Source: Serinicoccus hydrothermalis
GTDB lineage: Bacteria; Actinomycetota; Actinomycetes; Actinomycetales; Dermatophilaceae
DNA length: 64,000 bases
Direction of reading: 5' to 3'
NCBI RefSeq assembly: GCF_001685415.1
Contig: NZ_CP014989.1
Span: 3,224,001-3,288,000, forward strand
In this document: positions 1-64,000 of the stretch, piece by piece
Numbering within the stretch: the stretch's first letter is position 1
How the letters are laid out: each line of letters begins with the position of its first letter
Program-made: the position numbers and the translations under genes
The notes under the pieces: model-generated
Database searches by the model: none
What the model saw: the letters and a program-made list of their open reading frames with translations, nothing else
What the model was told of the DNA's origin: nothing

Positions 1-427
1 AGGTCCCGCGCGTCCCCGAGGCGGACAGGGCGCCGGAGAGCGCGGCGGTCTGCTCGCGCAGGGCCCGCGTCTGGGCGGCGACCTGGTCCAGGTGCTCGCC
101 GACCTGGCCGAAGTGCTCGACCCGGTCGCGCTCCAGGCTCCGCACCTGCTGCTCGACCCGGTCCAGGGCGGAGCGCAACGGCGCGAGCTCGGCAGCGGTG
201 CGCGTGTCGTGGTTCTCGCGCGACATCAGCCCCTCGACCTCCTGCCGCAGCTCGGCGGCTTCTGCGTGGGCCCGGTCCCTCGAGGAGCGCACCAGCGCCA
301 TCTCGGTCTCGCTCCGGGCCGACCGGGCCGCCGCGGCGCTGCGGGCCAGCAGCCAGCCAAGGAGCAGGCCGAGCAGCAGCGCCAGCAGCAGGGGCAGGAC
401 CGCGCCCAAGGTCAGTTGCTCGTTCAT
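1..427 (-). CDS. rmuC: RmuC-family DNA recombination protein (5' part only)
   Basis: The start codon (complement of 425-427) is inside the window and the frame runs off the left edge without a stop. The 142 visible residues start with one leucine-rich membrane helix (about residues 6-28). A long Glu/Arg-rich stretch that looks like coiled coil follows, ending in LSGALSASGTRGT, which resembles the point where the conserved RmuC domain begins. RmuC proteins are membrane-anchored putative nucleases that limit DNA inversion between short inverted repeats. It is transcribed away from the operon that begins at 649. The family call rests on this N-terminal third only. Confidence 0.75.
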   Translation of the reverse strand, partial: MNEQLTLGAVLPLLLALLLGLLLGWLLARSAAAARSARSETEMALVRSSRDRAHAEAAELRQEVEGLMSRENHDTRTAAELAPLRSALDRVEQQVRSLERDRVEHFGQVGEHLDQVAAQTRALREQTAALSGALSASGTRGT

Positions 428-480
428 GGACGACACCCTCGCGCCAGCCACCGACATACCTCGGTCCACACGTCACCGGG

Positions 481-549
481 GGGTGTCCGGTCGGGCTGGG
501 CGCGGACAGAAAGGGTGTCCGGTCACGATCCGGTCACGAGCGCGGACAC
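481..549. promoter_or_regulatory. Repeat-rich upstream region with tandem TCACGA half-sites
   Basis: TCACGA occurs at 523-528 and again at 534-539, exactly 11 bases apart, the spacing used by OmpR/PhoB-family response regulators. The 12-mer GGGTGTCCGGTC occurs at 481-492 and 513-524. GTGTCC (515-520) and GGACAC (544-549) flank the tandem site as an inverted pair. It lies just upstream of the -35 box at 565. Similar tandem sites occur near 35415 and 62693. Which protein binds is inference. Confidence 0.45.
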
Positions 550-564
550 GCGGCGGGTCCCGCG

Positions 565-594
565 TTGACACCGCCGGAGGGCCTGATCTACCTT
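565..594 (+). promoter_or_regulatory. Sigma-70-type promoter of the ten-gene operon
   Basis: A perfect TTGACA -35 box (565-570) is followed after 18 bases by TACCTT (589-594), a TAnnnT -10 box. Transcription would start near 601, just before the inverted repeat at 604-625. Confidence 0.65.
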
Positions 595-603
595 CGAGGG
601 CGA

Positions 604-625
604 AACATGAATCACCTTTCATGTT
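604..625. promoter_or_regulatory. Perfect inverted repeat, probable operator
   Basis: AACATGAA (604-611) and TTCATGTT (618-625) form a perfect 8-base inverted repeat with a 6-base spacer, AT-rich in otherwise GC-rich DNA. It sits between the predicted transcription start (about 601) and the ribosome binding site (AAGGAG, 636-641). That is a repressor position. The TetR protein encoded inside the operon at 7096 is the obvious candidate ligand, by inference. Confidence 0.6.
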
Positions 626-648
626 GGACCGCACGAAGGAGTGTTCCC

Positions 649-1869
649 GTGAACGCACGGCCCGTCCGCCTGCTCACCGTCCTCACCGCCACTGCGGCGC
701 TGACCCTCTCGGCCTGCGCCCCGAGCACGGACGGGGGTGGCGACGACAGCGGCGGTGGCGGCGACGACGGCGGCGAGGGCGGCGGCACCGCCCAGGTCGG
801 CATCATCTACTCCGAGACCGGGCCGCTCGCGGCCTACGGCGAGCAGTACCGCCAGGGCCTGGAGGCCGGCATCGACTACGCCACGGACGGCACCGGCGAG
901 GTCGACGGCACCACCATCGAGGTGGAGTACCGCGACGACGCGGGCAACCCGGACACGGCCGTGGCCGCGGCCAAGGACCTCATCGGTCAGGACTACCGGA
1001 TCCTCGGCGGGACGGTCGTCTCCGGCATCGCCACCGCCATGGCCGAGCAGGCCGCGCAGAACGAGGTCCTCTACATCTCCGGCCCGGCCGCGACGGACGC
1101 AATCACCGGCACCAACGAGTTCACCTTCCGCTCCGGCCGCCAGTCCTACCAGGACGTCGCGACCGCCGGCGCGATGCTGGACGACAGCTCGGGCAAGGTC
1201 GTGGTCCTGGCCCAGGACAACGCCTTCGGGCAGGGCAACCTGGCCGCCGTCGAGGCGGTCCTGGGCGCCGAGGGCGCGGAGGTCGCCAGCGTGCTGGTGC
1301 CCGAGGACGCCACCGAGTTCACCGGCTTCGCCCGCCAGGTGGTCGACGAGGAGCCGGACCTCATCTTCGTCGCCTGGGCCGGGGCCACCGCCGGCAACAT
1401 GTGGCAGTCGCTCACCCAGCAGAACGTCTTCGACGCGGCCCCGGTGGTCACCGGGCTCGCCGACTCGGCGACCTTCGCCGCCTACGGCGACGCCGGCGAG
1501 CAGATCTCCTTCCTCTCGCACTACTTCCCCGGCGCCACCGACAACGAGGTCAACCAGGCCCTCGTCGACTCGGTCACCGAGGCGGGCGGCACCCCCGACC
1601 TGTTCACCGTCGACGGCTTCGTCGCCGGGCAGATGATCGTGCACGCCGTGGCCGAGGGCGGCGACGACGTCGACGGCATGATCGACGCGCTCGAGGGCTG
1701 GGAGTTCGAGGGGCCGAAGGGCACGACGACCGTCCGCGAGGGCGACCACGCGCTGGTGCAGGACATGTTCACCGCCCGCCTGGTGCAGGACGGCGACACC
1801 TGGGTCCCCGAGGTCATCGACACGGTCCCCGCGGACGAGGTCGCCCCGCCGGAGGCCTCGGGCGAGTGA
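649..1869 (+). CDS. ABC transporter substrate-binding lipoprotein, branched-chain amino acid (LivJ) type
   Basis: This is the extracytoplasmic receptor of the importer encoded next. The GTG at 649 is chosen because AAGGAG lies 7 bases upstream and the protein then starts with a compact signal peptide and lipobox LSAC (residues 20-23, lipidated Cys23). An ATG at 607 in the same frame falls inside the inverted repeat and has no ribosome binding site. A Gly/Asp linker (about residues 27-48) leads into a Peripla_BP_6 domain beginning VGIIYSETGPLAAYG. Family members bind branched-chain amino acids but also aromatic acids, amides and other small acids, so the ligand is open. Its stop overlaps the next start by 4 bases. 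Confidence 0.88.
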   Translation: MNARPVRLLTVLTATAALTLSACAPSTDGGGDDSGGGGDDGGEGGGTAQVGIIYSETGPLAAYGEQYRQGLEAGIDYATDGTGEVDGTTIEVEYRDDAGNPDTAVAAAKDLIGQDYRILGGTVVSGIATAMAEQAAQNEVLYISGPAATDAITGTNEFTFRSGRQSYQDVATAGAMLDDSSGKVVVLAQDNAFGQGNLAAVEAVLGAEGAEVASVLVPEDATEFTGFARQVVDEEPDLIFVAWAGATAGNMWQSLTQQNVFDAAPVVTGLADSATFAAYGDAGEQISFLSHYFPGATDNEVNQALVDSVTEAGGTPDLFTVDGFVAGQMIVHAVAEGGDDVDGMIDALEGWEFEGPKGTTTVREGDHALVQDMFTARLVQDGDTWVPEVIDTVPADEVAPPEASGE

Positions 1870-2675
1870 CGGAGCAGCACAGCCCGGTCCAGGGCCGGGA
1901 CGCGGGGGCGGAGAGCTCCGCCCCCGCCCCCGCCCTGGAGGTCCGGGATCTCTCGCTGCGCATCGGCGGCGCCCAGATCCTGGAGGACATCAGCCTCACC
2001 GTGCCGCGCGGCCAGATCGTCGGCGTCATCGGCCCGAACGGCGCCGGCAAGACCACGCTGTTCAACCTCATCTCCGGCGTGCTCGCGCCCACCTCGGGCC
2101 AGGTGCTGCTCGGCGGCCGGGACCTCACCCGGTCGGGCATCACCCAGCGCGCGGTGGCCGGCCTGGGCCGGACCTTCCAGACCTCCTCGCTCTTCCCCGG
2201 GCTCAGCGTGCACGAGAACGCCCGGCTGGCCGCCCAGGTCACCGAGGGCCGCGCCATCTCCCTCTTCTCCTTCCCGCGACGCGGTGACGCCGCGTCCCGC
2301 CGCGCCACCGCGCTGCTCGAGGAGGTCGGCCTCGGCCACCGTGCGGAGCACCGCGCCGGGGACCTGCCGCACGGCGACAAGCGCAAGCTGGAGATCGCCA
2401 TGCTCCTCGCGACCGACCCGGAGGTCGTCCTCCTGGACGAGCCCATGGCGGGCGTCGCCTCGGGCGACGTCCCGGGTCTCACCGAGGTCATCCGCGGCCT
2501 GCACCGCGACCACGGATGCACCGTGCTCATGGTGGAGCACCACATGGAGGTCCTGCTCGGCGTCGTCGAGCGGGTGGCCGTGCTCCACTTCGGCCACCTG
2601 CTCGCGATGGACACCCCGGAGGCGGTCATGGCCGACCCGACCGTCCAGAGCGCCTACCTGGGGGAGACGGTATGA
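1866..2675 (+). CDS. ABC transporter ATP-binding protein, LivG type
   Basis: This is one of two ATPases that drive the LIV-type importer. GTG at 1866 overlaps the previous stop (GTGA). The 269-residue protein carries Walker A GPNGAGKTT, Walker B VVLLDEPMAG, and LPHGDKRKLEIA in place of the usual LSGGQ signature; LivG proteins normally carry a variant of this kind. It ends on a typical LivG C-terminus (DPTVQSAYLGE). It should pair with the LivF-type subunit at 2672 beneath the two permeases. Confidence 0.9.
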   Translation: MTEQHSPVQGRDAGAESSAPAPALEVRDLSLRIGGAQILEDISLTVPRGQIVGVIGPNGAGKTTLFNLISGVLAPTSGQVLLGGRDLTRSGITQRAVAGLGRTFQTSSLFPGLSVHENARLAAQVTEGRAISLFSFPRRGDAASRRATALLEEVGLGHRAEHRAGDLPHGDKRKLEIAMLLATDPEVVLLDEPMAGVASGDVPGLTEVIRGLHRDHGCTVLMVEHHMEVLLGVVERVAVLHFGHLLAMDTPEAVMADPTVQSAYLGETV

Positions 2676-3511
2676 CGCCCGCCCAGCCCACCGGCGACCT
2701 CACCGAGGCACCGGCGCGGAGCGAGGACGTCGACCCCGTCCTGCACGTGCGCGGGCTGTCCGCCCACGTCGCCGGCCAGCAGGTCGTGGAGCACGTCGAC
2801 CTCGACGTCGCACCCGTCGGCGTCACCGCCCTCCTGGGGCGCAACGGCGTGGGGAAGACCTCGACGATCAAGGCCGTCCTCGGCCTCATCGGCCGGGCGG
2901 GCGAGGTCGAGCTCGCCGGCACCGACCTCGTGCCCCTGCCCACCCACCAGATCGTGCGGCTCGGGATCGGCTACGTGCCGGAGGACCGCGAGGTCTTCGC
3001 CGGCCTCACCGTGACCGACAACCTGCGGCTGGCCGAGCGGCGTGGCAGCGAGCACCGCTACGACCTCGTCTACGACCTCTTCCCGGAGCTGAAGCAGCGC
3101 GGCGCCCAGGCCGCCGGGACGCTCTCCGGCGGGCAGCAGCAGATGGTCTCCCTCGCCCGGGCCCTGCTCAACGACAACCAGGTGCTCCTCGTGGACGAGC
3201 CGACCAAGGGGCTCGCCCCCAAGCTCGTGCAGGAGGTGAGCCAGGTGCTCGCCCGCGCGGCGCAGGTCGCCCCCATCCTCCTGGTCGAGCAGAACCTCCA
3301 GGTCGTCCGCGAGCTCGCCCACCACGCGGTCGTCCTCACCGACGGACGCAGCGTCCACCACGGCCCCGCGCAGGAGTTCCTCGCCGACGACGCCCTCACC
3401 CAGCGCCTGCTGGGGGTCCACGGCGAGGGCGGGTCGGACCCCACCGAGGACCACGACCAGGACCGGGACCAGGCCGGCGCCGGGCATACCCGAGAGGAGC
3501 ACACCGAGTGA
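2672..3511 (+). CDS. ABC transporter ATP-binding protein, LivF type
   Basis: This is the second ATPase of the importer (279 residues), overlapping livG by ATGA. Walker A is GRNGVGKTS, the signature is LSGGQQQMVSLARAL and Walker B is VLLVDEPTKGLAP, the LivF pattern. The N-terminal 25 residues and a hydrophilic C-terminal tail (about 30 residues, Asp/Glu-rich) extend beyond the usual LivF core. The tail runs straight into the start of the next gene. Confidence 0.9.
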   Translation: MTPAQPTGDLTEAPARSEDVDPVLHVRGLSAHVAGQQVVEHVDLDVAPVGVTALLGRNGVGKTSTIKAVLGLIGRAGEVELAGTDLVPLPTHQIVRLGIGYVPEDREVFAGLTVTDNLRLAERRGSEHRYDLVYDLFPELKQRGAQAAGTLSGGQQQMVSLARALLNDNQVLLVDEPTKGLAPKLVQEVSQVLARAAQVAPILLVEQNLQVVRELAHHAVVLTDGRSVHHGPAQEFLADDALTQRLLGVHGEGGSDPTEDHDQDRDQAGAGHTREEHTE

Positions 3512-4383
3512 GCACCGTCGTCCTGCTCCTGTTCACCGGGGTCGGGCTGGGGGCGATCTACTTCCTGGTCGCCTCGGGCCTGTCCCTCATCTACGGCCTC
3601 ATGCACGTCCTCAACTTCGCGCACGGCGTCTTCCTGTCGCTCGGGGCCTTCCTCGGCTTCGAGGTGGCGAGCCGGCTCGGTGCCACGACGTGGACCGGCT
3701 TCGCGGCCTCGCTGCTCGTCGGCGCGCTCGCCGGGGCGGTCTTCGCGGCGCTCACCGAGCGGGTGCTCGTGCAGCGCCTCTACGAGCGGCACATCGAGCA
3801 GGTGCTCGTCACCGTCGGCCTCGGCCTTGCGGCCGTCGCCCTCTTCGACGGCATCTGGGGCACCGACCCGCAGTTCATCTCCGGCCCGGCGTGGCTGGGA
3901 CGGACCACGCACATCCTCGGCGCCAACGTGCCCAACGACCGCTTCGTGGCGATCCTCGTCGCCGCCCTGGTGCTGCTCGGCATGGTGCTCTTCCTGCAGC
4001 GCACCCGCTACGGCATGATCATCCGCGCCGGGGTGGAGAACCGGGCCATGGTCACCGCGCTCGGCATCGACGTGCGCACCGCCTTCACCCTCGTCTTCAC
4101 CATCGGGGGGATCGCGGCCGGGCTCGGCGGCGTCCTGGCCAGCCACTACTTCGGCTACGTCTCCCCGCTGCTGGGCCAGACGCTGCTCATCTTCGCCTTC
4201 ATCGTCACCGTCATCGGCGGCCTCGGCTCGCTCACCGGTGCGGCGATCGCGTCGGTCCTCGTGGCGCTGCTGCAGCAGTTCGCCAACTACTACCTCTGGG
4301 GCACCGGTGACCTCGCCGTCGTCGTGCTGCTCGCCGTGGTGCTGCTCACCCGACCCTCCGGACTCATGGGGAGGCGCGCATGA
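3508..4383 (+). CDS. ABC transporter permease, LivH type
   Basis: This is an integral membrane subunit of the LIV-type importer, 291 residues with about eight hydrophobic segments. It begins with the family pattern GLGAIYFLVASGLSLIYGLMHVLNFAHG and contains the conserved ENRAMVTALGID cytoplasmic loop that contacts the ATPase. GTG at 3508 overlaps the previous stop (GTGA). It should form a heterodimer with the LivM-type subunit that follows. Confidence 0.9.
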   Translation: MSTVVLLLFTGVGLGAIYFLVASGLSLIYGLMHVLNFAHGVFLSLGAFLGFEVASRLGATTWTGFAASLLVGALAGAVFAALTERVLVQRLYERHIEQVLVTVGLGLAAVALFDGIWGTDPQFISGPAWLGRTTHILGANVPNDRFVAILVAALVLLGMVLFLQRTRYGMIIRAGVENRAMVTALGIDVRTAFTLVFTIGGIAAGLGGVLASHYFGYVSPLLGQTLLIFAFIVTVIGGLGSLTGAAIASVLVALLQQFANYYLWGTGDLAVVVLLAVVLLTRPSGLMGRRA

Positions 4384-5534
4384 GCAGCCCGACGACACCC
4401 ACGCCCCGCCGCAGCTGGGTCGGCACCGCGGTGCCGCTCGCCCTCGTGGTGCTGCTGGCCTGCCTGCCGCTGCTCAACCTCCACCTGCCCGGGGTGCTGC
4501 CGGGGCCGACCTACACCCCCGGCTCGCTGCACCTGATGGCGCTCGCCATGGTCATGGCCGCGCTGGCGCTGTCCTACCACCTGCTCCTCGGGGTGGCCGG
4601 GCTGCTGTCCTTCGGGCACGCGCTCTACTTCGGCTTCGGCGCCTACGTGCTCGGCATCGTCATGTCCGAGCTCGACCTGGGGCTGGTGCCCTCGGTGCTC
4701 GTCGTGCTCGTGGCCGGCGTGGTCTTCTCCACCCTGCTCGGGGCGATCAGCCTGCGGGTCACCGGCATACCCTTCGCGATGGTCACCCTGGCCTTCGCCC
4801 AGGCCGGCTCGGTGCTGGTCCGCCGCGACCCGGGCCGGGTCACCGGTGGCGAGGAGGGGCTGCGGCTGCCGACCGAGCACGTGCCCGACGCGCTCATCGG
4901 GGTCGCCAACACCCGCAACCTCTACTGGCTGGCGCTCGCGGCCCTCGTGCTGGCCTTCCTGCTGACCAGCTGGGTGCAGCGCAGCCGGGCCGGGCACGTC
5001 GCGGAGGCGGTGCGGGAGAACGAGCTGCGCGTCCGGGTCCTCGGGATGCGGCCCTTCGTCGTCAAGCTCGCCATCTTCGTCGCCGCCTCGGTCATCGCCA
5101 TCGGGATGGGCATGGTCCACCTGCTGCTCAACTCGGGCGCCGTGCCCACCATCGTCAGCGCCGAGTTCACCATCTCGCTGCTGCTCATGGTCGTCATCGG
5201 CGGCGTCGGCTCGCGCTGGGGCGCGGTCACCGGGGCCGTGCTCTACGTCCTGCTCAACCAGCGGCTCACCGTCCTGGCGCAGGCCGAGTGGGTCCACGAC
5301 CTGCCCGCGGTGCTGCGGATCCCGCTGTCGGAGCCGCTGTTCATCCTCGGCACCCTCTTCGTCCTCGTCGTCATGTTCCTGCCCGGCGGCATCGCCGGGA
5401 CGGTGACCCGGCTGCGCGGACGCCGACCGTCGCGTGGCGGCGCGGACCCGGGTGCTGACAGGGTGGAGCAGGTGGACGACATCGAGGACGGCGACCGGCG
5501 GCAGGACGAGGGCGTGGGGGCGGCGCGCCCATGA
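4380..5534 (+). CDS. ABC transporter permease, LivM type
   Basis: This is the second membrane subunit of the importer, 384 residues. About ten hydrophobic segments end near residue 335. The conserved loop REN..RVRVLGM faces the ATPase, and GGVGSRWGAVTGA and MFLPGGIAG are typical LivM motifs. The last 40 residues are charged and low in complexity (Asp/Glu/Arg), longer than usual for LivM, and run into the overlap with the acyl-CoA ligase gene. Confidence 0.88.
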   Translation: MSSPTTPTPRRSWVGTAVPLALVVLLACLPLLNLHLPGVLPGPTYTPGSLHLMALAMVMAALALSYHLLLGVAGLLSFGHALYFGFGAYVLGIVMSELDLGLVPSVLVVLVAGVVFSTLLGAISLRVTGIPFAMVTLAFAQAGSVLVRRDPGRVTGGEEGLRLPTEHVPDALIGVANTRNLYWLALAALVLAFLLTSWVQRSRAGHVAEAVRENELRVRVLGMRPFVVKLAIFVAASVIAIGMGMVHLLLNSGAVPTIVSAEFTISLLLMVVIGGVGSRWGAVTGAVLYVLLNQRLTVLAQAEWVHDLPAVLRIPLSEPLFILGTLFVLVVMFLPGGIAGTVTRLRGRRPSRGGADPGADRVEQVDDIEDGDRRQDEGVGAARP

Positions 5535-7099
5535 CGGCCCCGGTCTCCGGTGCGCGGACGGACGGGCTGCACACGCTCGGCCGGTGGCCCGCCGACCGCG
5601 CCCGCATCGCGCCGGACCACGCTGCGGTCGTCGACCGCGGCGTGGCGCTGGGCTACGGCGAGCTCGAGGCCAGGGTGGAGCGGCTGGCGCAGGTGCTGCT
5701 CGGTGCCGGCATCGGCAGGGGTATGCGCGTGGCCACCCTGGTCGGCAACAGCGCCGACCACGTCGTGCTCTTCTTCGCCTGCGCCCGCGTCGGCGCCGCC
5801 CTGTGCCCGCTCTCCTGGCGGCTGACGCCGCCGGAGCTGGTGCGCCAGGTGCAGCTGCTCGACCCGGCGCTGCTCGCCACCGAGGAGGAGACCGGCGCCC
5901 TGGCCGACGAGGTCGCCGCGCGGCTCACCTGCCCGGTGCCGACGGCATACCTCACCGAGTTGGGGCGCCCGGGCACCGTGTCCGCCGCGACGGGACGGGC
6001 GCCGGTCGACCCCGAGCCGGTCGACGACGAGGACGCCCTGCTCGTCGTCTTCACCTCCGGCAGCCTCAGCGCACCCAAGGCCGCGGTCCTGTCCCACCGC
6101 ACCTGCTGGTGGACCAACCTCTCGCTGTCGCGGACCCTGGAGCTCACCGAGCGCGACGTGGTGCTCGCCGTGCTGCCGCAGTTCCACGCGGGCGGGTGGA
6201 ACATCCAGCCGCTGCTCGCGTGGTGGACCGGTGCGACCGTGGTGCTGGAGCGCACCTTCGACCCCGGCCGGGTGCTGAGCCTGGTCCGCGAGCACCGGGT
6301 GAGCACGATGATGGGCGTGCCGACGCAGTACCTCCTGCTGGCCGAGCACCCGGGTTTCGTGGACGCCGACCTGTCCACCCTGCGCAGCGCCGTCGTCGGC
6401 GGGGCCCCGATGCCGCCGCCCCTGCTGCGCACCTTCCACGCCCGCGGGGTGGCGCTGACCCAGGGCTACGGGCTCACCGAGGCCGGCCCCAACGTGCTCT
6501 GCCTGCCGCCGCACGAGGTCACCGACCGTGCCGGGTGGGCGGGCGTGCCCTACCCGCACGTCGAGGTCGCCCTCGCCGACGCGGCCACCGGCGAGCGGGT
6601 CCGGGGCGCCGGGACCGGCGAGCTGCTGGTGCGCGGCCCAGGGCTGTTCACCGGCTACCTGCACGACGAGGAGGCGACGGCGCAGGTGATGCACGACGGC
6701 TGGCTGTGGACCGGCGACGTCGCCACCCGCGACGAGCAGGGCTACCTCAAGATCGTGGACCGGCTGCGCAACATCTACATCAGCGGCGGTGAGAACGTCG
6801 CCCCCGCGGAGGTCGAGGCCGCGCTGCGGCGCCACCCCGCGGTCGCCTCGGCGGCGGTCGTCGGTCTGCCGCACGAGCGCTGGGGCGAGGTCGGGGTCGC
6901 GCTCGTCGTGCTGCGGCCCGGCGTCGCGACGGACGAGCACGACCTGCGCGAGCACTGCCGCGCGCTGCTCGCCGCCTTCAAGGTGCCCGAGCGGATCCTG
7001 GCCGTGCCCGACATACCGCAGGTGGGGATCGGCAAGAACGACCAGCCGGCCGTCCGGGCCCTGGCACGGGAACGTCTCGAGCGGCAGGAGCAACGATGA
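5531..7099 (+). CDS. AMP-binding acyl-CoA ligase (fatty-acid/acetoacetyl-CoA synthetase-like)
   Basis: ANL-superfamily ligases join a carboxylic acid to CoA through an acyl-AMP. The 522 residues show the order P-loop, GYGLTEAG motif, WTGDVATRDEQGYLKIVDR, the ISGGENVAPAEVE hinge region and the C-terminal lysine in GIGKNDQPAVR. The P-loop is unusual: TSGSLSAPKA stands where families carry TSGTTGxPKG, so one Thr and two Gly are replaced but the Lys is kept. It is embedded in the operon (ATGA overlaps on both sides) with a 3-hydroxybutyrate dehydrogenase. Activation of acetoacetate or another short acid is therefore plausible, but the substrate is not proven. Confidence 0.82.
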   Translation: MTAPVSGARTDGLHTLGRWPADRARIAPDHAAVVDRGVALGYGELEARVERLAQVLLGAGIGRGMRVATLVGNSADHVVLFFACARVGAALCPLSWRLTPPELVRQVQLLDPALLATEEETGALADEVAARLTCPVPTAYLTELGRPGTVSAATGRAPVDPEPVDDEDALLVVFTSGSLSAPKAAVLSHRTCWWTNLSLSRTLELTERDVVLAVLPQFHAGGWNIQPLLAWWTGATVVLERTFDPGRVLSLVREHRVSTMMGVPTQYLLLAEHPGFVDADLSTLRSAVVGGAPMPPPLLRTFHARGVALTQGYGLTEAGPNVLCLPPHEVTDRAGWAGVPYPHVEVALADAATGERVRGAGTGELLVRGPGLFTGYLHDEEATAQVMHDGWLWTGDVATRDEQGYLKIVDRLRNIYISGGENVAPAEVEAALRRHPAVASAAVVGLPHERWGEVGVALVVLRPGVATDEHDLREHCRALLAAFKVPERILAVPDIPQVGIGKNDQPAVRALARERLERQEQR

Positions 7100-7731
7100 G
7101 CGTCGAGGACCCGGTCGCCCGCCCCGCACCGCGGACCGCCCGGGGCGCCCGCACCCGGGCCAGGCTGTTGCAGGCGGCCGAGGACGTCTTCGCGACCGTC
7201 GGCTACCCGGACGCCTCGATCGTGCGGATCACCGAGCTCGCCGGGGTCGCGCTGGGCACGTTCTACGTGCACTTCACCGGCAAGAAGGAGATCTTCGACG
7301 AGGTCGTCCTCGACCTGTCGCGACGGGTGCGGCAGGCGATGAGCGAGGCCTCGTCGGCGGCGCCGGACCGGCTCACGGCCGAGCGCGACGGCTTCCGCGC
7401 GTTCTTCGCCTTCACCGCCGAGCACCCCGCGCTCTACCGCATCATCCGGCAGGCCGAGTTCGTCTCGCCCGAGGTGATGCGCACGCACTACGACGACATC
7501 TGCTCGGGGTATGCCGCGGGCCTGGACCGCGCGATGGAGCAGGGGCAGATCCGTGGTCTGGACCCGATGGTCGCGGCCTGGGCGCTCATGGGTGCCGGCG
7601 AGCTCATCGGGATGCGCTGGGTGCTCTGGGAGCAGGGCGGGCAGATCCCCGAACCGGTCTTCGAGCAGCTCATGCTGCTCATCGAGGGTGCCCTGGCACC
7701 CACCACGACGGACGAAGGAGAGCACACATGA
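7096..7731 (+). CDS. TetR/AcrR-family transcriptional regulator
   Basis: This is a 211-residue one-component repressor-type regulator. The N-terminal helix-turn-helix (about residues 18-64) reads RARLLQAAEDVFATVGYPDASIVRITELAGVALGTFYVHF in broad pattern, ending in the hallmark TFYVHFTGKKEIF. The larger helical C-terminus would bind the inducer. It lies in the middle of the operon and overlaps both neighbours by 4 bases. It probably autoregulates the operon through the inverted repeat at 604-625, with an acyl-CoA or hydroxyacid as effector; both points are inference. Confidence 0.88.
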   Translation: MSVEDPVARPAPRTARGARTRARLLQAAEDVFATVGYPDASIVRITELAGVALGTFYVHFTGKKEIFDEVVLDLSRRVRQAMSEASSAAPDRLTAERDGFRAFFAFTAEHPALYRIIRQAEFVSPEVMRTHYDDICSGYAAGLDRAMEQGQIRGLDPMVAAWALMGAGELIGMRWVLWEQGGQIPEPVFEQLMLLIEGALAPTTTDEGEHT

Positions 7732-8462
7732 CACGCAGGGCGATCGTCACCGGAGGAGCGAGCGGCATCGGGGCCGCGGTCGCGCGTCGGCTCGCCGCCG
7801 ACGGGATGCACGTGGTCGTGGCCGACCGGGACGCGGACGCCGCGCAGTCCCTGGCGAGCGAGCTCGGGGGAGAGGCGTGGACCGTGGACCTGTCGGACAC
7901 GGCGGCGCTGGAGGACGCCGACGTGGACTGCGACGTCCTCGTCAACAACGCCGGCGTGCAGCGGGTGGCCGCGGTCCACGAGTTCGTCCCCGACGACTTC
8001 CGGCTCATCCACCGGCTCATGCTCGAGGCCCCCTTCCTGCTGGCCCGGGCCGCGCTGCCGCACATGTATGCCCGTGGCTGGGGCCGGATCATCAACGTCT
8101 CCTCCGCGCACGGCCTGCGCGCCTCGGCCTTCAAGTCGGCCTACGTCTCGGCCAAGCACGGGCTGGAGGGGCTGTCCAAGGTCATCGCCCTGGAGGGCGC
8201 CGAGCAGGGCGTGACGAGCAACTGCGTCAACCCGGGCTACGTCCGGACGCCCCTGGTCGAGAAGCAGATCGCCGACCAGGCGAAGACGCACGGCATCGGG
8301 GAGGACGAGGTGATCGAGAAGATCATGCTCACCCGCTCCGCCGTGAAGCGCCTCGTCGAGCCCGAGGAGGTCGCCGCCCTGGTGTCCTTCCTCACCTCCG
8401 ACGACGCCGGCATGGTGACCGGCACGTCCTACACGATGGACGGCGGGTGGACAGCGCAGTGA
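7728..8462 (+). CDS. bdhA: D-3-hydroxybutyrate dehydrogenase (short-chain dehydrogenase)
   Basis: It oxidises D-3-hydroxybutyrate to acetoacetate with NAD. The 244 residues carry the cofactor motif TGGASGIG (about residues 8-15), NNAG followed by V-Q, the block SSAHGLRASAFKSAY (catalytic Ser, Tyr and the following Lys in SAKHG), CVNPGYVRTPLVEKQI and the C-terminal TMDGGWTAQ. The His in SSAH, the Lys in FKSAY and the Gln in VEKQ are the substrate-binding residues known in this subfamily, so the call is more specific than generic SDR. GAAGGAG lies 8 bases before the ATG at 7728, giving internal re-initiation strength. It anchors the operon's proposed function. Confidence 0.85.
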   Translation: MTRRAIVTGGASGIGAAVARRLAADGMHVVVADRDADAAQSLASELGGEAWTVDLSDTAALEDADVDCDVLVNNAGVQRVAAVHEFVPDDFRLIHRLMLEAPFLLARAALPHMYARGWGRIINVSSAHGLRASAFKSAYVSAKHGLEGLSKVIALEGAEQGVTSNCVNPGYVRTPLVEKQIADQAKTHGIGEDEVIEKIMLTRSAVKRLVEPEEVAALVSFLTSDDAGMVTGTSYTMDGGWTAQ

Positions 8463-9424
8463 GTGCCGAGACAAGCCCAGAGACGACCACCGCGGCGAGC
8501 ACCGAGAGCCTGCCCTCCTCGGTCGAGGCCGTCCTCGGCGAGCGCTACCGCAGCGTCGCCGTCCCAGTCGACGGGGGAGACCTCCACGTCGGGGTCTGGG
8601 AGCCCGAGGACAGCGAGGGTGCGGTCCCGACCGTGGTCCTCGTCCACGGGATCACCGCCTCGCATGTGTCCTTCGCCGCCCTGGCGCAGGCGCTGCCCGG
8701 CGTGCGCCTCGTGGCTCCCGACCTGCGCGGCCGGGGCCGCTCCCGCGACCTGCCCGCGCCCTACGGCATGCCCCGGCACGCCGACGACGTCGCCGCGGTC
8801 CTGCACCACCTCGGGGTCGACCAGGCCGTCGCGGTGGGTCACTCGATGGGCGCCTTCGTCTCGCTCGTCCTCGCCGACCGGCACCCCGACCTGGTGCGTT
8901 CCCTTCTCCTCGTCGACGGGGGTATGCCCCTGCTCCCGCCCCCGGGCGTCGCGCCGGAGGACATGGCGGCCGCGGTGCTGGGCCCGGCCGCGGACCGGCT
9001 GCGGATGACCTTCCCCAGCCGGGAGGCATACCACGAGTTCTGGCGCGAGCACCCGGCCCTCGGCCCGGGGTGGGACGAGTTCACGACCGCCTACGTCGAC
9101 TACGACCTGGTCGGTGAGGAGCCCGGGCTCACGCCCGCCACGCGGCCCGAGGCGCTGGCCGAGGACATCCGCGAGCTCGTCGACGGCGCCTCGGTGGAGC
9201 ACGCCCTCGACGCCCTCACGCACCCGGCGACCTGGCTCGTCGCGCCACGCGGCTTGCTGGACGAGGTGCCGCCGCTCTACCCTGACGCGGCCCGGGAGCA
9301 CTGGACCTCCCGGCTGCCCCGGCTGCGCATGGTCGCCCTCGAGGACGTCAACCACTACACCGTCGTGCTCGCGCAGCGTGGCGTGCGGCAGCTGCTGCCG
9401 CTCCTGGAAGGGGAGATCGCGTGA
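8459..9424 (+). CDS. Alpha/beta-fold hydrolase
   Basis: This is a 321-residue serine hydrolase. The fold markers are VLVHGIT (oxyanion strand), APDLRGRGRS, the nucleophile elbow GHSMGAF and a late histidine in DVNHYT; the acidic residue of the triad is not certain by eye. An unrelated, Ser/Thr/Glu-rich N-terminus of about 35 residues precedes the fold. GTG at 8459 overlaps the dehydrogenase stop. In this context it could cleave an ester or dimer of 3-hydroxybutyrate so that the dehydrogenase can act, but lactone or other ester substrates are equally open. Confidence 0.82.
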   Translation: MSAETSPETTTAASTESLPSSVEAVLGERYRSVAVPVDGGDLHVGVWEPEDSEGAVPTVVLVHGITASHVSFAALAQALPGVRLVAPDLRGRGRSRDLPAPYGMPRHADDVAAVLHHLGVDQAVAVGHSMGAFVSLVLADRHPDLVRSLLLVDGGMPLLPPPGVAPEDMAAAVLGPAADRLRMTFPSREAYHEFWREHPALGPGWDEFTTAYVDYDLVGEEPGLTPATRPEALAEDIRELVDGASVEHALDALTHPATWLVAPRGLLDEVPPLYPDAAREHWTSRLPRLRMVALEDVNHYTVVLAQRGVRQLLPLLEGEIA

Positions 9425-10914
9425 TCGGACTCATCGGGATCCTGCTGTCGCTGGCCCTGCTCATCGTCCTGGCCTACCGGGGTCTCAACGTCATCGTCCT
9501 CGCGCCGATCATGGCGAGCATCGCGGTGATCTTCGCGGGTGCGCCGATCCTCGCGACGTACACCCAGGTCTTCATGCCGGCGATGGGCAACTTCGTCGTC
9601 AGCTTCTTCCCGCTCTTCCTGCTGGGTGCCCTCTTCGGCAAGGTCATGTCGGACTCCGGCGCCGCGCTGCGGATCGCCGAGTGGGTGGTGCGCCGGGTCG
9701 GGGGCGACAAGGCGATCCTCGCGGTCGTCCTGGCCTGCGCGATCCTCACCTACGGCGGCGTCTCGCTCTTCGTCGTGGCCTTCGCGATGTTCCCCATCGC
9801 GGCGGCGCTCTTCCGCGAGGCGCGGGTGCCCAAGCGGCTCATCCCGGGCGCGATCGCGCTGGGCGCGTTCACCTTCACCATGACCGCGCTGCCCGGCACC
9901 CCCGCGATCCAGAACGCCATCCCCAACCCCTACTTCGGCACCGACGGCTTCGCGGCCCCGGGCCTGGGGATCATCGCCGGCCTCATCATGTTCGCCGGCG
10001 GCGTGGGCTGGCTGACCTGGCGCAGCCGCAGGGCCGCCGCCGCGGGCGAGGGGTATGACGACGGTCCCCTCATGACGACCGGCGCCGACTCCGCGGCGCT
10101 CACCATCGACCTCGGCGACGACGAGGGTCCGGGCGCGGCACCGCGCGGGGAGGACGGCACCGGTACCCAGCCGGAGGCCGGCGGCACCCTCACCGCCGTC
10201 CGCGAGCGCGACCTCCCGCCGCTGTGGGTCGCCTTCCTGCCGGTCTTCGTGGTCATCGGGCTCAACCTGCTCCTGCTGCGGGTGGTCTTCCCGATGATGG
10301 ACACCAGCTACCTCGCGGAGGAGCGGTACGGCGCGACGGAGCTGTCCATGGTGCAGGGCAACTGGGGGCTCATCGTCGCGCTGGCCACCGCGGTGGTTCT
10401 CGCCTTCGTGCTCAACTGGCGGCGCCTGGCCAACCCGAAGAAGAGCTTCAACTCCGGCACCACCGCCTCCTTCCTGCCGATCATGAACACCGCCAGCGAG
10501 GTCGGCTACGGCGCCGTCATCGCCTCGCTCGCCGGCTTCGTGCTGGTCCGGGACGCGATCATGGGCTCCTCGGACAACCCGGTCGTCTCGACCGCGATCG
10601 CGGTCAGCGTGCTGGCCGGCATCACCGGCTCGGCCTCGGGCGGCATGGGCATCGCTCTGGAGGCGCTCGGTCAGGACTTCCAGTCGATGGCGGCCTCGGC
10701 CGGGATCGACATGGAGCTCATGCACCGGGTGACGACGCTGGCCTCGGGCGGCATGGACGCGCTGCCGCACAACGGCGCCGTCATCACCCTGCTGGCGATC
10801 TGCGGCCTGACCCACAAGCAGTCCTACAAGGACGTCGGGATGGTGGCCGTGGTCATCCCCGTGGTCGCGCTCGCCGTGGTCGTCGCGCTCGGCTCGGCCT
10901 TCGGCGCCTTCTAG
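9421..10914 (+). CDS. GntP-family permease (gluconate/hydroxyacid type)
   Basis: This is a secondary transporter, 497 residues with about twelve hydrophobic segments. Family motifs include MPAMGNFVVSFFPLFLLGALFGKVM, ALPGTPAIQNAIPNPYFGT and the C-terminal SASGGMGIALEALG and GGMDALPHNGA. A hydrophilic loop of about 70 residues (near 205-275), rich in Asp and Gly, splits the two halves. GntP relatives next to 3-hydroxybutyrate dehydrogenase genes are thought to carry 3-hydroxybutyrate. It is the last gene of the operon; its stop sits in a small hairpin. Confidence 0.85.
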   Translation: MIGLIGILLSLALLIVLAYRGLNVIVLAPIMASIAVIFAGAPILATYTQVFMPAMGNFVVSFFPLFLLGALFGKVMSDSGAALRIAEWVVRRVGGDKAILAVVLACAILTYGGVSLFVVAFAMFPIAAALFREARVPKRLIPGAIALGAFTFTMTALPGTPAIQNAIPNPYFGTDGFAAPGLGIIAGLIMFAGGVGWLTWRSRRAAAAGEGYDDGPLMTTGADSAALTIDLGDDEGPGAAPRGEDGTGTQPEAGGTLTAVRERDLPPLWVAFLPVFVVIGLNLLLLRVVFPMMDTSYLAEERYGATELSMVQGNWGLIVALATAVVLAFVLNWRRLANPKKSFNSGTTASFLPIMNTASEVGYGAVIASLAGFVLVRDAIMGSSDNPVVSTAIAVSVLAGITGSASGGMGIALEALGQDFQSMAASAGIDMELMHRVTTLASGGMDALPHNGAVITLLAICGLTHKQSYKDVGMVAVVIPVVALAVVVALGSAFGAF

Positions 10915-10927
10915 GGGGTATGCCCCT
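10913..10927. terminator. Short hairpin between convergent genes
   Basis: AGGGG (10913-10917) pairs with CCCCT (10923-10927) around the loop GTATG. It contains the GntP stop and touches the pdxY stop. There is no U-tract, so termination strength is uncertain. Confidence 0.4.
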
Positions 10928-11793
10928 CAGCGCACCTGCCGCGCGCTGAACTGCATCCGCGGCTGGGCGAAGGCGTCCTGCGCCTGGACCAGCCGCAGCT
11001 CGCGCTCGCCGGAGTCGAGGGTGGCCTGGAGCAGGTCGAAGACGCTGGACGCGGTGCGCTCCAGCGCGGTCGCCGCCGAGCCGGTCTCGCGGTAGTGCGC
11101 GGTGAAGAGGGCGCTGGTGACGTCGCCGGAGCCGTTGGCCTTGATCGGCAGCCGTGGGGTCGCGACGATCCACGCGCTCTCGTCGTCCACGGCGAGCATC
11201 TCGATGGTCTCGCCGCCGTCCGGCTGCGCCTCGCGGTCCGGGCGCAGCACGCTGGTGACGAGCACGGTGCGCGGGCCGAGGTCGCGGGCGGCGTCGGCCG
11301 AGGCGAGCGTGGACTCCAGGTCCTCCGGCTCGGTGTGCGTCATGTAGCCCAGCTCGAACTGGTTGGGCGTGATGATGTCGGCGTGCGGGATGACCTTCTC
11401 GCGGATGAGCGGCGGGATCGCGTCGGCGACGAAGCAGCCCGAGGTGGCGTTGCCCATGACCGGGTCGCAGGTGTAGGTCGCCTCCGGGTTGGCCGCCTTG
11501 ACCCGGGCCACCGCGTCGACGACGACGTCGACGATCTCCTCGCCGCCCAGGTAGCCCGAGAGCACCCCGTCGACCGTGGGCAGCACGCCGCGGTCCTCGA
11601 TGCCCGAGACGACCGCCCGCACGTCGTCGGCCGGGATGAGCGGGCCGCCCCACTCGCCGTAGCCGGTGTGGTTGGAGAAGTTCACGGTCAGCACGGGCCA
11701 GACCTCGTGCCCGATGCGCTGCAGCGGGAAGACGGCGGCGGAGTTGCCGACATGGCCGTAGGCGACGTGGCTCTGGATCGAGAGGAAACGCAT
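10927..11793 (-). CDS. pdxY: Pyridoxal kinase
   Basis: It phosphorylates pyridoxal in vitamin B6 salvage. The 288-residue ribokinase-fold protein shows LSIQSHVAYGHVGNSAA at the N-terminus, the motifs YTCDPVMGN and DIITPNQFELGYM, and the catalytic loop KANGSGDVTSALF with its Asp. The start at 11793 (ATG) is preferred over an upstream ATG at 11844, since it begins exactly at the conserved family N-terminus. The start codon overlaps a GAGGTATGCG word with only a 1-base gap to the GAGG, so the mRNA may be leaderless. It converges with the GntP gene. Confidence 0.9.
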   Translation of the reverse strand: MRFLSIQSHVAYGHVGNSAAVFPLQRIGHEVWPVLTVNFSNHTGYGEWGGPLIPADDVRAVVSGIEDRGVLPTVDGVLSGYLGGEEIVDVVVDAVARVKAANPEATYTCDPVMGNATSGCFVADAIPPLIREKVIPHADIITPNQFELGYMTHTEPEDLESTLASADAARDLGPRTVLVTSVLRPDREAQPDGGETIEMLAVDDESAWIVATPRLPIKANGSGDVTSALFTAHYRETGSAATALERTASSVFDLLQATLDSGERELRLVQAQDAFAQPRMQFSARQVR

Positions 11794-11822
11794 ACCTCGA
11801 TCTTCGCATCCCCGGCGACCAC

Positions 11823-11828
11823 TAGACT
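11823..11828 (+). promoter_or_regulatory. -10 box of ychF
   Basis: TAGACT lies 9 bases before the GTG start and no Shine-Dalgarno sequence lies between them, which suggests a leaderless or nearly leaderless mRNA. Confidence 0.5.
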
Positions 11829-11837
11829 GCTGACCCC

Positions 11838-12923
11838 GTGGCACTCACCATCGGAATCGTCGGCCTGCCCAACGTGGGCAAGTCCACGCTCTTCAACGCG
11901 CTGACCAAGAACACCGTGCTCGCGGCGAACTACCCGTTCGCGACGATCGAGCCCAACATCGGCGTGGTGCCGCTCAAGGACGGGCGGCTGGACCGGCTCG
12001 CGGAGATCCACTCCAGCGCCAAGGTGCTGCCCGCGACGGTGAGCTTCGTCGACATCGCCGGCATCGTCCGCGGCGCGAGCGAGGGGGAGGGGCTGGGCAA
12101 CAAGTTCCTCGCCAACATCCGCGAGGCGGACGCGATCTGCCAGGTGGTGCGCGCCTTCCGCGACGACGACGTCGTGCACGTCGACGGCAAGGTCAGCCCG
12201 CGCGACGACATCGAGACGATCAACACCGAGCTCGTCCTCGCCGACCTGCAGACGCTGGAGAACGCCATCCCGCGGCTGGAGAAGGAGGTCAAGGGCAAGC
12301 GGACCGACAAGGCCGTCCTCGACACCGCGCTCGCCGCGCAGGGGGTCCTCGAGGCGGGCGACACCCTGTATGCTCGGGGTGCCGCCGCGGGGGTGGACGT
12401 CGCGATCGCGCGGCAGCTGGGCCTGCTCACGACCAAGCCGTTCCTCTACGTCTTCAACCTCGACGAGGACGGGCTCACCGACGAGGCGCTGCACGCCGAC
12501 CTGGCCGAGCTCGTCGCGCCGGCCGAGGCGATCTACCTGAATGCCAAGCTCGAGGCCGACCTCGCCGAGCTCGAGGAGGACGAGGCCCGCGAGCTGCTGG
12601 AGTCGGTGGGCGTCGAGGAGCCGGGGCTGGACCAGCTGGCCCGGGTCGGCTTCGACACCCTCGGCCTGCAGACCTATCTCACCGCCGGGCCCAAGGAGTC
12701 GCGGGCGTGGACGATCCGCAAGGGCTCGACCGCGCCCCAGGCGGCCGGCGTCATCCACACCGACTTCGAGCGCGGCTTCATCAAGGCCGAGATCGTCAGC
12801 TTCGACGCGCTCGACGAGCTGGGGTCCATGGTGAAGGCCAAGGAGGCCGGCAAGGTGCGCATGGAGGGCAAGGACTACGTCATGGCCGACGGCGACGTCG
12901 TGGAGTTCCGCTTCAACGTGTAG
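11838..12923 (+). CDS. ychF: YchF-family ATPase (Obg-like)
   Basis: This is a universal ribosome-associated P-loop NTPase of the Obg family that prefers ATP. The 361 residues carry G1 GLPNVGKST, switch/G3 FVDIAGIV, and NLDED where GTPases have NKxD; this change accounts for ATP preference in the family. A helical insertion follows, then a C-terminal TGS domain (from about residue 275) ending in DGDVVEFRFNV. It is full length. The -10 box at 11823 places transcription next to the GTG start. Confidence 0.95.
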   Translation: MALTIGIVGLPNVGKSTLFNALTKNTVLAANYPFATIEPNIGVVPLKDGRLDRLAEIHSSAKVLPATVSFVDIAGIVRGASEGEGLGNKFLANIREADAICQVVRAFRDDDVVHVDGKVSPRDDIETINTELVLADLQTLENAIPRLEKEVKGKRTDKAVLDTALAAQGVLEAGDTLYARGAAAGVDVAIARQLGLLTTKPFLYVFNLDEDGLTDEALHADLAELVAPAEAIYLNAKLEADLAELEEDEARELLESVGVEEPGLDQLARVGFDTLGLQTYLTAGPKESRAWTIRKGSTAPQAAGVIHTDFERGFIKAEIVSFDALDELGSMVKAKEAGKVRMEGKDYVMADGDVVEFRFNV

Positions 12924-12947
12924 GTCCGCCGTCGCGGCGTCACTGGG

Positions 12948-13622
12948 TCACAGGGGGTCGACGGCCCGGGCCTCGTAGAAGCCCATCTCGACGGACTCGA
13001 ACGCGGGCTGCTCCGGAGCGTGCGCCTGCGGGCGCCACGCCTCGAGGGCGGCCCGGTCCCGCCATACCTCGGAGTTGTTGACCCTCCTGGGGTCCAGGGG
13101 GTCGGCGGTGACGGCCAGGTGGACGCAGCCGGCGCCGGAGAGGACGGTGCCGATGGCGTGGGACAGGTCGCCGACGCGGGCTCCCGGTCGCGCGGCGGCG
13201 ATGCCGGCGGCCAGCGCGCGCTGCGTGGTGTCGATCATCCTCTGGTCGTCGGGGGAGCGGGGCCGGCCGACGACGAAGCTGATGGCAGCGTCCGCGGCGA
13301 CCCCGTGGAGGCTGACGGCGAGGTCGAGGGAGAGGAGGTCACCGTCGGCCAGGCGGTCGTCGTGCGGCAGCCCGTGCAGGACGGCGTCGTTGACGGAGGT
13401 GCAGATCCAGTGCCCGAACGGACCCTTGCCGAAGGAGGGCGCGTAGTCCACGTAGCAGGACTCCGCGCCGGCCCCGAGGATCATCTCCCGGGCCCACCGG
13501 TCGATGTCGAGCAGGTTGGTGCCGACGTCGGTGCGGGCCTTCACGGTCCGAAGGATCTCGCCGACGAGGCGCCCGGTCCGGCGCGCCTGGTCCGTCTGGG
13601 CGGGGGTGAGGATCTCGATCAC
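12948..13622 (-). CDS. Methionine aminopeptidase N-terminal part fused to a monooxygenase-like tail (probably inactive)
   Basis: Residues 1 to about 163 follow type I methionine aminopeptidase, including SVNDAVLHGLP (first catalytic His, residue 83) and the metal ligands Asp100 (LLSLD) and Asp111 (AADAAISF). After SHAIGTVLSGAG the family's GHGIG histidine and both later glutamate ligands are absent. Instead residues 166-224 read HLAVTADPLDPRRVNNSEVWRDRAALEAWR and onward, which matches the C-terminal half of small antibiotic-biosynthesis-monooxygenase (ABM) proteins. The simplest reading is a deletion that joined two genes in frame near 13125-13140. It cannot bind two metal ions normally. It starts at a GTG with a strong leaderless promoter (13630-13635). 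Confidence 0.75.
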   Translation of the reverse strand: MIEILTPAQTDQARRTGRLVGEILRTVKARTDVGTNLLDIDRWAREMILGAGAESCYVDYAPSFGKGPFGHWICTSVNDAVLHGLPHDDRLADGDLLSLDLAVSLHGVAADAAISFVVGRPRSPDDQRMIDTTQRALAAGIAAARPGARVGDLSHAIGTVLSGAGCVHLAVTADPLDPRRVNNSEVWRDRAALEAWRPQAHAPEQPAFESVEMGFYEARAVDPL

Positions 13623-13629
13623 CCCAATA

Positions 13630-13662
13630 ACTATACCGGTCAGATCATCCCGGTACTAGAAT
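13630..13662. promoter_or_regulatory. Divergent leaderless promoters overlapping an inverted repeat
   Basis: On the minus strand TATAGT (13635-13630) lies 7 bases before the GTG at 13622. On the plus strand TAGAAT (13657-13662) lies 8 bases before the ATG at 13671. TACCGG (13634-13639) and CCGGTA (13650-13655) form an inverted repeat between and over both -10 boxes. The XRE regulator at 13671 could bind here and control both genes. Confidence 0.6.
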
Positions 13663-13670
13663 CCCGGGTC

Positions 13671-13937
13671 ATGGTGAGACTTCCGCTCGCGCCCGAGGAG
13701 ATCGAACGCGGCAGGCGCCTCGGCGCCCTGCTCCGGCAGGCCCGGGGCGAGCGCTCGATCCTCGAGGTCGCGCTGGACGCCCGCGTGTCGCCCGAGACGC
13801 TGCGCAAGATCGAGACGGGCCGGGTGGCCACGCCGGCGTTCTCGACGGTCGCCGCCCTCGCGGGCGTGCTCGGGCTCTCCCTCGACGACGTGTGGGGTCA
13901 GGTGACCGCCCCCTCGGCCGACGTCTCCCGCGTATGA
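13671..13937 (+). CDS. XRE-family helix-turn-helix regulator
   Basis: This is an 88-residue DNA-binding protein consisting almost only of a Cro/C1-type helix-turn-helix. RRLGALLRQARGERSILEVA is followed by the recognition part VSPETLRKIETGRVATPAFSTV and ALAGVLGLSLDDVWG. It is divergent from the methionine-aminopeptidase-derived gene, sharing 48 bases of promoter. A start at 13671 without any ribosome binding site but with TAGAAT 8 bases upstream points to a leaderless mRNA. It probably represses its own promoter and the divergent one. Confidence 0.85.
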   Translation: MVRLPLAPEEIERGRRLGALLRQARGERSILEVALDARVSPETLRKIETGRVATPAFSTVAALAGVLGLSLDDVWGQVTAPSADVSRV

Positions 13938-13958
13938 CGCCCTACCCGTTGCTCACCA

Positions 13959-14345
13959 TCAGCTGACGGCTGACCGGCGCTGACGGCGCACGGCGACGAA
14001 GGAGCGCACGCCGAGCACGACATACCCCACCAGCAGCACGAAGCTGATCGTGCCGGAGATCACCGCCAGCGGACGCTCGGCCTCGCCCGTGACGAGGTCG
14101 CCGAGACCCAGCACGTTGCGCAGCGTCCCGAGGGCGCCGATGACCGCCACCAGCAGCGCGGCGTGGATCCAGACCTTGGGGTTGCTGCGGCCCAGCACGC
14201 CGCAGACCGTGAGCACGACGCCCAGGATCGCGGGTATGAGCGCGGTCCAGCTCGACATCCCGGCGGCGAGCCAGCCGATCACCCCCACCGCGATGAGCAG
14301 GACGCCCAGGACGACGGTGGTGCGCGGCATCGACGAGTTCTGCAT
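13959..14345 (-). CDS. Small integral membrane protein of unknown function
   Basis: The 128-residue protein has four hydrophobic segments (roughly residues 6-27, 31-48, 60-75 and 85-112) separated by short loops, and a basic C-terminus (RRQRRS). AAGGAG sits 7 bases before the ATG at 14345, so this start is chosen over an upstream ATG in the same frame. The family is not recognised. The gene is alone, convergent with the XRE gene and divergent from the transporter at 14604. Confidence 0.65.
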   Translation of the reverse strand: MQNSSMPRTTVVLGVLLIAVGVIGWLAAGMSSWTALIPAILGVVLTVCGVLGRSNPKVWIHAALLVAVIGALGTLRNVLGLGDLVTGEAERPLAVISGTISFVLLVGYVVLGVRSFVAVRRQRRSAVS

Positions 14346-14429
14346 GGTGCTCCTTCGTGGTCTCATGGGGGAAGGGCCAGGATATCCGGGTCTGCCGGGG
14401 CGTTCTCCGAGCGCGTCGTCCACTGCACG

Positions 14430-14481
14430 CCGGTATGTCACTCGCGAGCCTGTTCGAGGAGGCTCACGAGTGACATACCGG
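14430..14481. repeat. Long near-perfect inverted repeat (21-base arms)
   Basis: Arm 14430-14450 and arm 14461-14481 are complementary at 20 of 21 positions, with a 10-base spacer. Each arm contains a TATGTCACTCG core. It lies in the divergent intergenic stretch 14346-14603, so it is not an ordinary terminator. Each strand also spells a closed 12-codon frame inside the structure (MSLASLFEEAHE on plus, MSLVSLLEQARE on minus). It may be an operator or a member of a dispersed palindromic repeat family. Confidence 0.7.
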
Positions 14482-14575
14482 CTCGAGGAGGACGACGGGC
14501 TCGTGGACGGGTCCGCGACGGGCGGCGGCGGAGGGAGAATTCTCGGCTCGACGGGCGGTCGGCGGCGGCGCCACC

Positions 14576-14581
14576 TAGCAT
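14576..14581 (+). promoter_or_regulatory. -10 box upstream of the MFS transporter
   Basis: TAGCAT lies 22 bases before the GTG at 14604. This implies a leader of about 15 bases without a clear ribosome binding site. Confidence 0.4.
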
Positions 14582-14603
14582 GGTCGGGTGACCCAGGTGC
14601 GAC

Positions 14604-16046
14604 GTGACGGCTGAGCCGGAGACCCAGACCGACGCCGCACCCGAGCCGGATCCGGCACGCTGGCGGATGCTGGCGGTCACCCTCGCCGTCGGGTTCATGT
14701 CGCTGCTCGACGTGACGATCGTCAACGTCGCCATCCCCTCGATGCGCAGCGGGCTGGACACGTCCGCGTCCACGATCCAGTGGGTCGTGTCCGGGTATGC
14801 CCTCACCTTCGGCCTGGTCCTCGTCACCGGCGGCCGGCTCGGGGACGCCTGGGGCCGGCGCCGGCTCATGCTCATCGGGCTGGCGGGCTTCGTGCTCGCC
14901 AGCGCCGCGTGCGGCCTGGCGCCCAGCGCCGGGGTGCTCGTGGTGGCGCGGCTGGTGCAGGGCATGTCCGCCGGGCTGCTCGCGCCGCAGAACACCGGGC
15001 TCATCCAGGAGCTGTTCACCGGCGCCGAGCGCGGGAAGGCCTTCGGTCTCTTCGGCCTCGTGGTCTCGGTCGCCTCCGGCATCGGTCCGGTGCTCGGCGG
15101 CATCATCATCTCCCTCGCCGGGGAGGACGGCGGCTGGCGCTGGATCTTCCTCGTCAACGTGCCGATCGGGCTGGTCCTGCTGGTCGCGATCGCGCGGATG
15201 GTGCCCGACCCCGAGCCGGGGGAGCGTGACCCCCGGCTGGACCTCCTGGGTGCAGTGCTCCTCGGTGCCGCCGTGCTCTGCCTGCTCCTGCCCGTCGTGG
15301 CCCTGGAGTCGCGGGACACCTGGGCGCTGGCCCTGCTCGTCGGCGTGCCGCTCTTCGCCTGGGGCTTCCTGGCCTACGAGCGCCGGCTCTCCCGCACCGG
15401 CGGGGCACCGCTGCTCGACGTGGCGCTGCTGCGCCGCACGCCCGGCTACGGCAACGGCATCGTCGTCGGCACGCTCTACTTCACCGGCTTCACCGGGGTC
15501 TTCCTCGTGCTCTCGGTCTACCTGCAGGACGGCCTGGGTTACTCCACCCTGGTGACCGGGCTGCTGCTCACCCCCTTCGCCATCGGTTCGGCGGTGTCCT
15601 CGCCGTGGGCCGGCCGCGCCGTGTCCCGCATGGGCCGCGTCGTGGTCATCGGGGCCCTCGTCGTCATGATGTCCGGCCTCGTGCTCATGGTCCTGCTGGC
15701 GGGCGTCGCCCAGGACCGCCCCTGGCTCTGGGCGGCGCTCGCGCTGCCGCTGCTCGTCGCCGGCCTCGGTGGAGGGGCGGTCGTCTCGCCCAACTTCACG
15801 CTCACCCTGGCCGAGGTGCCGCCGCGCATGGGTGGCGCCGCCGGCGGGGCGCTGCAGACCGGTCAGCGCGTCGGCTCGGCCATCGGCGCCGCGGTGCTCG
15901 TCACGGCATACCAGCTCGGCGCGGGCTCGAGCCAGGACCCCGGCGACGGGTTGCGGGCCGCGATCGGCACGGCACTTGCGCTGCTGCTGCTCGCCCTGGG
16001 CGCGGCGCTCTTCGACGGGTGGCGGCGCCGGCAGAGCCAGGACTGA
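14604..16046 (+). CDS. MFS transporter, DHA2 (EmrB/QacA) drug-efflux type
   Basis: This is a 480-residue proton-coupled exporter with about fourteen hydrophobic segments. Motifs are LDVTIVNVAIPSM in helix 1, QWVVSGYALTFGLVLVTGGRLGD with the loop-2/3 motif GRLGDAWGRRR, and helix 5 motif GPVLGGII. These are typical of EmrB/QacA antiporters for amphipathic compounds; the substrate is unknown. It converges with the lyase-like gene and both stops are embedded in one hairpin. Confidence 0.88.
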   Translation: MTAEPETQTDAAPEPDPARWRMLAVTLAVGFMSLLDVTIVNVAIPSMRSGLDTSASTIQWVVSGYALTFGLVLVTGGRLGDAWGRRRLMLIGLAGFVLASAACGLAPSAGVLVVARLVQGMSAGLLAPQNTGLIQELFTGAERGKAFGLFGLVVSVASGIGPVLGGIIISLAGEDGGWRWIFLVNVPIGLVLLVAIARMVPDPEPGERDPRLDLLGAVLLGAAVLCLLLPVVALESRDTWALALLVGVPLFAWGFLAYERRLSRTGGAPLLDVALLRRTPGYGNGIVVGTLYFTGFTGVFLVLSVYLQDGLGYSTLVTGLLLTPFAIGSAVSSPWAGRAVSRMGRVVVIGALVVMMSGLVLMVLLAGVAQDRPWLWAALALPLLVAGLGGGAVVSPNFTLTLAEVPPRMGGAAGGALQTGQRVGSAIGAAVLVTAYQLGAGSSQDPGDGLRAAIGTALALLLLALGAALFDGWRRRQSQD

Positions 16047-16066
16047 GCCTGCCGGGCGCTCAGTCC
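16040..16066. terminator. Hairpin formed across two convergent stop codons
   Basis: GGACTGAGC (16040-16048) pairs with GCTCAGTCC (16058-16066) across a 9-base loop. Both stop codons, 16044-16046 (+) and 16060-16062 (-), lie in the stem. It is probably a bidirectional terminator without a U-tract. Confidence 0.55.
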
Positions 16067-17490
16067 CGTGGCGCCGCGGTGAACTCGGCCAGGAAGTCCA
16101 CGAGCAGGGCCGCGCTGCGCTCCCGGGGGAGCGCCTCGATGAGCGCCAGCACCGAGGCCAGGTCCAGCTCCCCGGTCTCCCGCGCCTGCCGCGCGAGGTC
16201 GGCGGGGTCCGGGACGGGCACCTCGCCCTGCGCAGCCGACCCAGGTACGCCCCCCGTCTGACCGCGGACGTCCTCCGCCCCCGCGACGAGTGCGGCGGCG
16301 AGCTCGCCGGCCACCCCGGACGTCACCGGCGTGATCGTCAGGTGCGTCGATCGCGGGATCGTCGTGCCGTCGGTCTGCGTCATCCCCGGCTGGCCCTGCA
16401 GCACGAAGCCGCGCCGGGCGACCGCACCCGCCCAGGCGTGCGGGTCGACCCGGTCCGCGTGGTCGGCCTCGGGGTCCGCCACCACCGCCAGCAGCGGGCC
16501 GACCGGGTCGCCGAGCACGCGCAGCCCGCGGATGCCGTCGACCACCTCGCGGACCACGGCGGTAGTGCGGACCACGCGGTCGGTGAGGTCGGCATACCCC
16601 TGCGTCCCGAGGCGGGTGAGGACCGCCCAGGCCGCCGCCAGCGACATCGCCGAGCGGGAGCCGAGCGCCGTCGGGTTGACCACGGGGTAGCCGGGCCAGT
16701 CGGTGAGCGCGTAGTAGCGCGCGCGGTCCAGCGCGGGGTCGGCGAAGAGGAGGACCGAGGCGCCCTTGGGGGCGTAGCCGAACTTGTGCAGGTCGGCGCT
16801 GATGCTCGTCACGCCCGGCACGGACAGGTCCCACGCGCCGGCCTCCGGCCACCACGGCAGCACGAAGCCGCCGACGCAGGCGTCGACGTGGCAGGGGATG
16901 TCGCGCTCCGCGGCGGCACCGGCGATCTGCGCGACCGGGTCGACCACGCCGTGCGGGTATGCCGGTGCGCTCGCGACCACCAGGGCGGTCGCCTCGTCGA
17001 GGTGCTCGACCACCCGCGCGGCCGGGAGGGTGCCGCCGGCGGGGTCGACCGGCACGGGCACCAGGTCCAGGCCGAGGTAGTGGGCCGCCTTGTGGAAGGC
17101 GGCGTGGGCGGTGCTCGGGGCGACCACGCGCGGCGTCGTGGTGCTGCCCGGGTGGCGCTCCCGCCACCGCTTGCGGGCGGCGAGCACGGCCAGCAGGATG
17201 CTCTCGGTGCCGCCCGAGGTGACCGCGCCGGACGTCTCCGGGCCGCCGCCCAGGACGTCCCGGGCGAAGGCGACGACGTCGGCCTGCAGCTGGGCCACCG
17301 ACGGGAAGGTCGTCGGGTCGAGTGCGTTGACGGCCTGCACCCGGGCTGCCGCGGCGGCGGCCAGCTCGTCCAGCTCGGCGAGGCCGCTGTCGTAGACGTA
17401 GCTGAGGACGCGGCCGCCGTGGGTCGGGGCGTCCGCCTGCCGGTAGGCGTCGAGGCGGGCGAGGATCTCCTCGGGTTCGGGAGGGGTCAC
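16060..17490 (-). CDS. PLP-dependent lyase/decarboxylase, sphingosine-1-phosphate-lyase-like
   Basis: This is a fold-type I pyridoxal-phosphate enzyme (476 residues). AVTSGGTESILLAV, AHAAFHKAAHYLGL, HVDACVGGFVLPW and the cofactor lysine block TSISADLHKFGYAPKGASVLLF all follow sphingosine-1-phosphate lyase more closely than glutamate or aromatic decarboxylases. S1P lyase cleaves phosphorylated long-chain bases to an aldehyde and phosphoethanolamine. No N-terminal membrane helix is present. GTG at 17490 overlaps the stop of the upstream transporter gene by 4 bases, so the two are co-transcribed. The last 60 residues (from about 415) are an acidic extension. Confidence 0.75.
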   Translation of the reverse strand: MTPPEPEEILARLDAYRQADAPTHGGRVLSYVYDSGLAELDELAAAAAARVQAVNALDPTTFPSVAQLQADVVAFARDVLGGGPETSGAVTSGGTESILLAVLAARKRWRERHPGSTTTPRVVAPSTAHAAFHKAAHYLGLDLVPVPVDPAGGTLPAARVVEHLDEATALVVASAPAYPHGVVDPVAQIAGAAAERDIPCHVDACVGGFVLPWWPEAGAWDLSVPGVTSISADLHKFGYAPKGASVLLFADPALDRARYYALTDWPGYPVVNPTALGSRSAMSLAAAWAVLTRLGTQGYADLTDRVVRTTAVVREVVDGIRGLRVLGDPVGPLLAVVADPEADHADRVDPHAWAGAVARRGFVLQGQPGMTQTDGTTIPRSTHLTITPVTSGVAGELAAALVAGAEDVRGQTGGVPGSAAQGEVPVPDPADLARQARETGELDLASVLALIEALPRERSAALLVDFLAEFTAAPRD

Positions 17491-18839
17491 GGGAGTCCTT
17501 CCGTCGTCGTGGTCGCCGTCGCCGGGGCGAGGCTCGCGGGCTCGGGGTAGCGCCGCAGGACCAGCAGGCTCAGCCCGACGAGCACCGCCGGGACGAGCGA
17601 GAAGGCCAGGGCGATCGCGGCGGTCGCGGAGCCGGGCTGGGCCAGCTGCTCGCCGGCCGTGCTGGAGCGGAAGCCGGTGAGCCCCAGCAGCACGAGCACG
17701 AGGACCGGGCCGAGGGCCAGGCCGGTGGTCTCCCCGGCGGTCCACAGCCCGCTCATCGCCCCGCCGCGCTCGCGCCCGGCGGCGCTGATGACGTCGGGCA
17801 GCATCGCGAGCGGGAAGAGCTGCATCCCGGCGTAGGCCACCCCCGCGACGCCCACCACGGGGTAGACCCACCACCCCGGTGCCCAGAGCAGGACCACCAG
17901 ACCCAGGGCCGCGGCGGCGAAGACGAGCGACGCGGCCCGCAGCGCCCCCGCCTTGCCGCGACGGGCGGCATACCGGGTCCACAGCGGCATGACCAGCAGC
18001 GCAGGAGCCACGAGCGCCGCGAAGAGGAGGGTGAGCGCGGTCTGGTCGCCGAGGGTGTAGGTCGCGACGTACTGCGCCGCGGCGAGCATCACCCCGGTCG
18101 CGAGCGCCTGGAGCACGAAGACCGAGAGCAGGGTCCGGTATGCCCGCTCCTCCCGCCACGCGGTCAGCCCGGAGCGGTAGCCCTCGAGCGCGGACGTGGA
18201 CGGTCCGGCCTGCGTCGCGCTGAGGTGGCGGCGGGTGCCGAGGACCGTCGCGAGCATGCCGGCGAGGAGCAGCACGGCGATGCCGAGCGCCATGACGAGG
18301 TAGCCCCCGTGGCCGCCGCCGGCGGCGTCGCGCAGCGCCGGGCCGCCGGCCCCGACGAGCAGGATCGCCAGCGCGAGGGTCGCGATCCGCCAGGCCATGA
18401 CCCGCGTCCGCTCGCCGTAGTCGTCGGTGAGATCGGCCGGGAGCGCGATGTAGGGCACCTGGAAGCAGGAGAAGGAGGTCGTCGCCAGCACGAAGCAGGC
18501 CAGGACCCACACCCCCGCCCCCACCGGCCCGAGGCCGGGCGGGACCGCGAACATCCCGACGAAGCCGAGCGGGAGCGTCACCGCGCCCCAGAGCATGAGG
18601 CGCGTCCGACCGGCCGGCCCCGCGGCCTCGCGGTCGCTGTGCGCGCCGACGAGCGGGTCGATGAGGACGTCCCAGGCCTTGGGGACGACGACGACCACCG
18701 TGGCCAGCAGCGCCGGGACGGCGAGGGTGTCGGTGAGGTAGTAGGCCAGCACCAGGCCGGGGAGGGTGCTGAAGCCGCCGGTGCCCACGCTGCCGGCGGC
18801 ATACCCCAGCAGCACGGGGCGGGGGAGGCGCTGCTGCAT
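17487..18839 (-). CDS. MFS transporter of the GPH (MFS_2) type
   Basis: This is a 450-residue membrane protein with about twelve hydrophobic segments. The segment KAWDVLIDPLVGAHSD and the later QVPYIALPADLTDDYGERT are hallmarks of the glycoside-pentoside-hexuronide cation symporter family. That superfamily also includes MFSD2-type carriers of lysolipids and sphingosine-1-phosphate. It is the first gene of a two-gene unit with the S1P-lyase-like enzyme (GTGA overlap), so it probably imports that enzyme's substrate. The actual substrate, sugar or lipid, is not determined. Confidence 0.82.
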   Translation of the reverse strand: MQQRLPRPVLLGYAAGSVGTGGFSTLPGLVLAYYLTDTLAVPALLATVVVVVPKAWDVLIDPLVGAHSDREAAGPAGRTRLMLWGAVTLPLGFVGMFAVPPGLGPVGAGVWVLACFVLATTSFSCFQVPYIALPADLTDDYGERTRVMAWRIATLALAILLVGAGGPALRDAAGGGHGGYLVMALGIAVLLLAGMLATVLGTRRHLSATQAGPSTSALEGYRSGLTAWREERAYRTLLSVFVLQALATGVMLAAAQYVATYTLGDQTALTLLFAALVAPALLVMPLWTRYAARRGKAGALRAASLVFAAAALGLVVLLWAPGWWVYPVVGVAGVAYAGMQLFPLAMLPDVISAAGRERGGAMSGLWTAGETTGLALGPVLVLVLLGLTGFRSSTAGEQLAQPGSATAAIALAFSLVPAVLVGLSLLVLRRYPEPASLAPATATTTTEGLP

Positions 18840-18870
18840 GGCGCGTCAGCCTAGCGGTGCCCGGCGACGG

Positions 18871-19569
18871 TCAGAGGCCGGTCTGGTCCACCCCGTAGGT
18901 CGCCTGCTCCTGGGTGTAGCCCTCGAAGACCAGCTGGTCGATGAGTCCCTGCCGCGAGAAGCCACTGAACTCGAGATAGGACTCGGCCGCCGCGGCCGCC
19001 TGCTCGTTGTAGTCGATGTCGAGGCTGTCGACGGCGAAGGTGGCGTCCTCGGTGGAGAAGCCCTCGAACTCCAGCTGTCCGATGAGGCCGGTGCGTGAGA
19101 ACGCCGTGAACTGAAGGTAGTCCTGCGCCGATCGCACAGCACTCTCCTGGGAGGTGGTCAGACCGCTCGCCTCTGGGGCGGGATCGTCCGAACCCTGGTC
19201 GTCCTCCTGCTGCTCTGCCTCTTGCTGGGCCTGTGCCGCCGCCTCCTCGCCCTCGGCCAGCGCGGCTGCCTCCGCCTCGTCGGCCCTGCTCTCCGCGTCG
19301 TCGGCCCGTCCCTCGGCCTCGTCGGCCCGGGTCTCGGCCTCCTCCGCCCGTTGCCGAGCGGTGTCGAGTTCGGACTCGAGCTCGGAGACACGTGCCTCCG
19401 CGTCCGAGGCCCGCTGCTCGGCCTCCGTCACGCGCTGGTCCACCGCCGCGTCGGCCTCGGCGGTCGGTGCCGAGGAGGCGGTGCCGGAGTCCTCCCCGTC
19501 CGAACAGCCCGTCACGAGGGCGACAGCCGTCACGAGCGTGACGATGAAGGGCAGGCGTCTCGGTGCCAT
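18871..19569 (-). CDS. Ltp-type surface lipoprotein with coiled coil and two Ltp repeats
   Basis: The signal peptide ends in a lipobox, VTGC, so the protein is membrane-tethered. Residues about 38-115 are a heptad-like, Glu/Ala/Asp-rich coiled coil with tandem ADEAEGRADDAESRADEAE-like units. The C-terminus holds two copies of the Lipoprotein_Ltp (host cell surface-exposed lipoprotein) repeat: AQDYLQFTAFSRTGLIGQLEF with EGFSTEDATFAVDSL, then AESYLEFSGFSRQGLIDQLVF with EGYTQEQATYGVDQ. The namesake Ltp of Streptococcus phage TP-J34 blocks phage DNA injection. AGGAG lies 8 bases before the ATG. It is a 232-residue single gene. Confidence 0.85.
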   Translation of the reverse strand: MAPRRLPFIVTLVTAVALVTGCSDGEDSGTASSAPTAEADAAVDQRVTEAEQRASDAEARVSELESELDTARQRAEEAETRADEAEGRADDAESRADEAEAAALAEGEEAAAQAQQEAEQQEDDQGSDDPAPEASGLTTSQESAVRSAQDYLQFTAFSRTGLIGQLEFEGFSTEDATFAVDSLDIDYNEQAAAAAESYLEFSGFSRQGLIDQLVFEGYTQEQATYGVDQTGL

Positions 19570-19690
19570 GTGTCGTTCTCCTCATCGAGACCATGGGTGA
19601 GATCGTGCAGGACGATACGTCACGTCGGCACGGTGTTCTTCGCGAAGCGACGTCCGTCGGCCGGCCGCCCGGGCGTGCCAGGATCGGCCC

Positions 19691-20515
19691 ATGCGCATCA
19701 CACGTCGAGGACAGGTCATGGTCTGGGGGGTCGCCGCGCTGGCGCTCGCCGGATGCTCGGGCGGGGACGAGGACACCGGCGCCTCGGCGCTCGACACGAT
19801 CCTCGAGGAGGGCAGCCTGCAGGTCTGCACGACCGGCGACTACCCGCCGTTCACCGAGCTGGACGCGGACAGCGGCGAGTTCTCGGGCATCGACGTCGAC
19901 ATGGCCCGCGACCTCGCCGACAGCCTCGGCGTCGAGGTGGAGTTCGTGCAGACCAGCTGGGACACCCTCATGGAGGACTTCCTCGCGGACTGCGACATCG
20001 CGGTGGGAGGCATCTCGATCAGCACCGAGCGGGCGCAGCAGGCCTTCTTCTCGGAGGCGGTCATGGCCGACGGCAAGACCCCCATCGCGCGGTGCGAGGA
20101 CGTCGACAAGTACCGCACGGTGGAGCAGATCAACGACCCCGACGTCACCTCGATCATGCCCAGCGGCGGCACCAACGAGGTCTTCGCGCAGGAGAACTAC
20201 CCCGACGGCGACCTCGTCACCCACGACAACCTCACGATCTTCGACGAGATCGTCGAGGGCCGGGCCGACGTCATGACCACGGACCGCTCCGAGGTGCTCT
20301 ACGTCGCGCACGAGTACGAGGGCGAGCTGTGCCCGACGAACCCGGACGAGCCCTTCGACTACTTCGAGAAGGCCTACCTCCTGCCGCGCGGCGACGTCGT
20401 CCTCAAGGAGTACGTCGACCAGTGGCTCACGATGGCCAAGGGCGACGGCACCTACGACGCCATCACCGAGCCCTGGGTGGGGGACGTCGACCTGTCCCTC
20501 CCGGAGGACGAGTGA
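19691..20515 (+). CDS. Extracytoplasmic lipoprotein of the SBP_bac_3 family, cyclohexadienyl-dehydratase-like
   Basis: The signal peptide ends in LAGC (lipobox). The 274 residues form one amino-acid-type solute-binding domain: LQVCTTGDYPPFTEL, GIDVDMARDLADSLGVEVEFVQTSW, DIAVGGISISTERAQQAFFS, DGKTPIARCEDVDKY, GGTNEVFAQENY, NLTIFDEIVEGRADVMTTD and FEKAYLLPRGD. The last five blocks resemble secreted cyclohexadienyl dehydratase (PheC; prephenate or arogenate dehydratase) more than transport receptors. No permease or ATPase gene is adjacent, which also favours an enzyme. An orphan receptor remains possible. Confidence 0.75.
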   Translation: MRITRRGQVMVWGVAALALAGCSGGDEDTGASALDTILEEGSLQVCTTGDYPPFTELDADSGEFSGIDVDMARDLADSLGVEVEFVQTSWDTLMEDFLADCDIAVGGISISTERAQQAFFSEAVMADGKTPIARCEDVDKYRTVEQINDPDVTSIMPSGGTNEVFAQENYPDGDLVTHDNLTIFDEIVEGRADVMTTDRSEVLYVAHEYEGELCPTNPDEPFDYFEKAYLLPRGDVVLKEYVDQWLTMAKGDGTYDAITEPWVGDVDLSLPEDE

Positions 20516-20546
20516 CCGGGCGGTGCGCGGAGCGCGTCCCCGGTCA
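20513..20546. terminator. Hairpin across two convergent stop codons
   Basis: TGACCGGG (20513-20520) pairs with CCCGGTCA (20539-20546), with an inner GCGC/GCGC pairing in the loop. The first three and last three bases are the stop codons of the two convergent genes. Confidence 0.5.
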
Positions 20547-20948
20547 GCCCTCGAGGAAGTCCAGCCGGACCGTCCGCTCGGCGTTGTCGACGTTGAGGTC
20601 GACGATGCAGATGCTCTGCCAGGTGCCGAGCGCCAGCCGCCCGCCGTCGACGGGGACGGTGGCGTAGGGAGGGACGACCGCGGGCATGACGTGCGACCGG
20701 CCGTGGCCGCGCGCGCCGTGCGCGTGCCGCCACCGGTCGTCGGCCGGCAGCAGGTCGCCCAGGGCCGCGAGCAGGTCGTCGTCGGAGCCCGCGCCGGTCT
20801 CGATGATCGCCAGCCCGGCGGTCGCGTGCGGGACGAAGACGTGGAGCAGCCCGTCGCCCCGTCCCGACACGAAGCCCTCGCACTCACGGGTGAGGTCGAG
20901 GACGACCTCCTCGCCTCCCGTCCGGACGTTCAACGTGGTGGTCTGCAT
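20544..20948 (-). CDS. YjbQ family protein (UPF0047)
   Basis: This is a 134-residue single-domain protein with the family motifs GLLHVFVPHATAGLAIIE, a His-rich middle (WRHAHGARGHGRSHVMPA) and ALGTWQSICIVDLN. E. coli YjbQ has weak thiamine-phosphate-synthase activity; the true role is unclear. The start at 20948 matches the family N-terminus, but the GGAGG before it is only 1 base away. Initiation may therefore use an in-frame GTG 7 codons upstream or be leaderless. Confidence 0.85.
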   Translation of the reverse strand: MQTTTLNVRTGGEEVVLDLTRECEGFVSGRGDGLLHVFVPHATAGLAIIETGAGSDDDLLAALGDLLPADDRWRHAHGARGHGRSHVMPAVVPPYATVPVDGGRLALGTWQSICIVDLNVDNAERTVRLDFLEG

Positions 20949-20993
20949 GCCTCCAGCATCGCCGATCACCCGGAGCCTGTCAGGGGGCAGGGC

Positions 20994-20999
20994 TACCGT
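20994..20999 (+). promoter_or_regulatory. -10 box of the DinB-like gene
   Basis: TACCGT lies 7 bases before the ATG at 21007 without a ribosome binding site, the leaderless arrangement seen repeatedly in this window. Confidence 0.45.
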
Positions 21000-21006
21000 G
21001 CTGCCT

Positions 21007-21516
21007 ATGGACACCTTCCAGGACCTGCTCGCCGACGGCTTCTCCCGCGTGGAGGAGGGGGTGGGTGCCGTGCTCGACGGGATGTCGCCCGAGCAGCTGC
21101 GGTGGCGGCCGGACGACGAGGCCAACCCCGTGGGCTGGCTGCTCTGGCACCTGCTCCGGCAGCAGGACGCGCAGCTCGCCCAGCTCTCGGGCGAGGACCA
21201 GGCGTGGGACCAGGGGTGGAGCGAGCGTCTCGACCTGCCCTACCCGCCGGACGCGATGGGCTACGGCCAGGACCCCGAGGAGGTCGGCCGGTTCGAGCTG
21301 AGCGACCCGGACCTGCTCGTGGGGTATGCCGGTGCCGTCCACGAGCTCACGCGTCGCCTGGTCGCCGGGCTGGACGCGCAGGAGATGGAGCGGGTGCTCG
21401 ACGACTCCTTCGACCCGCCGGTCACCGTGGGGGTGCGGGTGTTCTCGGTGCTCGAGGACGCGATCAAGCACCTGGGGCAGGCCGAGTACGTCAAGGGCCT
21501 GGCGCAGCGAGCCTGA
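21007..21516 (+). CDS. DinB-superfamily protein (mycothiol-dependent-type fold)
   Basis: This is a 169-residue four-helix-bundle protein. Helix 1 begins FQDLLADGFSRVEEGVGAVLDGM; WLLWHLLRQQDAQL contains the first conserved metal-binding His, and the late HLGQAEYVKGL pair supplies another. Family members include mycothiol- and bacillithiol-dependent S-transferases, and this genome carries a mycothiol biosynthesis gene (37852). The substrate is unknown. It converges with the MFS gene at 21544. Confidence 0.8.
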   Translation: MDTFQDLLADGFSRVEEGVGAVLDGMSPEQLRWRPDDEANPVGWLLWHLLRQQDAQLAQLSGEDQAWDQGWSERLDLPYPPDAMGYGQDPEEVGRFELSDPDLLVGYAGAVHELTRRLVAGLDAQEMERVLDDSFDPPVTVGVRVFSVLEDAIKHLGQAEYVKGLAQRA

Positions 21517-21543
21517 CGGCCACCCGCAGCGGGTCGGTGGGGC

Positions 21544-22786
21544 TCAGGCCGGGGCGCCGCCGGGGTCCGCCGGGCCCATCTCGTCGTCGACGAAGACCGG
21601 CCGGGACACCCGCAGACCGGTGAGCGTGAGCGCCACGCCGCTGAGCGCGAGCAGGACCAGCACCAGCCGCCAGTCCCCGGTCCAGGCGTGGATGAGACCC
21701 ACGAGGAACGGGCCGGCGGCGCCGAGCAGGTAGCCGACCGGCTGCACGAAGCCCGACAGCCGCGCCGTGACCTGGGGGTGCCGGCTGCGGGCGTTGATGA
21801 GGGCGATGACCGTGGGGAAGGCCCATCCGGACAGCCCCAGCAGCCCCGACCACAGCCAGGGCACGCTGGCGGGGGAGAGGAGCAGACCGGCATACCCCAG
21901 CACCGCGAGACCGCCGAAGGCGACCATCCACGGCGCCAGCGTCCGGGACCGGTCGATGACGGTGGGCATGACCAGCCCGCCCACGACGCCGAGACCGGTG
22001 AGCAGGGCGGTGAGCAGGCCGGCGGCCGGAGCCGACAGGCCCGCGTCGCGGTAGATCTCGGGCAGCCAGCCGAACTGCACGTAGGCGTTCATCGACTGCA
22101 CGCCGAACATCGCGGTGAGCGCGACCGCCGTCGGCGAGCGCAGGAGCCGGCCCGCCGACCCGCCGCCGTCCTGGGCCGGGGCGGTGCCACGCTCCCGGCG
22201 CGCGACGAGGAGCCAGACCAGCAGCGCGGAGACGGCCGTCAGCCCCCACAGGCCCAGCGACGGACGCCACCCGCCGTCACCCGCGACGGCGGCGACCGGG
22301 GCCGCCAGCGCCGCGCCCGAGGCCCCACCGACCGTGAGACCGGTGCCGTAGACCGTCATGAGCCGCACCCGGTCCGCCGGCTGGCGCTTGATCCACGCGG
22401 GCACGAGCACGTTGCCGACCGCCATCCCGCCCAGCGCGAGCCCGGACAGCGCCACGAAGAGGACCGTGGACCCGGTGAGGACCCGCAGCAGCAGGCCCGC
22501 GACGACGACGACCAGGCCGAGCAGGATGCTGCCGGTCACGCCGCAGCGTCGGGAGAGCGGCACCGCCAGCGCGCCGAGGGCCCCGAAGCACAGACCGGGC
22601 AGCGCGCTGAGCACGCCGGCGACGGTGGGGGTCAGGCCGATGCCCGCCTCGAGCTCGGCCAGGACCGGGCCGATCGAGGTGGCCCCCGGACGCAGGTTGA
22701 CCGCGACCAGGGCCACCGCGACGAGGGCGAGGGCACCCAGGTGGGGCAGCGGCCGCCCGGACGTCCCGGTGCGGCCGCCCGGCCCC

Positions 22787-22794
<8 letters not shown>
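21544..22794 (-). CDS. MFS transporter, CynX/NimT type
   Basis: This is a 416-residue transporter with about twelve hydrophobic segments. The opening [18 protein letters not shown] and [24 protein letters not shown] match the cyanate/2-nitroimidazole (CynX/NimT, YeaN) family; the substrate is unknown. GTG at 22794 overlaps the stop of the isocitrate dehydrogenase gene by 8 bases (GTGACTGA), so it is probably expressed from the icd promoter. Confidence 0.85.
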
Positions 22795-25006
<2,212 letters not shown>

Positions 25007-25048
25007 GCTTCTCCCTGGTCAGGTGCGGTCGGGACGTTTCAGGAGCCG

Positions 25049-25072
25049 AGTCTACGGGCGCGGCGGCGGTAG
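25049..25072. promoter_or_regulatory. Divergent -10 boxes between icd and the stress-protein gene
   Basis: TAGACT on the minus strand (25054-25049) serves icd, and TAGGCT on the plus strand (25067-25072) serves the universal stress protein. They lie only 12 bases apart, so the two promoters cannot easily be occupied together. Confidence 0.5.
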
Positions 25073-25109
25073 GCTGGAGGCACTCTTCGCAGCGACGTGG
25101 CTTGAGGTG

Positions 25110-26009
25110 ATGGCAGTGGTGGCACGACTGGAGCACCCGGTCGTCGTGGGCGTGGCCGGGGTGGGCGTGGACGACGTGGCCCTGGAGTGGGCGGGACGCA
25201 CCGCCCGGCGCACCGGCGCCGAGCTGGTCGTGGTGCACGCGAGCGAGCCGGAGGCGCTCGCGGCGCGGATGGCCGGCGGGGAGGCGGTGGCGGTCACCTC
25301 GGTGCTGGAGGCCGAGGAGGAGCTGGTCGCCGAGCTGGAGCAGCACGCGGCGGCGCTCGGGGAGCGGCTCGGCGTCACCGTGCGCACGGACGTCTCCCGC
25401 GGCTCGCCCACCGCGGCCCTGCTCGCGCACCAGGACGACGCCGCGCTCCTCGTCGTGGGGACGGGCGCCCGCGGGGCGCTCGAGGAGTTCGTGCTCGGCA
25501 GCACCTCGCTCGGCGTCGCCGCGCACGCACGCCGCCCGGTCGCGGTCGTCAACGCCGGGGTGCAGGTCGACTCGCTCGACCACGGCGTGGTCGGGCTGGG
25601 GCTGGACGGCAGCGACGACAGCGCGCGGGCCGCCCGGGCGGCGCTCGCGCTGGGCGAGCTGACCGGGGCCTCGGTGACCGCGCTCACCACCTGGTTCCTC
25701 GAGGTGGTCGACGGGTATGTCGTGACGGAGCCGGACAGCCCGGAGTGGGCCGCGGTGGAGCGTCGCCACGCCGAGGCGCTGGTGCGGGTGCTGCAGCCGG
25801 CGGTCGAGGCATACCCCGACGTCCCGGTGGAGTGGGAGGTGCGTCGCGGAGCGGTCGTGCCGACGCTGCTGGAGGCGGCCCGGGGGTGGGACGCCCTGGT
25901 CGTCGGCAGCCGTGGTCGCGGGAGCATCCGCGGATGGCTGCTGGGATCGGTCAGCCAGCGGCTCATGCGCAGCGCCCCCTGCCCGGTGATCGTCTCCCGG
26001 GCCCCCTGA
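25110..26009 (+). CDS. Tandem universal stress protein (two UspA domains)
   Basis: The 299 residues contain two UspA domains. Domain 1 (about 6-148) starts HPVVVGVAGVGVDD and ends LLVVGTGARGALEEFVLGSTSLGVAAHARRPVAVV. Domain 2 (about 160-298) starts GVVGLGLDGSDDS and ends ALVVGSRGRGSIRGWLLGSVSQRLMRSAPCPVIVSR. The G-x2-G-x9-G-[ST] nucleotide loop is present in both, so ATP binding is likely. ATG at 25110 follows GAGG at 3 bases; GTG at 25116 has better spacing and could be the true start. Such proteins respond to hypoxia and starvation in actinobacteria. Confidence 0.88.
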   Translation: MAVVARLEHPVVVGVAGVGVDDVALEWAGRTARRTGAELVVVHASEPEALAARMAGGEAVAVTSVLEAEEELVAELEQHAAALGERLGVTVRTDVSRGSPTAALLAHQDDAALLVVGTGARGALEEFVLGSTSLGVAAHARRPVAVVNAGVQVDSLDHGVVGLGLDGSDDSARAARAALALGELTGASVTALTTWFLEVVDGYVVTEPDSPEWAAVERRHAEALVRVLQPAVEAYPDVPVEWEVRRGAVVPTLLEAARGWDALVVGSRGRGSIRGWLLGSVSQRLMRSAPCPVIVSRAP

Positions 26010-26037
26010 GAGCTCCTGCGGGCCCTGGGGCAGGTGG

Positions 26038-26667
26038 CTACCAGGGTGGCTCGTCGTCCCGCCAGGTGCCCGACGTGTCCGCGGCCGAGGGGCCGGTCAT
26101 CGCCCAGCAGTCCGTGGGACGGTAGGGGTAGTCAGCCCGGTCGAGGAAGTCCTCGACCCGCTCCCGGGCGTGCAGCTCGCCGGCCCGACCCAGGTCTGCG
26201 GCGAGCCCGCGCCGCCGGACCTCGTGCGCCAGTGCCTGCGCCAGGTAGTCCTCGGCCGGCCGGCGCTGCTGCGCCAGCGCGTCCGCCGTCGCCAGCAGCT
26301 CGTCGTCCTCGAGTCCCGGGAACCCGGCGTGGGTGGGGGCCGGCAGGACCTGGCGGATGATCGGGCGCGGCGGCTGGGGCGTGGCCAGATGTCGCTGCCA
26401 GTCGTAGTCGGGGTCGGGGAGCAGGTTCGTGCGCAGCTGGGTCAGCACGCGGTCGCCGGGGACCCCACGCTGCTCCAGGGGCAGCATCCGTCTGGCCCGG
26501 TCGCGGACGGACTGCGGTGAGCGGCCCAGCCGATGGCTCGTCTCGGTCAGGTCCAGGCCCTCACGGCAGAGGGTCACGAGAGTGGAGTAGTCGTCGTCCG
26601 TCCACGGCTCACCGCTGCGTCGCGGTGGATCGGCCGGGCGGACCTCGGAGAGGTGGCGGATCGTCAT
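26038..26667 (-). CDS. Unknown protein with an N-terminal SANT/HTH-like DNA-binding segment
   Basis: The 209 residues start with a segment of Myb/SANT or GcrA type (about 19-62): EPWTDDDYSTLVTLCREGLD, then ETSHRLGRSPQSVRDRARRML, a helix-turn-helix-like pattern with the conserved Trp. The rest is Pro-, Arg- and Asp-rich with two short predicted helices, and no known domain. The C-terminus is rich in Trp and acidic residues (TWRDDEPPW). The ATG overlaps GAGGTATG, with CAGGAT about 5 bases further upstream. I do not recognise the family. Confidence 0.65.
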   Translation of the reverse strand: MTIRHLSEVRPADPPRRSGEPWTDDDYSTLVTLCREGLDLTETSHRLGRSPQSVRDRARRMLPLEQRGVPGDRVLTQLRTNLLPDPDYDWQRHLATPQPPRPIIRQVLPAPTHAGFPGLEDDELLATADALAQQRRPAEDYLAQALAHEVRRRGLAADLGRAGELHARERVEDFLDRADYPYRPTDCWAMTGPSAADTSGTWRDDEPPW

Positions 26668-26718
26668 ACCTCATCCTGGCGTGTCCCGGTCCCGGTCCGC
26701 AGGAGTTGTCCACAGGGT

Positions 26719-28305
26719 TCAGAGCCCGCCGGTCGTGGCCTCCGCTGCGCGCTCGGCGATCGTGGCACCTGCGCCCTCGTAGAGGTTGACGACGACGTCG
26801 GCCCCGCGCGCCTCGAGGTCCCCCACCTCGTCGTCGTACTGCGCCACCACCGCGATGACGCCGTCGTAGTCGCTGTCGGTGAGCTGCTGCAGGGCGACCT
26901 TGTTGGCGCCGTGGAAGGGCATCGCGAGCACGACGATCTCGACCTGCCGGGTCGACTCGAGGCGCCCCCAGAAGTCCCCGTCGGCGGCGTCCGCCTCGAC
27001 GATGCTCATCCCCTGCTCCCTCAGCCGCGCCACGCGGCTGGGGAGGTTCTCCACCCCCAGCACGTCCAGCCCGTAGACCTCGGACAGCTCGGTGTAGGCG
27101 CTGCGCCCGATCCGGCCCATGCCCATGATGACCGCGCGGGCGTCACCGAAGGAGATCGGCAGCTCGTGCGGGTGCACGTCGTTCGGCGGGTGCATCGGCA
27201 TCATCGAGCGGGCCCAGCGCAGGATCGCGTCGGACTTCTCGTTGATGAGCGTCGCGGCGACGAAGCTCGTCGCGACCGCCACGGACATGACGACCAGCCA
27301 CTCCTCGTCGAGCAGCGCGCTCGACACCGCCACCGAGGTGACGATGAGCCCGAACTCGGAGTAGTTGCCGAGCAGCACGCCGGCCTTCACCGAGGTGCGC
27401 CGCCGCAGCTTCTGCCGGTCCAGGAGGAAGACGTAGAGCGCGATCTGCGCCGGGAGCAGGAGCAGCAGGATCAGCCCCAGCACCGCAGAGGACGTCGTGG
27501 GCGTCCCGATGAAGCCGATCGAGACGAAGAAGCCGATGAGCAGCAGGTCCTTGAGCAGGAACAGCGAGTGCGACAGGTCGCTGGCGGCCTTGTGCCCGGC
27601 CAGCAGCATGCCGACGACGAGCGCCCCGAGGTCGCCCTTGAGCCCGACCGCGTCGAAGGCGGCATACCCGGGCCCGAGCGCCATGGCCAGGCCGAAGAGA
27701 GCCTGCATCTCGCCGTGCGGGATGCGGTCCCACAGCCATCGGCCGAGCCAGGTCACGGGCACCAGCGCGAGCACGACGGGGATCGCCCAGATGCTGGGGA
27801 TCCGGCCCCCGGACACGGTGAGGAAGATCACCGCCGCCAGGTCCTGCATGACGAGGATGCCGATCGCCACCCGGCCGTAGAAGGACTGCAGCTCGGAATG
27901 CTCCTCCAGCACCTTGACCACGAAGACCGTCGAGGAGAAGGAGAGCGCGAAGCCCACGAGCGCCAGGGTCTGCAGGTCCACGCCGCGCAGCAGCGGGTAG
28001 CCCAGCAGCCCGACGATCCACAGGAACCCGGTCCCGACGGCGACCGACAGCGCCATGTGGCCGACCGTGGTCACCCACACCTCGCGGGAGAGCAGGCTCC
28101 GGACGTTGAGCTTCAGCCCGATGCCGAAGAGCAGGAGGGTGACCCCGAGGTCGGCGATGAAGTCGAGGTAGGGGAGCTCGTCGACGTGCAGCCAGTTGAG
28201 GGCGAAGCCGGCGAGCAGGAAGCCGAGCAGCGCGGGGAGCCGGACGGTCGTCGCGAGCAGCCCGGCGAGGAAGGTGGCGGCGATGAAGATCGCTGCGTCG
28301 CTCAT
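26719..28305 (-). CDS. CPA2-family cation:proton antiporter with TrkA-N domain (KefB-like)
   Basis: This monovalent-cation antiporter has 528 residues. About twelve hydrophobic segments cover residues 1-365, with family motifs GFLLAGFALNWLHV, LLLFGIGLKLNVRSLL and SFSSTVFVVKVLEE. A cytoplasmic TrkA-N/Rossmann domain follows from about residue 390 (VIMGMGRIGRSAY, dinucleotide loop GxGxxG). No TrkA-C domain follows. AGGAG lies 7 bases before the ATG at 28305. It probably exports K+ or takes part in pH and electrophile stress; cation preference cannot be read from the sequence. Confidence 0.87.
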   Translation of the reverse strand: MSDAAIFIAATFLAGLLATTVRLPALLGFLLAGFALNWLHVDELPYLDFIADLGVTLLLFGIGLKLNVRSLLSREVWVTTVGHMALSVAVGTGFLWIVGLLGYPLLRGVDLQTLALVGFALSFSSTVFVVKVLEEHSELQSFYGRVAIGILVMQDLAAVIFLTVSGGRIPSIWAIPVVLALVPVTWLGRWLWDRIPHGEMQALFGLAMALGPGYAAFDAVGLKGDLGALVVGMLLAGHKAASDLSHSLFLLKDLLLIGFFVSIGFIGTPTTSSAVLGLILLLLLPAQIALYVFLLDRQKLRRRTSVKAGVLLGNYSEFGLIVTSVAVSSALLDEEWLVVMSVAVATSFVAATLINEKSDAILRWARSMMPMHPPNDVHPHELPISFGDARAVIMGMGRIGRSAYTELSEVYGLDVLGVENLPSRVARLREQGMSIVEADAADGDFWGRLESTRQVEIVVLAMPFHGANKVALQQLTDSDYDGVIAVVAQYDDEVGDLEARGADVVVNLYEGAGATIAERAAEATTGGL

Positions 28306-28392
28306 GGTGGACTCCTGACGGCGCGGCCCCACGTCTCGTGCGGGCCATCTTTCCACGTCGGGCGCCCGGCAGCCCCGCAGCCGTCCCCCGCG

Positions 28393-29106
28393 TCAGGCGG
28401 GCAGCGCGTCGGGCGCGGTGGCGAGGTCGCCGAAGCGCCGCAGCAGCCGCTCCCACGCCGGGTGCAGCTCGTCCTGCCGGGCGCGCAGCGTGTGCAGCGC
28501 CTCGAGCTCGGCCTCCGGCTCCCTGCCCTCGGCCCAGCCCACGACGAGGTCGGCGTCCACCTCCGGGTGGAACTGCACCCCCCAGGCCCGGGGTCCGAAG
28601 CGGACCGCCTGCACCGTGCCGTCCGGGGCGTGGGCGAGGACCTGGGCGGACTCCGGCAGCCGGGTGATCACGTCGCCGTTCCAGTGCAGCAGCTCGTCGC
28701 CGTCGTCGAGCACCTGCATCAGCGGGTCCACCCGGCCGGCCGGGGTGGGCGACCAGGGCAGCAGCCCCCGCGTGCGCCCACCGGGGTGCGGAGCGACCTC
28801 GCCGCCGAGCGCCACCGTCGCGAGCTGGTGCCCCAGGCAGACGCCGAGGAAGGGGACGCCGCCGACGACGGCGGCGGTGATGAGCGCCCGGGTCGGGAGC
28901 AGCCACCGGTGGTCCCGGTCGTCGGTGGCGGACATGGACCCCCCGAGCACCACCAGGGCGGCGTGCCCGTTGAGCGCGGCGGGGACGGCATACCCCTCGT
29001 GCGCGGGCAGCACCTCGCAGGTGAGCCCGCTGCGCTCCAGCCAGGGCAGCAGGAGGCCCGGAGGGGCCTTGTCCTCGTGCTGGACCACGAGCACCCGTGC
29101 GCTCAT
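28393..29106 (-). CDS. Class I glutamine amidotransferase-like protein
   Basis: This is a stand-alone GATase domain, 237 residues. The nucleophile lies in FLGVCLGHQLA (Cys90) and the His-Glu pair in GVQFHPEVD, so the catalytic triad is complete. The N-terminal MSARVLVVQHEDKAPPGLL pattern is that of the GMP-synthase-like GATase subgroup found alone in actinobacteria; there is no adjacent synthase gene. Members hydrolyse gamma-glutamyl compounds or supply ammonia to an unknown partner. Confidence 0.82.
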   Translation of the reverse strand: MSARVLVVQHEDKAPPGLLLPWLERSGLTCEVLPAHEGYAVPAALNGHAALVVLGGSMSATDDRDHRWLLPTRALITAAVVGGVPFLGVCLGHQLATVALGGEVAPHPGGRTRGLLPWSPTPAGRVDPLMQVLDDGDELLHWNGDVITRLPESAQVLAHAPDGTVQAVRFGPRAWGVQFHPEVDADLVVGWAEGREPEAELEALHTLRARQDELHPAWERLLRRFGDLATAPDALPA

Positions 29107-29135
29107 GGGCCAAGGCTAGACCTTTGAGGGGTGGA

Positions 29136-30338
29136 TCAGCCGCCGGTGTCCGGCATGTCGCGGACCGTGGAGCTCGCTCCCTCGGCCTCGTCCTCCTTCT
29201 TGGCCTTCTGCTTCTCCTCCTGCGCCCAGTAGGGCTCGTCCTGCTCGCCCTGGTCCGGGTCGAAGGTATGCCGCTCGAGTTCGCCGGAGGCGATCTGCTC
29301 GGCCCAGTGGCAGGCGACGCGGTGGCTGCCGGGCACGCCCTCGATCTGCACCTCGCGCAGCTGGGGGCGTTCGTCGTCGCAGCGGGTCTCCTGCCGCCAG
29401 GGGCAGCGGGTGTGGAAGCGGCAGCCGCTGGGCGGGTTGGCGGGGGAGGGCAGGTCGCCCACCAGGAGGATCTGCTCGCGGGAGTCCTCGACCGCGGGGT
29501 CGGGGACGGGCACGGCCGACAGCAGGGCGCGGGTGTAGGGGTGCAGCGGGATGTCGTAGAGGTCCTGCGCGTCTGCCTCCTCGACGAGGGAGCCGAGGTA
29601 CATCACGCCGATCCGGTCGCTGATGTGCCGCACCACGGCGAGGTCGTGCGCGATGACGAGGTAGGTGAGCCCGAACTCCTCCTGCAGGTCGCCGAGCAGG
29701 TTGATGACCTGGGCCTGCACCGAGACGTCCAGCGCGCTGACCGGCTCGTCGGCGACGATGAGCTGGGGGTCGACCGACAGCGCCCGGGCGATGCCGACCC
29801 GCTGCCGCTGCCCGCCGGAGAACTCGTGCGGGTACTTCGAGAGCGCGGCGGAGGGGAGCCCGACAGCGGTGAGCAGCTCGGAGAGCCGCTTGCGGGCCGC
29901 CTTGGAGTCCTTGGCCATGCCGTGGGCGCGCATGCCCTCGAGCAGCAGCTGCTCCACCGTCTGGCGCGGGTCGAGGCTGCCCAGCGGGTCCTGGAAGACC
30001 ATCTGCATGTGCCGTCGGTGGGTGCGCAGCTTCTCGCCCTTGAGGGTGGACAGGTCGGTGCCGTCGAAGTGCACCTCACCCTCGGTGATGGGCTCGAGCT
30101 GCAGCACGGCCCGCCCGAAGGTGGACTTGCCGCACCCGGACTCGCCGACCAGGCCGTAGGTCTCGCCCCGGCGGATCTGCACGTCCATCCCGTCGACGGC
30201 GTAGACGTGGCCCACCGTGCGGTCGAAGATCACGCCCTTCTTGATGGGGAAGTGCACCTTGAGCCCGCGGACGTCGACGAGGAGGTCCTCCTCCGAGCCC
30301 GTCCGCTCCTGCGTCTCCTCGTGCGTGGCGGTGCTCAT
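29136..30338 (-). CDS. dppF: Peptide ABC transporter ATP-binding protein, DppF/OppF type
   Basis: This is the second ATPase of the dipeptide/oligopeptide importer. Walker A is GESGCGKST, signature [15 protein letters not shown] and Walker [13 protein letters not shown]. The oligopeptide-type C-terminal extension with a Cys-containing motif ([16 protein letters not shown]) follows. The last 55 residues are unusually charged (Glu, Asp and Lys) and have no counterpart in standard DppF. It overlaps the DppD gene by ATGA and ends the operon. Confidence 0.9.
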
Positions 30339-31429
30339 GCCCGGTCCTCCTGCGTGCCGTCGCGACGCTCGGCGTCACTGGTCCGGATCTCGTCCAACGG
30401 GTTCTCCTCCAGCGGGTGGTGGCAGCGCAGCAGCCGGTCCGGTCCCAGCCCCTCGCGGTCGGGTTCCAGCTCCGGCGTGGTCGTCCGGCAGGCGCCGACC
30501 TCCGAGGCGCAGCGGGGCGCGAAGGCGCAGCCGCCCTCCCAGGGGATGTTGTCGGCGACCGAGCCGGGCACCGGGTTGAGCCGGCGCCCGCGCTCCTCGG
30601 TGAGCCGGGGGATGGAGGCCAGGAGCCCCCCGGTGTAGGGGTGCCGGGGCCGGGTGAAGAGGTCGTGCCGCTCGGCACGCTCGACGACCTTGCCGCCGTA
30701 GAGCACGTTGACCTGGTCGCAGAGCCCGGCGACGACACCGAGGTCGTGGGTGATCATGATGAGCGCGGTGCCGGACTCGGTCACGAGCTCGCGCAGCAGG
30801 GCCAGGATCTGGGCCTGGATGGTCACGTCGAGCGCGGTCGTCGGCTCGTCCGCGATGAGCAGCCGGGGCTCGCAGGCCAGCGCCATGGCGATGAGCGCGC
30901 GCTGCCGCATGCCGCCGGAGAGCTGGTGCGGGTACTCCTTGAGCCGGCGCGTCGGGTCGGGGATGCCGACCCGGTCGAGGAGCTCGGCGGCCTGCCTGCT
31001 CGCCGGGCCGGCCTTCATGCCCTTGTGCGCCTGGAGGACCTCGCCGACCTGCACGCCCAGCGGCACCACGGGGTTGAGCGAGGACAGCGGGTCCTGGAAG
31101 ATCATCGCCAGCTCGCTGCCGCGACGCTCGCGCAGCTTGTCCTGGCTGAGCTTGAGCAGGTCCTGGCCGTCGAAGACGACCTCGCCGGTGACGGTGTTGC
31201 CCCGGTCGGGCAGCAGGCCCATGATCGCCAGCGAGGTGACCGACTTGCCGCAGCCGGACTCGCCGACGAGGCCGACCGTCTGTCCGGGGCGGACGTCGAA
31301 GCTCACCTGGTCCACGGCGGTGAAGGCGCGGCGGCCCTTGCCGAAGGTCACGGACAGGTCGCGCACGCTCAGGAGCGGCTCCCCGGAGCCGCGGTGGGTC
31401 GTGCTCGAGCTGGTCGCGGTATGCGTCAT
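30335..31429 (-). CDS. dppD: Peptide ABC transporter ATP-binding protein, DppD/OppD type
   Basis: This is the first ATPase of the importer, 364 residues. Walker A is GESGCGKSV, signature [15 protein letters not shown], Walker [13 protein letters not shown], and the C-terminal peptide-transporter motif is [15 protein letters not shown] Ser/Thr-rich N-terminal stretch of about 14 residues precedes the domain. Its start lies 11 bases after the DppC stop. Confidence 0.9.
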
Positions 31430-31440
31430 CGTCAGCCTCC

Positions 31441-32451
31441 TCAGCGGCGGGACTTGGGGTCGAGGGCCTCGCGCAGGGACTCACCCATGAGGGTGAAGCC
31501 CAGGGCGACCACGATGATGCACACGGCCGGGTAGACCGCCACCTCCGGGTAGGAGTTGAAGAAGACCTGCGCCCGCCCGAGCATCTGCCCCCACTCGGGG
31601 ACCGAGTCGTCCTGGCTGCCCAGGCCCAGGAAGGAGAGGGCGGCCGCGTCGATGATGGACACCGCGAGGACGAGGGTGCCCTGGACGATGACCGGCCCGA
31701 GCGAGTTGGGCAGCATGTGCCGGAAGACGATGGCCGCGGGCTTCACCCCGAGCGCCCGGGCGGCGAGCACGTGGTCGCTGTGCCGCTGCGAGATCATCGA
31801 CCCGCGCAGCAGCCGGGCGAAGATCGGCACCTGGATGATGGCGATGGCCGCGATGACGGTCCACTGGCTGGGGCGGGCGAAGAGGGCCGCGATCGAGAAG
31901 GCCATGAGCAGCGAGGGGATCGAGAGCATGACGTCTACGATGCGCATGACGAGGCTGTCCGCCCACCCGCCGATGCCGCCGGCGATGGTGCCCAGCGTCA
32001 TCCCGCCGACGAGCCCGCCGAGCGTGGCCATGACCCCGACGATCAGGGTCTGCCGGGAGCCGACGATCAGTCGGGACAGGGTGTCCCGGCCGGCGTTGTC
32101 GCCGCCGAGCGGGAAGCCCTCCTGCGGCGGGGGGATGGGCGTCGCTGGGCTGACCTGCCCGATGAGCAGGCGCGCCGAGGGGTCGTGCGGGGCGATCCAG
32201 GGGGCGATCGCCGCGATGATGACGAAGACGGTGATGATCGCCAGCCCGACGAGGAAGACCGGGTCGCGGCGCAACCGGCGCCAGGCGCTCTGCCACAGGC
32301 TGACCCCCTCGTCGCTGGACAGGCTGCCGGCCTCGGCGAGCGCGTCGATGCGCTCCTTCTTGCGGTCGCCCAGCGCGGTCAGCGCGGAGCGCCGTGAGGA
32401 GCCCTGCTTGGTGTCGCCGGGCCGGGAGGTGGTGTCGTGCGTGTCGGTCAC
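31441..32451 (-). CDS. dppC: Peptide ABC transporter permease, DppC/OppC type
   Basis: This is a membrane subunit, 336 residues. A cytoplasmic N-terminus of about 70 residues precedes six hydrophobic segments. GDNAGRDTLSRLIVGSRQTL and the EAA-type loop (DHVLAARALGVKPAAIVFRHMLPN) that docks on the ATPases are clear. GAGGAG lies just upstream of the GTG start. It pairs with the DppB subunit. Confidence 0.9.
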   Translation of the reverse strand: MTDTHDTTSRPGDTKQGSSRRSALTALGDRKKERIDALAEAGSLSSDEGVSLWQSAWRRLRRDPVFLVGLAIITVFVIIAAIAPWIAPHDPSARLLIGQVSPATPIPPPQEGFPLGGDNAGRDTLSRLIVGSRQTLIVGVMATLGGLVGGMTLGTIAGGIGGWADSLVMRIVDVMLSIPSLLMAFSIAALFARPSQWTVIAAIAIIQVPIFARLLRGSMISQRHSDHVLAARALGVKPAAIVFRHMLPNSLGPVIVQGTLVLAVSIIDAAALSFLGLGSQDDSVPEWGQMLGRAQVFFNSYPEVAVYPAVCIIVVALGFTLMGESLREALDPKSRR

Positions 32452-32461
32452 GGGAGGCTCC

Positions 32462-33469
32462 TCAGGTCCGCACGCGCGGGTCGATGATGGCGTAGGTCAC
32501 GTCGACGATGAGGTTGACGACGATGTAGATGAGGGCGGCCATCATGATGAGGACCTGCAGCACGGGGTAGTCGCGCAGCTCGAAGCCCAGGGCCAGCGCC
32601 TGCCCGATGCCGGTGAAGGCGAAGACCTTCTCGGTGAGGACGGCTCCGGCGAGCAGGGCGCCGATCTGCAGGCCGATGATGGTGACCACCGGGATGAGCG
32701 CGTTCCGCATGACGTGCCGGAGGCGGATCGTCTGCCGCCGCAGCCCCTTGGCCCGGGCGGTGCGGACGTAGTCCTCGTCCATGACGTCGATGACGGCGGC
32801 CCGGGTGATCCGGAAGATGATCGCGAAGGGGATGGAGCTCAGCGCGATGGCGGGCAGGATGAGGTGCTTGAAGGCGTCCCACGCGGCGTCCCACTCCCGG
32901 GTGAGGAGCCCGTCGAGGACGTAGAAGTTGGTGATGTGCGTGGCGTTGATGGTGACGTCCTGCCGGCCCGAGGGCGGCAGCCAGCCGAGCTGCACGGCGA
33001 AGATGTACTTCAGCACGTAGGCCAGGAAGAAGACCGGCACCGCGACGCCCACGAGCGAGAAGACGATGCTGCCGGTGTCGAAGGCCCCGCCCCGGCGGCG
33101 TGCCGCGAGGTAGCCCAGCGGGAGGGCGAAGACCAGGGCGAGCACCATGGCGAAGATGGCCAGCTCGACGGTGGCCGGGAAGCGCTCGGTGAAGACGTCG
33201 AGCGCCGGCTGCCCGCGGTAGACGCCGTTGGAGATGCCGAAGTCGCCCTGGACCGCGCGCTGCAGGAAGCGCCAGTACTGCACCGGGAGGGGCTGGTCGA
33301 GACCCAGGGCGGCGCGCAGCGCCGCCTGGGACTCCGGGGTGCCGCGCTCGCCGAGGAGCGCGCTCACGACCCCGCCCGGCAGCGACCGCAGCCAGGCGAA
33401 GAGCAGGACGCTCAGCACGAAGAGCGCGAGGACCGCCTGCAGCATCCGGCGGACGATGAATCTGAGCAC
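32462..33469 (-). CDS. dppB: Peptide ABC transporter permease, DppB/OppB type
   Basis: This is a membrane subunit, 335 residues with about six hydrophobic segments. It opens LRFIVRRMLQAVLALFVLSVLLF and contains the EAA loop DYVRTARAKGLRRQTIRLRHVMRNALIPV. The GTG start at 33469 has GGAG about 9 bases upstream. The 152-base gap to the receptor gene contains a long hairpin (33558-33600), which probably lowers expression of the membrane and ATPase genes relative to the receptor. Confidence 0.9.
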   Translation of the reverse strand: MLRFIVRRMLQAVLALFVLSVLLFAWLRSLPGGVVSALLGERGTPESQAALRAALGLDQPLPVQYWRFLQRAVQGDFGISNGVYRGQPALDVFTERFPATVELAIFAMVLALVFALPLGYLAARRRGGAFDTGSIVFSLVGVAVPVFFLAYVLKYIFAVQLGWLPPSGRQDVTINATHITNFYVLDGLLTREWDAAWDAFKHLILPAIALSSIPFAIIFRITRAAVIDVMDEDYVRTARAKGLRRQTIRLRHVMRNALIPVVTIIGLQIGALLAGAVLTEKVFAFTGIGQALALGFELRDYPVLQVLIMMAALIYIVVNLIVDVTYAIIDPRVRT

Positions 33470-33557
33470 GGTGGCTGCTCCGCATCTGTGCGTGCCGTCC
33501 GGCGGACGACGTCGGCCCCTGGGGGGCAGGGGGTGGTCACGGTCGGGTCGAGACTAG

Positions 33558-33600
33558 ACGCGTGGCGGGCCGAACCCCAAGGGCTCGACCCGCCACGCGT
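33558..33600 (-). terminator. Intercistronic hairpin between dppA and dppB
   Basis: ACGCGTGGCGGG (33558-33569) and CCCGCCACGCGT (33589-33600) form a perfect 12-base stem with a 19-base loop. No U-tract follows on the minus strand. It is likely an attenuator or 3'-end protecting hairpin after the abundant receptor mRNA. Confidence 0.65.
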
Positions 33601-33621
33601 GTCATCGCAGGGGTGCCTGGG

Positions 33622-35316
33622 TCACTCGGTGAGGGTGATGGTGGAGAAGTCCTCGGCCGTCAGCGGGCTGGGCACCAGCCCCTCGACGTTCGGACCGACC
33701 ACGATCGCGGGCGGGCTGTGCGACAGCGGCAGGCCGGGCAGCCAGTCCTCGCTCATGATGTTGGCGTTGAGCTCCTGGTAGAGCCCCTCGCGCGTCGCCT
33801 CGTCGGGCTCGGCGTCGGCGGCCTGCAGCTGCTCCTGCAGGTCGTCGTTCCAGTCGTAGGCACTGGTGCCGAACTGGTTGTCGTCGCCGCAGAAGAAGGC
33901 GCAGAGGAAGTTGTCCGCCGAGTTGAGGTCACCGGTCCAGCCCAGGAAGTAGGCCGCGGACCGCGAGCTCGTCACGTCGTCGATGTATCCACCGTTCCAC
34001 GGCTTCGTGACCGGCTCGACGGTGATGCCGGCGGCCTCCCAGTCCGTGCGCACCGCGTCGAAGATGCGCTGGGGGTCCGGCATGTAGGGCCGGGTCACCT
34101 CGGAGGGGTACCACAGCTCGATCGTGAGGTCGGAGGCTCCGGCCTCCTCCAACAGCTCGCGGGCGCGGTCCACGTCGTACTCGTACGGCGCGATGTCGCC
34201 GTTCCAGCCGCTGACCGTGTCCGGCATGAACTGGGTGGCCACCGAGGCGCCCTCCGGGAGCTGGCTCGCGACGAGCTGCTCGCGTTTGATGGCGTGGTAG
34301 AGCGCCTGGCGGATCAGCGGGTCCTCGAGCTGCTCGTCGGCGACCGGGTTCAGCGCGAGGTAGAGCACGTTGAACGGGTCACGGATGAGCACCTGCTGAC
34401 CGGCGTCCTCGAGGGCCTGCCAGTCGACCGGGTTGGGCAGGTCGTAGCCGTTGATGGTGCCGGCCTCCAGCTCCTGCCGGCGGGCGTTCTCGTCCGGGAT
34501 GATGTTGAAGACGAGGTTGGCGACCCCGGCGGTCTCGCCCCAGAAGTCGTCGTTGCGGGCCAGCGTCACGGTGCCGCCGGCGTTGTCGTAGGACTCGAAG
34601 GTGAAGGGGCCGGTCCCGGTCGGGTGCTCCTGGGCATACTCCGGGAAGACCAGCGCGTCGCCCTCGGCCTCGATGCCGTTGGCGTCGTACTCCTCCATCG
34701 CGCTCGGGGACTGGATGCCGTAGGAGGACTGTGAGAGCACCATGGGGAACTTGCCCGTGACCCGGTTGACGGTGACCGTGGCGGTGAGCTCGTCGGTCGC
34801 CTCGCAGGAGTCGTAGAGGCTGTCCTCGCCGAAGCCGAAGTCGTTGCCGTAGTAGTACGCCGCGGCCGGGAGCTGGCCGGTCTCGTTCTGGTCCGCCCAG
34901 CGCTCGAAGTTGGCGCAGACCGCTTCGGCGTCGAAGTCGGTGCCGTCGTGGAAGGTGACGCCGTCCTGAAGCTCGAAGGTCCAGGTGAGGCCGTCCTCGC
35001 TCTCCCAGGAGGTCGCGAGCTCGGGGACGCCCTCGGTGCCGCCGGGCTCGATGCCGATGAGGTTCTGGTAGATCTGCCGGGTCACCCGGAAGGTCTCGCC
35101 GTCGCTGGCGTAGAACGGGTCGAACGTCGCCGGGGCGCCTGCCGCGCCGAAGACGAAGGTCGCGTCGGAGTTGCCGGAACCGGCCTCCTCCGACGATCCG
35201 CCCTGGTCGTCGCCGCCCGCGTCCGAGCCCGAGTCGCGCTCGGACTCGGCGCACGAGCTCAGGACGAGGGCCAGAGCTGCACTGGTCGCGGCGATCGCGA
35301 CCCTGCGGTTCTTCAT
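33622..35316 (-). CDS. dppA: Peptide ABC transporter substrate-binding lipoprotein
   Basis: This is the receptor of the peptide importer, 564 residues of the SBP_bac_5 family. The signal peptide ends in a lipobox (LSSC), followed by an acidic Ser/Gly linker (about 25-50). Family blocks include FDPFYASDGETFRVTRQIYQNL, the LATSWESEDGLTWTFELQDGVTFHDG region and PTGTGPFTFESY. AGGAGG lies 5 bases before the ATG at 35316. It is first in the operon dppA-dppB-dppC-dppD-dppF. Ligand may be di- or oligopeptides or another substrate. Confidence 0.9.
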   Translation of the reverse strand: MKNRRVAIAATSAALALVLSSCAESERDSGSDAGGDDQGGSSEEAGSGNSDATFVFGAAGAPATFDPFYASDGETFRVTRQIYQNLIGIEPGGTEGVPELATSWESEDGLTWTFELQDGVTFHDGTDFDAEAVCANFERWADQNETGQLPAAAYYYGNDFGFGEDSLYDSCEATDELTATVTVNRVTGKFPMVLSQSSYGIQSPSAMEEYDANGIEAEGDALVFPEYAQEHPTGTGPFTFESYDNAGGTVTLARNDDFWGETAGVANLVFNIIPDENARRQELEAGTINGYDLPNPVDWQALEDAGQQVLIRDPFNVLYLALNPVADEQLEDPLIRQALYHAIKREQLVASQLPEGASVATQFMPDTVSGWNGDIAPYEYDVDRARELLEEAGASDLTIELWYPSEVTRPYMPDPQRIFDAVRTDWEAAGITVEPVTKPWNGGYIDDVTSSRSAAYFLGWTGDLNSADNFLCAFFCGDDNQFGTSAYDWNDDLQEQLQAADAEPDEATREGLYQELNANIMSEDWLPGLPLSHSPPAIVVGPNVEGLVPSPLTAEDFSTITLTE

Positions 35317-35401
35317 CGTGCCTCCTACGTCATGGGGGTGTCCCGGGCACGGGACCCGGTCTCAGGGGTGAGGACACCACACCCCGGGCCGGTTGCCAAG
35401 G

Positions 35402-35449
35402 GTGACGGGCGCTTCGTGACGGGACCGTGACCTGCCCCTGCGGTAACCT
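35402..35449. promoter_or_regulatory. Divergent regulatory region of dppA and the Nudix gene
   Basis: CGTGAC occurs at 35415-35420 and 35426-35431, 11 bases apart, giving TCACG half-sites on the minus strand like those at 523 and 62693. TAACCT (35444-35449) is a possible -10 box for the Nudix gene, 20 bases before its ATG. Confidence 0.4.
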
Positions 35450-35469
35450 GCTCCTGCGAGGATGGGGGT

Positions 35470-35874
35470 ATGCCCGTCGTCGCCGCCGTCGCCCTCTGCG
35501 ACGACCTCGACCGTCCCCGACGGGTGCTCGCCGGGCGCCGCAGCGCACCGCCGCGTCTGGCCGGGGGCTGGGAGTTCCCGGGCGGCAAGGTCGAGGAGGG
35601 GGAGGACCCGGCGCACGCCGCGGTGCGGGAGGCCCAGGAGGAGCTCGGGGTGCGGGTGCTCCTGGGCGGGCGGGTCGGCGGGGAGTGGCCGCTGGCGGCA
35701 CCGTGGCAGATGTGGCTGTGGTGGGCGGTGCTCGAGCCGGGCCAGGACGACCCCCGACCGCTGGAGGACCACGACGAGCTGCGCTGGCTGGGCCGGCACG
35801 AGCTGGGGCAGGTGGCGTGGCTGGAGCACGACCTGCCGATCGTCCGTCACCTGGCGACGCTGCTGCACCCCTGA
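35470..35874 (+). CDS. Nudix hydrolase, MutT-like (8-oxo-dGTP diphosphatase type)
   Basis: This is a 134-residue single-domain enzyme. The Nudix box is complete: GGKVEEGEDPAHAAVREAQEELGV, with the REAQEE core that binds Mg. WEFPGGK before it is the MutT-type arrangement, and the N-terminal VVAAVALCDDL and LAGRR segments fit (d)NTP pyrophosphohydrolases that clear oxidised nucleotides. The ATG at 35470 is embedded in GGGGGTATGCC. Confidence 0.85.
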   Translation: MPVVAAVALCDDLDRPRRVLAGRRSAPPRLAGGWEFPGGKVEEGEDPAHAAVREAQEELGVRVLLGGRVGGEWPLAAPWQMWLWWAVLEPGQDDPRPLEDHDELRWLGRHELGQVAWLEHDLPIVRHLATLLHP

Positions 35875-35913
35875 GGCGCCCTCGGACGGTGCGTCCGGCC
35901 CCGCCGGGGGTGA

Positions 35914-35919
35914 GACACT
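35914..35919 (+). promoter_or_regulatory. Possible -10 box of typA
   Basis: GACACT lies 6 bases before the ATG at 35926 and no ribosome binding site is visible, consistent with a leaderless mRNA. The match to TAnnnT is partial. Confidence 0.3.
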
Positions 35920-35925
35920 GGCGGC

Positions 35926-37848
<1,923 letters not shown>

Positions 37849-37851
37849 GCC

Positions 37852-38754
37852 GTGGACCCGCGCCCCGACCTGCGTGACGGGATGCCCGCGGACCGGCCGC
37901 TGCGCGTGGTCGCCGTGCACGCCCACCCGGACGACGAGACGCTCGCCACCGGGCTGACCCTCGCGCACCACGTCGAGGCGGGCGACGAGGTCCACGTGGT
38001 CACCTGCACGCTGGGGGAGGAGGGCGAGGTCATCACCCCCGAGCTGGCGCACCTCGAGGGTCGGGGCGAGGACCTCGCCGAGCACCGGAGGGGGGAGCTG
38101 GACCGGGCCATGCGGGCGCTCGGGGTGCGGCACCACCTCCTCGGGGGAGGTCGGCCGCGCTGGCGGGACAGCGGGATGGCCGGCTCCGCGGCGGTGCAGC
38201 ACCCGCGCGCCTTCGCCGGTGCCGACCCGGAGGAGGCGGCGGCGGTGCTCGCCCAGCAGCTCACCGCCCTCGCCCCGGACCTGGTGCTGACCTACGACCC
38301 GTGGGGCGGCTACGGCCACCCGGACCACGTCCAGACCCACCGGGTGACGGCGCGTGCCGTCGAGCTGCTGGGCGCTCAGGGAGCCGTCGCCCCGCGCCTC
38401 ATGGTCGTCCTCGTGCCCGCGAGCTGGGCGCGCGAGGACCGCGCCTGGCTGGCCGGGCACGTCCCCGAGGGGGTGCGCAGCCCGGCCGGCGGGGTGGCCC
38501 GGGTCCTCTCTCCCGACGACCCCTACCCCCCGGGCGTCGTCGACGACGCGGCGGTCACGCATACCGTCATGGACACCGGAGCGCTGCCGCGCCAGCGCGC
38601 CGCGCTGCGCGAGCACCCGACCCAGGTCACCCTGCACGACGGGTGGTACACCCTGTCCAACGACATCGCCGCCCGGCTGCCGGGGCGGGAGGCGTATGCC
38701 GTGTGGCCGGACGCCCGGGACCGGCTCGCCGAGCTCCAGGGGGTGCCCTCGTGA
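37852..38754 (+). CDS. mshB: N-acetyl-GlcN-Ins deacetylase (mycothiol biosynthesis)
   Basis: It removes the acetyl group of GlcNAc-inositol in mycothiol synthesis, a Zn-dependent step. The 300-residue LmbE/PIG-L-fold protein has the metal motif AHPDDE (His25, Asp28) and the later GHPDH (WGGYGHPDHVQTH). Its length and the GLTLAHHVEAGDEVHVVTCTLGEEGE block are MshB-like rather than Mca-like. GTG at 37852, 3 bases after the typA stop, is used; an in-frame ATG at 37882 is an alternative start. It overlaps the next gene by GTGA. Confidence 0.87.
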   Translation: MDPRPDLRDGMPADRPLRVVAVHAHPDDETLATGLTLAHHVEAGDEVHVVTCTLGEEGEVITPELAHLEGRGEDLAEHRRGELDRAMRALGVRHHLLGGGRPRWRDSGMAGSAAVQHPRAFAGADPEEAAAVLAQQLTALAPDLVLTYDPWGGYGHPDHVQTHRVTARAVELLGAQGAVAPRLMVVLVPASWAREDRAWLAGHVPEGVRSPAGGVARVLSPDDPYPPGVVDDAAVTHTVMDTGALPRQRAALREHPTQVTLHDGWYTLSNDIAARLPGREAYAVWPDARDRLAELQGVPS

Positions 38755-39263
38755 CGCCGGGCGGACCGACCCCCGAGCCGGTCGACCCCGCGGTCTACCG
38801 CCTGGCGATGGGGCGCTTCGCCAGCGGGGTCGCGGTGGTCACGGCGCGGCTGCGCGGGCACGACGTGGCGCTCACCGTGGACACGCTGACCAGCGTCTCG
38901 CTCGACCCCGTGCTCCTGCTCGTGAGCCTGCACCCCGAGGCCCGCGTGCTCGAGGCGGTCGAGGACGGCTCCCCCCTGGGGATCAGCGTCCTCACCTCCC
39001 GGCAGCGCTGGGTGGCCGAGTGGCTGGGCGAGGTGGGGCGCCCGCTGCACGACCAGCTCGGGCGGGTGCCGCACCACCACGGCCCCGCGACGGGCACCGC
39101 CCTGGTGGACGACGCGCTCGCCACCTTCGAGTGCCGGACCGTCGACGTGCGGGAGGCGGGCGACCACCACCTCGTGCTCGGCGAGGTGGTCGCGCTGGAG
39201 GCGCGCCCCACCGACAACGGTGCGCTCGTGCACTACCGTGGACGGCTGGGAGAGCTGCGGTAG
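38751..39263 (+). CDS. Flavin reductase domain protein (FMN-binding split barrel)
   Basis: This is a 170-residue protein with the flavin-reductase-like split barrel: MGRFASGVAVVTARLRGHDVALTVDTLTSVSLDPVLLLVSLHPEARVLEA, then GISVLTSRQRWVAEWLG and the late HHLVLGEVVALE and LVHYRGRLGEL. Homologues pass electrons from NAD(P)H to FMN/FAD for a partner oxygenase. It overlaps mshB by 4 bases and is expressed with it. No oxygenase gene is near, so the partner is unknown. Confidence 0.85.
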   Translation: MTPGGPTPEPVDPAVYRLAMGRFASGVAVVTARLRGHDVALTVDTLTSVSLDPVLLLVSLHPEARVLEAVEDGSPLGISVLTSRQRWVAEWLGEVGRPLHDQLGRVPHHHGPATGTALVDDALATFECRTVDVREAGDHHLVLGEVVALEARPTDNGALVHYRGRLGELR

Positions 39264-39348
39264 GCGGTGCCGCACCACGCCGCCGCCGCGCATGCTGTTG
39301 CCGGCCCGCCGTGACCGGGCGGACGCACCACGAGGAGACGGAGAGCTG

Positions 39349-41172
39349 ATGGCCGACGCCACCGACCGACCGGGGAGCCTGCGGGAGGAGAGCGACCGCC
39401 GTGGCTGGTGGGCCGTCCTGGGCCGCTTCGCCGCGGCCCTGCTCGTGCTCGCGGTGATCTACGTCGGGGCGGCCTTCTACTTCAAGGACCGGCCCGCCGC
39501 CGGGGTCAGCGTCGCCGGGGTGGACATCGGCTCGCTCACCGAGGACGAGGCCCGCGCCGAGCTGGAGCGGGAGTTCGCGAGCCGCACCACCGAGCCGCTG
39601 CTGCTGGAGCTCGAGGCCGACGGTGCGCAGGGGGAGCCGGCCGAGCCGGTCGAGGTGGACGTGGTGCCGCAGGACGCGGGTCTGTCGCTGGACCTGGACC
39701 GGACCCTGCGCGGGGTGACCGGGCTGTCCTTCAACCCGGCGCGGATGTGGGACCACGTGGCGGGGGCCGACCGGGACCTGCCGCTCTACGGCGCCGTGGA
39801 CCGCGAGGCGCTGCAGACCGAGCTGGACCGGGTCGCGCAGGACTACGACAGCGAGCCGGTCGAGGGGGAGATCAGCCTCACCGCCGACGGGGTGGAGGTC
39901 GTCGACGCGCGCGACGGCCGGACGGTGGACGTCGCCGGCACGGCGGACGCGGTGGGGCAGGCCTGGGAGGACCAGGTCTGGGACGACGAGGGCGGGTCCG
40001 ACGAGCAGCGCACGGTCGCCGGTGTCGCCACCGGCCAGCGCCCCGAGCTCACGGCGCAGGAGATCGACCGGTTCACCGAGGAGGACCTCGACCCGGCCCT
40101 GGACGCCCCGGTCATGGTGCGCGCCAGCAGGGGAGAGGGTGACAACGAGGAGACGGCCCGGGCCGAGCTGGCCCGGCGCGACCTGCTGCAGCTGCTGCGG
40201 GTCCAGCAGGACGGTGGGGGCCTCAGCCTCGGCATCGACGAGGAGGCCACGCTGGCCCGCATCCGCCAGGACCTGGGTCGCCTGGAGCGCGGCCCGCGGG
40301 ACGCCACGGTGCGGCTCGAGGGCTCCGAGGTGGAGGTCGTCGGCTCCCGGGTCGGCTACGCCCTGACCGAGGACGGGCTGGTCGACGCGGTGCGCGAGGC
40401 GCTCCCCGCCCAGGGTGAGGACCGCACGGTGCAGGCGAGCGTCGAGACCATCGAGCCGGAGATCCCCACCTCGGTGTCCGAGGACTGGAGCTTCAGCGAG
40501 ATGGCCTCCTTCTCCTCGACCTTCCCCACCGGCGCGAGCAACGAGGCGCGCACCGCCAACCTGCGGGCCGGGGTCGCCAACGTCAACGGGACCGTCGTCA
40601 TGCCGGGCCGGCAGTTCAGCCTGGGTGCCGCGCTCGGGGACATCACCGCCGCCAACGGGTATGTCGAGGCGCCGGTCATCGTCGACGGGCGGCTGGTCAT
40701 GGGCCGGGGCGGAGGCCTGTCCCAGATCTCCACCGTGGTGTTCAACGCGAGCTGGTTCGCCGGGGTGCAGCTGGACGCGCACACCCCGCACTCCTTCTAC
40801 ATCTCGCGCTACCCGGCCGGGCGCGAGGCGACCCTGGCCATCCCCTCCATCGACAACCTGTGGACCAACGACACCGACACCCCCGTCGTGGTGCAGACGT
40901 GGATCAGCGGGGACGAGATCGTCATGCGGCTGCTGGGCGACCGGCAGTACACCGTGGAGACCGTCGACGGCGAGCGGCGCGACTTCACGACGGGGGAGCG
41001 CCGCGAGGACGACCGGGCGGACTGCGTCCCGCAGTCGGCGGCGCAGGGCTTCACCATCCGCAACACCCGGATCCTGCGCAGCGACGGCGAGGAGGTCGGC
41101 CGGGACGACTTCACCACGACCTACGACGCGGCGGACGAGATCGTGTGCACCAACCCGGAGGCCGGTTCCTGA
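39349..41172 (+). CDS. VanW-family membrane protein with peptidoglycan-binding-type domains
   Basis: The 607-residue cell-envelope protein has one membrane helix (about residues 25-46) and a large outside part. Two repeated domains of the type found beside VanW (PG-binding_4, about 60-185 and 240-370) precede the VanW domain (about 385-560: FSSTFPTGASNEARTANLRAGVANVNGTVVMPGRQFSLGAALG, GGGLSQISTVVFNASW, ISRYPAGREAT). GGAGAG precedes the ATG at 39349. VanW proteins occur in cell-wall and vancomycin-resistance contexts but their function is unproven; no van genes are nearby. Confidence 0.85.
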   Translation: MADATDRPGSLREESDRRGWWAVLGRFAAALLVLAVIYVGAAFYFKDRPAAGVSVAGVDIGSLTEDEARAELEREFASRTTEPLLLELEADGAQGEPAEPVEVDVVPQDAGLSLDLDRTLRGVTGLSFNPARMWDHVAGADRDLPLYGAVDREALQTELDRVAQDYDSEPVEGEISLTADGVEVVDARDGRTVDVAGTADAVGQAWEDQVWDDEGGSDEQRTVAGVATGQRPELTAQEIDRFTEEDLDPALDAPVMVRASRGEGDNEETARAELARRDLLQLLRVQQDGGGLSLGIDEEATLARIRQDLGRLERGPRDATVRLEGSEVEVVGSRVGYALTEDGLVDAVREALPAQGEDRTVQASVETIEPEIPTSVSEDWSFSEMASFSSTFPTGASNEARTANLRAGVANVNGTVVMPGRQFSLGAALGDITAANGYVEAPVIVDGRLVMGRGGGLSQISTVVFNASWFAGVQLDAHTPHSFYISRYPAGREATLAIPSIDNLWTNDTDTPVVVQTWISGDEIVMRLLGDRQYTVETVDGERRDFTTGERREDDRADCVPQSAAQGFTIRNTRILRSDGEEVGRDDFTTTYDAADEIVCTNPEAGS

Positions 41173-41234
41173 CCGCTCGGGCGGCGCTGCGCCGGGCCGC
41201 CCACCCCACGACGTCACGACACCCGGCGACGCCG

Positions 41235-41240
41235 TAGTCT
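41235..41240 (+). promoter_or_regulatory. -10 box of fdxA
   Basis: TAGTCT lies exactly 7 bases before the ATG at 41248 with no ribosome binding site, giving a leaderless transcript. Confidence 0.55.
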
Positions 41241-41247
41241 GTGCCCC

Positions 41248-41574
41248 ATGACGTATGTGATCGCCCAGCCCTGCGTGGACCTGAAGGACAAGGCCTGCAT
41301 CGAGGAGTGCCCGGTCGACTGCATCTACGAGGGTGAGCGATCGCTCTACATCCACCCCGACGAGTGCGTCGACTGCGGAGCCTGCGAGCCGGTGTGCCCG
41401 GTGGAGGCGATCTACTACGAGGATGACGTCCCCGAGGAGTGGGCCGACTACTACAAGGCCAACGTCGAGTTCTTCGACGACCTGGGCAGTCCTGGTGGAG
41501 CGGCCAAGATGGGCGTCATCGCCAAGGACCACCCGCTCGTGGCGGAGCTGCCCCCGCAGAGCCACGACGAGTGA
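41248..41574 (+). CDS. fdxA: Seven-iron ferredoxin FdxA
   Basis: This is a 108-residue [3Fe-4S][4Fe-4S] electron carrier. The N-terminal cluster motif is [17 protein letters not shown] and the second is [16 protein letters not shown], followed by the FdxA-type C-terminal extension ([27 protein letters not shown]). This is the actinobacterial FdxA/FdxC type. In many relatives a diaminopimelate aminotransferase gene follows; here citrate synthase follows instead. Confidence 0.95.
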
Positions 41575-41622
41575 CCTGACCCGACCCGCACCGCGCACGG
41601 CCCACCCCCACCAGGAGGACTG

Positions 41623-42921
<1,299 letters not shown>

Positions 42922-42927
<6 letters not shown>

Positions 42928-42937
42928 GCGCTCAGCC
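42922..42937. terminator. Perfect 16-base palindrome carrying both convergent stop codons
   Basis: GGCTGAGC is followed directly by its complement GCTCAGCC. TGA of gltA (42925-42927) and the stop of the opposite gene (42932-42934) are mirror images within it. Confidence 0.5.
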
Positions 42938-43771
42938 CACCTCGACGACGACGGAGCCGGCGGCTGACCCCCCGGCCTCGTCGTCGGACCAGTCGCCGGG
43001 GCGCCGGTCCCACCGGCGTCCCTCGACGGCCACCGAGCTGACGTCCTCGGCCTCGGCGTGCGTCACGGCCCAGGTGGCCGCGGCCCACGCCCGCGCCGGG
43101 TCACCGGCCTCGAGGCGCACCGTGCGCCCCTCCACCTGACCCTGCAGCCCGAGCTGGGCCAGGGCCTTGTCGGCGAAGGCCTGGGCCGACCCGGCCGCCG
43201 TGCCGTCGTGCACCCGGCACCGCAGGTCCGTCCCGGTCCCCTCCTGACCGGTGAGGATCGAGGCGAGCACGCGACCCTCCTGCTCGTGGTCGGCATACGC
43301 CTCGGGGAAGGCGCTGCGCTGCACCTCCTGCGCCACCTGGGTGACCACGCCGTCCTGCCAGCCCTCGACCTGCACCAGGGCGTCGTAGAAGGCGTTGCTG
43401 GCGTAGACCGGGTCGGTGATCTGCTCGACCGTGCCCCACCCCTGGCTCGGGCGCTGCTGGAAGAGCCCCTGGCTGTCGGCGTGGCCGTAGCGCAGGTTGC
43501 GCAGCTTGCTCTCCTGGATCGCGGTCGCCAGCGCGATGGTCGCGGCGCGCGGCGGCAGTCCCCGCTGCACGGAGACCGCGGCGATGGTGCCGGCGTTGGC
43601 CGCCTGCTCCGGCGTCAGCCGGACCTCCTCGCCCGCCGCGGTGAAGACGCAGCGCGATGGGGAGAACTCGGCGGCGACCCAGCGGGTCCCGAGCACGGCC
43701 CCGGTCGCGGTGAGGCCGACCACGAGGACGGGGACCAGCAGACGGGCGGTGCGGGAGCGGGTCACCGGCAC
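42932..43771 (-). CDS. Membrane-anchored protein with lysozyme-like (transglycosylase) segment
   Basis: The 279-residue protein has one N-terminal hydrophobic helix (about 10-32) acting as signal or anchor. Residues about 60-140 resemble a lytic-transglycosylase core: AATIALATAIQESKLRNLRYGHADSQGLFQQRPSQGWGTVEQI, with the Glu of IQESKL in the position of the catalytic acid and the QGLFQQRP turn. The C-terminal 100 residues are Ala/Glu-rich without a known domain. Many actinobacteria have such proteins; a cell-wall role is likely but enzymatic activity is unproven. Confidence 0.75.
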   Translation of the reverse strand: MPVTRSRTARLLVPVLVVGLTATGAVLGTRWVAAEFSPSRCVFTAAGEEVRLTPEQAANAGTIAAVSVQRGLPPRAATIALATAIQESKLRNLRYGHADSQGLFQQRPSQGWGTVEQITDPVYASNAFYDALVQVEGWQDGVVTQVAQEVQRSAFPEAYADHEQEGRVLASILTGQEGTGTDLRCRVHDGTAAGSAQAFADKALAQLGLQGQVEGRTVRLEAGDPARAWAAATWAVTHAEAEDVSSVAVEGRRWDRRPGDWSDDEAGGSAAGSVVVEVG

Positions 43772-43808
43772 GAGTCTAAGGAGCCGCCGACGCGGGTGAC
43801 GACTGGCG

Positions 43809-43814
43809 TAGGGT
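43809..43814 (+). promoter_or_regulatory. -10 box of the LOG-family gene
   Basis: TAGGGT lies 6 bases before the GTG at 43821 with no ribosome binding site, another leaderless arrangement. Confidence 0.45.
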
Positions 43815-43820
43815 CGTGGT

Positions 43821-44579
43821 GTGACACGACGCAGTGACTACCACCAGGGGCCGGTGACGCTGCGGGGGACGCAGGTGCCGCGCACGACCACCGACCAACG
43901 GCTGCTCGACGGCACCGGGCCCACCGACTGGGTGCACTCCGACCCCTGGCGGGTCATGCGGATCCAGGCCGAGTTCGTCGAGGGCTTCGGCGCGCTCGCC
44001 GAGCTCGGTCCGGCGGTCGCCGTCTTCGGCTCGGCGCGGACCAGGCCCGACCACCCCCACTACGCGCTCGGGGTGCAGGTGGGCGCGGCGCTGGCCGAGG
44101 CCGGGTATGCCGTCATCACCGGCGGTGGTCCCGGGGTCATGGAGGCGGCCAACAAGGGCGCCTCCGAGGCCGGGGGCACCTCGGTGGGGCTGGGGATCGA
44201 GCTGCCCTTCGAGACCGGGTTGAACGACCACGTCGACCTCGGGATCGACTTCCGCTACTTCTTCGTGCGCAAGACGATGTTCGTCAAGTACTCCGAGGGC
44301 TTCGTCGTGCTCCCCGGAGGGGTGGGCACGCTGGACGAGCTCTTCGAGGCGGTCACCCTCATCCAGACCGGCAAGGTCACCAACTTCCCCATCGTGCTCG
44401 TCGGCCGGACCTACTGGGAGCCGTTGCTGGACTGGCTCGAGCGGACCCTCCTGGCCGAGGGCATGGTCTCCCCGGGCGACCTCGACCTCCTGCGGGTGAC
44501 CGACGACGTCGAGGAGGTGGTGCGGTGGGTCACCAGCCACCGTCACGAGGGCGAGCCGCCGGAGCAACGGGACGTCTGA
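43821..44579 (+). CDS. LOG-family (TIGR00730) phosphoribohydrolase-like protein
   Basis: The 252-residue Rossmann-like protein has both LOG signatures: GGGPGVMEAANKGA and PGGVGTLDELFE, preceded by AVFGSART. LOG proteins cleave cytokinin riboside monophosphates or other nucleoside monophosphates. The N-terminal 45 residues (GPVTLRGTQVPRTTTDQRLLD) match the larger actinobacterial subgroup. The gene stands at the head of a same-strand group with divIVA-like, tag and mannosyltransferase genes. Confidence 0.87.
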   Translation: MTRRSDYHQGPVTLRGTQVPRTTTDQRLLDGTGPTDWVHSDPWRVMRIQAEFVEGFGALAELGPAVAVFGSARTRPDHPHYALGVQVGAALAEAGYAVITGGGPGVMEAANKGASEAGGTSVGLGIELPFETGLNDHVDLGIDFRYFFVRKTMFVKYSEGFVVLPGGVGTLDELFEAVTLIQTGKVTNFPIVLVGRTYWEPLLDWLERTLLAEGMVSPGDLDLLRVTDDVEEVVRWVTSHRHEGEPPEQRDV

Positions 44580-44621
44580 GCACGCCCGGGGCGGGTTCTT
44601 CCGCAGGGGCACCGACATGCC

Positions 44622-44972
44622 ATGATCGGTGCCGTGATCATCGTCGGGGTCGTCGCCGGGGTGGTCGCCCTCGGTGCCGTGCTGGCGTGGGCGATCTCCC
44701 GACGGGACGTGCCCGGCACGCCCGAGGCGGTGGGCACCCAGTCGGCGCGCGGCCTCGATCCCGGCCCGGTCCGCCCCGGCGACGTCCGGGCGCTGCGCTT
44801 CGACCTGGCCCTGCGCGGCTACCGCATGGAGCAGGTCGACGAGGCGGTCGAGCGGCTGGGCGCCGAGCTGGCCGAGCGGGACGCCGAGATCGCCCGGCTC
44901 CGGGGCGAGGAGGACCACCGGGGCGCCGGTGACGCGGGCAGGGGGAGCGATGCAGCACGAGAACGACACTGA
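44622..44972 (+). CDS. Small DivIVA-domain membrane protein
   Basis: The 116 residues begin with a hydrophobic helix (about 1-24) and carry one short DivIVA-type motif at 52-78 (VRPGDVRALRFDLALRGYRMEQVDEAVERL), followed by an acidic/basic coiled-coil-like tail. The corresponding gene in mycobacteria (upstream of tag) is of unknown function. A GTG at 44634 may be the true start, as CATGAT lies 7 bases before it. It overlaps tag by 23 bases. Confidence 0.7.
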   Translation: MIGAVIIVGVVAGVVALGAVLAWAISRRDVPGTPEAVGTQSARGLDPGPVRPGDVRALRFDLALRGYRMEQVDEAVERLGAELAERDAEIARLRGEEDHRGAGDAGRGSDAARERH

Positions 44973-45585
44973 CCTCTTCGTCGGCCCGGACGGGGTCACC
45001 CGGTGCGGGTGGCCCGGCATCAACCACGCCGACTACCGCGATTACCACGACCGCGAGTGGGGCAAGCCGGTCCACGGGGAGACGGCGCTGCTAGAGCGGC
45101 TGTGCCTCGAGGGCTTCCAGAGCGGGCTGTCGTGGCTGGTCATCCTGCGCAAGCGACCGGCCTTCCGCAGCGCCTTCGCCGGCTTCGACCCGGAGGTCGT
45201 GGCGCGTTTCACCGAGGACGACGTCGAGCGCCTGCTGCAGGACGAGGGGATCGTCCGCAACCGTCGCAAGATCGAGGCCACGATCGCCAACGCCCGGGCC
45301 ACTCTCGAGCTGCGCGAGCACGGGGGCCTGGAGGAGCTGCTCTGGACGCACGCCCCCGACCCCACGCCGCGCCCCCGCAGCTTCGCCGACGTCCCGACCC
45401 AGACGCCCGAGTCCGAGATCCTCGCCAAGAGGCTGCGCAAGGCCGGCTTCGAGCACGTCGGGCCGACGACCCTCTACGCCGCCATGCAGGCCTGCGGGCT
45501 GGTCGACGACCACCTGGCCGGCTGCTTCCGGGCCGGCTCGTCCCGCTCCGGGGCGCGGCTGACGGAGATGCGCCGCACCTCATGA
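44950..45585 (+). CDS. tag: DNA-3-methyladenine glycosylase I
   Basis: It removes alkylated 3-methyladenine from DNA in base-excision repair. The 211 residues show the Tag pattern: RCGWPGINHADYRDYHDREWGKPVHG with the first zinc Cys and the catalytic-type Glu, FQSGLSWLVILRKRPAFR, and the C-terminal zinc ligands His and Cys in VDDHLAGCFR. GGGGGAGCG precedes the ATG at 44950. It overlaps the next gene by ATGA. Confidence 0.93.
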   Translation: MQHENDTDLFVGPDGVTRCGWPGINHADYRDYHDREWGKPVHGETALLERLCLEGFQSGLSWLVILRKRPAFRSAFAGFDPEVVARFTEDDVERLLQDEGIVRNRRKIEATIANARATLELREHGGLEELLWTHAPDPTPRPRSFADVPTQTPESEILAKRLRKAGFEHVGPTTLYAAMQACGLVDDHLAGCFRAGSSRSGARLTEMRRTS

Positions 45586-46826
45586 CCACGGCGCTCGCCG
45601 GGCGGGGCCGCTCCGGTGCCCGCACCCTCGACCTGCGCTTCGTCGGTGCCGTCCTGCTGCTCTGGACCCTGCTGCGCGCCGTCAGCGGGCTGATCCTGTG
45701 GCAGCTGGCGACGCACCACCAGGACCCGTCGGTCTACGACGACCCCGGGGTCGCCCGGTACTTCCAGTTCGCCACCCTGTGGGACGGCCAGTGGTACGAG
45801 CGCATCGCGACGCACGGCTACCCGGACGAAGTCCCGGTCGGTGCGGACGGCCAGGTGCAGCAGAACCCCTGGGCCTTCTACCCGATCTTCCCGCTGCTCG
45901 CCCGCGGGGTCATGGCGATGACCGGCTGGCCGTTCGCCGTCGCCGGACCGGTCCTCGCCACCGTCCTGGGGTATGCCGCCGCCCTCGTCGTCGCCGGGCT
46001 GCTCCGGGAGCGGGTGGGGGCGGCCGGTGCCCTCGCCGGGGTGGCGCTGCTCGGGGCATACCCCTCCTCCCCGACCTTCCAGGTCGCCTACACCGAGTCG
46101 CTGGCGCTGCTCGTTCTGGCGGCGGCGCTGTGGCTGCTCGTGCGGGAGCGGTGGTGGGCGGCCGGGGCCGTGGCGCTGCTCACCGGGCTCGCGCGCCCGG
46201 TCGCGCTGCCGCTGGGCCTCGTGGCCCTCGTCGTCGTCGTGGCGCGGTGGCGGGAGCGGGGGAGCCGTCCGGTGAGCGCGGGGGAGTACGCCGGCATGGC
46301 CTCGGCGCTCGTGGGGTGCGGCCTCGCGGGGCTGGTGTGGCCGGCGATCGCCTGGGCGAGCACCGACCGCGCGGACGCCTACACCTCGACGATGTCGGCC
46401 TGGCGTGGCGGCGAGACCGTCCTGCCCTTCCTGCCCAGCATCGAGCGGGCGCAGTGGCTGTGGGGCGACCTCGTCGGGCTGGTCGTGCTGGCCGCCGGGA
46501 TCGGGCTGCTCGTCCTCGCGGTGGTGGGGCCGTGGGCGGCCGGGCTCGGCCTGGCGCTGCGGACCTGGTGCCTGGGCTACGCGCTCTACCTCTTCGCGGC
46601 GCTGGACCCGTGGACCAGCCTCTACCGCTACCTCATGCTCCTCTTCCCGCTCTTCGTCGTGCTCGCCGGCGCCGGCTGGGAGCAGGGCAGGCCAGCACGA
46701 CCGGACCGGCCGCGCTGGCTGCTGCCGGTGCGGACCGTGCTGCTGGCGGCCCTCATGATCGCCTGGCAGGTGTGGTGGGGGTGGTACCTCTTCCGGTTCG
46801 AGCCCCCCAGCGACTACCCGCCGTGA
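45582..46826 (+). CDS. Polytopic glycosyltransferase, PIG-V-like mannosyltransferase
   Basis: This is a 414-residue GT-C-type membrane enzyme with about ten hydrophobic segments. The first outside loop carries LWDGQWYERIATHGYPDE with an acidic residue in the typical GT-C position, and NPWAFYPIFPLLAR follows. This pattern matches the mannosyltransferase PIG-V-like family, which uses polyprenyl-phosphate mannose. A role in mannolipid or protein mannosylation is inferred. It overlaps tag by 4 bases. Confidence 0.75.
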   Translation: MTTALAGRGRSGARTLDLRFVGAVLLLWTLLRAVSGLILWQLATHHQDPSVYDDPGVARYFQFATLWDGQWYERIATHGYPDEVPVGADGQVQQNPWAFYPIFPLLARGVMAMTGWPFAVAGPVLATVLGYAAALVVAGLLRERVGAAGALAGVALLGAYPSSPTFQVAYTESLALLVLAAALWLLVRERWWAAGAVALLTGLARPVALPLGLVALVVVVARWRERGSRPVSAGEYAGMASALVGCGLAGLVWPAIAWASTDRADAYTSTMSAWRGGETVLPFLPSIERAQWLWGDLVGLVVLAAGIGLLVLAVVGPWAAGLGLALRTWCLGYALYLFAALDPWTSLYRYLMLLFPLFVVLAGAGWEQGRPARPDRPRWLLPVRTVLLAALMIAWQVWWGWYLFRFEPPSDYPP

Positions 46827-46850
46827 TCGGTGCCCGGCGCCGACGGGTGC

Positions 46851-47654
46851 TCAGCGACCGCGGTAGACCGGCTTCTCCTTGGCGAGGAAGGCGTCGACCG
46901 CCGACCGGTGGTCCTCGCTGGTGCCGGTGCGGGTCATGAGCTGCTCCTCGACGGCGAGCGACTCCGCCAGGCCGTGCCCGGCCGAGAAGGCGACCGCCCG
47001 GCGCACGGCGCCGTAGGCGAGGGTCGGCCCGGCCGCCAGCTCGCCCGCGACCCGGGCCACCCGCTCGGCCAGCTCGGCGTCCGGGACCACCTCGGTCGCC
47101 AGCCCGAGCTCGAGGGCCTCCTGCGCGGGCACGGTGCGCGGGAAGAGCAGCAGCTCCTTGGCGCGGGCGGTGCCGACCAGCCGGGGCAGCGACCAGGACG
47201 TGCCAGAGTCGCAGGACAGCGCGATGCCGGTGAAGGCCAGGTTGAAGCCCGCGGACTCGGCGACGTAGCGCAGGTCGCAGGCGAAGGCGAAGGCGGCGCC
47301 CGCCCCGGCCGCCACCCCGTTGAGCGCGGCCACGACCGGCTTGTCCATCGTCGCGAGCAGCTCGACGACCGGGTTGTAGTGCTCGGCCACCGTCCGCCAC
47401 AGCGCCTCGGCGTCCTGGCCCAGCAGCCCCACGTGCTCCTTGAGGTCCTGGCCCACGCAGAAGGCCCGGCCCGACCCGGTGAGCACCACGCAGCGCACCT
47501 CGGGGTCGGTCGCCACCTGCTGCAGCGCCGCGAGGAGCGCCTCCTTGGTGGCGACGTCGAGGGAGTTCATGGCCTCGGGGCGCGCCAGCGTCACGGTGGC
47601 GACCCCCGTCCCGGGGTCGTGCTCGAGGTGGACGGGGGAGGTCTGCGTGCTCAT
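46851..47654 (-). CDS. Enoyl-CoA hydratase/isomerase (PaaG-like)
   Basis: It belongs to the crotonase fold, 267 residues. It shows CVVLTGSGRAFCVGQDLKEH (oxyanion-hole strand) and PVVAALNGVAAGAGAAFAFACDLR, with LAFTGIALSCDSGTSWSLPRLVG after it. The GQDLKEH and DSGTSW details are those of phenylacetate-pathway PaaG-type isomerases. Its 9-base gap to the PaaX-type gene means they are co-transcribed. It probably takes part in aromatic or fatty-acyl-CoA degradation; the rest of a paa cluster is absent here. Confidence 0.87.
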   Translation of the reverse strand: MSTQTSPVHLEHDPGTGVATVTLARPEAMNSLDVATKEALLAALQQVATDPEVRCVVLTGSGRAFCVGQDLKEHVGLLGQDAEALWRTVAEHYNPVVELLATMDKPVVAALNGVAAGAGAAFAFACDLRYVAESAGFNLAFTGIALSCDSGTSWSLPRLVGTARAKELLLFPRTVPAQEALELGLATEVVPDAELAERVARVAGELAAGPTLAYGAVRRAVAFSAGHGLAESLAVEEQLMTRTGTSEDHRSAVDAFLAKEKPVYRGR

Positions 47655-47663
47655 CGGGCCAAC

Positions 47664-48452
47664 CTAACGGGTGGCCGAGGCCAGCACGTCGTCGACGTAG
47701 TGGTCGGCCGCGGGGGCGAGCGCCCGGGCGAGCTCCAGGAAGCGCGCCCGCGCGCGCTGGCCGGGCCAGTCCGGCGGCAGCACCTGCGGCGGCAGCTCGG
47801 GGTCACGGAAGAGGAAGCGGCGCCACTCGTGCACGAGGAGCGTGCGCGCGCGGTAGGACTGCTCCGGGCCGGTGCGCGCCGCCTCCTCCACGCCGGGCAG
47901 GCCGGCCTCGAAGCGGCGGTGGGCCGCCGCGAGCTCCTCGAGGTCCCAGACGCGGGAGGCGAGCACCGAGCCGTCCTGGGCCGGGTCGAGGGCACCGTGC
48001 ACAGCCACCCAGCCCACCTCCAGCGGACCCAGCGAGTCCGCCAGCTCCGGGCTCGGCCGGGGGCTGACCCAGCCACCGCCGCCCAGCCTGCCGTAGCCGA
48101 GGTAGGTCAGGGTCGCGGCGACCTGCTCACGCCGCCGGCGGTCACCGCCGCTGTCCACGTGCACCATGTGCCAGCGGCCGTCCCACGGGGCGGGGGAGCC
48201 GGCGTAGATGCGGTCGTGCGCCCGGTGCCACCGGTCCCGCGCGCGGGCGCTCGCGGCATACCCCCGCAGCCCGGTGTCGGTGCGCGGCTCGAGCCAGCCC
48301 TGGGCCGCCAGCCGGGAGATCGCGGTGCGGGTCGCCGGGGCGCCCACCTCGACCGTCCCGGTGAGGGTGAGGATCGCCGAGACCGGCGCCCACCAGCCAC
48401 GTCGTCGCAGGTGGTCGCCGAAGAGGTCGACGACGGCGGAGCGGGCTTGCAC
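47664..48452 (-). CDS. PaaX-family transcriptional repressor
   Basis: This 262-residue regulator is of the phenylacetyl-CoA-responsive PaaX family. The winged-helix part reads MQARSAVVDLFGDHLRRRGWWAPVSAILTLTG and APATRTAISRLAAQGWLEP; a central (PaaX-like) and C-terminal domain (LLVHEWRRFLFRDPELPPQVLPPDWPG) follow. GTG at 48452 is chosen because it gives the family start; GTG at 48470 also stays in frame. It controls the enoyl-CoA hydratase gene just downstream, with phenylacetyl-CoA or another acyl-CoA as inducer (inference from the family). Confidence 0.85.
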   Translation of the reverse strand: MQARSAVVDLFGDHLRRRGWWAPVSAILTLTGTVEVGAPATRTAISRLAAQGWLEPRTDTGLRGYAASARARDRWHRAHDRIYAGSPAPWDGRWHMVHVDSGGDRRRREQVAATLTYLGYGRLGGGGWVSPRPSPELADSLGPLEVGWVAVHGALDPAQDGSVLASRVWDLEELAAAHRRFEAGLPGVEEAARTGPEQSYRARTLLVHEWRRFLFRDPELPPQVLPPDWPGQRARARFLELARALAPAADHYVDDVLASATR

Positions 48453-48532
48453 GCTGACAGTGTGCCCCACACGCGTCCCGCGACGGGCCGCGCGCACGGC
48501 CTTCTCGATTATGCGGGCGGCGCACGAGGGGG

Positions 48533-48538
48533 GATAAT
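48533..48538 (+). promoter_or_regulatory. -10 box of the DUF3117 gene
   Basis: GATAAT is close to the TATAAT consensus, which is rare in this window. It lies about 73 bases before the ATG at 48612, giving a leader of roughly 65 bases with a GAGGAAGG ribosome binding site. Confidence 0.45.
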
Positions 48539-48611
48539 CGCTCGCAGGTATGGGTCCGTCGACACCGCGGCGGGCGAGCGGCACTGGGCCGCGCCACGAG
48601 GAAGGGCAACC

Positions 48612-48779
48612 ATGGCAGCAATGAAGCCTCGCACCGGGGATGGTCCGCTGGAAGTCACCAAGGAGGGCCGTGGCATCGTCCTGCGGATGCCCCTCGAGGG
48701 CGGCGGACGCCTGGTCGTCGAGATGAACGCCGAGGAGGCAGGCGCCCTCGGTCAGGCCATCCAGGACTGCGTGGGCTGA
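48612..48779 (+). CDS. DUF3117 small protein
   Basis: This 55-residue protein is essentially the conserved DUF3117 sequence AMKPRTGDGPLEVTKEGRG, continuing into RLVVEMNAEEAGALGQAI. It is one of the most widely shared small actinobacterial proteins and its role is unknown. A second in-frame ATG at 48621 would give a 52-residue form. It has its own promoter and a strong terminator. Confidence 0.9.
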   Translation: MAAMKPRTGDGPLEVTKEGRGIVLRMPLEGGGRLVVEMNAEEAGALGQAIQDCVG

Positions 48780-48796
48780 GCACCGACCCGCACGAC

Positions 48797-48829
48797 AGAG
48801 CCCCCGGACACGACGTGTCCGGGGGCTCT
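48797..48829. terminator. Strong bidirectional hairpin terminator
   Basis: AGAGCCCCCGGACAC (48797-48811) pairs perfectly with GTGTCCGGGGGCTCT (48815-48829) around a 3-base loop. It separates the DUF3117 gene from the convergent O-methyltransferase gene. Confidence 0.8.
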
Positions 48830-48838
48830 TCGTCGCGC

Positions 48839-49471
48839 TCAGCGCTTGACGGCGACCAGCAGCCCGTCGCCGACCGGCAGCAGGGCGGGGACCAGACCCT
48901 CCTCGTCACGCAGCGACTTGCCCAGGTCCCGCAGCACCGTCGTCGTCTCGTCCCGCGCCGCGGGGTCGGCGACCTTGTCGTGCCAGAGCATGTTGTCCAG
49001 GACGAGCAGCCCACCCGGGCGCAGCAGGCGCAGGGCGGCCTCGACGTAGACCGGGTAGCCGTCCTTGTCGGCGTCGACCAGCACGAGGTCGTAGGCGCCG
49101 TCGGTCAGCCGCCCCAGGACGGAGGCGGCCTCCCCGCTGATCACCCGGGTGCGCTGGGGCGGTATGCCGGCGGCGGCGTAGGCCTCGCGCGCCGCCCGCT
49201 GGTTGTCCGGGTCGCTGTCGATCGTCGTGAGGATGCCGTCGCGGGGCATACCCTGCAGCAGCCACAGGCCCGAGCTCCCCGCCCCGGTGCCGACCTCGAC
49301 CACGTGGGTCGCGCGCACCGCGGCCGCGAGCAGGCGCAGGACGGCGCCCGCGCCGTTGCCGAGGGGGGAGGCCCCGAGCTGCTCACCGCGGCGCTGCGCC
49401 GACTCGATGACCGGGTGGGGGGCGATGAAGTCCTCGGCGTAGGCGATCGAGGAGGCCTTGGGTGCTGCCAT
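48839..49471 (-). CDS. SAM-dependent O-methyltransferase
   Basis: This is a 210-residue class I methyltransferase of the catechol-O-methyltransferase (Methyltransf_3) group. VVEVGTGAGSSGLWLLQG is the SAM motif I, followed by TTIDSDPDNQ, DLVLVDADKDGYPVYVEAALRLLRPGG and DNMLWHDKV (metal-binding Asp-Asn). It is divergent from sigE with 65 bases between, the arrangement also found in mycobacteria (recalled as Rv1220c next to sigE). TAGGCT lies 7 bases before its ATG (leaderless). The substrate is unknown. Confidence 0.9.
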   Translation of the reverse strand: MAAPKASSIAYAEDFIAPHPVIESAQRRGEQLGASPLGNGAGAVLRLLAAAVRATHVVEVGTGAGSSGLWLLQGMPRDGILTTIDSDPDNQRAAREAYAAAGIPPQRTRVISGEAASVLGRLTDGAYDLVLVDADKDGYPVYVEAALRLLRPGGLLVLDNMLWHDKVADPAARDETTTVLRDLGKSLRDEEGLVPALLPVGDGLLVAVKR

Positions 49472-49478
49472 GCGACCC

Positions 49479-49484
49479 AGCCTA
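49479..49484 (-). promoter_or_regulatory. -10 box of the O-methyltransferase gene
   Basis: On the minus strand TAGGCT is followed by 7 bases and the ATG start, without a ribosome binding site. Confidence 0.5.
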
Positions 49485-49536
49485 GCGGCAGCGCAGCGCC
49501 CAGCCTGCTCCCAGCCGGGTCTGCCACCGTGGGGCC

Positions 49537-50121
49537 ATGTCGGCGCCAGACTGGGTCCCCCCGAGCTGGGAGGAGATCGTGCGCGAGCACTCTCCCCGCG
49601 TCTACCGCCTCGCCTACCGGCTCACCGGTGACCCGCACGAGGCGGAAGACCTCACCCAGGACGTCTTCGTCCGGGTCTTCCGCTCGCTGGACTCCTTCCG
49701 CCCCGGCACCTTCGAGGGGTGGCTGCACCGGATCACGACCAACCTCTTCCTCGACAAGATGCGCCGCCGCCAGCGGATCCGCTTCGACGCGCTGACCGAG
49801 GAGCTCTCCGCCCGCCTGCCGCTGCGCGCCTCGGGCACCGACCCGGAGCAGGTCTACGCCATGACCCACCTGGACGGCGACATCCAGGAGGCGCTCAACG
49901 CGCTGCCCCCGCAGTTCCGCGCCGCGGTGGTGCTGGCCGACATCGAGGGCTACTCCTACGAGGAGGTCGCCCAGACGCTCGGCATCAAGATGGGCACCGT
50001 GCGCTCGCGCATCCACCGGGGGCGGGCGCTGCTGCGCCAGTCCCTGGCTCACCGGCGCCCGACCCGCGGCCCCAGCCAGGGCGGAGCCGCGCTCGGGCGC
50101 CCGGCCGCCGCGCTCGGCTGA
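49537..50121 (+). CDS. sigE: ECF sigma factor SigE
   Basis: This extracytoplasmic-function sigma-70 has 194 residues. Region 2 (about 12-80) contains [33 protein letters not shown] and region 4 (about 110-165) contains [50 protein letters not shown]. The last 25 residues are a basic, glycine-rich tail. In relatives an anti-sigma factor gene (rseA, zinc-finger type) follows; here only 25 bases separate sigE from the protease gene and no HxxxCxxC protein is visible. CACCGT lies 6 bases before the ATG, a possible leaderless start. Confidence 0.93.
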
Positions 50122-50132
50122 GGTTCCGCTGG

Positions 50133-50138
50133 CACAAT
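50133..50138 (+). promoter_or_regulatory. -10 box of htrA
   Basis: CACAAT lies 8 bases before the ATG at 50147, so the protease gene probably has its own leaderless promoter inside the short sigE-htrA gap. Confidence 0.4.
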
Positions 50139-50146
50139 CGGCTGGC

Positions 50147-51283
50147 ATGAGCGGTCGTCGCAGCCTGGCCCCCGTGGTCGTCGTCTCCGTCCTCGGCGGC
50201 CTCCTCGGAGGCATGGGGGGTTTCGTCCTCGCCGACCGGCTGGACGCCTCGGCGGAGCAGGGCACGTCCGCCCCGCCGGCGGTCGAGGACCCCGCGCAGG
50301 ACGCCCCGGAGGCCAGCTCCCCGCCGCCCCCGGCGCAGGCGGACGGCACGGTGAGCGGCCTCTCGCAGGCCGTGCTTCCCAGCGTCGCGCTCATCTCCAT
50401 CGGGGAGGACGGCGAGCTGGGGCTGGGCTCCGGCTTCGTCGTCCGCGAGGACGGCTACCTGCTGACCAACCACCACGTGGTCGCGGTCGCCGGTGAGGAG
50501 GACGCGATCGTCGTCGAGCTGCCCGGCGAGGACCCCATGACCGCCGAGCTCGTCGGGTCCGACCCGGCCTACGACATCGCCGTCCTGCGGGTCGACCGCA
50601 CCGACCTGCGCCCCCTGGCCTTCGCCGAGGCCGACACGGTCCGGGTGGGCCAGACGGTCGTGGCCGTCGGGGCACCGCTGGGGCTGGACAGCACCGTCAC
50701 CAGCGGCATCGTCTCCGCCAAGGACCGTCCGGTGGTGGCCGGTGACACCCAGGAGAGCACGAGCTACATCAGCGCCATCCAGACCGACGCCGCCATCAAC
50801 CCCGGCAACTCCGGAGGTCCGCTGCTCGACCTGTCGGGGCGGGTCGTCGGGGTCAACTCGGCGATCGCGCAGGTGCCGCAAGCCGCGGGTTTCGGCGGGC
50901 CCTCGGGCAGCATCGGTCTCGGGTTCGCCGTCCCCGCCGAGCAGGCCGACCGGACCGCGACCCAGCTCATCGAGACCGGGACCAGCGAGTACCCGGTCAT
51001 GGGTGTCCTCGTCGACCTCACGTATACCGGCGACGGCGCCCGGGTGCGGGAGGAGGCCGCCGGCGAGGAGCCGCCGGTCGTGCCCGGTGGTCCCGCCGAC
51101 CTCGCGGGGATCCGGCCCGGTGACGTCATCCTCTCCGTCGACGGGACCGAGATCCGCGACTCCCAGCACCTCATCGTCGTGCTCCGGTCCTACGCCGTCG
51201 GCGACACGGTCGAGCTGGAGATCCGCGACGGCGACGACGGCAGCCGCACGGTGCCGGTCACGCTGGCCGGGTCGGGCGGGTAG
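50147..51283 (+). CDS. htrA: HtrA/DegP-type membrane-anchored serine protease with PDZ domain
   Basis: It should serve in envelope quality control. The 378 residues have one N-terminal helix (about 8-28), a Pro/Ala-rich linker, a trypsin-like protease domain with the triad His110 (LLTNHHVV), Asp143 (AYDIAVLRVD) and Ser222 (NPGNSGGP), and a C-terminal PDZ domain (about 275-375: GGPADLAGIRPGDVILSVDGTEI). The cytoplasmic N-terminus is only about 8 residues, much shorter than the mycobacterial HtrA. It follows sigE in the stress locus. Confidence 0.9.
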   Translation: MSGRRSLAPVVVVSVLGGLLGGMGGFVLADRLDASAEQGTSAPPAVEDPAQDAPEASSPPPPAQADGTVSGLSQAVLPSVALISIGEDGELGLGSGFVVREDGYLLTNHHVVAVAGEEDAIVVELPGEDPMTAELVGSDPAYDIAVLRVDRTDLRPLAFAEADTVRVGQTVVAVGAPLGLDSTVTSGIVSAKDRPVVAGDTQESTSYISAIQTDAAINPGNSGGPLLDLSGRVVGVNSAIAQVPQAAGFGGPSGSIGLGFAVPAEQADRTATQLIETGTSEYPVMGVLVDLTYTGDGARVREEAAGEEPPVVPGGPADLAGIRPGDVILSVDGTEIRDSQHLIVVLRSYAVGDTVELEIRDGDDGSRTVPVTLAGSGG

Positions 51284-51340
51284 GTAGGCTGTGCAGGCCG
51301 CTGCCCGCCGCCGCGGCGGCCCTGCGACCGGAGGAGAGGC

Positions 51341-51718
51341 GTGATCGGGAACCTCGCCGGGGGAGAGATCCTCCTCCTCGTCCTGGCCGCGCTCATCGTC
51401 CTCGGACCGACCCGCCTGCCCGGGTATGCCGCGAAGCTCGGCCAGGGGGTGCGCTACCTGCGCGACCTCGCCGAGGGCGCCAAGGGGCAGCTGCGCGACG
51501 AGCTCGGTCCGGGTTTCGACGACATCGACTGGCGCCAGCTCGACCCCCGGCAGTACGACCCGCGCCGCATCGTGCGCGAGGCGCTCAGCGAGCCCCCGAC
51601 GCGGTCGGGCGCGCGCGAGGACGAGCCCGACGAGAAGCCGGTCTCGGCCCGGATGACGCCGGCCCTGCCGGTGCACGACCCGACGCTGCCGACACCCTTC
51701 GACGTGGACGCGACGTAG
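51341..51718 (+). CDS. tatB: Twin-arginine translocase subunit TatB
   Basis: The 125 residues start with the TatA/B-type membrane helix GGEILLLVLAALIVLGPTRLPGYA, with the Glu in the helix start and the hinge Pro typical of TatB, followed by an amphipathic helix (LGQGVRYLRDLAEGAKGQLRDELGPGF) and a Pro/Asp-rich tail. TatB forms the receptor for folded proteins with TatC. GGAGGAG lies before the GTG at 51341; TAGGCT at 51287 may be its -10 box. The location after htrA is conserved. Confidence 0.92.
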   Translation: MIGNLAGGEILLLVLAALIVLGPTRLPGYAAKLGQGVRYLRDLAEGAKGQLRDELGPGFDDIDWRQLDPRQYDPRRIVREALSEPPTRSGAREDEPDEKPVSARMTPALPVHDPTLPTPFDVDAT

Positions 51719-51722
51719 TCCG

Positions 51723-52037
51723 ATGGCTCACCTCAGCGACTCCGTGGTGTACGAGCTCCGGCTCTTCGCCTTCTGGCTGGCCAACGGGACCCTGGGGCTC
51801 CCGGTGCTGGAGGGGGTTCCCTACCTGGAGCTCATGGGGCGCGAGCCGAGCGCCATCGAGCAGACGATGGCGATCTTCGCCAACGTGCTCGAGGTGGACG
51901 AGCGCGGCCAGGTCGTCAACGCCCGGGCCGCGCAGCAGCGCGCCGCGCAGTACCTCCGCAGCTACTGCGACCCCTCCTACGAGGTGGTCCCTCCGCTGGA
52001 GGACTGGGAGGTCGAGCTGCACGCGCCGGCGGTCTGA
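51723..52037 (+). CDS. Small protein of unknown function, between tatB and mrp
   Basis: The 104-residue protein starts HLSDSVVYELRLFAFWLANG, an amphipathic helical stretch, and has a Cys in the C-terminal third (SYCDPSYEVVPPLEDWEVE). No signal peptide or clear domain is visible. It starts 5 bases after the tatB stop, so it is co-transcribed, and ends before the convergent mrp gene. I do not recognise the family; size and coding bias support a real gene. Confidence 0.7.
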   Translation: MAHLSDSVVYELRLFAFWLANGTLGLPVLEGVPYLELMGREPSAIEQTMAIFANVLEVDERGQVVNARAAQQRAAQYLRSYCDPSYEVVPPLEDWEVELHAPAV

Positions 52038-52065
52038 CCGTCCGGCGGCACGACGTCCCGCGGCC

Positions 52066-53214
52066 CTAGGCGCGCACCGTCGGCGTGATGCCGAGCTTGC
52101 GCCCGGCCAGGCCGCGGCCCCGACGGGCGAGCTGCCGGGCGACGCCGCGCAGGGCGGTCGCCGCGGGGGAGTCCTGCTGGCCCTCGGCGGACACCACGGG
52201 CGACCCCTGGTCACCGCCCTCGCGCAGCGCGACGTCCAGCGGCACCTGGCCCAGGAGCGGCACCTGCGCGCCGATCGAGCGGGACAGCGAGTCGGCGACC
52301 GCCTGGCCGCCCCCGCTGCCGAAGAGCTCGGTGCGGCTGCCGTCCGGCAGCTCCAGCCAGGACATGTTCTCGATGACGCCGGCCAGGCGCTGGTGGGTCT
52401 GCAGCGCGATGGCGCCGGCCCGCTCGGCCACCTCCGCCGCGGCCTGCTGCGGGGTGGTCACGACGAGCAGCTCGCTGCTGGGCAGCAGCTGGGCGACGGT
52501 GATGGCGATGTCGCCGGTGCCGGGCGGCAGGTCGAGGAGCAGCACGTCCAGGTCGCCCCAGTAGACGTCGGCGAGGAACTGCTGCATGGCCCGGTGCAGC
52601 ATCGGCCCGCGCCACACCACCGGCTGGTTGCCGGGGACGAACATCCCGATGGAGATGACCTTGACTCCGCTGGGCTCGGCCACCGGGGGCAGGATCATGT
52701 CGTCGACCTGCGTCGGGGCCTGCGTGACCCCCATCATCCGGGGCACCGAGAAGCCGTAGATGTCGGCGTCGACGACCCCGACCCGCAGGCCCTCGGCGGC
52801 CATGGCCACCGCCAGGTTGACGGTGACCGAGGACTTGCCGACGCCGCCCTTGCCCGAGGCGACGGCATACACCGTGGTCAGCGAGTCGGGCTGGGCGAAG
52901 GGGATCTCCCGCTCGGCCTGGCCGCCGCGCAGCTGGTCGCGCAGGGCGCCGCGCTGCTCCTCGCTCATGACGCCGAGCCGGACGTCGACCCCGGTGACGT
53001 GCTCGACCTCGCTGACGGCGGAGGTGACGTCCCGGGTGATGGTGTCCTTGAGCGGGCAGCCCGGCACCGTCAGGAGCACGGTGACCTGGACGTGACCGTC
53101 CTCGCTCGCGTCGACCGCCTCGAGCATCCCGAGCTCGGTGATCGGCTTCTTGATCTCCGGGTCGTTGACCCGGGAGAGGGCAGCGTGCAGGGCGTCGGTG
53201 CTGGGGGCGGGCAT
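52066..53214 (-). CDS. mrp: Mrp/ApbC-family P-loop ATPase (iron-sulfur carrier)
   Basis: The 382 residues have an N-terminal MIP18/DUF59 domain (about 1-90, TVPGCPLKDTI containing its Cys) and a ParA-like ATPase domain with the deviant Walker A ASGKGGVGKSS (119-129), DADIYGFSVPRMMG and DLPPGTGD. The CPxC iron-sulfur ligand present in E. coli Mrp is replaced by LPDG in the block NMSWLELPDGSRTELFGSGGG, which I believe is common in actinobacteria. ATG at 53214 is preceded by GGAGGT with no spacing and by TACCAT 6 bases upstream, so it is probably leaderless. Confidence 0.93.
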   Translation of the reverse strand: MPAPSTDALHAALSRVNDPEIKKPITELGMLEAVDASEDGHVQVTVLLTVPGCPLKDTITRDVTSAVSEVEHVTGVDVRLGVMSEEQRGALRDQLRGGQAEREIPFAQPDSLTTVYAVASGKGGVGKSSVTVNLAVAMAAEGLRVGVVDADIYGFSVPRMMGVTQAPTQVDDMILPPVAEPSGVKVISIGMFVPGNQPVVWRGPMLHRAMQQFLADVYWGDLDVLLLDLPPGTGDIAITVAQLLPSSELLVVTTPQQAAAEVAERAGAIALQTHQRLAGVIENMSWLELPDGSRTELFGSGGGQAVADSLSRSIGAQVPLLGQVPLDVALREGGDQGSPVVSAEGQQDSPAATALRGVARQLARRGRGLAGRKLGITPTVRA

Positions 53215-53219
53215 ACCTC

Positions 53220-53225
53220 CATGGT
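53220..53225 (-). promoter_or_regulatory. -10 box of mrp
   Basis: On the minus strand TACCAT is followed by GGAGGT and the ATG start, leaving room for a leaderless transcript only. Confidence 0.5.
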
Positions 53226-53291
53226 AGGTGCCGCCGGAGGCCGCTCGGACGGGCGGTCGGGGGAGCCACGGGTGGCCGGGAGGTGGTCCGC

Positions 53292-53885
53292 TCAGTCGCG
53301 CGGCCTGCTGCGCTCGCTGCCCGTGCCGGTCCCGGTGTCGTCCGGCTCCGGGTCCTGCGCGCGCAGCTCCTCGAGCAGGTCCCGGAGCTCGGAGCGCACG
53401 AAGTCGCGGGTCGCGACGTCGCGCATCGCGAGCCGGAGCGCGGCCACCTCGCGGGTGAGGAACTCGGTGTCCGCCTGCGTGCGCTCGTCCCGGGAGCGGT
53501 CCTGCTCCATCTGCACCTTGTCGCGGTCGTCCTGCCGGTTCTGCGCCAGCAGGATGAGCGGGGCGGCGTAGGACGCCTGGAGGCTGAGCATGAGGGTGAG
53601 GAAGATGAAGGCGTAGGGGTCGAAGCGCGCGCCGGGGGGCAGCACCGTGTTCCACGCGATCCACACGAGGACGAAGAGGGTCATCCAGACGAGGAAGCGG
53701 GCCGTGCCCATGAACCGGGCGAAGCGCTCGGCGAAGGCGCCGAAGCTCTCCGGGTCCATGCGGGCCTGCGGCATCCACCGGCTCTGCTTGGCCAGCGGCT
53801 GGTCCAGGCGTGCGCCGCCCTTGGTCTCCTCCGAGCGCCGCGAGCCCCCGCGCGACCGGGCGGTGTGGCGGGTGGGCTCAGACAT
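53292..53885 (-). CDS. DUF1003 membrane protein
   Basis: The 197-residue protein has two hydrophobic segments (about 62-80 and 92-112) with the DUF1003 pattern FARFMGTARFLVWMTLFVLVWIAWN and the following FDPYAFIFLTLMLSLQASYAAPLILLAQNRQDDRD. A charged coiled-coil-like C-terminus follows. It overlaps the stop of the MgtE_N/CBS gene by 8 bases. Function unknown; the pair is conserved in actinobacteria near mrp. Confidence 0.87.
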   Translation of the reverse strand: MSEPTRHTARSRGGSRRSEETKGGARLDQPLAKQSRWMPQARMDPESFGAFAERFARFMGTARFLVWMTLFVLVWIAWNTVLPPGARFDPYAFIFLTLMLSLQASYAAPLILLAQNRQDDRDKVQMEQDRSRDERTQADTEFLTREVAALRLAMRDVATRDFVRSELRDLLEELRAQDPEPDDTGTGTGSERSRPRD

Positions 53886-55161
53886 CGTCGGACTCCGTGG
53901 GGTCGCTCTCGCGCCAGTCGTCCGGGAGGATGTGGTCCAGCACGTCGTCGACGGTGACCGCGCCCAGCAGCCGGCCCTCGGGGTCGGCGACCGGCAGCGC
54001 CACGAGGTTGTAGGTCGCGAGCGCGCGGGTGATGACGCCGAGGCTGGCGGCGGGCGGCACCGGGTCGATGTCGGTGTCGAGGATGGAGCCCACGGGCTGG
54101 TGCGGCGCCTCGCGCAGCAGCCGCTGGATGTGGATGCTCCCGAGGAGCCGCCCGGTGGGGGTCTCGTGCGGGGGGCGGGTGACGTAGACCAGGGAGGCGG
54201 TCGCCGGGTGCATCTCCTCGCGCCGCACCAGGGCCAGCGCCTCGGCGATGCTCGCCTCCGGTCCGAGGATCACCGGCTCGGTGGTCATGAGGCCGCCCGC
54301 GGTGTTCTCGTCGTAGGTGAGCAGCCGGCGGATGTCGGCGGCCTCGTCCGGCTCCATGAGCGCCAGCAGCTCCTCCCGGACCTCCTCGGGCAGGTCGGAG
54401 AGCAGGTCGGTGGCGTCGTCGGGCTCCATCGCCTCGAGGATGTCCGCGGCGCGGTCGGTCGCCAGGTGGGTGAGGATCTCCAGCCGGTCGTCGTCCGGGA
54501 GCTCCTCCAGGACGTCGGCCAGCGTCTCGTCGTCGAGGGCGTCGGCCACCTCGGCGCGGCGCTTGGCGGACAGCTCGTGCACCGCCTCGGCCAAGTCCTG
54601 GGGCTTGAGGTCCTCGTAGGCCTCCAGCAGCGCGGTCGCCGCCTGCGGGGGGCCCTGCTCCTGCAGGCCGTCGACCGCCTCGATGTCGACGAGGAGGGTC
54701 TCGCCCCGGCGGCGGCGCAGCAGGCCGCGCCGCGGCGCCTCGTCCCGTCCCTTGCGGACGAAGACCTTGGTCAGCCGCCAGTCGCCGCCACGCTGCTGGT
54801 CCATGGCGATGTCCTCGACCACGGCGGGCTGGCGGACGTCCCCGTCGCTGACGGTGACCTGCCGGTCGAAGAGCTCGCCCACGACGAGGGTCTCGCCGGC
54901 GCGCTGCTCGAAGCGGCGCATGTTGACCAGGCCGGTGGTGATCACCTGGCCGGCGTCGATGGAGGTCACCCGGGTGATCGGCACGAAGACGCGGCGCCGC
55001 CCGGGCACCTCGACGGCCAGCCCGATGGCCCGGGGTCCGTGCGACGCGGCACGGCCCGACAGGGTCACCACGACGTCGCGGACGCGCCCGACCTCGTCAC
55101 CCAGCGGGTCGAAGACGCTCAGCCCGTTGAGGCGGGCGACGAAGACGCGGTGGGTGCTCAC
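53878..55161 (-). CDS. MgtE N-terminal plus CBS-domain protein without the channel domain
   Basis: The 427-residue cytosolic protein has an N-terminal PRC-barrel-like domain (about 1-85, FVARLNGLSVFDPLGDEVGRVRDVVV), an MgtE_N superhelix (about 195-290: ELSAKRRAEVADALDDETLADVLEELPDDDRLEIL) and two CBS domains (about 295-420). The membrane part of MgtE Mg2+ channels is absent. It may be a Mg2+-sensing regulator. TATTCT lies 6 bases before the GTG at 55161 (leaderless). It is the upstream member of a pair with the DUF1003 gene. Confidence 0.88.
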   Translation of the reverse strand: MSTHRVFVARLNGLSVFDPLGDEVGRVRDVVVTLSGRAASHGPRAIGLAVEVPGRRRVFVPITRVTSIDAGQVITTGLVNMRRFEQRAGETLVVGELFDRQVTVSDGDVRQPAVVEDIAMDQQRGGDWRLTKVFVRKGRDEAPRRGLLRRRRGETLLVDIEAVDGLQEQGPPQAATALLEAYEDLKPQDLAEAVHELSAKRRAEVADALDDETLADVLEELPDDDRLEILTHLATDRAADILEAMEPDDATDLLSDLPEEVREELLALMEPDEAADIRRLLTYDENTAGGLMTTEPVILGPEASIAEALALVRREEMHPATASLVYVTRPPHETPTGRLLGSIHIQRLLREAPHQPVGSILDTDIDPVPPAASLGVITRALATYNLVALPVADPEGRLLGAVTVDDVLDHILPDDWRESDPTESDDV

Positions 55162-55167
55162 CTGGGA

Positions 55168-55173
55168 AGAATA
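55168..55173 (-). promoter_or_regulatory. -10 box of the MgtE_N/CBS gene
   Basis: TATTCT (minus strand) is 6 bases before the GTG at 55161 with no ribosome binding site. Confidence 0.5.
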
Positions 55174-55228
55174 CGACGGCGGCCCCGCACGACGGTCAGG
55201 GCCGGTAGCGGCGGCGGTGGCGGCTTGG

Positions 55229-55234
55229 CACAAT
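55229..55234 (+). promoter_or_regulatory. -10 box of the stress-protein gene
   Basis: CACAAT lies 6 bases before the GTG at 55241, matching the leaderless pattern and identical to the box before htrA. Confidence 0.4.
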
Positions 55235-55240
55235 GGTGCC

Positions 55241-55735
55241 GTGAGCACTCCCACCGGTTCCGCGCGCTCCTTGGGGCGCCCCACGCTGGATCTCGACTAC
55301 CCCAAGAGCATCGGCGTCTACGACCGCTACGACCAGGCCCAGGAGGCCGTCGACTACCTGTCCGACCAGGAGTTCCCCGTGCAGCAGGTGCTCATCGTCG
55401 GCACCGACCTCAAGCAGGTCGAGCGGGTGACCGGACGGTTGACCACCCCGCGCGTCGCGCTCGGCGGTGCCCTGTCCGGCGTCTGGCTCGGGCTCTTCGT
55501 CGGCCTCATCTTCGCCCTCTTCGCCGAGGCGGGCGACGCGCTGCTGACGATCGGCTGGACCGCCCTCTTCGGGGCGGTCTTCGGCCTGGTCTGGGGGCTC
55601 ATCGGGTATGCCTTCACCCGCGGCCGGCGCGACTTCACCTCCGTCACGCAGGTCGTCGCGACCCGCTACGAGGTGCTCACCGAGCACAAGCTGGTGGAGC
55701 AGGCCCGCGACCTGCTGGACTCCCGGGGCGTCTGA
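55241..55735 (+). CDS. General-stress-type membrane protein (Yflt/GS17M-like)
   Basis: The 164-residue protein opens with a soluble ACT-like part (IGVYDRYDQAQEAVDYLSDQEFPVQQVLIVGTDLKQVERVTGRL), then two hydrophobic segments (about 75-95 and 100-122) and a short C-terminus (TSVTQVVATRYEVL). This arrangement matches the general stress protein 17M-type domain in actinobacteria. The gene is divergent from the MgtE_N/CBS gene with 79 bases between. Function unknown. Confidence 0.8.
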   Translation: MSTPTGSARSLGRPTLDLDYPKSIGVYDRYDQAQEAVDYLSDQEFPVQQVLIVGTDLKQVERVTGRLTTPRVALGGALSGVWLGLFVGLIFALFAEAGDALLTIGWTALFGAVFGLVWGLIGYAFTRGRRDFTSVTQVVATRYEVLTEHKLVEQARDLLDSRGV

Positions 55736-55765
55736 GCCCGACCGCCGTCGCCGGCGTCGGCGCCG

Positions 55766-57280
55766 TCAGCCGCGGCGTCCGCCGGCGCGGACCCAGGCCT
55801 CGACCTCGTCAGCGGTCCGGGGCAGCATGGCCGACAGGTTGCGCGACCCGTCCGCGGTGACGACCACGTCGTCCTCGATGCGCACGCCGATCCCGCGCAG
55901 CTCCTCGGGGACGAGCAGGTCGTCGGCCTTGAAGTAGAGGCCGGGCTCGACGGTGAGGACCATGCCCTCGCGCAGCTCGCCCTCGACGTAGTCCTCGCGC
56001 AGGGCCTGCGCGCAGTCGTGCACGTCGATCCCGAGGTGGTGGCTCGTGCCGTGCACCATCCACCGGCGGTGGAACTGCCCCTCCTTCGCGTCCAGCGTCT
56101 GCTCCAGGGTCACGTCGTCGGGCAGCAGCCCCCAGTCGAGCAGGTGCCGCGCGATGACCTCGATGGCCGCGGCGTGCACGTCCTGGAAGCGGTTGCCGGG
56201 ACGCACCGCCGCCAGGCCCGCCTCCTGCGCCTCCAGGACGGCGTCGTAGACGCGTCGCTGCGGCTCGGTGAAGGTCCCGGAGACCGGGACGGTGCGGGTG
56301 ACGTCGGCGGTGTAGAGCGCGTCGGTCTCGACGCCCGCGTCGAGCAGCAGCAGCTGCCCGTCCGCCACGTCGCCGGTGTTGCGGATCCAGTGCAGCGTCG
56401 TGGCGTGGTCGCCCGCGGCGCAGATCGAGTCGTAGCCCACGCCGTTGCCGGCGTGCCGGGCGTGCAGCCCGAAGACGCCCTCGACCCAGCGCTCGCCGCG
56501 ACCGCGCCGCACCGCCTCCGGCAGGTGCTCCACGACGGCGTCGAAGGCGGTGGCGGTGGCGTCCACCGCCTCCTGCATCTGCGCCACCTCCCAGTCGTCC
56601 TTGACCATGCGCTGGGTGGACAGGGTCCGGGCCAGCTCCAGGTCCGCCTCCGTGCTCGCGTCGACCTGCGCCTGCGAGCCCAGCCCGCCCTGCGCACGGG
56701 CCTCGTCGACCTGCTGGGCCACCTCGCGGTCGGCGTCGCGGACCACACGGACGGCCAGCCCCGACGGGCCGACGTCCTTGGCGAGGGCGTCCGGGAGCTC
56801 GGAGAGGTGACGGGTGGGCATACCCAGCTCGGCGGCGGCCGAGGCCAGCGTCGGGCGGGAGCCGACCCAGAACTCGCCGGAGCGGGAGTCGGCGAAGAAG
56901 TCCTCGCTGTCCCGGTCCGCCAGCGGCACGAAGTAGAGGCACGCCTCGTGCCCCTCGCCGTCGGCGACCGGCTCGAGGACGAGGACCGCGTCCGGCTCGC
57001 GGTCGGCGCCGAGGCCGGTCAGGTGGGCGAAGGCGCTGTGCGGGCGGAAGACGTAGTCGGTGTCGTTGCTGCGGATCTTGAGCCCGCCGGCCGGCACGAC
57101 GAGCCGTTCCCCGGGGTAGGCCGCCGACAACGTCTCGCGGCGGGCCGCGGCATACCGGGCCGCCTCGGTGAGCTCCGGCAGCTCGCTGGAGCGGGGCGCC
57201 CAGCCCTCCCGCATGAAGGCCATGAAGGCCTCGCCGGTCGGACGGTTGCGGTGCTCTGCCTTGTGCTGTTTCTCACTCAT
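55766..57280 (-). CDS. pepP: Xaa-Pro aminopeptidase (aminopeptidase P)
   Basis: It removes the first residue from peptides with proline in second place. The 504 residues (from the ATG at 57280) have the N-terminal AMP_N domain (about 35-180) and the pita-bread catalytic domain with metal ligands: LLLDAGVETDALYTADVTRT (two Asp), VHGTSHHLGIDVHD (His), LTVEPGLYF (Glu) and GIGVRIEDDVVV (Glu). TACGAT (57293-57288) sits 7 bases before this ATG, favouring it over the ATG at 57289, which overlaps the box. It is complete. Confidence 0.92.
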   Translation of the reverse strand: MSEKQHKAEHRNRPTGEAFMAFMREGWAPRSSELPELTEAARYAAARRETLSAAYPGERLVVPAGGLKIRSNDTDYVFRPHSAFAHLTGLGADREPDAVLVLEPVADGEGHEACLYFVPLADRDSEDFFADSRSGEFWVGSRPTLASAAAELGMPTRHLSELPDALAKDVGPSGLAVRVVRDADREVAQQVDEARAQGGLGSQAQVDASTEADLELARTLSTQRMVKDDWEVAQMQEAVDATATAFDAVVEHLPEAVRRGRGERWVEGVFGLHARHAGNGVGYDSICAAGDHATTLHWIRNTGDVADGQLLLLDAGVETDALYTADVTRTVPVSGTFTEPQRRVYDAVLEAQEAGLAAVRPGNRFQDVHAAAIEVIARHLLDWGLLPDDVTLEQTLDAKEGQFHRRWMVHGTSHHLGIDVHDCAQALREDYVEGELREGMVLTVEPGLYFKADDLLVPEELRGIGVRIEDDVVVTADGSRNLSAMLPRTADEVEAWVRAGGRRG

Positions 57281-57287
57281 CCCGGCC

Positions 57288-57293
57288 ATCGTA
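57288..57293 (-). promoter_or_regulatory. -10 box of pepP
   Basis: TACGAT on the minus strand, 7 bases before the ATG at 57280, supports that start as leaderless. Confidence 0.45.
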
Positions 57294-57337
57294 GGCGGTG
57301 TCCAGCCACCACCGAGCGAACGGTCAGCCGTCGGCCC

Positions 57338-57343
57338 TAGGCT
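57338..57343 (+). promoter_or_regulatory. -10 box of the ThrE-like gene
   Basis: TAGGCT lies 8 bases before the ATG at 57352 with no ribosome binding site. Confidence 0.45.
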
Positions 57344-57351
57344 TTGCCTCG

Positions 57352-58860
57352 ATGAGCGAGCAGTCCCCCTTCACCAGCATGCCCGGCACCGTCACCGGAC
57401 CCCAGCGCATCGGGCGCCCCCAGCTGATCCCGGCCTCCCGCCTGGGCCGCCAGCTCAAGCACCAGGCGGTGCGCGTGGTGCGCTCGAGCTCCCCGCCGAC
57501 CACCGCGCTCGGCACCTCGACCGCCGCGGACGAGGCCACCCAGCGGCACGCGCGCGCCGTCTGCGACCTGGCCCTGCGGGTCGGGGAGGCGCTGCTGTCC
57601 ACCGGGGCCTCGGCGGCCGACTGCGTCGCGACGGTGCTGCGGCTGGGGCAGGCCTACGGCATCACCTCGATGCACATCGACATCACCTACACCTCGATCG
57701 CCGTCTCGGTGCACCGCGGCGTGGACGAGGACTCCCTCACCGTCATGCGGGTCATCCCGGACCGCTCACCGGACTACACCCGGATGGAGGCGGTGCAGCG
57801 CCACATCGACGACATCGAGCGCTCCGCCGAGGAGGCCCAGGCGGGCATCGGGACGGTGATGGACGTCGACGTGGCCCGGACCACGCTGGTGTCCCTGCTC
57901 TCCTCTCCGCACCCCTACCGTCGCTGGGTGGTGACCGCCGGTGCCGCGATCATGTCCGTGGGCGTGGTCATGCTCTACGGCGCCGGGCCGTTCATGTGGA
58001 TGGTGGCGGCCTTCTCGGCCGCGCTGGTCGACCGGGTGCAGCGGCTGCTGTACATCTGGGGGATCGCCGCCTTCTTCACCCAGGTCCTCAGCGCCGCGAT
58101 CCCGGCGGGGATCGGGCTGGTCATGTATGCCATCGGCCGGGAGACGCCGTCGGTCGTCGTCATCTCCGGCATCGTCGTGCTCCTCGCCGGGCTGAGCGTG
58201 CTCGGTGCCGCGCAGGACGCCATCGACGGCTACTACGTCACGGCCGGCGCCCGGGGTCTCGAGGTGATGATGATGACCCTGGGCATCGCCGTGGGCGTGG
58301 CGCTCGTGCTCGGCATCGCGCGCCGCTTCGGGGTCTCGATGGAGGCCGCCCCCTTCGTCGCTCTCGGAGGGACACCGTTCATCTCGACCATCGGCGCGGC
58401 GCTCATCGCGCTCGGGTTCTGCCTGAGCACCTACTCCGGCGTCCGGGTCATCGGGCTGAGCATCGTCATCGCCTCGGGCGCCTGGCTGGTGCTGGAGGTG
58501 GCCCTCTTCCTAGGACTGGCGACCCCGGCCGCCGTCGCCGTCGCGGCCGCGGTGGTGGGCGCCCTGGCCTTCGCGTCGTTCAAGGTCTTCCGCGTGCCCG
58601 AGGACGCCATCGCCACGGCGGGGATCGTCTCGCTGCTGCCGGGCCTGGCCGTCTACCGCGCGCTCTACCTCATCATGCAGAACAACGAGGCCGTCGTGCC
58701 CGCAGCGGTCATCTACTTCGTGAGCGCCGTGGCCACCGGCCTGGGTCTGGCCGCGGGCCTGGCCATCGGCAGCTTCGCCGCCCGGCGCAAGTTCGGCCTG
58801 GACCCGGCCGCCCTGCGTGCCCGGCGGCGCTCGCGCGGCACCTACGTCGCCGACGCCTGA
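57352..58860 (+). CDS. thrE: Threonine/serine exporter, ThrE family
   Basis: This is a 502-residue membrane exporter. The N-terminal soluble domain (about 60-190, VGEALLSTGASAADCVATVLRLGQAYGI and ITYTSIAVSVHRG) is the ThrE_1 domain, followed by about ten hydrophobic segments including the YPTFV-type region and the ThrE_2 half. It expels threonine and serine in Corynebacterium. The long, Ser/Pro-rich N-terminus (1-60) is typical of actinobacterial ThrE. Confidence 0.88.
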   Translation: MSEQSPFTSMPGTVTGPQRIGRPQLIPASRLGRQLKHQAVRVVRSSSPPTTALGTSTAADEATQRHARAVCDLALRVGEALLSTGASAADCVATVLRLGQAYGITSMHIDITYTSIAVSVHRGVDEDSLTVMRVIPDRSPDYTRMEAVQRHIDDIERSAEEAQAGIGTVMDVDVARTTLVSLLSSPHPYRRWVVTAGAAIMSVGVVMLYGAGPFMWMVAAFSAALVDRVQRLLYIWGIAAFFTQVLSAAIPAGIGLVMYAIGRETPSVVVISGIVVLLAGLSVLGAAQDAIDGYYVTAGARGLEVMMMTLGIAVGVALVLGIARRFGVSMEAAPFVALGGTPFISTIGAALIALGFCLSTYSGVRVIGLSIVIASGAWLVLEVALFLGLATPAAVAVAAAVVGALAFASFKVFRVPEDAIATAGIVSLLPGLAVYRALYLIMQNNEAVVPAAVIYFVSAVATGLGLAAGLAIGSFAARRKFGLDPAALRARRRSRGTYVADA

Positions 58861-58878
58861 CCGGGCGGCGGGCCGGTC
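58859..58878. terminator. Weak hairpin after the ThrE-like gene
   Basis: GACCGG (58859-58864) can pair with CCGGTC (58873-58878). The stem begins in the ThrE stop codon and ends one base before the convergent lipoprotein stop. Confidence 0.3.
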
Positions 58879-59568
58879 TCAGTCGGTCCAGGTCCAGCTG
58901 GCGAGCAGGTCGTCGAGCACCGGTGCGGCGTCCTCGGCCTGGCTGTCGACCGCCGAGAAGGTCACGACGTAGAGCGTGCCCTCGTGCGACACCCACCGCT
59001 GGGTCTGGTGCACGGTGACGTCCTGCACGTCCCGCACGAGCGTGTAGCCGGGTGCCTGGTTGCCGTCCACCTCGGCCGGGTCGAGCAGCTCGTACTCGCC
59101 GTCCTCGCCGGCCAGCTCCTCCGCGGCCTGCTCCACCGCCGAGGTGAGGTTGCCGACGTACTCCTCCTGGGTGATGACCACGTTGGTGTAGAAGTCGTCC
59201 ACCCGCTCGCCGTCCCGCCCGGCCAGGACGGCGGCGTCGGTCTGGTCCTGGGCGGTGGCCGTGGCGTCCTCCCAGGTGCCGGGCAGCGTCACCGTGAAGG
59301 CGTCGTCGCTGGCGGCGAGCTCGAGCTCCTTGGGCTCCTCCGGCGCGCTGGTGGTCGCGGCCTCCTCGGTCTGCGTCGCCTCGTCCGCCGAGGTGGTCTG
59401 CTCGGTGTCGTCCGCGCTGGGCTCCTCGCTCGCGGACGGCTCCTCGGTCGGGCTGCTCGTCGCGGGCGGCTCGGCCACCGGCTCCTCGTCGGCGCACGCG
59501 GCGAGGGAGAGCAGCGCCAGCAGGCTCGCGGCTCCGGCGGTGCGCAGGGAGGCTCGGGTCGTGGTCAT
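58879..59568 (-). CDS. Secreted lipoprotein with LpqN-like domain
   Basis: The 229-residue protein has a signal peptide ending in a lipobox (LAAC), a Ser/Thr/Glu/Pro-rich linker (about 25-80) and a C-terminal domain (about 85-228: DDAFTVTLPGTWEDAT, FYTNVVITQEEYVGN, TLVRDVQDVTVHQTQRWV, GTLYVVTFSAVDSQAE). The pattern resembles LpqN/LpqT and photosystem-PsbP-fold lipoproteins of actinobacteria. AGGAG lies 6 bases before the ATG. Its function is unknown. Confidence 0.75.
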   Translation of the reverse strand: MTTTRASLRTAGAASLLALLSLAACADEEPVAEPPATSSPTEEPSASEEPSADDTEQTTSADEATQTEEAATTSAPEEPKELELAASDDAFTVTLPGTWEDATATAQDQTDAAVLAGRDGERVDDFYTNVVITQEEYVGNLTSAVEQAAEELAGEDGEYELLDPAEVDGNQAPGYTLVRDVQDVTVHQTQRWVSHEGTLYVVTFSAVDSQAEDAAPVLDDLLASWTWTD

Positions 59569-59672
59569 GCTTCTCCTGAGAGGTCGGGCGCGGCGTGCTC
59601 GCCGCGCGTCGCGTGTCGGATGTCCCCGGGTGGTGTCGTCCGTGTCCAGTATGACCGGTCCGCGCCACCGCC

Positions 59673-59678
59673 TACCGT
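59673..59678 (+). promoter_or_regulatory. -10 box of the PHP-domain gene
   Basis: TACCGT lies 6 bases before the ATG at 59685, again leaderless. Confidence 0.5.
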
Positions 59679-59684
59679 GTCCTC

Positions 59685-60557
59685 ATGCCGAGCTTCCCGC
59701 AGACCGCCCGGATCGACCTGCACACGCACTCGACCCACAGCGACGGCACGCAGGCCCCGGCCGAGCTGGTGCGGGAGGCGGCACGGGCGGGGCTGGACGT
59801 GGTGGGGCTGACCGACCACGATGCGGTGTCCGGCTGGGAGGAGGCTGACGTCGCCGGGAGGGAGCACGACGTGGTCGTCGTGCCGGGGGTGGAGATCTCG
59901 TGCAGCTGGCGGGGGAGGTCGGTGCACCTGCTGGGCTACCTGCCCGACCCGGCGCACGAGGAGCTGGCCGCCGAGCTGGAGCGGACCCGGGAGAGCCGGA
60001 CCGGCCGGCTGCGGCGGATGGTGGAGCGGCTGGCCTCGGCCGGCTACCCGGTGACCTGGTCGGAGGTCCTCGCCCGGTCGGGCGACGTCCGTTCCCTCGG
60101 CCGTCCGCACATCGCCGACGTGCTGGTGCGCAACGGTCGCTACCCCGACCGGGACGCGGCCTTCGCCGACGTCCTGCACTCGCGCAGCGACTTCCACGTC
60201 TCGCACTACGCGCCGGCCCCGGAGCGCGCGATCGCGCTGGTGCGGGATGCGGGCGGAGCGCCGGTGCTGGCGCACCCCTTCGCCGCGGCGCGCGGGCATA
60301 CCCTCCCGGACAGCCTCGTCGAGGAGCTGGCGGACGCCGGCCTGGCCGGGCTGGAGGTGGAGCACCGGGACCACGCCCCCCGGGACCGGGAGCGCGCGAG
60401 CCGCCTGGCTCGCCGCCACGGGTTGGTCGCGACCGGCTCCAGCGACTACCACGGCAGCGGCAAGCCCAACCGGCTCGGCGAGCACACCACCTCCGCGGCG
60501 GCGCTGGGCGCTCTGCTGGAGCAGACCGGGGGTCAGCTGCTCGGCGCGTCCCCCTGA
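59685..60557 (+). CDS. PHP-domain phosphoesterase (RNase AM / YciV-like)
   Basis: It hydrolyses phosphoesters, probably 3',5'-nucleotide bisphosphates or short 5' ends of RNA. The 290-residue protein has the PHP metal motifs: RIDLHTHSTHSDG (residues 9-21), GLTDHDAVSGW, VVPGVEISC, GRPHIADVL, APVLAHPFA and a late TGSSDYHG. It is full length for the YciV group. The 3' end overlaps the convergent DEAD-box gene by 25 bases. Confidence 0.88.
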   Translation: MPSFPQTARIDLHTHSTHSDGTQAPAELVREAARAGLDVVGLTDHDAVSGWEEADVAGREHDVVVVPGVEISCSWRGRSVHLLGYLPDPAHEELAAELERTRESRTGRLRRMVERLASAGYPVTWSEVLARSGDVRSLGRPHIADVLVRNGRYPDRDAAFADVLHSRSDFHVSHYAPAPERAIALVRDAGGAPVLAHPFAAARGHTLPDSLVEELADAGLAGLEVEHRDHAPRDRERASRLARRHGLVATGSSDYHGSGKPNRLGEHTTSAAALGALLEQTGGQLLGASP

Positions 60558-62023
60558 CGGGCCGTGCTGCGACGGCGGCGACGGCGACGGCCGGAGCCGC
60601 CTCCCTCGGTCGTGCTGGTGCGCGTGCGCTGGCGGTTCGGCTGGTCCCCGCCCCGCTGCCCGGAGCGGTCACGGCCACCCTGGCCGCCGCGGTCCCGGCG
60701 TCCGGAGGAGCGTCCGCCCCGCCCGCGCCGGTCCGCCCCGCCCGGGCCCTCGATGTCCTCGACCCGCTCCGCGTCCAGACCCTCCCGGGTCCGCGCCGAG
60801 CGGGGGAGGGTGCCCCGGGTGCCCTCGGGGATGCCCAGCTGCTCGTAGAGGTGCGGGCTGGAGGAGTAGGTCTCCTCCGGCTCCGGGTAGCCGAGGTCCA
60901 GGGCCTTGTTGATGAGCCCCCAGCGCGGCATGTCGTCCCAGTCCACGAGGGTGATGGCGACACCGGTGGCGCCGGCCCGGCCGGTGCGACCGATCCGGTG
61001 CAGGTAGGTCTTCTCGTCCTCCGGGCACTGGTAGTTGACGACGTGCGTCACGGCCTCCACGTCGATGCCGCGGGCGGCGACGTCGGTGGCGACGAGGATG
61101 TCGACCTTGCCGGTGCGGAACGCGCGCAGCGCCTGCTCCCGGGCGCCCTGCCCGAGGTCGCCGTGGATGGCGGCCGCGGCGAAGCCCCGGTCGCCGAGCT
61201 CGTCGGCCACCTTGGCGGCGGTGCGCTTGGTGCGCGCGAAGATGATCGTCAGGCCACGGCCCTCCGCCTGCAGGATCCGGGCGAGCATCTCGACCTTGTC
61301 CATGGCGTGGGCGCGGTAGGCGAACTGCTCGACGGCGGCGACGGTATGCCCCTCGCCGTCCTCGCTGACCGCGCGGATGTGGGTCGGCTGGGTCATGTAG
61401 CCGCGCGCCAGGGAGACGACCGCGCCGGGCATGGTGGCGGAGAACAGCATGGTGTGCCGTCCCGCGGGGGTCAGCGCCAGCAGCCGCTCGACGTCGGGCA
61501 GGAAGCCGAGGTCCAGCATCTCGTCGGCCTCGTCCAGCACCACGGTCCGGGCGTGCGCGAGGTTCAGGTGGCCCTTCGAGGCCAGGTCGAGCAGCCGGCC
61601 CGGCGTGCCGACGACGACCTCGACGCCACGCTGCAGCGCCTCGATCTGCGGCTCGTAGGCCCGCCCGCCGTAGACGGTGAGGACCCGGATGCCACGGTGG
61701 GTGCTGGCCTTGGTGAGGTCACCGGCCACCTGCACCGCGAGCTCGCGGGTGGGCGCGACGACGAGGGCCTGCGGGGCACCCGGCCGCTCCAGCGAGGAGA
61801 AGTCGGCGTCGCCGGGGGCGACGACGCTGTGCAGCAGCGGGAGGCCGAAGCCGAGGGTCTTGCCGGTGCCCGTCTTGGCCTGACCGATGATGTCGTGCCG
61901 GGACAGCGCGACCGGCAGGGTCATCGCCTGGATGGGGAACGGGTGGGTGATCCCGCCGTCGGCCACGGCCCGGACGATGTCGGGATGGAGACCGAAGTCG
62001 GCGAAGGTGCGCTCTTCCTGCAT
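60533..62023 (-). CDS. DEAD-box RNA helicase with RGG-rich tail
   Basis: This ATP-dependent RNA helicase has 496 residues. Motifs in order: Q motif FPIQAMTLPV, motif I AKTGTGKT, Ia PTRELAVQ, GG, TPGRLLD, DEAD, SAT, then IIFARTKRTA, DVAARGIDVEAV and HRIGRTGRAG. From about residue 415 the tail is disordered, with Arg/Gly repeats (GRGGRSSGRRDRGGQGGRDRS) and an Arg stretch near the end, likely an RNA-binding region. The closest recalled relative is mycobacterial RhlE (Rv3211). A long leader with two hairpins precedes the ATG at 62023. It overlaps the PHP gene's 3' end. Confidence 0.92.
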   Translation of the reverse strand: MQEERTFADFGLHPDIVRAVADGGITHPFPIQAMTLPVALSRHDIIGQAKTGTGKTLGFGLPLLHSVVAPGDADFSSLERPGAPQALVVAPTRELAVQVAGDLTKASTHRGIRVLTVYGGRAYEPQIEALQRGVEVVVGTPGRLLDLASKGHLNLAHARTVVLDEADEMLDLGFLPDVERLLALTPAGRHTMLFSATMPGAVVSLARGYMTQPTHIRAVSEDGEGHTVAAVEQFAYRAHAMDKVEMLARILQAEGRGLTIIFARTKRTAAKVADELGDRGFAAAAIHGDLGQGAREQALRAFRTGKVDILVATDVAARGIDVEAVTHVVNYQCPEDEKTYLHRIGRTGRAGATGVAITLVDWDDMPRWGLINKALDLGYPEPEETYSSSPHLYEQLGIPEGTRGTLPRSARTREGLDAERVEDIEGPGGADRRGRGGRSSGRRDRGGQGGRDRSGQRGGDQPNRQRTRTSTTEGGGSGRRRRRRRSTARQGDAPSS

Positions 62024-62106
62024 GGGTGATCCTCTCGATCGGTGGCCGCCCGCGCGCCGTGCGGCGGAGGCGGTCCGGGCCGATCGGAGACGAAACCATG
62101 AGGAGG

Positions 62107-62191
62107 TCGGGCGCCACGCCCGACCCACGACAACCGCCTGCCTCTTCGTGGCAGGCGGCCGACCGGGCACCGGTGTACGCGGGTCAGTCTA
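62107..62191 (-). promoter_or_regulatory. Structured 5' leader and -10 box of the DEAD-box helicase gene
   Basis: On the minus strand TAGACT (62191-62186) is a probable -10 box, so the leader is about 155 bases. It holds two perfect hairpins: CCGCCTGCC/GGCAGGCGG (62134-62142 with 62150-62158) and TCGGGCG/CGCCCGA (62107-62113 with 62117-62123). Cold-shock helicase leaders are often regulatory, so autoregulation is plausible. Confidence 0.45.
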
Positions 62192-62219
62192 CCCGCTGGC
62201 CGTCAGGCTGCCGACGCAC

Positions 62220-62257
62220 GCGACGGCGCGCCCCCCACGAGGAGGACGCGCCGTCGC
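62220..62257 (-). terminator. Hairpin terminator downstream of glsB
   Basis: GCGACGGCGCG (62220-62230) pairs with CGCGCCGTCGC (62247-62257) across a 16-base loop, just after the glsB stop and before the helicase promoter. Confidence 0.6.
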
Positions 62258-62274
62258 AGGCGGTCGGTTCCGGC

Positions 62275-62550
62275 TCAGCGCTCCACGCGCCCCTGGCTGC
62301 GCCCGGTGATGGCGCCGTAGGCGAGGATGACGATGATGGCTCCGATGATCCCGAGGACGAGGCCCCAGAAGTTGAAGGCGCCACCGCTGTAGTCGAAGAT
62401 CAGGTCGCCGATGAAGGAGCCGAGCAGTGATCCCACGGCCCCCAGCACGACGGTCATGATGACGGACAGGTTCTGACGGCCGGGCAGGACGAGCCGGGCC
62501 AGCGGCCCGACGATGCAGCCGGCGAGCAGCGCGACGAGGATGGTGGTCAT
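62275..62550 (-). CDS. GlsB/YeaQ/YmgE-family stress membrane protein
   Basis: This is a 91-residue integral membrane protein with three hydrophobic segments, full length for the transglycosylase-associated (YeaQ/YmgE) family. Family features are GPLARLVLPGRQNLSVIMTVVLGAVGSLLGSFIG and the end YGAITGRSQGR. Members appear in stress responses. It has an 81-base leader from a TATTGT box (62638-62643) and a tandem TCACGA site upstream. Confidence 0.87.
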   Translation of the reverse strand: MTTILVALLAGCIVGPLARLVLPGRQNLSVIMTVVLGAVGSLLGSFIGDLIFDYSGGAFNFWGLVLGIIGAIIVILAYGAITGRSQGRVER

Positions 62551-62637
62551 GGTCTACGACCTTTCGAGAACGGTCCTCCCGGGAGGACGACCCTTCCGGG
62601 TGGTCAGCGGGGGCAGGGCTCCCGCAGAACCGCGCTC

Positions 62638-62709
62638 ACAATAGTGAACGACCCCGTGCCGCGCCACTTTATCCACCCCGTGTCGCCCAGGTCGTGACCG
62701 GTTCGTGAC
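62638..62709 (-). promoter_or_regulatory. glsB promoter with tandem TCACGA site
   Basis: TATTGT (minus strand, 62643-62638) is a possible -10 box. CGTGAC at 62693-62698 and 62704-62709, 11 bases apart (TCACGAAnnnnTCACGAC on the minus strand), lies about 50 bases further upstream. It closely resembles the site at 523-539. Confidence 0.45.
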
Positions 62710-62729
62710 GAGGGCCGCCGGGTGCGGCG

Positions 62730-62957
62730 TCAGTGGCTCCCGAAGCCCACGCGTCCCTTGTCCTGGGCGCCGATCTCGACGTAGGCGAGGGTCGTGGTGG
62801 GGACGATGACGGTGCGCCCCTTGTCGTCCTGCAGCTCCACGACCGGCGCCTGGGTGGTGAGCGCCTCGGTCACGGCCTGCCGGACCGCCTCCGGCGTCTG
62901 CGCCGACTCGAACGTCACCTCGCGCCCGACGTCACGGATACCGATGCGGACCTCCAC
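62730..62957 (-). CDS. DUF3107 small protein
   Basis: This 75-residue protein matches the DUF3107 family in full: EVRIGIRDVGREVTFESAQT, then TTTLAYVEIGAQDKGRVGFG. It is conserved across actinobacteria, next to a TetR gene and a UvrD-like helicase (Rv3208A region in mycobacteria). GGAGG lies about 8 bases before the GTG at 62957. Function unknown. Confidence 0.88.
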   Translation of the reverse strand: MEVRIGIRDVGREVTFESAQTPEAVRQAVTEALTTQAPVVELQDDKGRTVIVPTTTLAYVEIGAQDKGRVGFGSH

Positions 62958-63014
62958 GGCAAAACCTCCACGGTTGGCTGGTTGCGGTCGACCCGTCCGG
63001 GCCGTCGGTCCAGC

Positions 63015-63650
63015 CTAGCCCTGCGCGAGCGACGTCGTGCGAGGGGGGACGGCGCCCCAGCCCCGCCAGGTGATGGTGGACAGCAGCTCCAGGACCCGGT
63101 CGCGCGGGAGCGTGTCGCGACGGCCGTACCAGCTCAGGGCGGCGGCGTGCGCCATACCGGCCATCGCCGTGCCCAGGAGGACGCACTCGTCCCAGGTGAG
63201 GTCGGTCTCCTCCGCCAGGACCCGCCCCATCGACTCGCCGCACGCGCGGCGGGTCCGTTCCACGATGGCGGAGACCGCCGGCTCGGAGGCCATGTCGGAC
63301 TGGAAGAGGATCGCGTAGCCCGAGGAGGGGGACTCCACGAACTCGAAGAACCGGGTCAGGCAGCCCGAGATCCGGGCGTGGTTGGTCTGTCCGCTCTCGA
63401 GCGCGCCGTCGATGGTGCGCACCACCTCCTCGGAGACCGACTCGGCGATCGCCAGGTAGAGGTCGAGCTTGCTGCTGAAGTGCTGGTAGAGCACCGGCTT
63501 GCTGACACCGGCCCGGACGGCGATGTCATCCATCGCCGTCGCGTGGTAGCCGGACTCGGCGAAGGCCTCCTGGGCAGCACCGAGGAGCTGCGCGCGGCGC
63601 TCGACGCGCGGCAGCCGGAGCCGACGTTCACGGGGCGAGGGGCTGGTCAC
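63015..63650 (-). CDS. TetR/AcrR-family transcriptional regulator
   Basis: The 211-residue regulator has an N-terminal helix-turn-helix (about 14-63): RRAQLLGAAQEAFAESGYHATAMDDIAVRAGVSKPVLYQHFSSKLDLYLA. The C-terminus is all-helical. GTG at 63650 has GGGAGGG upstream and gives the family start; the frame continues open upstream but without homology. The pairing with DUF3107 and a helicase is conserved in actinobacteria. Confidence 0.88.
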   Translation of the reverse strand: MTSPSPRERRLRLPRVERRAQLLGAAQEAFAESGYHATAMDDIAVRAGVSKPVLYQHFSSKLDLYLAIAESVSEEVVRTIDGALESGQTNHARISGCLTRFFEFVESPSSGYAILFQSDMASEPAVSAIVERTRRACGESMGRVLAEETDLTWDECVLLGTAMAGMAHAAALSWYGRRDTLPRDRVLELLSTITWRGWGAVPPRTTSLAQG

Positions 63651-63734
63651 GGGTCCCTCCCTTCTTCGACCGACCAGTCTACGGCCCGTCGACGCCCGGA
63701 CGGGTCTGTCCGTGCCGGGTGATGGGATAGGACC

Positions 63735-64000
63735 ATGTCCGACACCGCACGGCGGCCGCGCCAGCAGCCTGATCCGTCCCAGGAGCGGGTCGTCGCACAT
63801 CGTGGGGGAGTCATGGTGGTGCTGGGCTCTCCCGGCACCGGGAAGAGCACCGTGCTGACCCGCCACGTCCAGCGGCGCATCGCCGACGGCCTCTCCCCGG
63901 ACCGGTGCCTCGTCATCGCCGCCACGCGGCAGGCCGCGACCCGGTTGCGGGCGGACATCGCCCAGGACCTGGGCGCGACGCATACCCGACCGTTGGCCAG
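63735..64000 (+). CDS. UvrD/REP-like DNA helicase (5' part only)
   Basis: The gene starts at the ATG at 63735 and runs off the right edge; 88 complete codons are visible. The N-terminus reads DPSQERVVAHRGGVMVVLGSPGTGKSTVLTRHV, with Walker A GSPGTGKST, the start of a superfamily 1 helicase, then CLVIAATRQAATRLRADI. From gene order it should correspond to the UvrD-like helicase near DUF3107 in mycobacteria (Rv3202c). The rest is outside the window. Confidence 0.8.
   Translation, partial: MSDTARRPRQQPDPSQERVVAHRGGVMVVLGSPGTGKSTVLTRHVQRRIADGLSPDRCLVIAATRQAATRLRADIAQDLGATHTRPLA

Follow-up and report, generated by a model that had tools for sequence, protein, structure and literature searches.

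A TetR-linked operon of Serinicoccus hydrothermalis proposed to take up and use breakdown products of extracellular PHB

We propose that ten genes at positions 649 to 10914 of the window (the whole stretch of 64,000 nucleotides analysed here) belong to a TetR-controlled regulon by which the cell lives on extracellular poly-3-hydroxybutyrate (PHB) and the products of its breakdown, and that they supply the uptake and catabolic half of that regulon, a reading which we regard as probable. Gene content and its conservation, the conservation of the operator and the second operator copy were computed, and we infer all activities, the identity of the ligand, secretion and whether TetR represses or activates.

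Results

A check of all positions gave ten open, in-frame reading frames between 649 and 10914, all on the forward strand, and nine junctions each consisting of a 4-base overlap (ATGA in five cases, GTGA in four), exactly the chain that the sequence-only reading had described. The first five genes encode a LIV/HAAT-type solute-binding protein (SBP; 649 to 1869; PF13458, 201.3 bits), whose N-terminus looks lipobox-like by eye, ABC ATPases of the LivG type (1866 to 2675; PF00005, PF12399) and LivF type (2672 to 3511; PF00005), and ABC permeases of the LivH type (3508 to 4383) and LivM type (4380 to 5534), both matching PF02653. These are followed by an AMP-forming acyl-CoA ligase (5531 to 7099; PF00501, PF13193), a TetR-family regulator which is presumably the repressor of the operon (7096 to 7731; PF00440, 41.5 bits against a cut-off of 24), a D-3-hydroxybutyrate dehydrogenase of the SDR family (7728 to 8462), an alpha/beta hydrolase presumed to act on 3-hydroxybutyrate oligomers or esters (8459 to 9424; PF00561, 91.4 bits), and a GntP-family permease, presumably a 3-hydroxybutyrate symporter (9421 to 10914; PF02447, 28.6 bits against a cut-off of 22.5). 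Every family named from the sequence was recovered by Pfam (Peripla_BP_6, ABC_tran twice, BPD_transp_2 twice, AMP-binding, TetR_N, SDR, abhydrolase and GntP_permease). A tRNA scan gave no match.

The overlaps exceed what chance would produce, since in the rest of the window, annotated with our own gene caller, only 4 of 29 co-directional neighbour pairs overlap by 4 bases, or 4 of 12 when the control is limited to gaps of at most 30 bases. They are not unique to this genome. In relatives' loci (43 fetched loci, window excluded), a start at a 4-base overlap is possible in 293 of 341 scored junctions, and at the junction between the sdr and abh genes in 32 of 32. This set of loci contains three duplicates (L015/L212, L016/L209 and L022/L207, each pair being one contig), and the layouts rest on a second version of the gene caller, which recovered more genes.

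The sequence-only reading knew of no described operon with this very set of genes. The set is not unique: the first nine are a widespread actinobacterial operon, whose first gene was found in 13 of the 71 genera sampled in the order, and only GntP is an unusual addition, present in 3 of the 43 loci. G209 and G212 likewise have all ten genes, as does G205, with short gene calls. The operon of G205 may be damaged or badly assembled, because the tetR, dehydrogenase and gntP genes are called there as short frames and the genome's match to the dehydrogenase is partial, covering residues 86-244 only.

Partner genes in the relatives point to the substrate. Both scoA and scoB lie in or beside the operon in 11 of the 43 loci, and a thiolase in 12; in L065, ScoA and ScoB score above the NCBIfam cut-offs for transferase subunits, and the thiolase above the general thiolase cut-off. 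ScoAB and thiolase together are the standard means of converting acetoacetate to acetyl-CoA. A second hydrolase gene is present in seven loci, and the one tested (L057) had as best NCBIfam match the intracellular scl-PHA depolymerase, at 100.9 bits, below the cut-off of 300. Against a role in 3-hydroxybutyrate use counts the absence of the dehydrogenase gene from 10 of the 43 loci: in L218 and L219 the locus is cut by a contig end, and the others are L131, L133, L136, L137, L198, L205, L210 and L217.

The dehydrogenase itself passed the NCBIfam PHB_DH model (TIGR01963; 319.3 bits, cut-off 307.05), and its best solved relatives are D-3-hydroxybutyrate dehydrogenases. The Gln of NNAGxQ, the His of SxHGL, the Lys of ASxxKxAY and the Gln of LVExQ, which we take to be the substrate residues of this enzyme, are all present; they were aligned with 2yz7 and 3v2h and, in an alignment of 31 rows, are conserved in 95% or more. 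A match at E 1e-80 or better was found in all 23 operon-bearing genomes of the genus, inside or outside the operon, and in 3 of the 8 genomes without it. In the hydrolase, G-H-S129-M-G and N-H299-Y are conserved in 97% or more of 42 aligned rows, and its score with the model for intracellular scl-PHA depolymerases (NF050089) is below cut-off (46.2 against 300 bits). The esters that it would cleave are most likely PHB oligomers.

Upstream of the operon, a likely promoter was read from the sequence at 565 to 594 on the forward strand, with TTGACA at 565-570, an 18 bp spacer and a second, weak hexamer, TACCTT, at 589-594. A generic promoter and terminator scan listed nothing, this candidate included. 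Just downstream, at 604 to 625 of the same strand, lies a 22-bp perfect inverted repeat, AACATGAA-TCACCT-TTCATGTT, the presumed TetR binding site, hereafter called the operator. With up to 3 mismatches allowed, the window contains no other match, and 100 shuffles contain none. Of 43 operon loci, that of the window among them, 39 have a TTGAC within 45 bases upstream of the operator. Of 22 regions upstream of the operon, 20 carry the operator, and the two that do not, L136 and L138, both lack the TetR and ligase genes; these are the two loci without tetR for reasons other than a contig end. Operator and SBP gene occur in the same 23 of the 31 genomes of the genus, and the operator pattern was found in 10 of the 13 genera searched. 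What ties the TetR protein to this repeat, its presumed binding site, is co-occurrence.

One further copy of the operator, with 1 mismatch, is present in the genome of the window, ahead of a PHB depolymerase gene (G000:C1:1987313-1988650). The protein resembles the type-1 extracellular short-chain-length PHA depolymerases, whose model it passes (NF050058, 177.6 against 150 bits), as it does TIGR01840; its N-terminus, judged by eye, is basic and then hydrophobic, and it is probably a secreted enzyme. The operator also precedes a depolymerase gene in G216 (2 mismatches) and in G142, a genome of another family (4 mismatches), the number of mismatches in the latter counting against the reading. 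It was found ahead of 3 of the 5 genes passing the depolymerase cut-off. Two further results count against a common regulon: no operator precedes two depolymerase-type genes, those of G203 and G198, which both bear the operon, and the TTGAC element is absent ahead of the depolymerase gene, unlike in most operons. The family scan behind these counts left out L223 (G123) and the match of G202, and the operator search at depolymerase genes left out the PF10503 matches found in four operon-free genomes (G106, G148, G064 and G017). A close relative of the depolymerase exists in only 2 of the 31 genomes of the genus, so most carriers of the operon must obtain the substrate in another way. Together with the scoAB and thiolase genes of the relatives, the operator common to operon and depolymerase gene largely supports the substrate originally put forward, 3-hydroxybutyrate or its esters.

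The ligase had been given the role of CoA activator of the pathway. Its membership of the acyl-CoA ligase family stands; it is probably not the main activator of acetoacetate, because CoA-transferases accompany the relatives' operons (with or near the ligase in 9 of 15 in the survey of the order), scoAB is encoded outside the operon in the window's genome, and the score with acetoacetyl-CoA synthetase (TIGR01217) is far too low (pieces of 35.5 and 22.2 bits, cut-off 520.9). Identity with that synthetase was set aside on this score, and no gene of the window's genome exceeds the same cut-off. The ligase gene is kept in 40 of the 43 loci, even those bearing scoAB, as would be expected if the substrates of the regulon extended to further short 3-hydroxy acids or their oligomers, such as 3-hydroxyvalerate from PHBV, and the ligase activated acids that ScoAB does not handle. 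The depolymerase gene moreover adjoins the methylcitrate genes prpDBC, whose products would consume the propionyl-CoA that 3-hydroxyvalerate should yield. This neighbourhood is not kept in G216, however, and sequence cannot reveal specificity; we consider this extension of the substrate range unlikely, although it keeps a real share of our belief.

The solved relatives of ligase and SBP count against 3-hydroxybutyrate: those closest to the ligase (8weu/8wev) bear the names fatty-acyl-CoA synthase and feruloyl-CoA synthetase, and the third and fourth of the SBP are known as aromatic-acid binders. They favour uptake of aromatic or phenylpropanoid acids, activated by the ligase, with the dehydrogenase working on a side-chain hydroxy acid. 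There is no aromatic-pathway gene among the ten, however, and the operator is common with a PHB depolymerase gene, on which grounds this explanation was set aside as quite improbable; the labelled partner genes in relatives are also scoAB, thiolase and hydrolases, though many neighbours carry no label.

The importer has the five-component architecture of LivJ/LivKHMGF, and all five subunits match LIV/HAAT Pfam families, as expected if the operon served branched-chain amino acid uptake and use and the dehydrogenase merely handled leucine-derived acetoacetate. All five nevertheless score below the NCBIfam Liv cut-offs. The column of LivJ Glu226, presumably the residue binding the amino group of the substrate, holds Thr in 44 of 44 SBPs (window and 43 relatives), and among the seven LivJ contact columns checked only Ser79 and Tyr18 are kept. 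In contrast to the Liv systems, this importer is also linked to ketone-body enzymes. Amino acid uptake was set aside on the Thr column; no known leucine-catabolic gene is found among the ten, the shared operator again points to PHB, and we give this alternative very little credit.

The GntP permease matches Pfam weakly and lies far below the NCBIfam gluconate cut-offs. Its relatives in five other genomes are mostly not beside 3-hydroxybutyrate genes: G069 has the order gntP-sdr-scoA-scoB and G191 has scoAB and thiolase near gntP, and the remaining three have no such genes alongside.

Mobilisation of the cell's own PHB stores, a turnover in which 3-hydroxybutyrate dehydrogenase and hydrolase generally also serve, has next to no chance of being the function: it was set aside since a search for PHA synthase gave no PhaC_N match in the window's genome, and a substrate already inside the cell would hardly call for five importer genes and a second permease.

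Discussion

In the regulon that we propose, a secreted type-1 PHB depolymerase, encoded elsewhere with the same operator ahead of its gene, would release 3-hydroxybutyrate monomers and oligomers. These would enter through the LIV-type ABC importer and, in the present subclade, through the GntP permease as well. The cytoplasmic hydrolase would split the oligomers, the dehydrogenase would convert D-3-hydroxybutyrate to acetoacetate, and ScoAB (outside the operon here, inside it in some relatives) and thiolase would lead to acetyl-CoA. TetR would sit on the inverted repeat that closely follows the promoter and block transcription until an inducer appears; this inducer may be 3-hydroxybutyrate itself or an acyl-CoA that the ligase produces. 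More tentatively, with slightly more doubt than belief, we suggest that this is an undescribed actinobacterial TetR regulon combining a secreted depolymerase with a LIV importer for 3-hydroxybutyrate or short oligomers, not amino acids, in which polymer attack and oligomer uptake would be switched on together and the ligase-made acyl-CoA would be the inducer. A literature search (titles, abstract openings and some passages) found no published description of the operon or operator, nor any report of an operator common to a type-1 depolymerase and an uptake operon.

Among known systems, HbuT of Bacillus subtilis (YxjC) is of the GntP type, and its gene lies with scoA, scoB and a dehydrogenase gene. 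That system is not known to include a LIV importer, a ligase, a hydrolase or a TetR regulator. Compared by description, not sequence, the window's GntP is similar in sharing an operon with a 3-hydroxybutyrate dehydrogenase, and differs in that scoAB is unlinked to the operon in its genome. The available passages of a 2021 review state that 3-hydroxybutyrate uptake in B. subtilis requires the membrane transporter HbuT, and also that the responsible transporter is not known, HbuT being presumed (PMC8000602). In Pseudomonas, according to the excerpts available, hbdH (PP_3073) encodes a 3-hydroxybutyrate dehydrogenase, and P. aeruginosa requires both hbdH and its sigma-54 regulator on (R)-3HB (PMC13390443); PP_3074 (bhbP) is annotated as D-beta-hydroxybutyrate permease (PMC6296734). 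According to one of these two papers, another enzyme, PP_2049, was more important than HbdH in P. putida KT2440. As far as these excerpts go, the hbdH/bdhA systems rely on a sigma-54 activator, whereas the operon described here has a TetR, and they name no ABC importer, whereas it has one of the LIV type.

Uptake of 3-hydroxybutyrate in bacteria is poorly known, and the operon offers a candidate ABC importer, permease, regulator and 22-bp operator. TetR and operator make a candidate sensor part, and as the operator ties the candidate uptake genes to a PHB depolymerase gene, the uptake and regulation of bioplastic breakdown products become directly testable.

Operon architecture and distribution in relatives

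Re-reading of the sequence gave the ten genes and nine 4-base overlaps of the operon (649-10914, + strand) exactly as the sequence-only reading had described them, and profile matches agreed with the gene families it had assigned. Elsewhere in the window such overlaps are sparser (4 of 29 co-directional pairs, own gene caller). Because a start at a 4-base overlap was possible for 293 of the 341 junctions scored in 43 relatives' loci (40 distinct; three pairs, L015/L212, L016/L209 and L022/L207, were each counted as one contig from their matching lengths), we concluded that the overlaps are kept by evolution. The weakest junction among the common nine genes joins the solute-binding protein gene (SBP, 649-1869) to livG (25 of 43 loci).

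A close SBP was found in 16 of 198 genomes of the order, the window's genome among them. In all 15 other loci it heads a LivGFHM set and the hydrolase is present; the ligase and TetR genes come next in line in 13, of which 10 also have the dehydrogenase in line. The CoA-transferase genes scoA and scoB occur in 9 of the 15, and also in L053 and L065, both from the dehydrogenase scan described below; a thiolase gene lies inside or adjoining the operon in 12 of the 43 loci. Within the genus, SBP is carried by 23 of 31 genomes, and among 22 fetched loci (2 cut by a contig end) GntP is the last operon gene in G205, G209 and G212. The same gene order, sought in relatives, is common for the unit without GntP, which is an addition; the exact ten-gene set does not stand as unique.

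In L204 (G205:C1:2740000-2755000, 3702-7513) short frames were called for tetR, the dehydrogenase and gntP, which may reflect a damaged operon or assembly errors. L138 (G001, 2353-10842) is a variant cluster with the LIV set and hydrolase, without ligase, TetR or operator; a 629-aa protein (weak NCBIfam match) and a dehydrogenase are encoded on its opposite strand.

A putative operator upstream of the operon

A perfect 8+6+8 inverted repeat, AACATGAA-TCACCT-TTCATGTT, lies at 604-625 and has no other match in the window at up to 3 mismatches. It begins 9 bases past a TACCTT element, itself 18 bases from TTGACA; this putative operator sits where a classical repressor would bind. The pattern AACCTGAATCACCTTTCAGGTT was scored in 22 upstream regions (the window and 21 loci), with 300 single-base shuffles per region. 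At least 17 of its 22 positions matched in 20 of the 22 regions, and shuffles never went above 16. L136 and L138, the only regions to fall short, belong to the loci without TetR and ligase. TTGAC was present within 45 bases upstream of the operator in 39 of 43 operon loci, the window among them. When 16 whole genomes were searched allowing up to 3 mismatches, 14 places matched, of which 12 are at the operon; 13 of the 16 genomes had a match, and the reversed control pattern matched once. Of 31 genomes of the genus, 23 have the operator, and the control matched in none; the same 23 carry SBP.

A second copy before a predicted PHB depolymerase gene

The sole further copy in the window's genome at up to 3 mismatches (G000:C1:1988740-1988761, 1 mismatch) lies 68 bases upstream of the probable start codon of a depolymerase-type gene. 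The encoded protein has a basic-hydrophobic N-terminus and scores above the curated thresholds for PF10503, for TIGR01840 and for NF050058, the model of extracellular type-1 short-chain-length PHA depolymerases. An 82% identical gene in G216 also has the operator (2 mismatches), though its upstream neighbour differs, and a 54% identical gene in G142, from another family of the order, has a copy with 4 mismatches, no further place in the 7-kb stretch being better than 8. In G212 a partial operator (3 mismatches; L196, G212:C1:66000-77000, 4870-4891) stands in the same prp/crt neighbourhood without the depolymerase gene, presumably a remnant of its loss. For the NF050058-passing proteins of operon-bearing G203 and G198 (29 and 26% identical), no operator was found within 7 mismatches in 8-kb stretches, nor within 6 for weaker depolymerase matches in operon-bearing G043, G123 and G202. 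The operator precedes 3 of 5 NF050058-type genes, and the two without it count against shared control.

In the window's genome the depolymerase gene comes after prpD-prpB-prpC (L157, G000:C1:1982000-1996000, 5311-10344) of the methylcitrate cycle, which would be needed for propionyl-CoA from 3-hydroxyvalerate units of PHBV. In G179 a copy with 3 mismatches lies 121 bases upstream of a called metabolite:H+ symporter gene (L158, G179:C12:32000-45000, 6637-8093); this single match could be due to chance. The same transporter type stands beside the dehydrogenase in L028.

Neighbours of the dehydrogenase, ligase and importer ligand

A scan with the predicted D-3-hydroxybutyrate (3HB) dehydrogenase (7728-8462) gave 80 loci, 7 with the operon or part of it (L015, L016, L022, L053, L057, L065 and the short L026). 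In 4 of 6 layouts from Arthrobacter-type, Sinomonas, Kocuria and Rhodococcus contigs (L023, L024, L028, L041, L046, L050) a gene of 458-477 aa precedes it; the one product examined, from L028, best matched a metabolite:H+ symporter model (378.1 bits, below the cut-off of 443.45). On three Ornithinimicrobium contigs (L018, L019, L021) it lies back to back with a different, second LIV-type set, and on a Rubrobacteraceae contig (L094) a true acetoacetyl-CoA synthetase follows (895.6 bits, cut-off 520.9). From these layouts and those with scoAB, the dehydrogenase is therefore accompanied by transporters and acetoacetate-activating enzymes. In another family, L099 (G069:C17, 5580-9313) has gntP, the 3HB dehydrogenase, scoA and scoB consecutively, an independent link of a GntP-type permease to ketone-body genes. 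A 632-aa protein near the L018 dehydrogenase weakly matches the acetate regulator RamA (46.3 bits, cut-off 500). All 23 operon-bearing genomes of the genus match the dehydrogenase with an E value of 1e-80 or better, within or outside the operon (residues 86-244 only in G205; 59% identical in G207), as do 3 of the 8 without the operon.

The ligase is present in 40 of the 43 loci, being absent from L136 and L138 (both also without TetR) and from L218, where the contig ends within the locus. Under the curated model it does not qualify as an acetoacetyl-CoA synthetase. Because several operons carry both ligase and ScoAB, we infer that it activates something other than acetoacetate, or that the inducer is its product. 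No other part of the reading is as uncertain.

In LIV-type receptors a Glu (Glu226 in LivJ) binds the ligand's amino group. When SBP of the window and 43 relatives was aligned with E. coli LivJ and LivK, this column was Thr in all 44; of seven LivJ columns checked, only two, Ser79 and Tyr18, are conserved. An alpha-amino acid is therefore an unlikely ligand. For 3n0x and 3nnd, the closest proteins of known structure, the structure table names no ligand.

Discussion

The accepted PHA route is described as depolymerase, oligomer hydrolase, dehydrogenase, and AacS or ScoAB (PMC7830162). For 3HB uptake, HbuT of B. subtilis is given as the presumed transporter (PMC8000602), and P. putida PP_3074, numbered next to hbdH (PP_3073), is annotated as D-beta-hydroxybutyrate permease (PMC6296734). 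Growth of P. aeruginosa on (R)-3HB is reported to require hbdH and its sigma-54 regulator, and for P. putida KT2440 an enzyme other than hbdH is reported as more important (PMC13390443). Our literature search, mostly outside subscription journals, found no description of the operon, the operator or a TetR link to PHB depolymerase.

The operon is real and conserved; its individual parts are known, and what appears to be new is how they are combined, the operator, and the role assigned to the LIV importer. Judged from sequence, it is well explained as a regulon for 3HB and PHB products. The window's genome has one scoA above cut-off, followed by scoB (G000:C1:1153822), and no match to PhaC_N; together with the dehydrogenase in operon-bearing genomes, this is consistent with a bacterium that scavenges PHB from other organisms.
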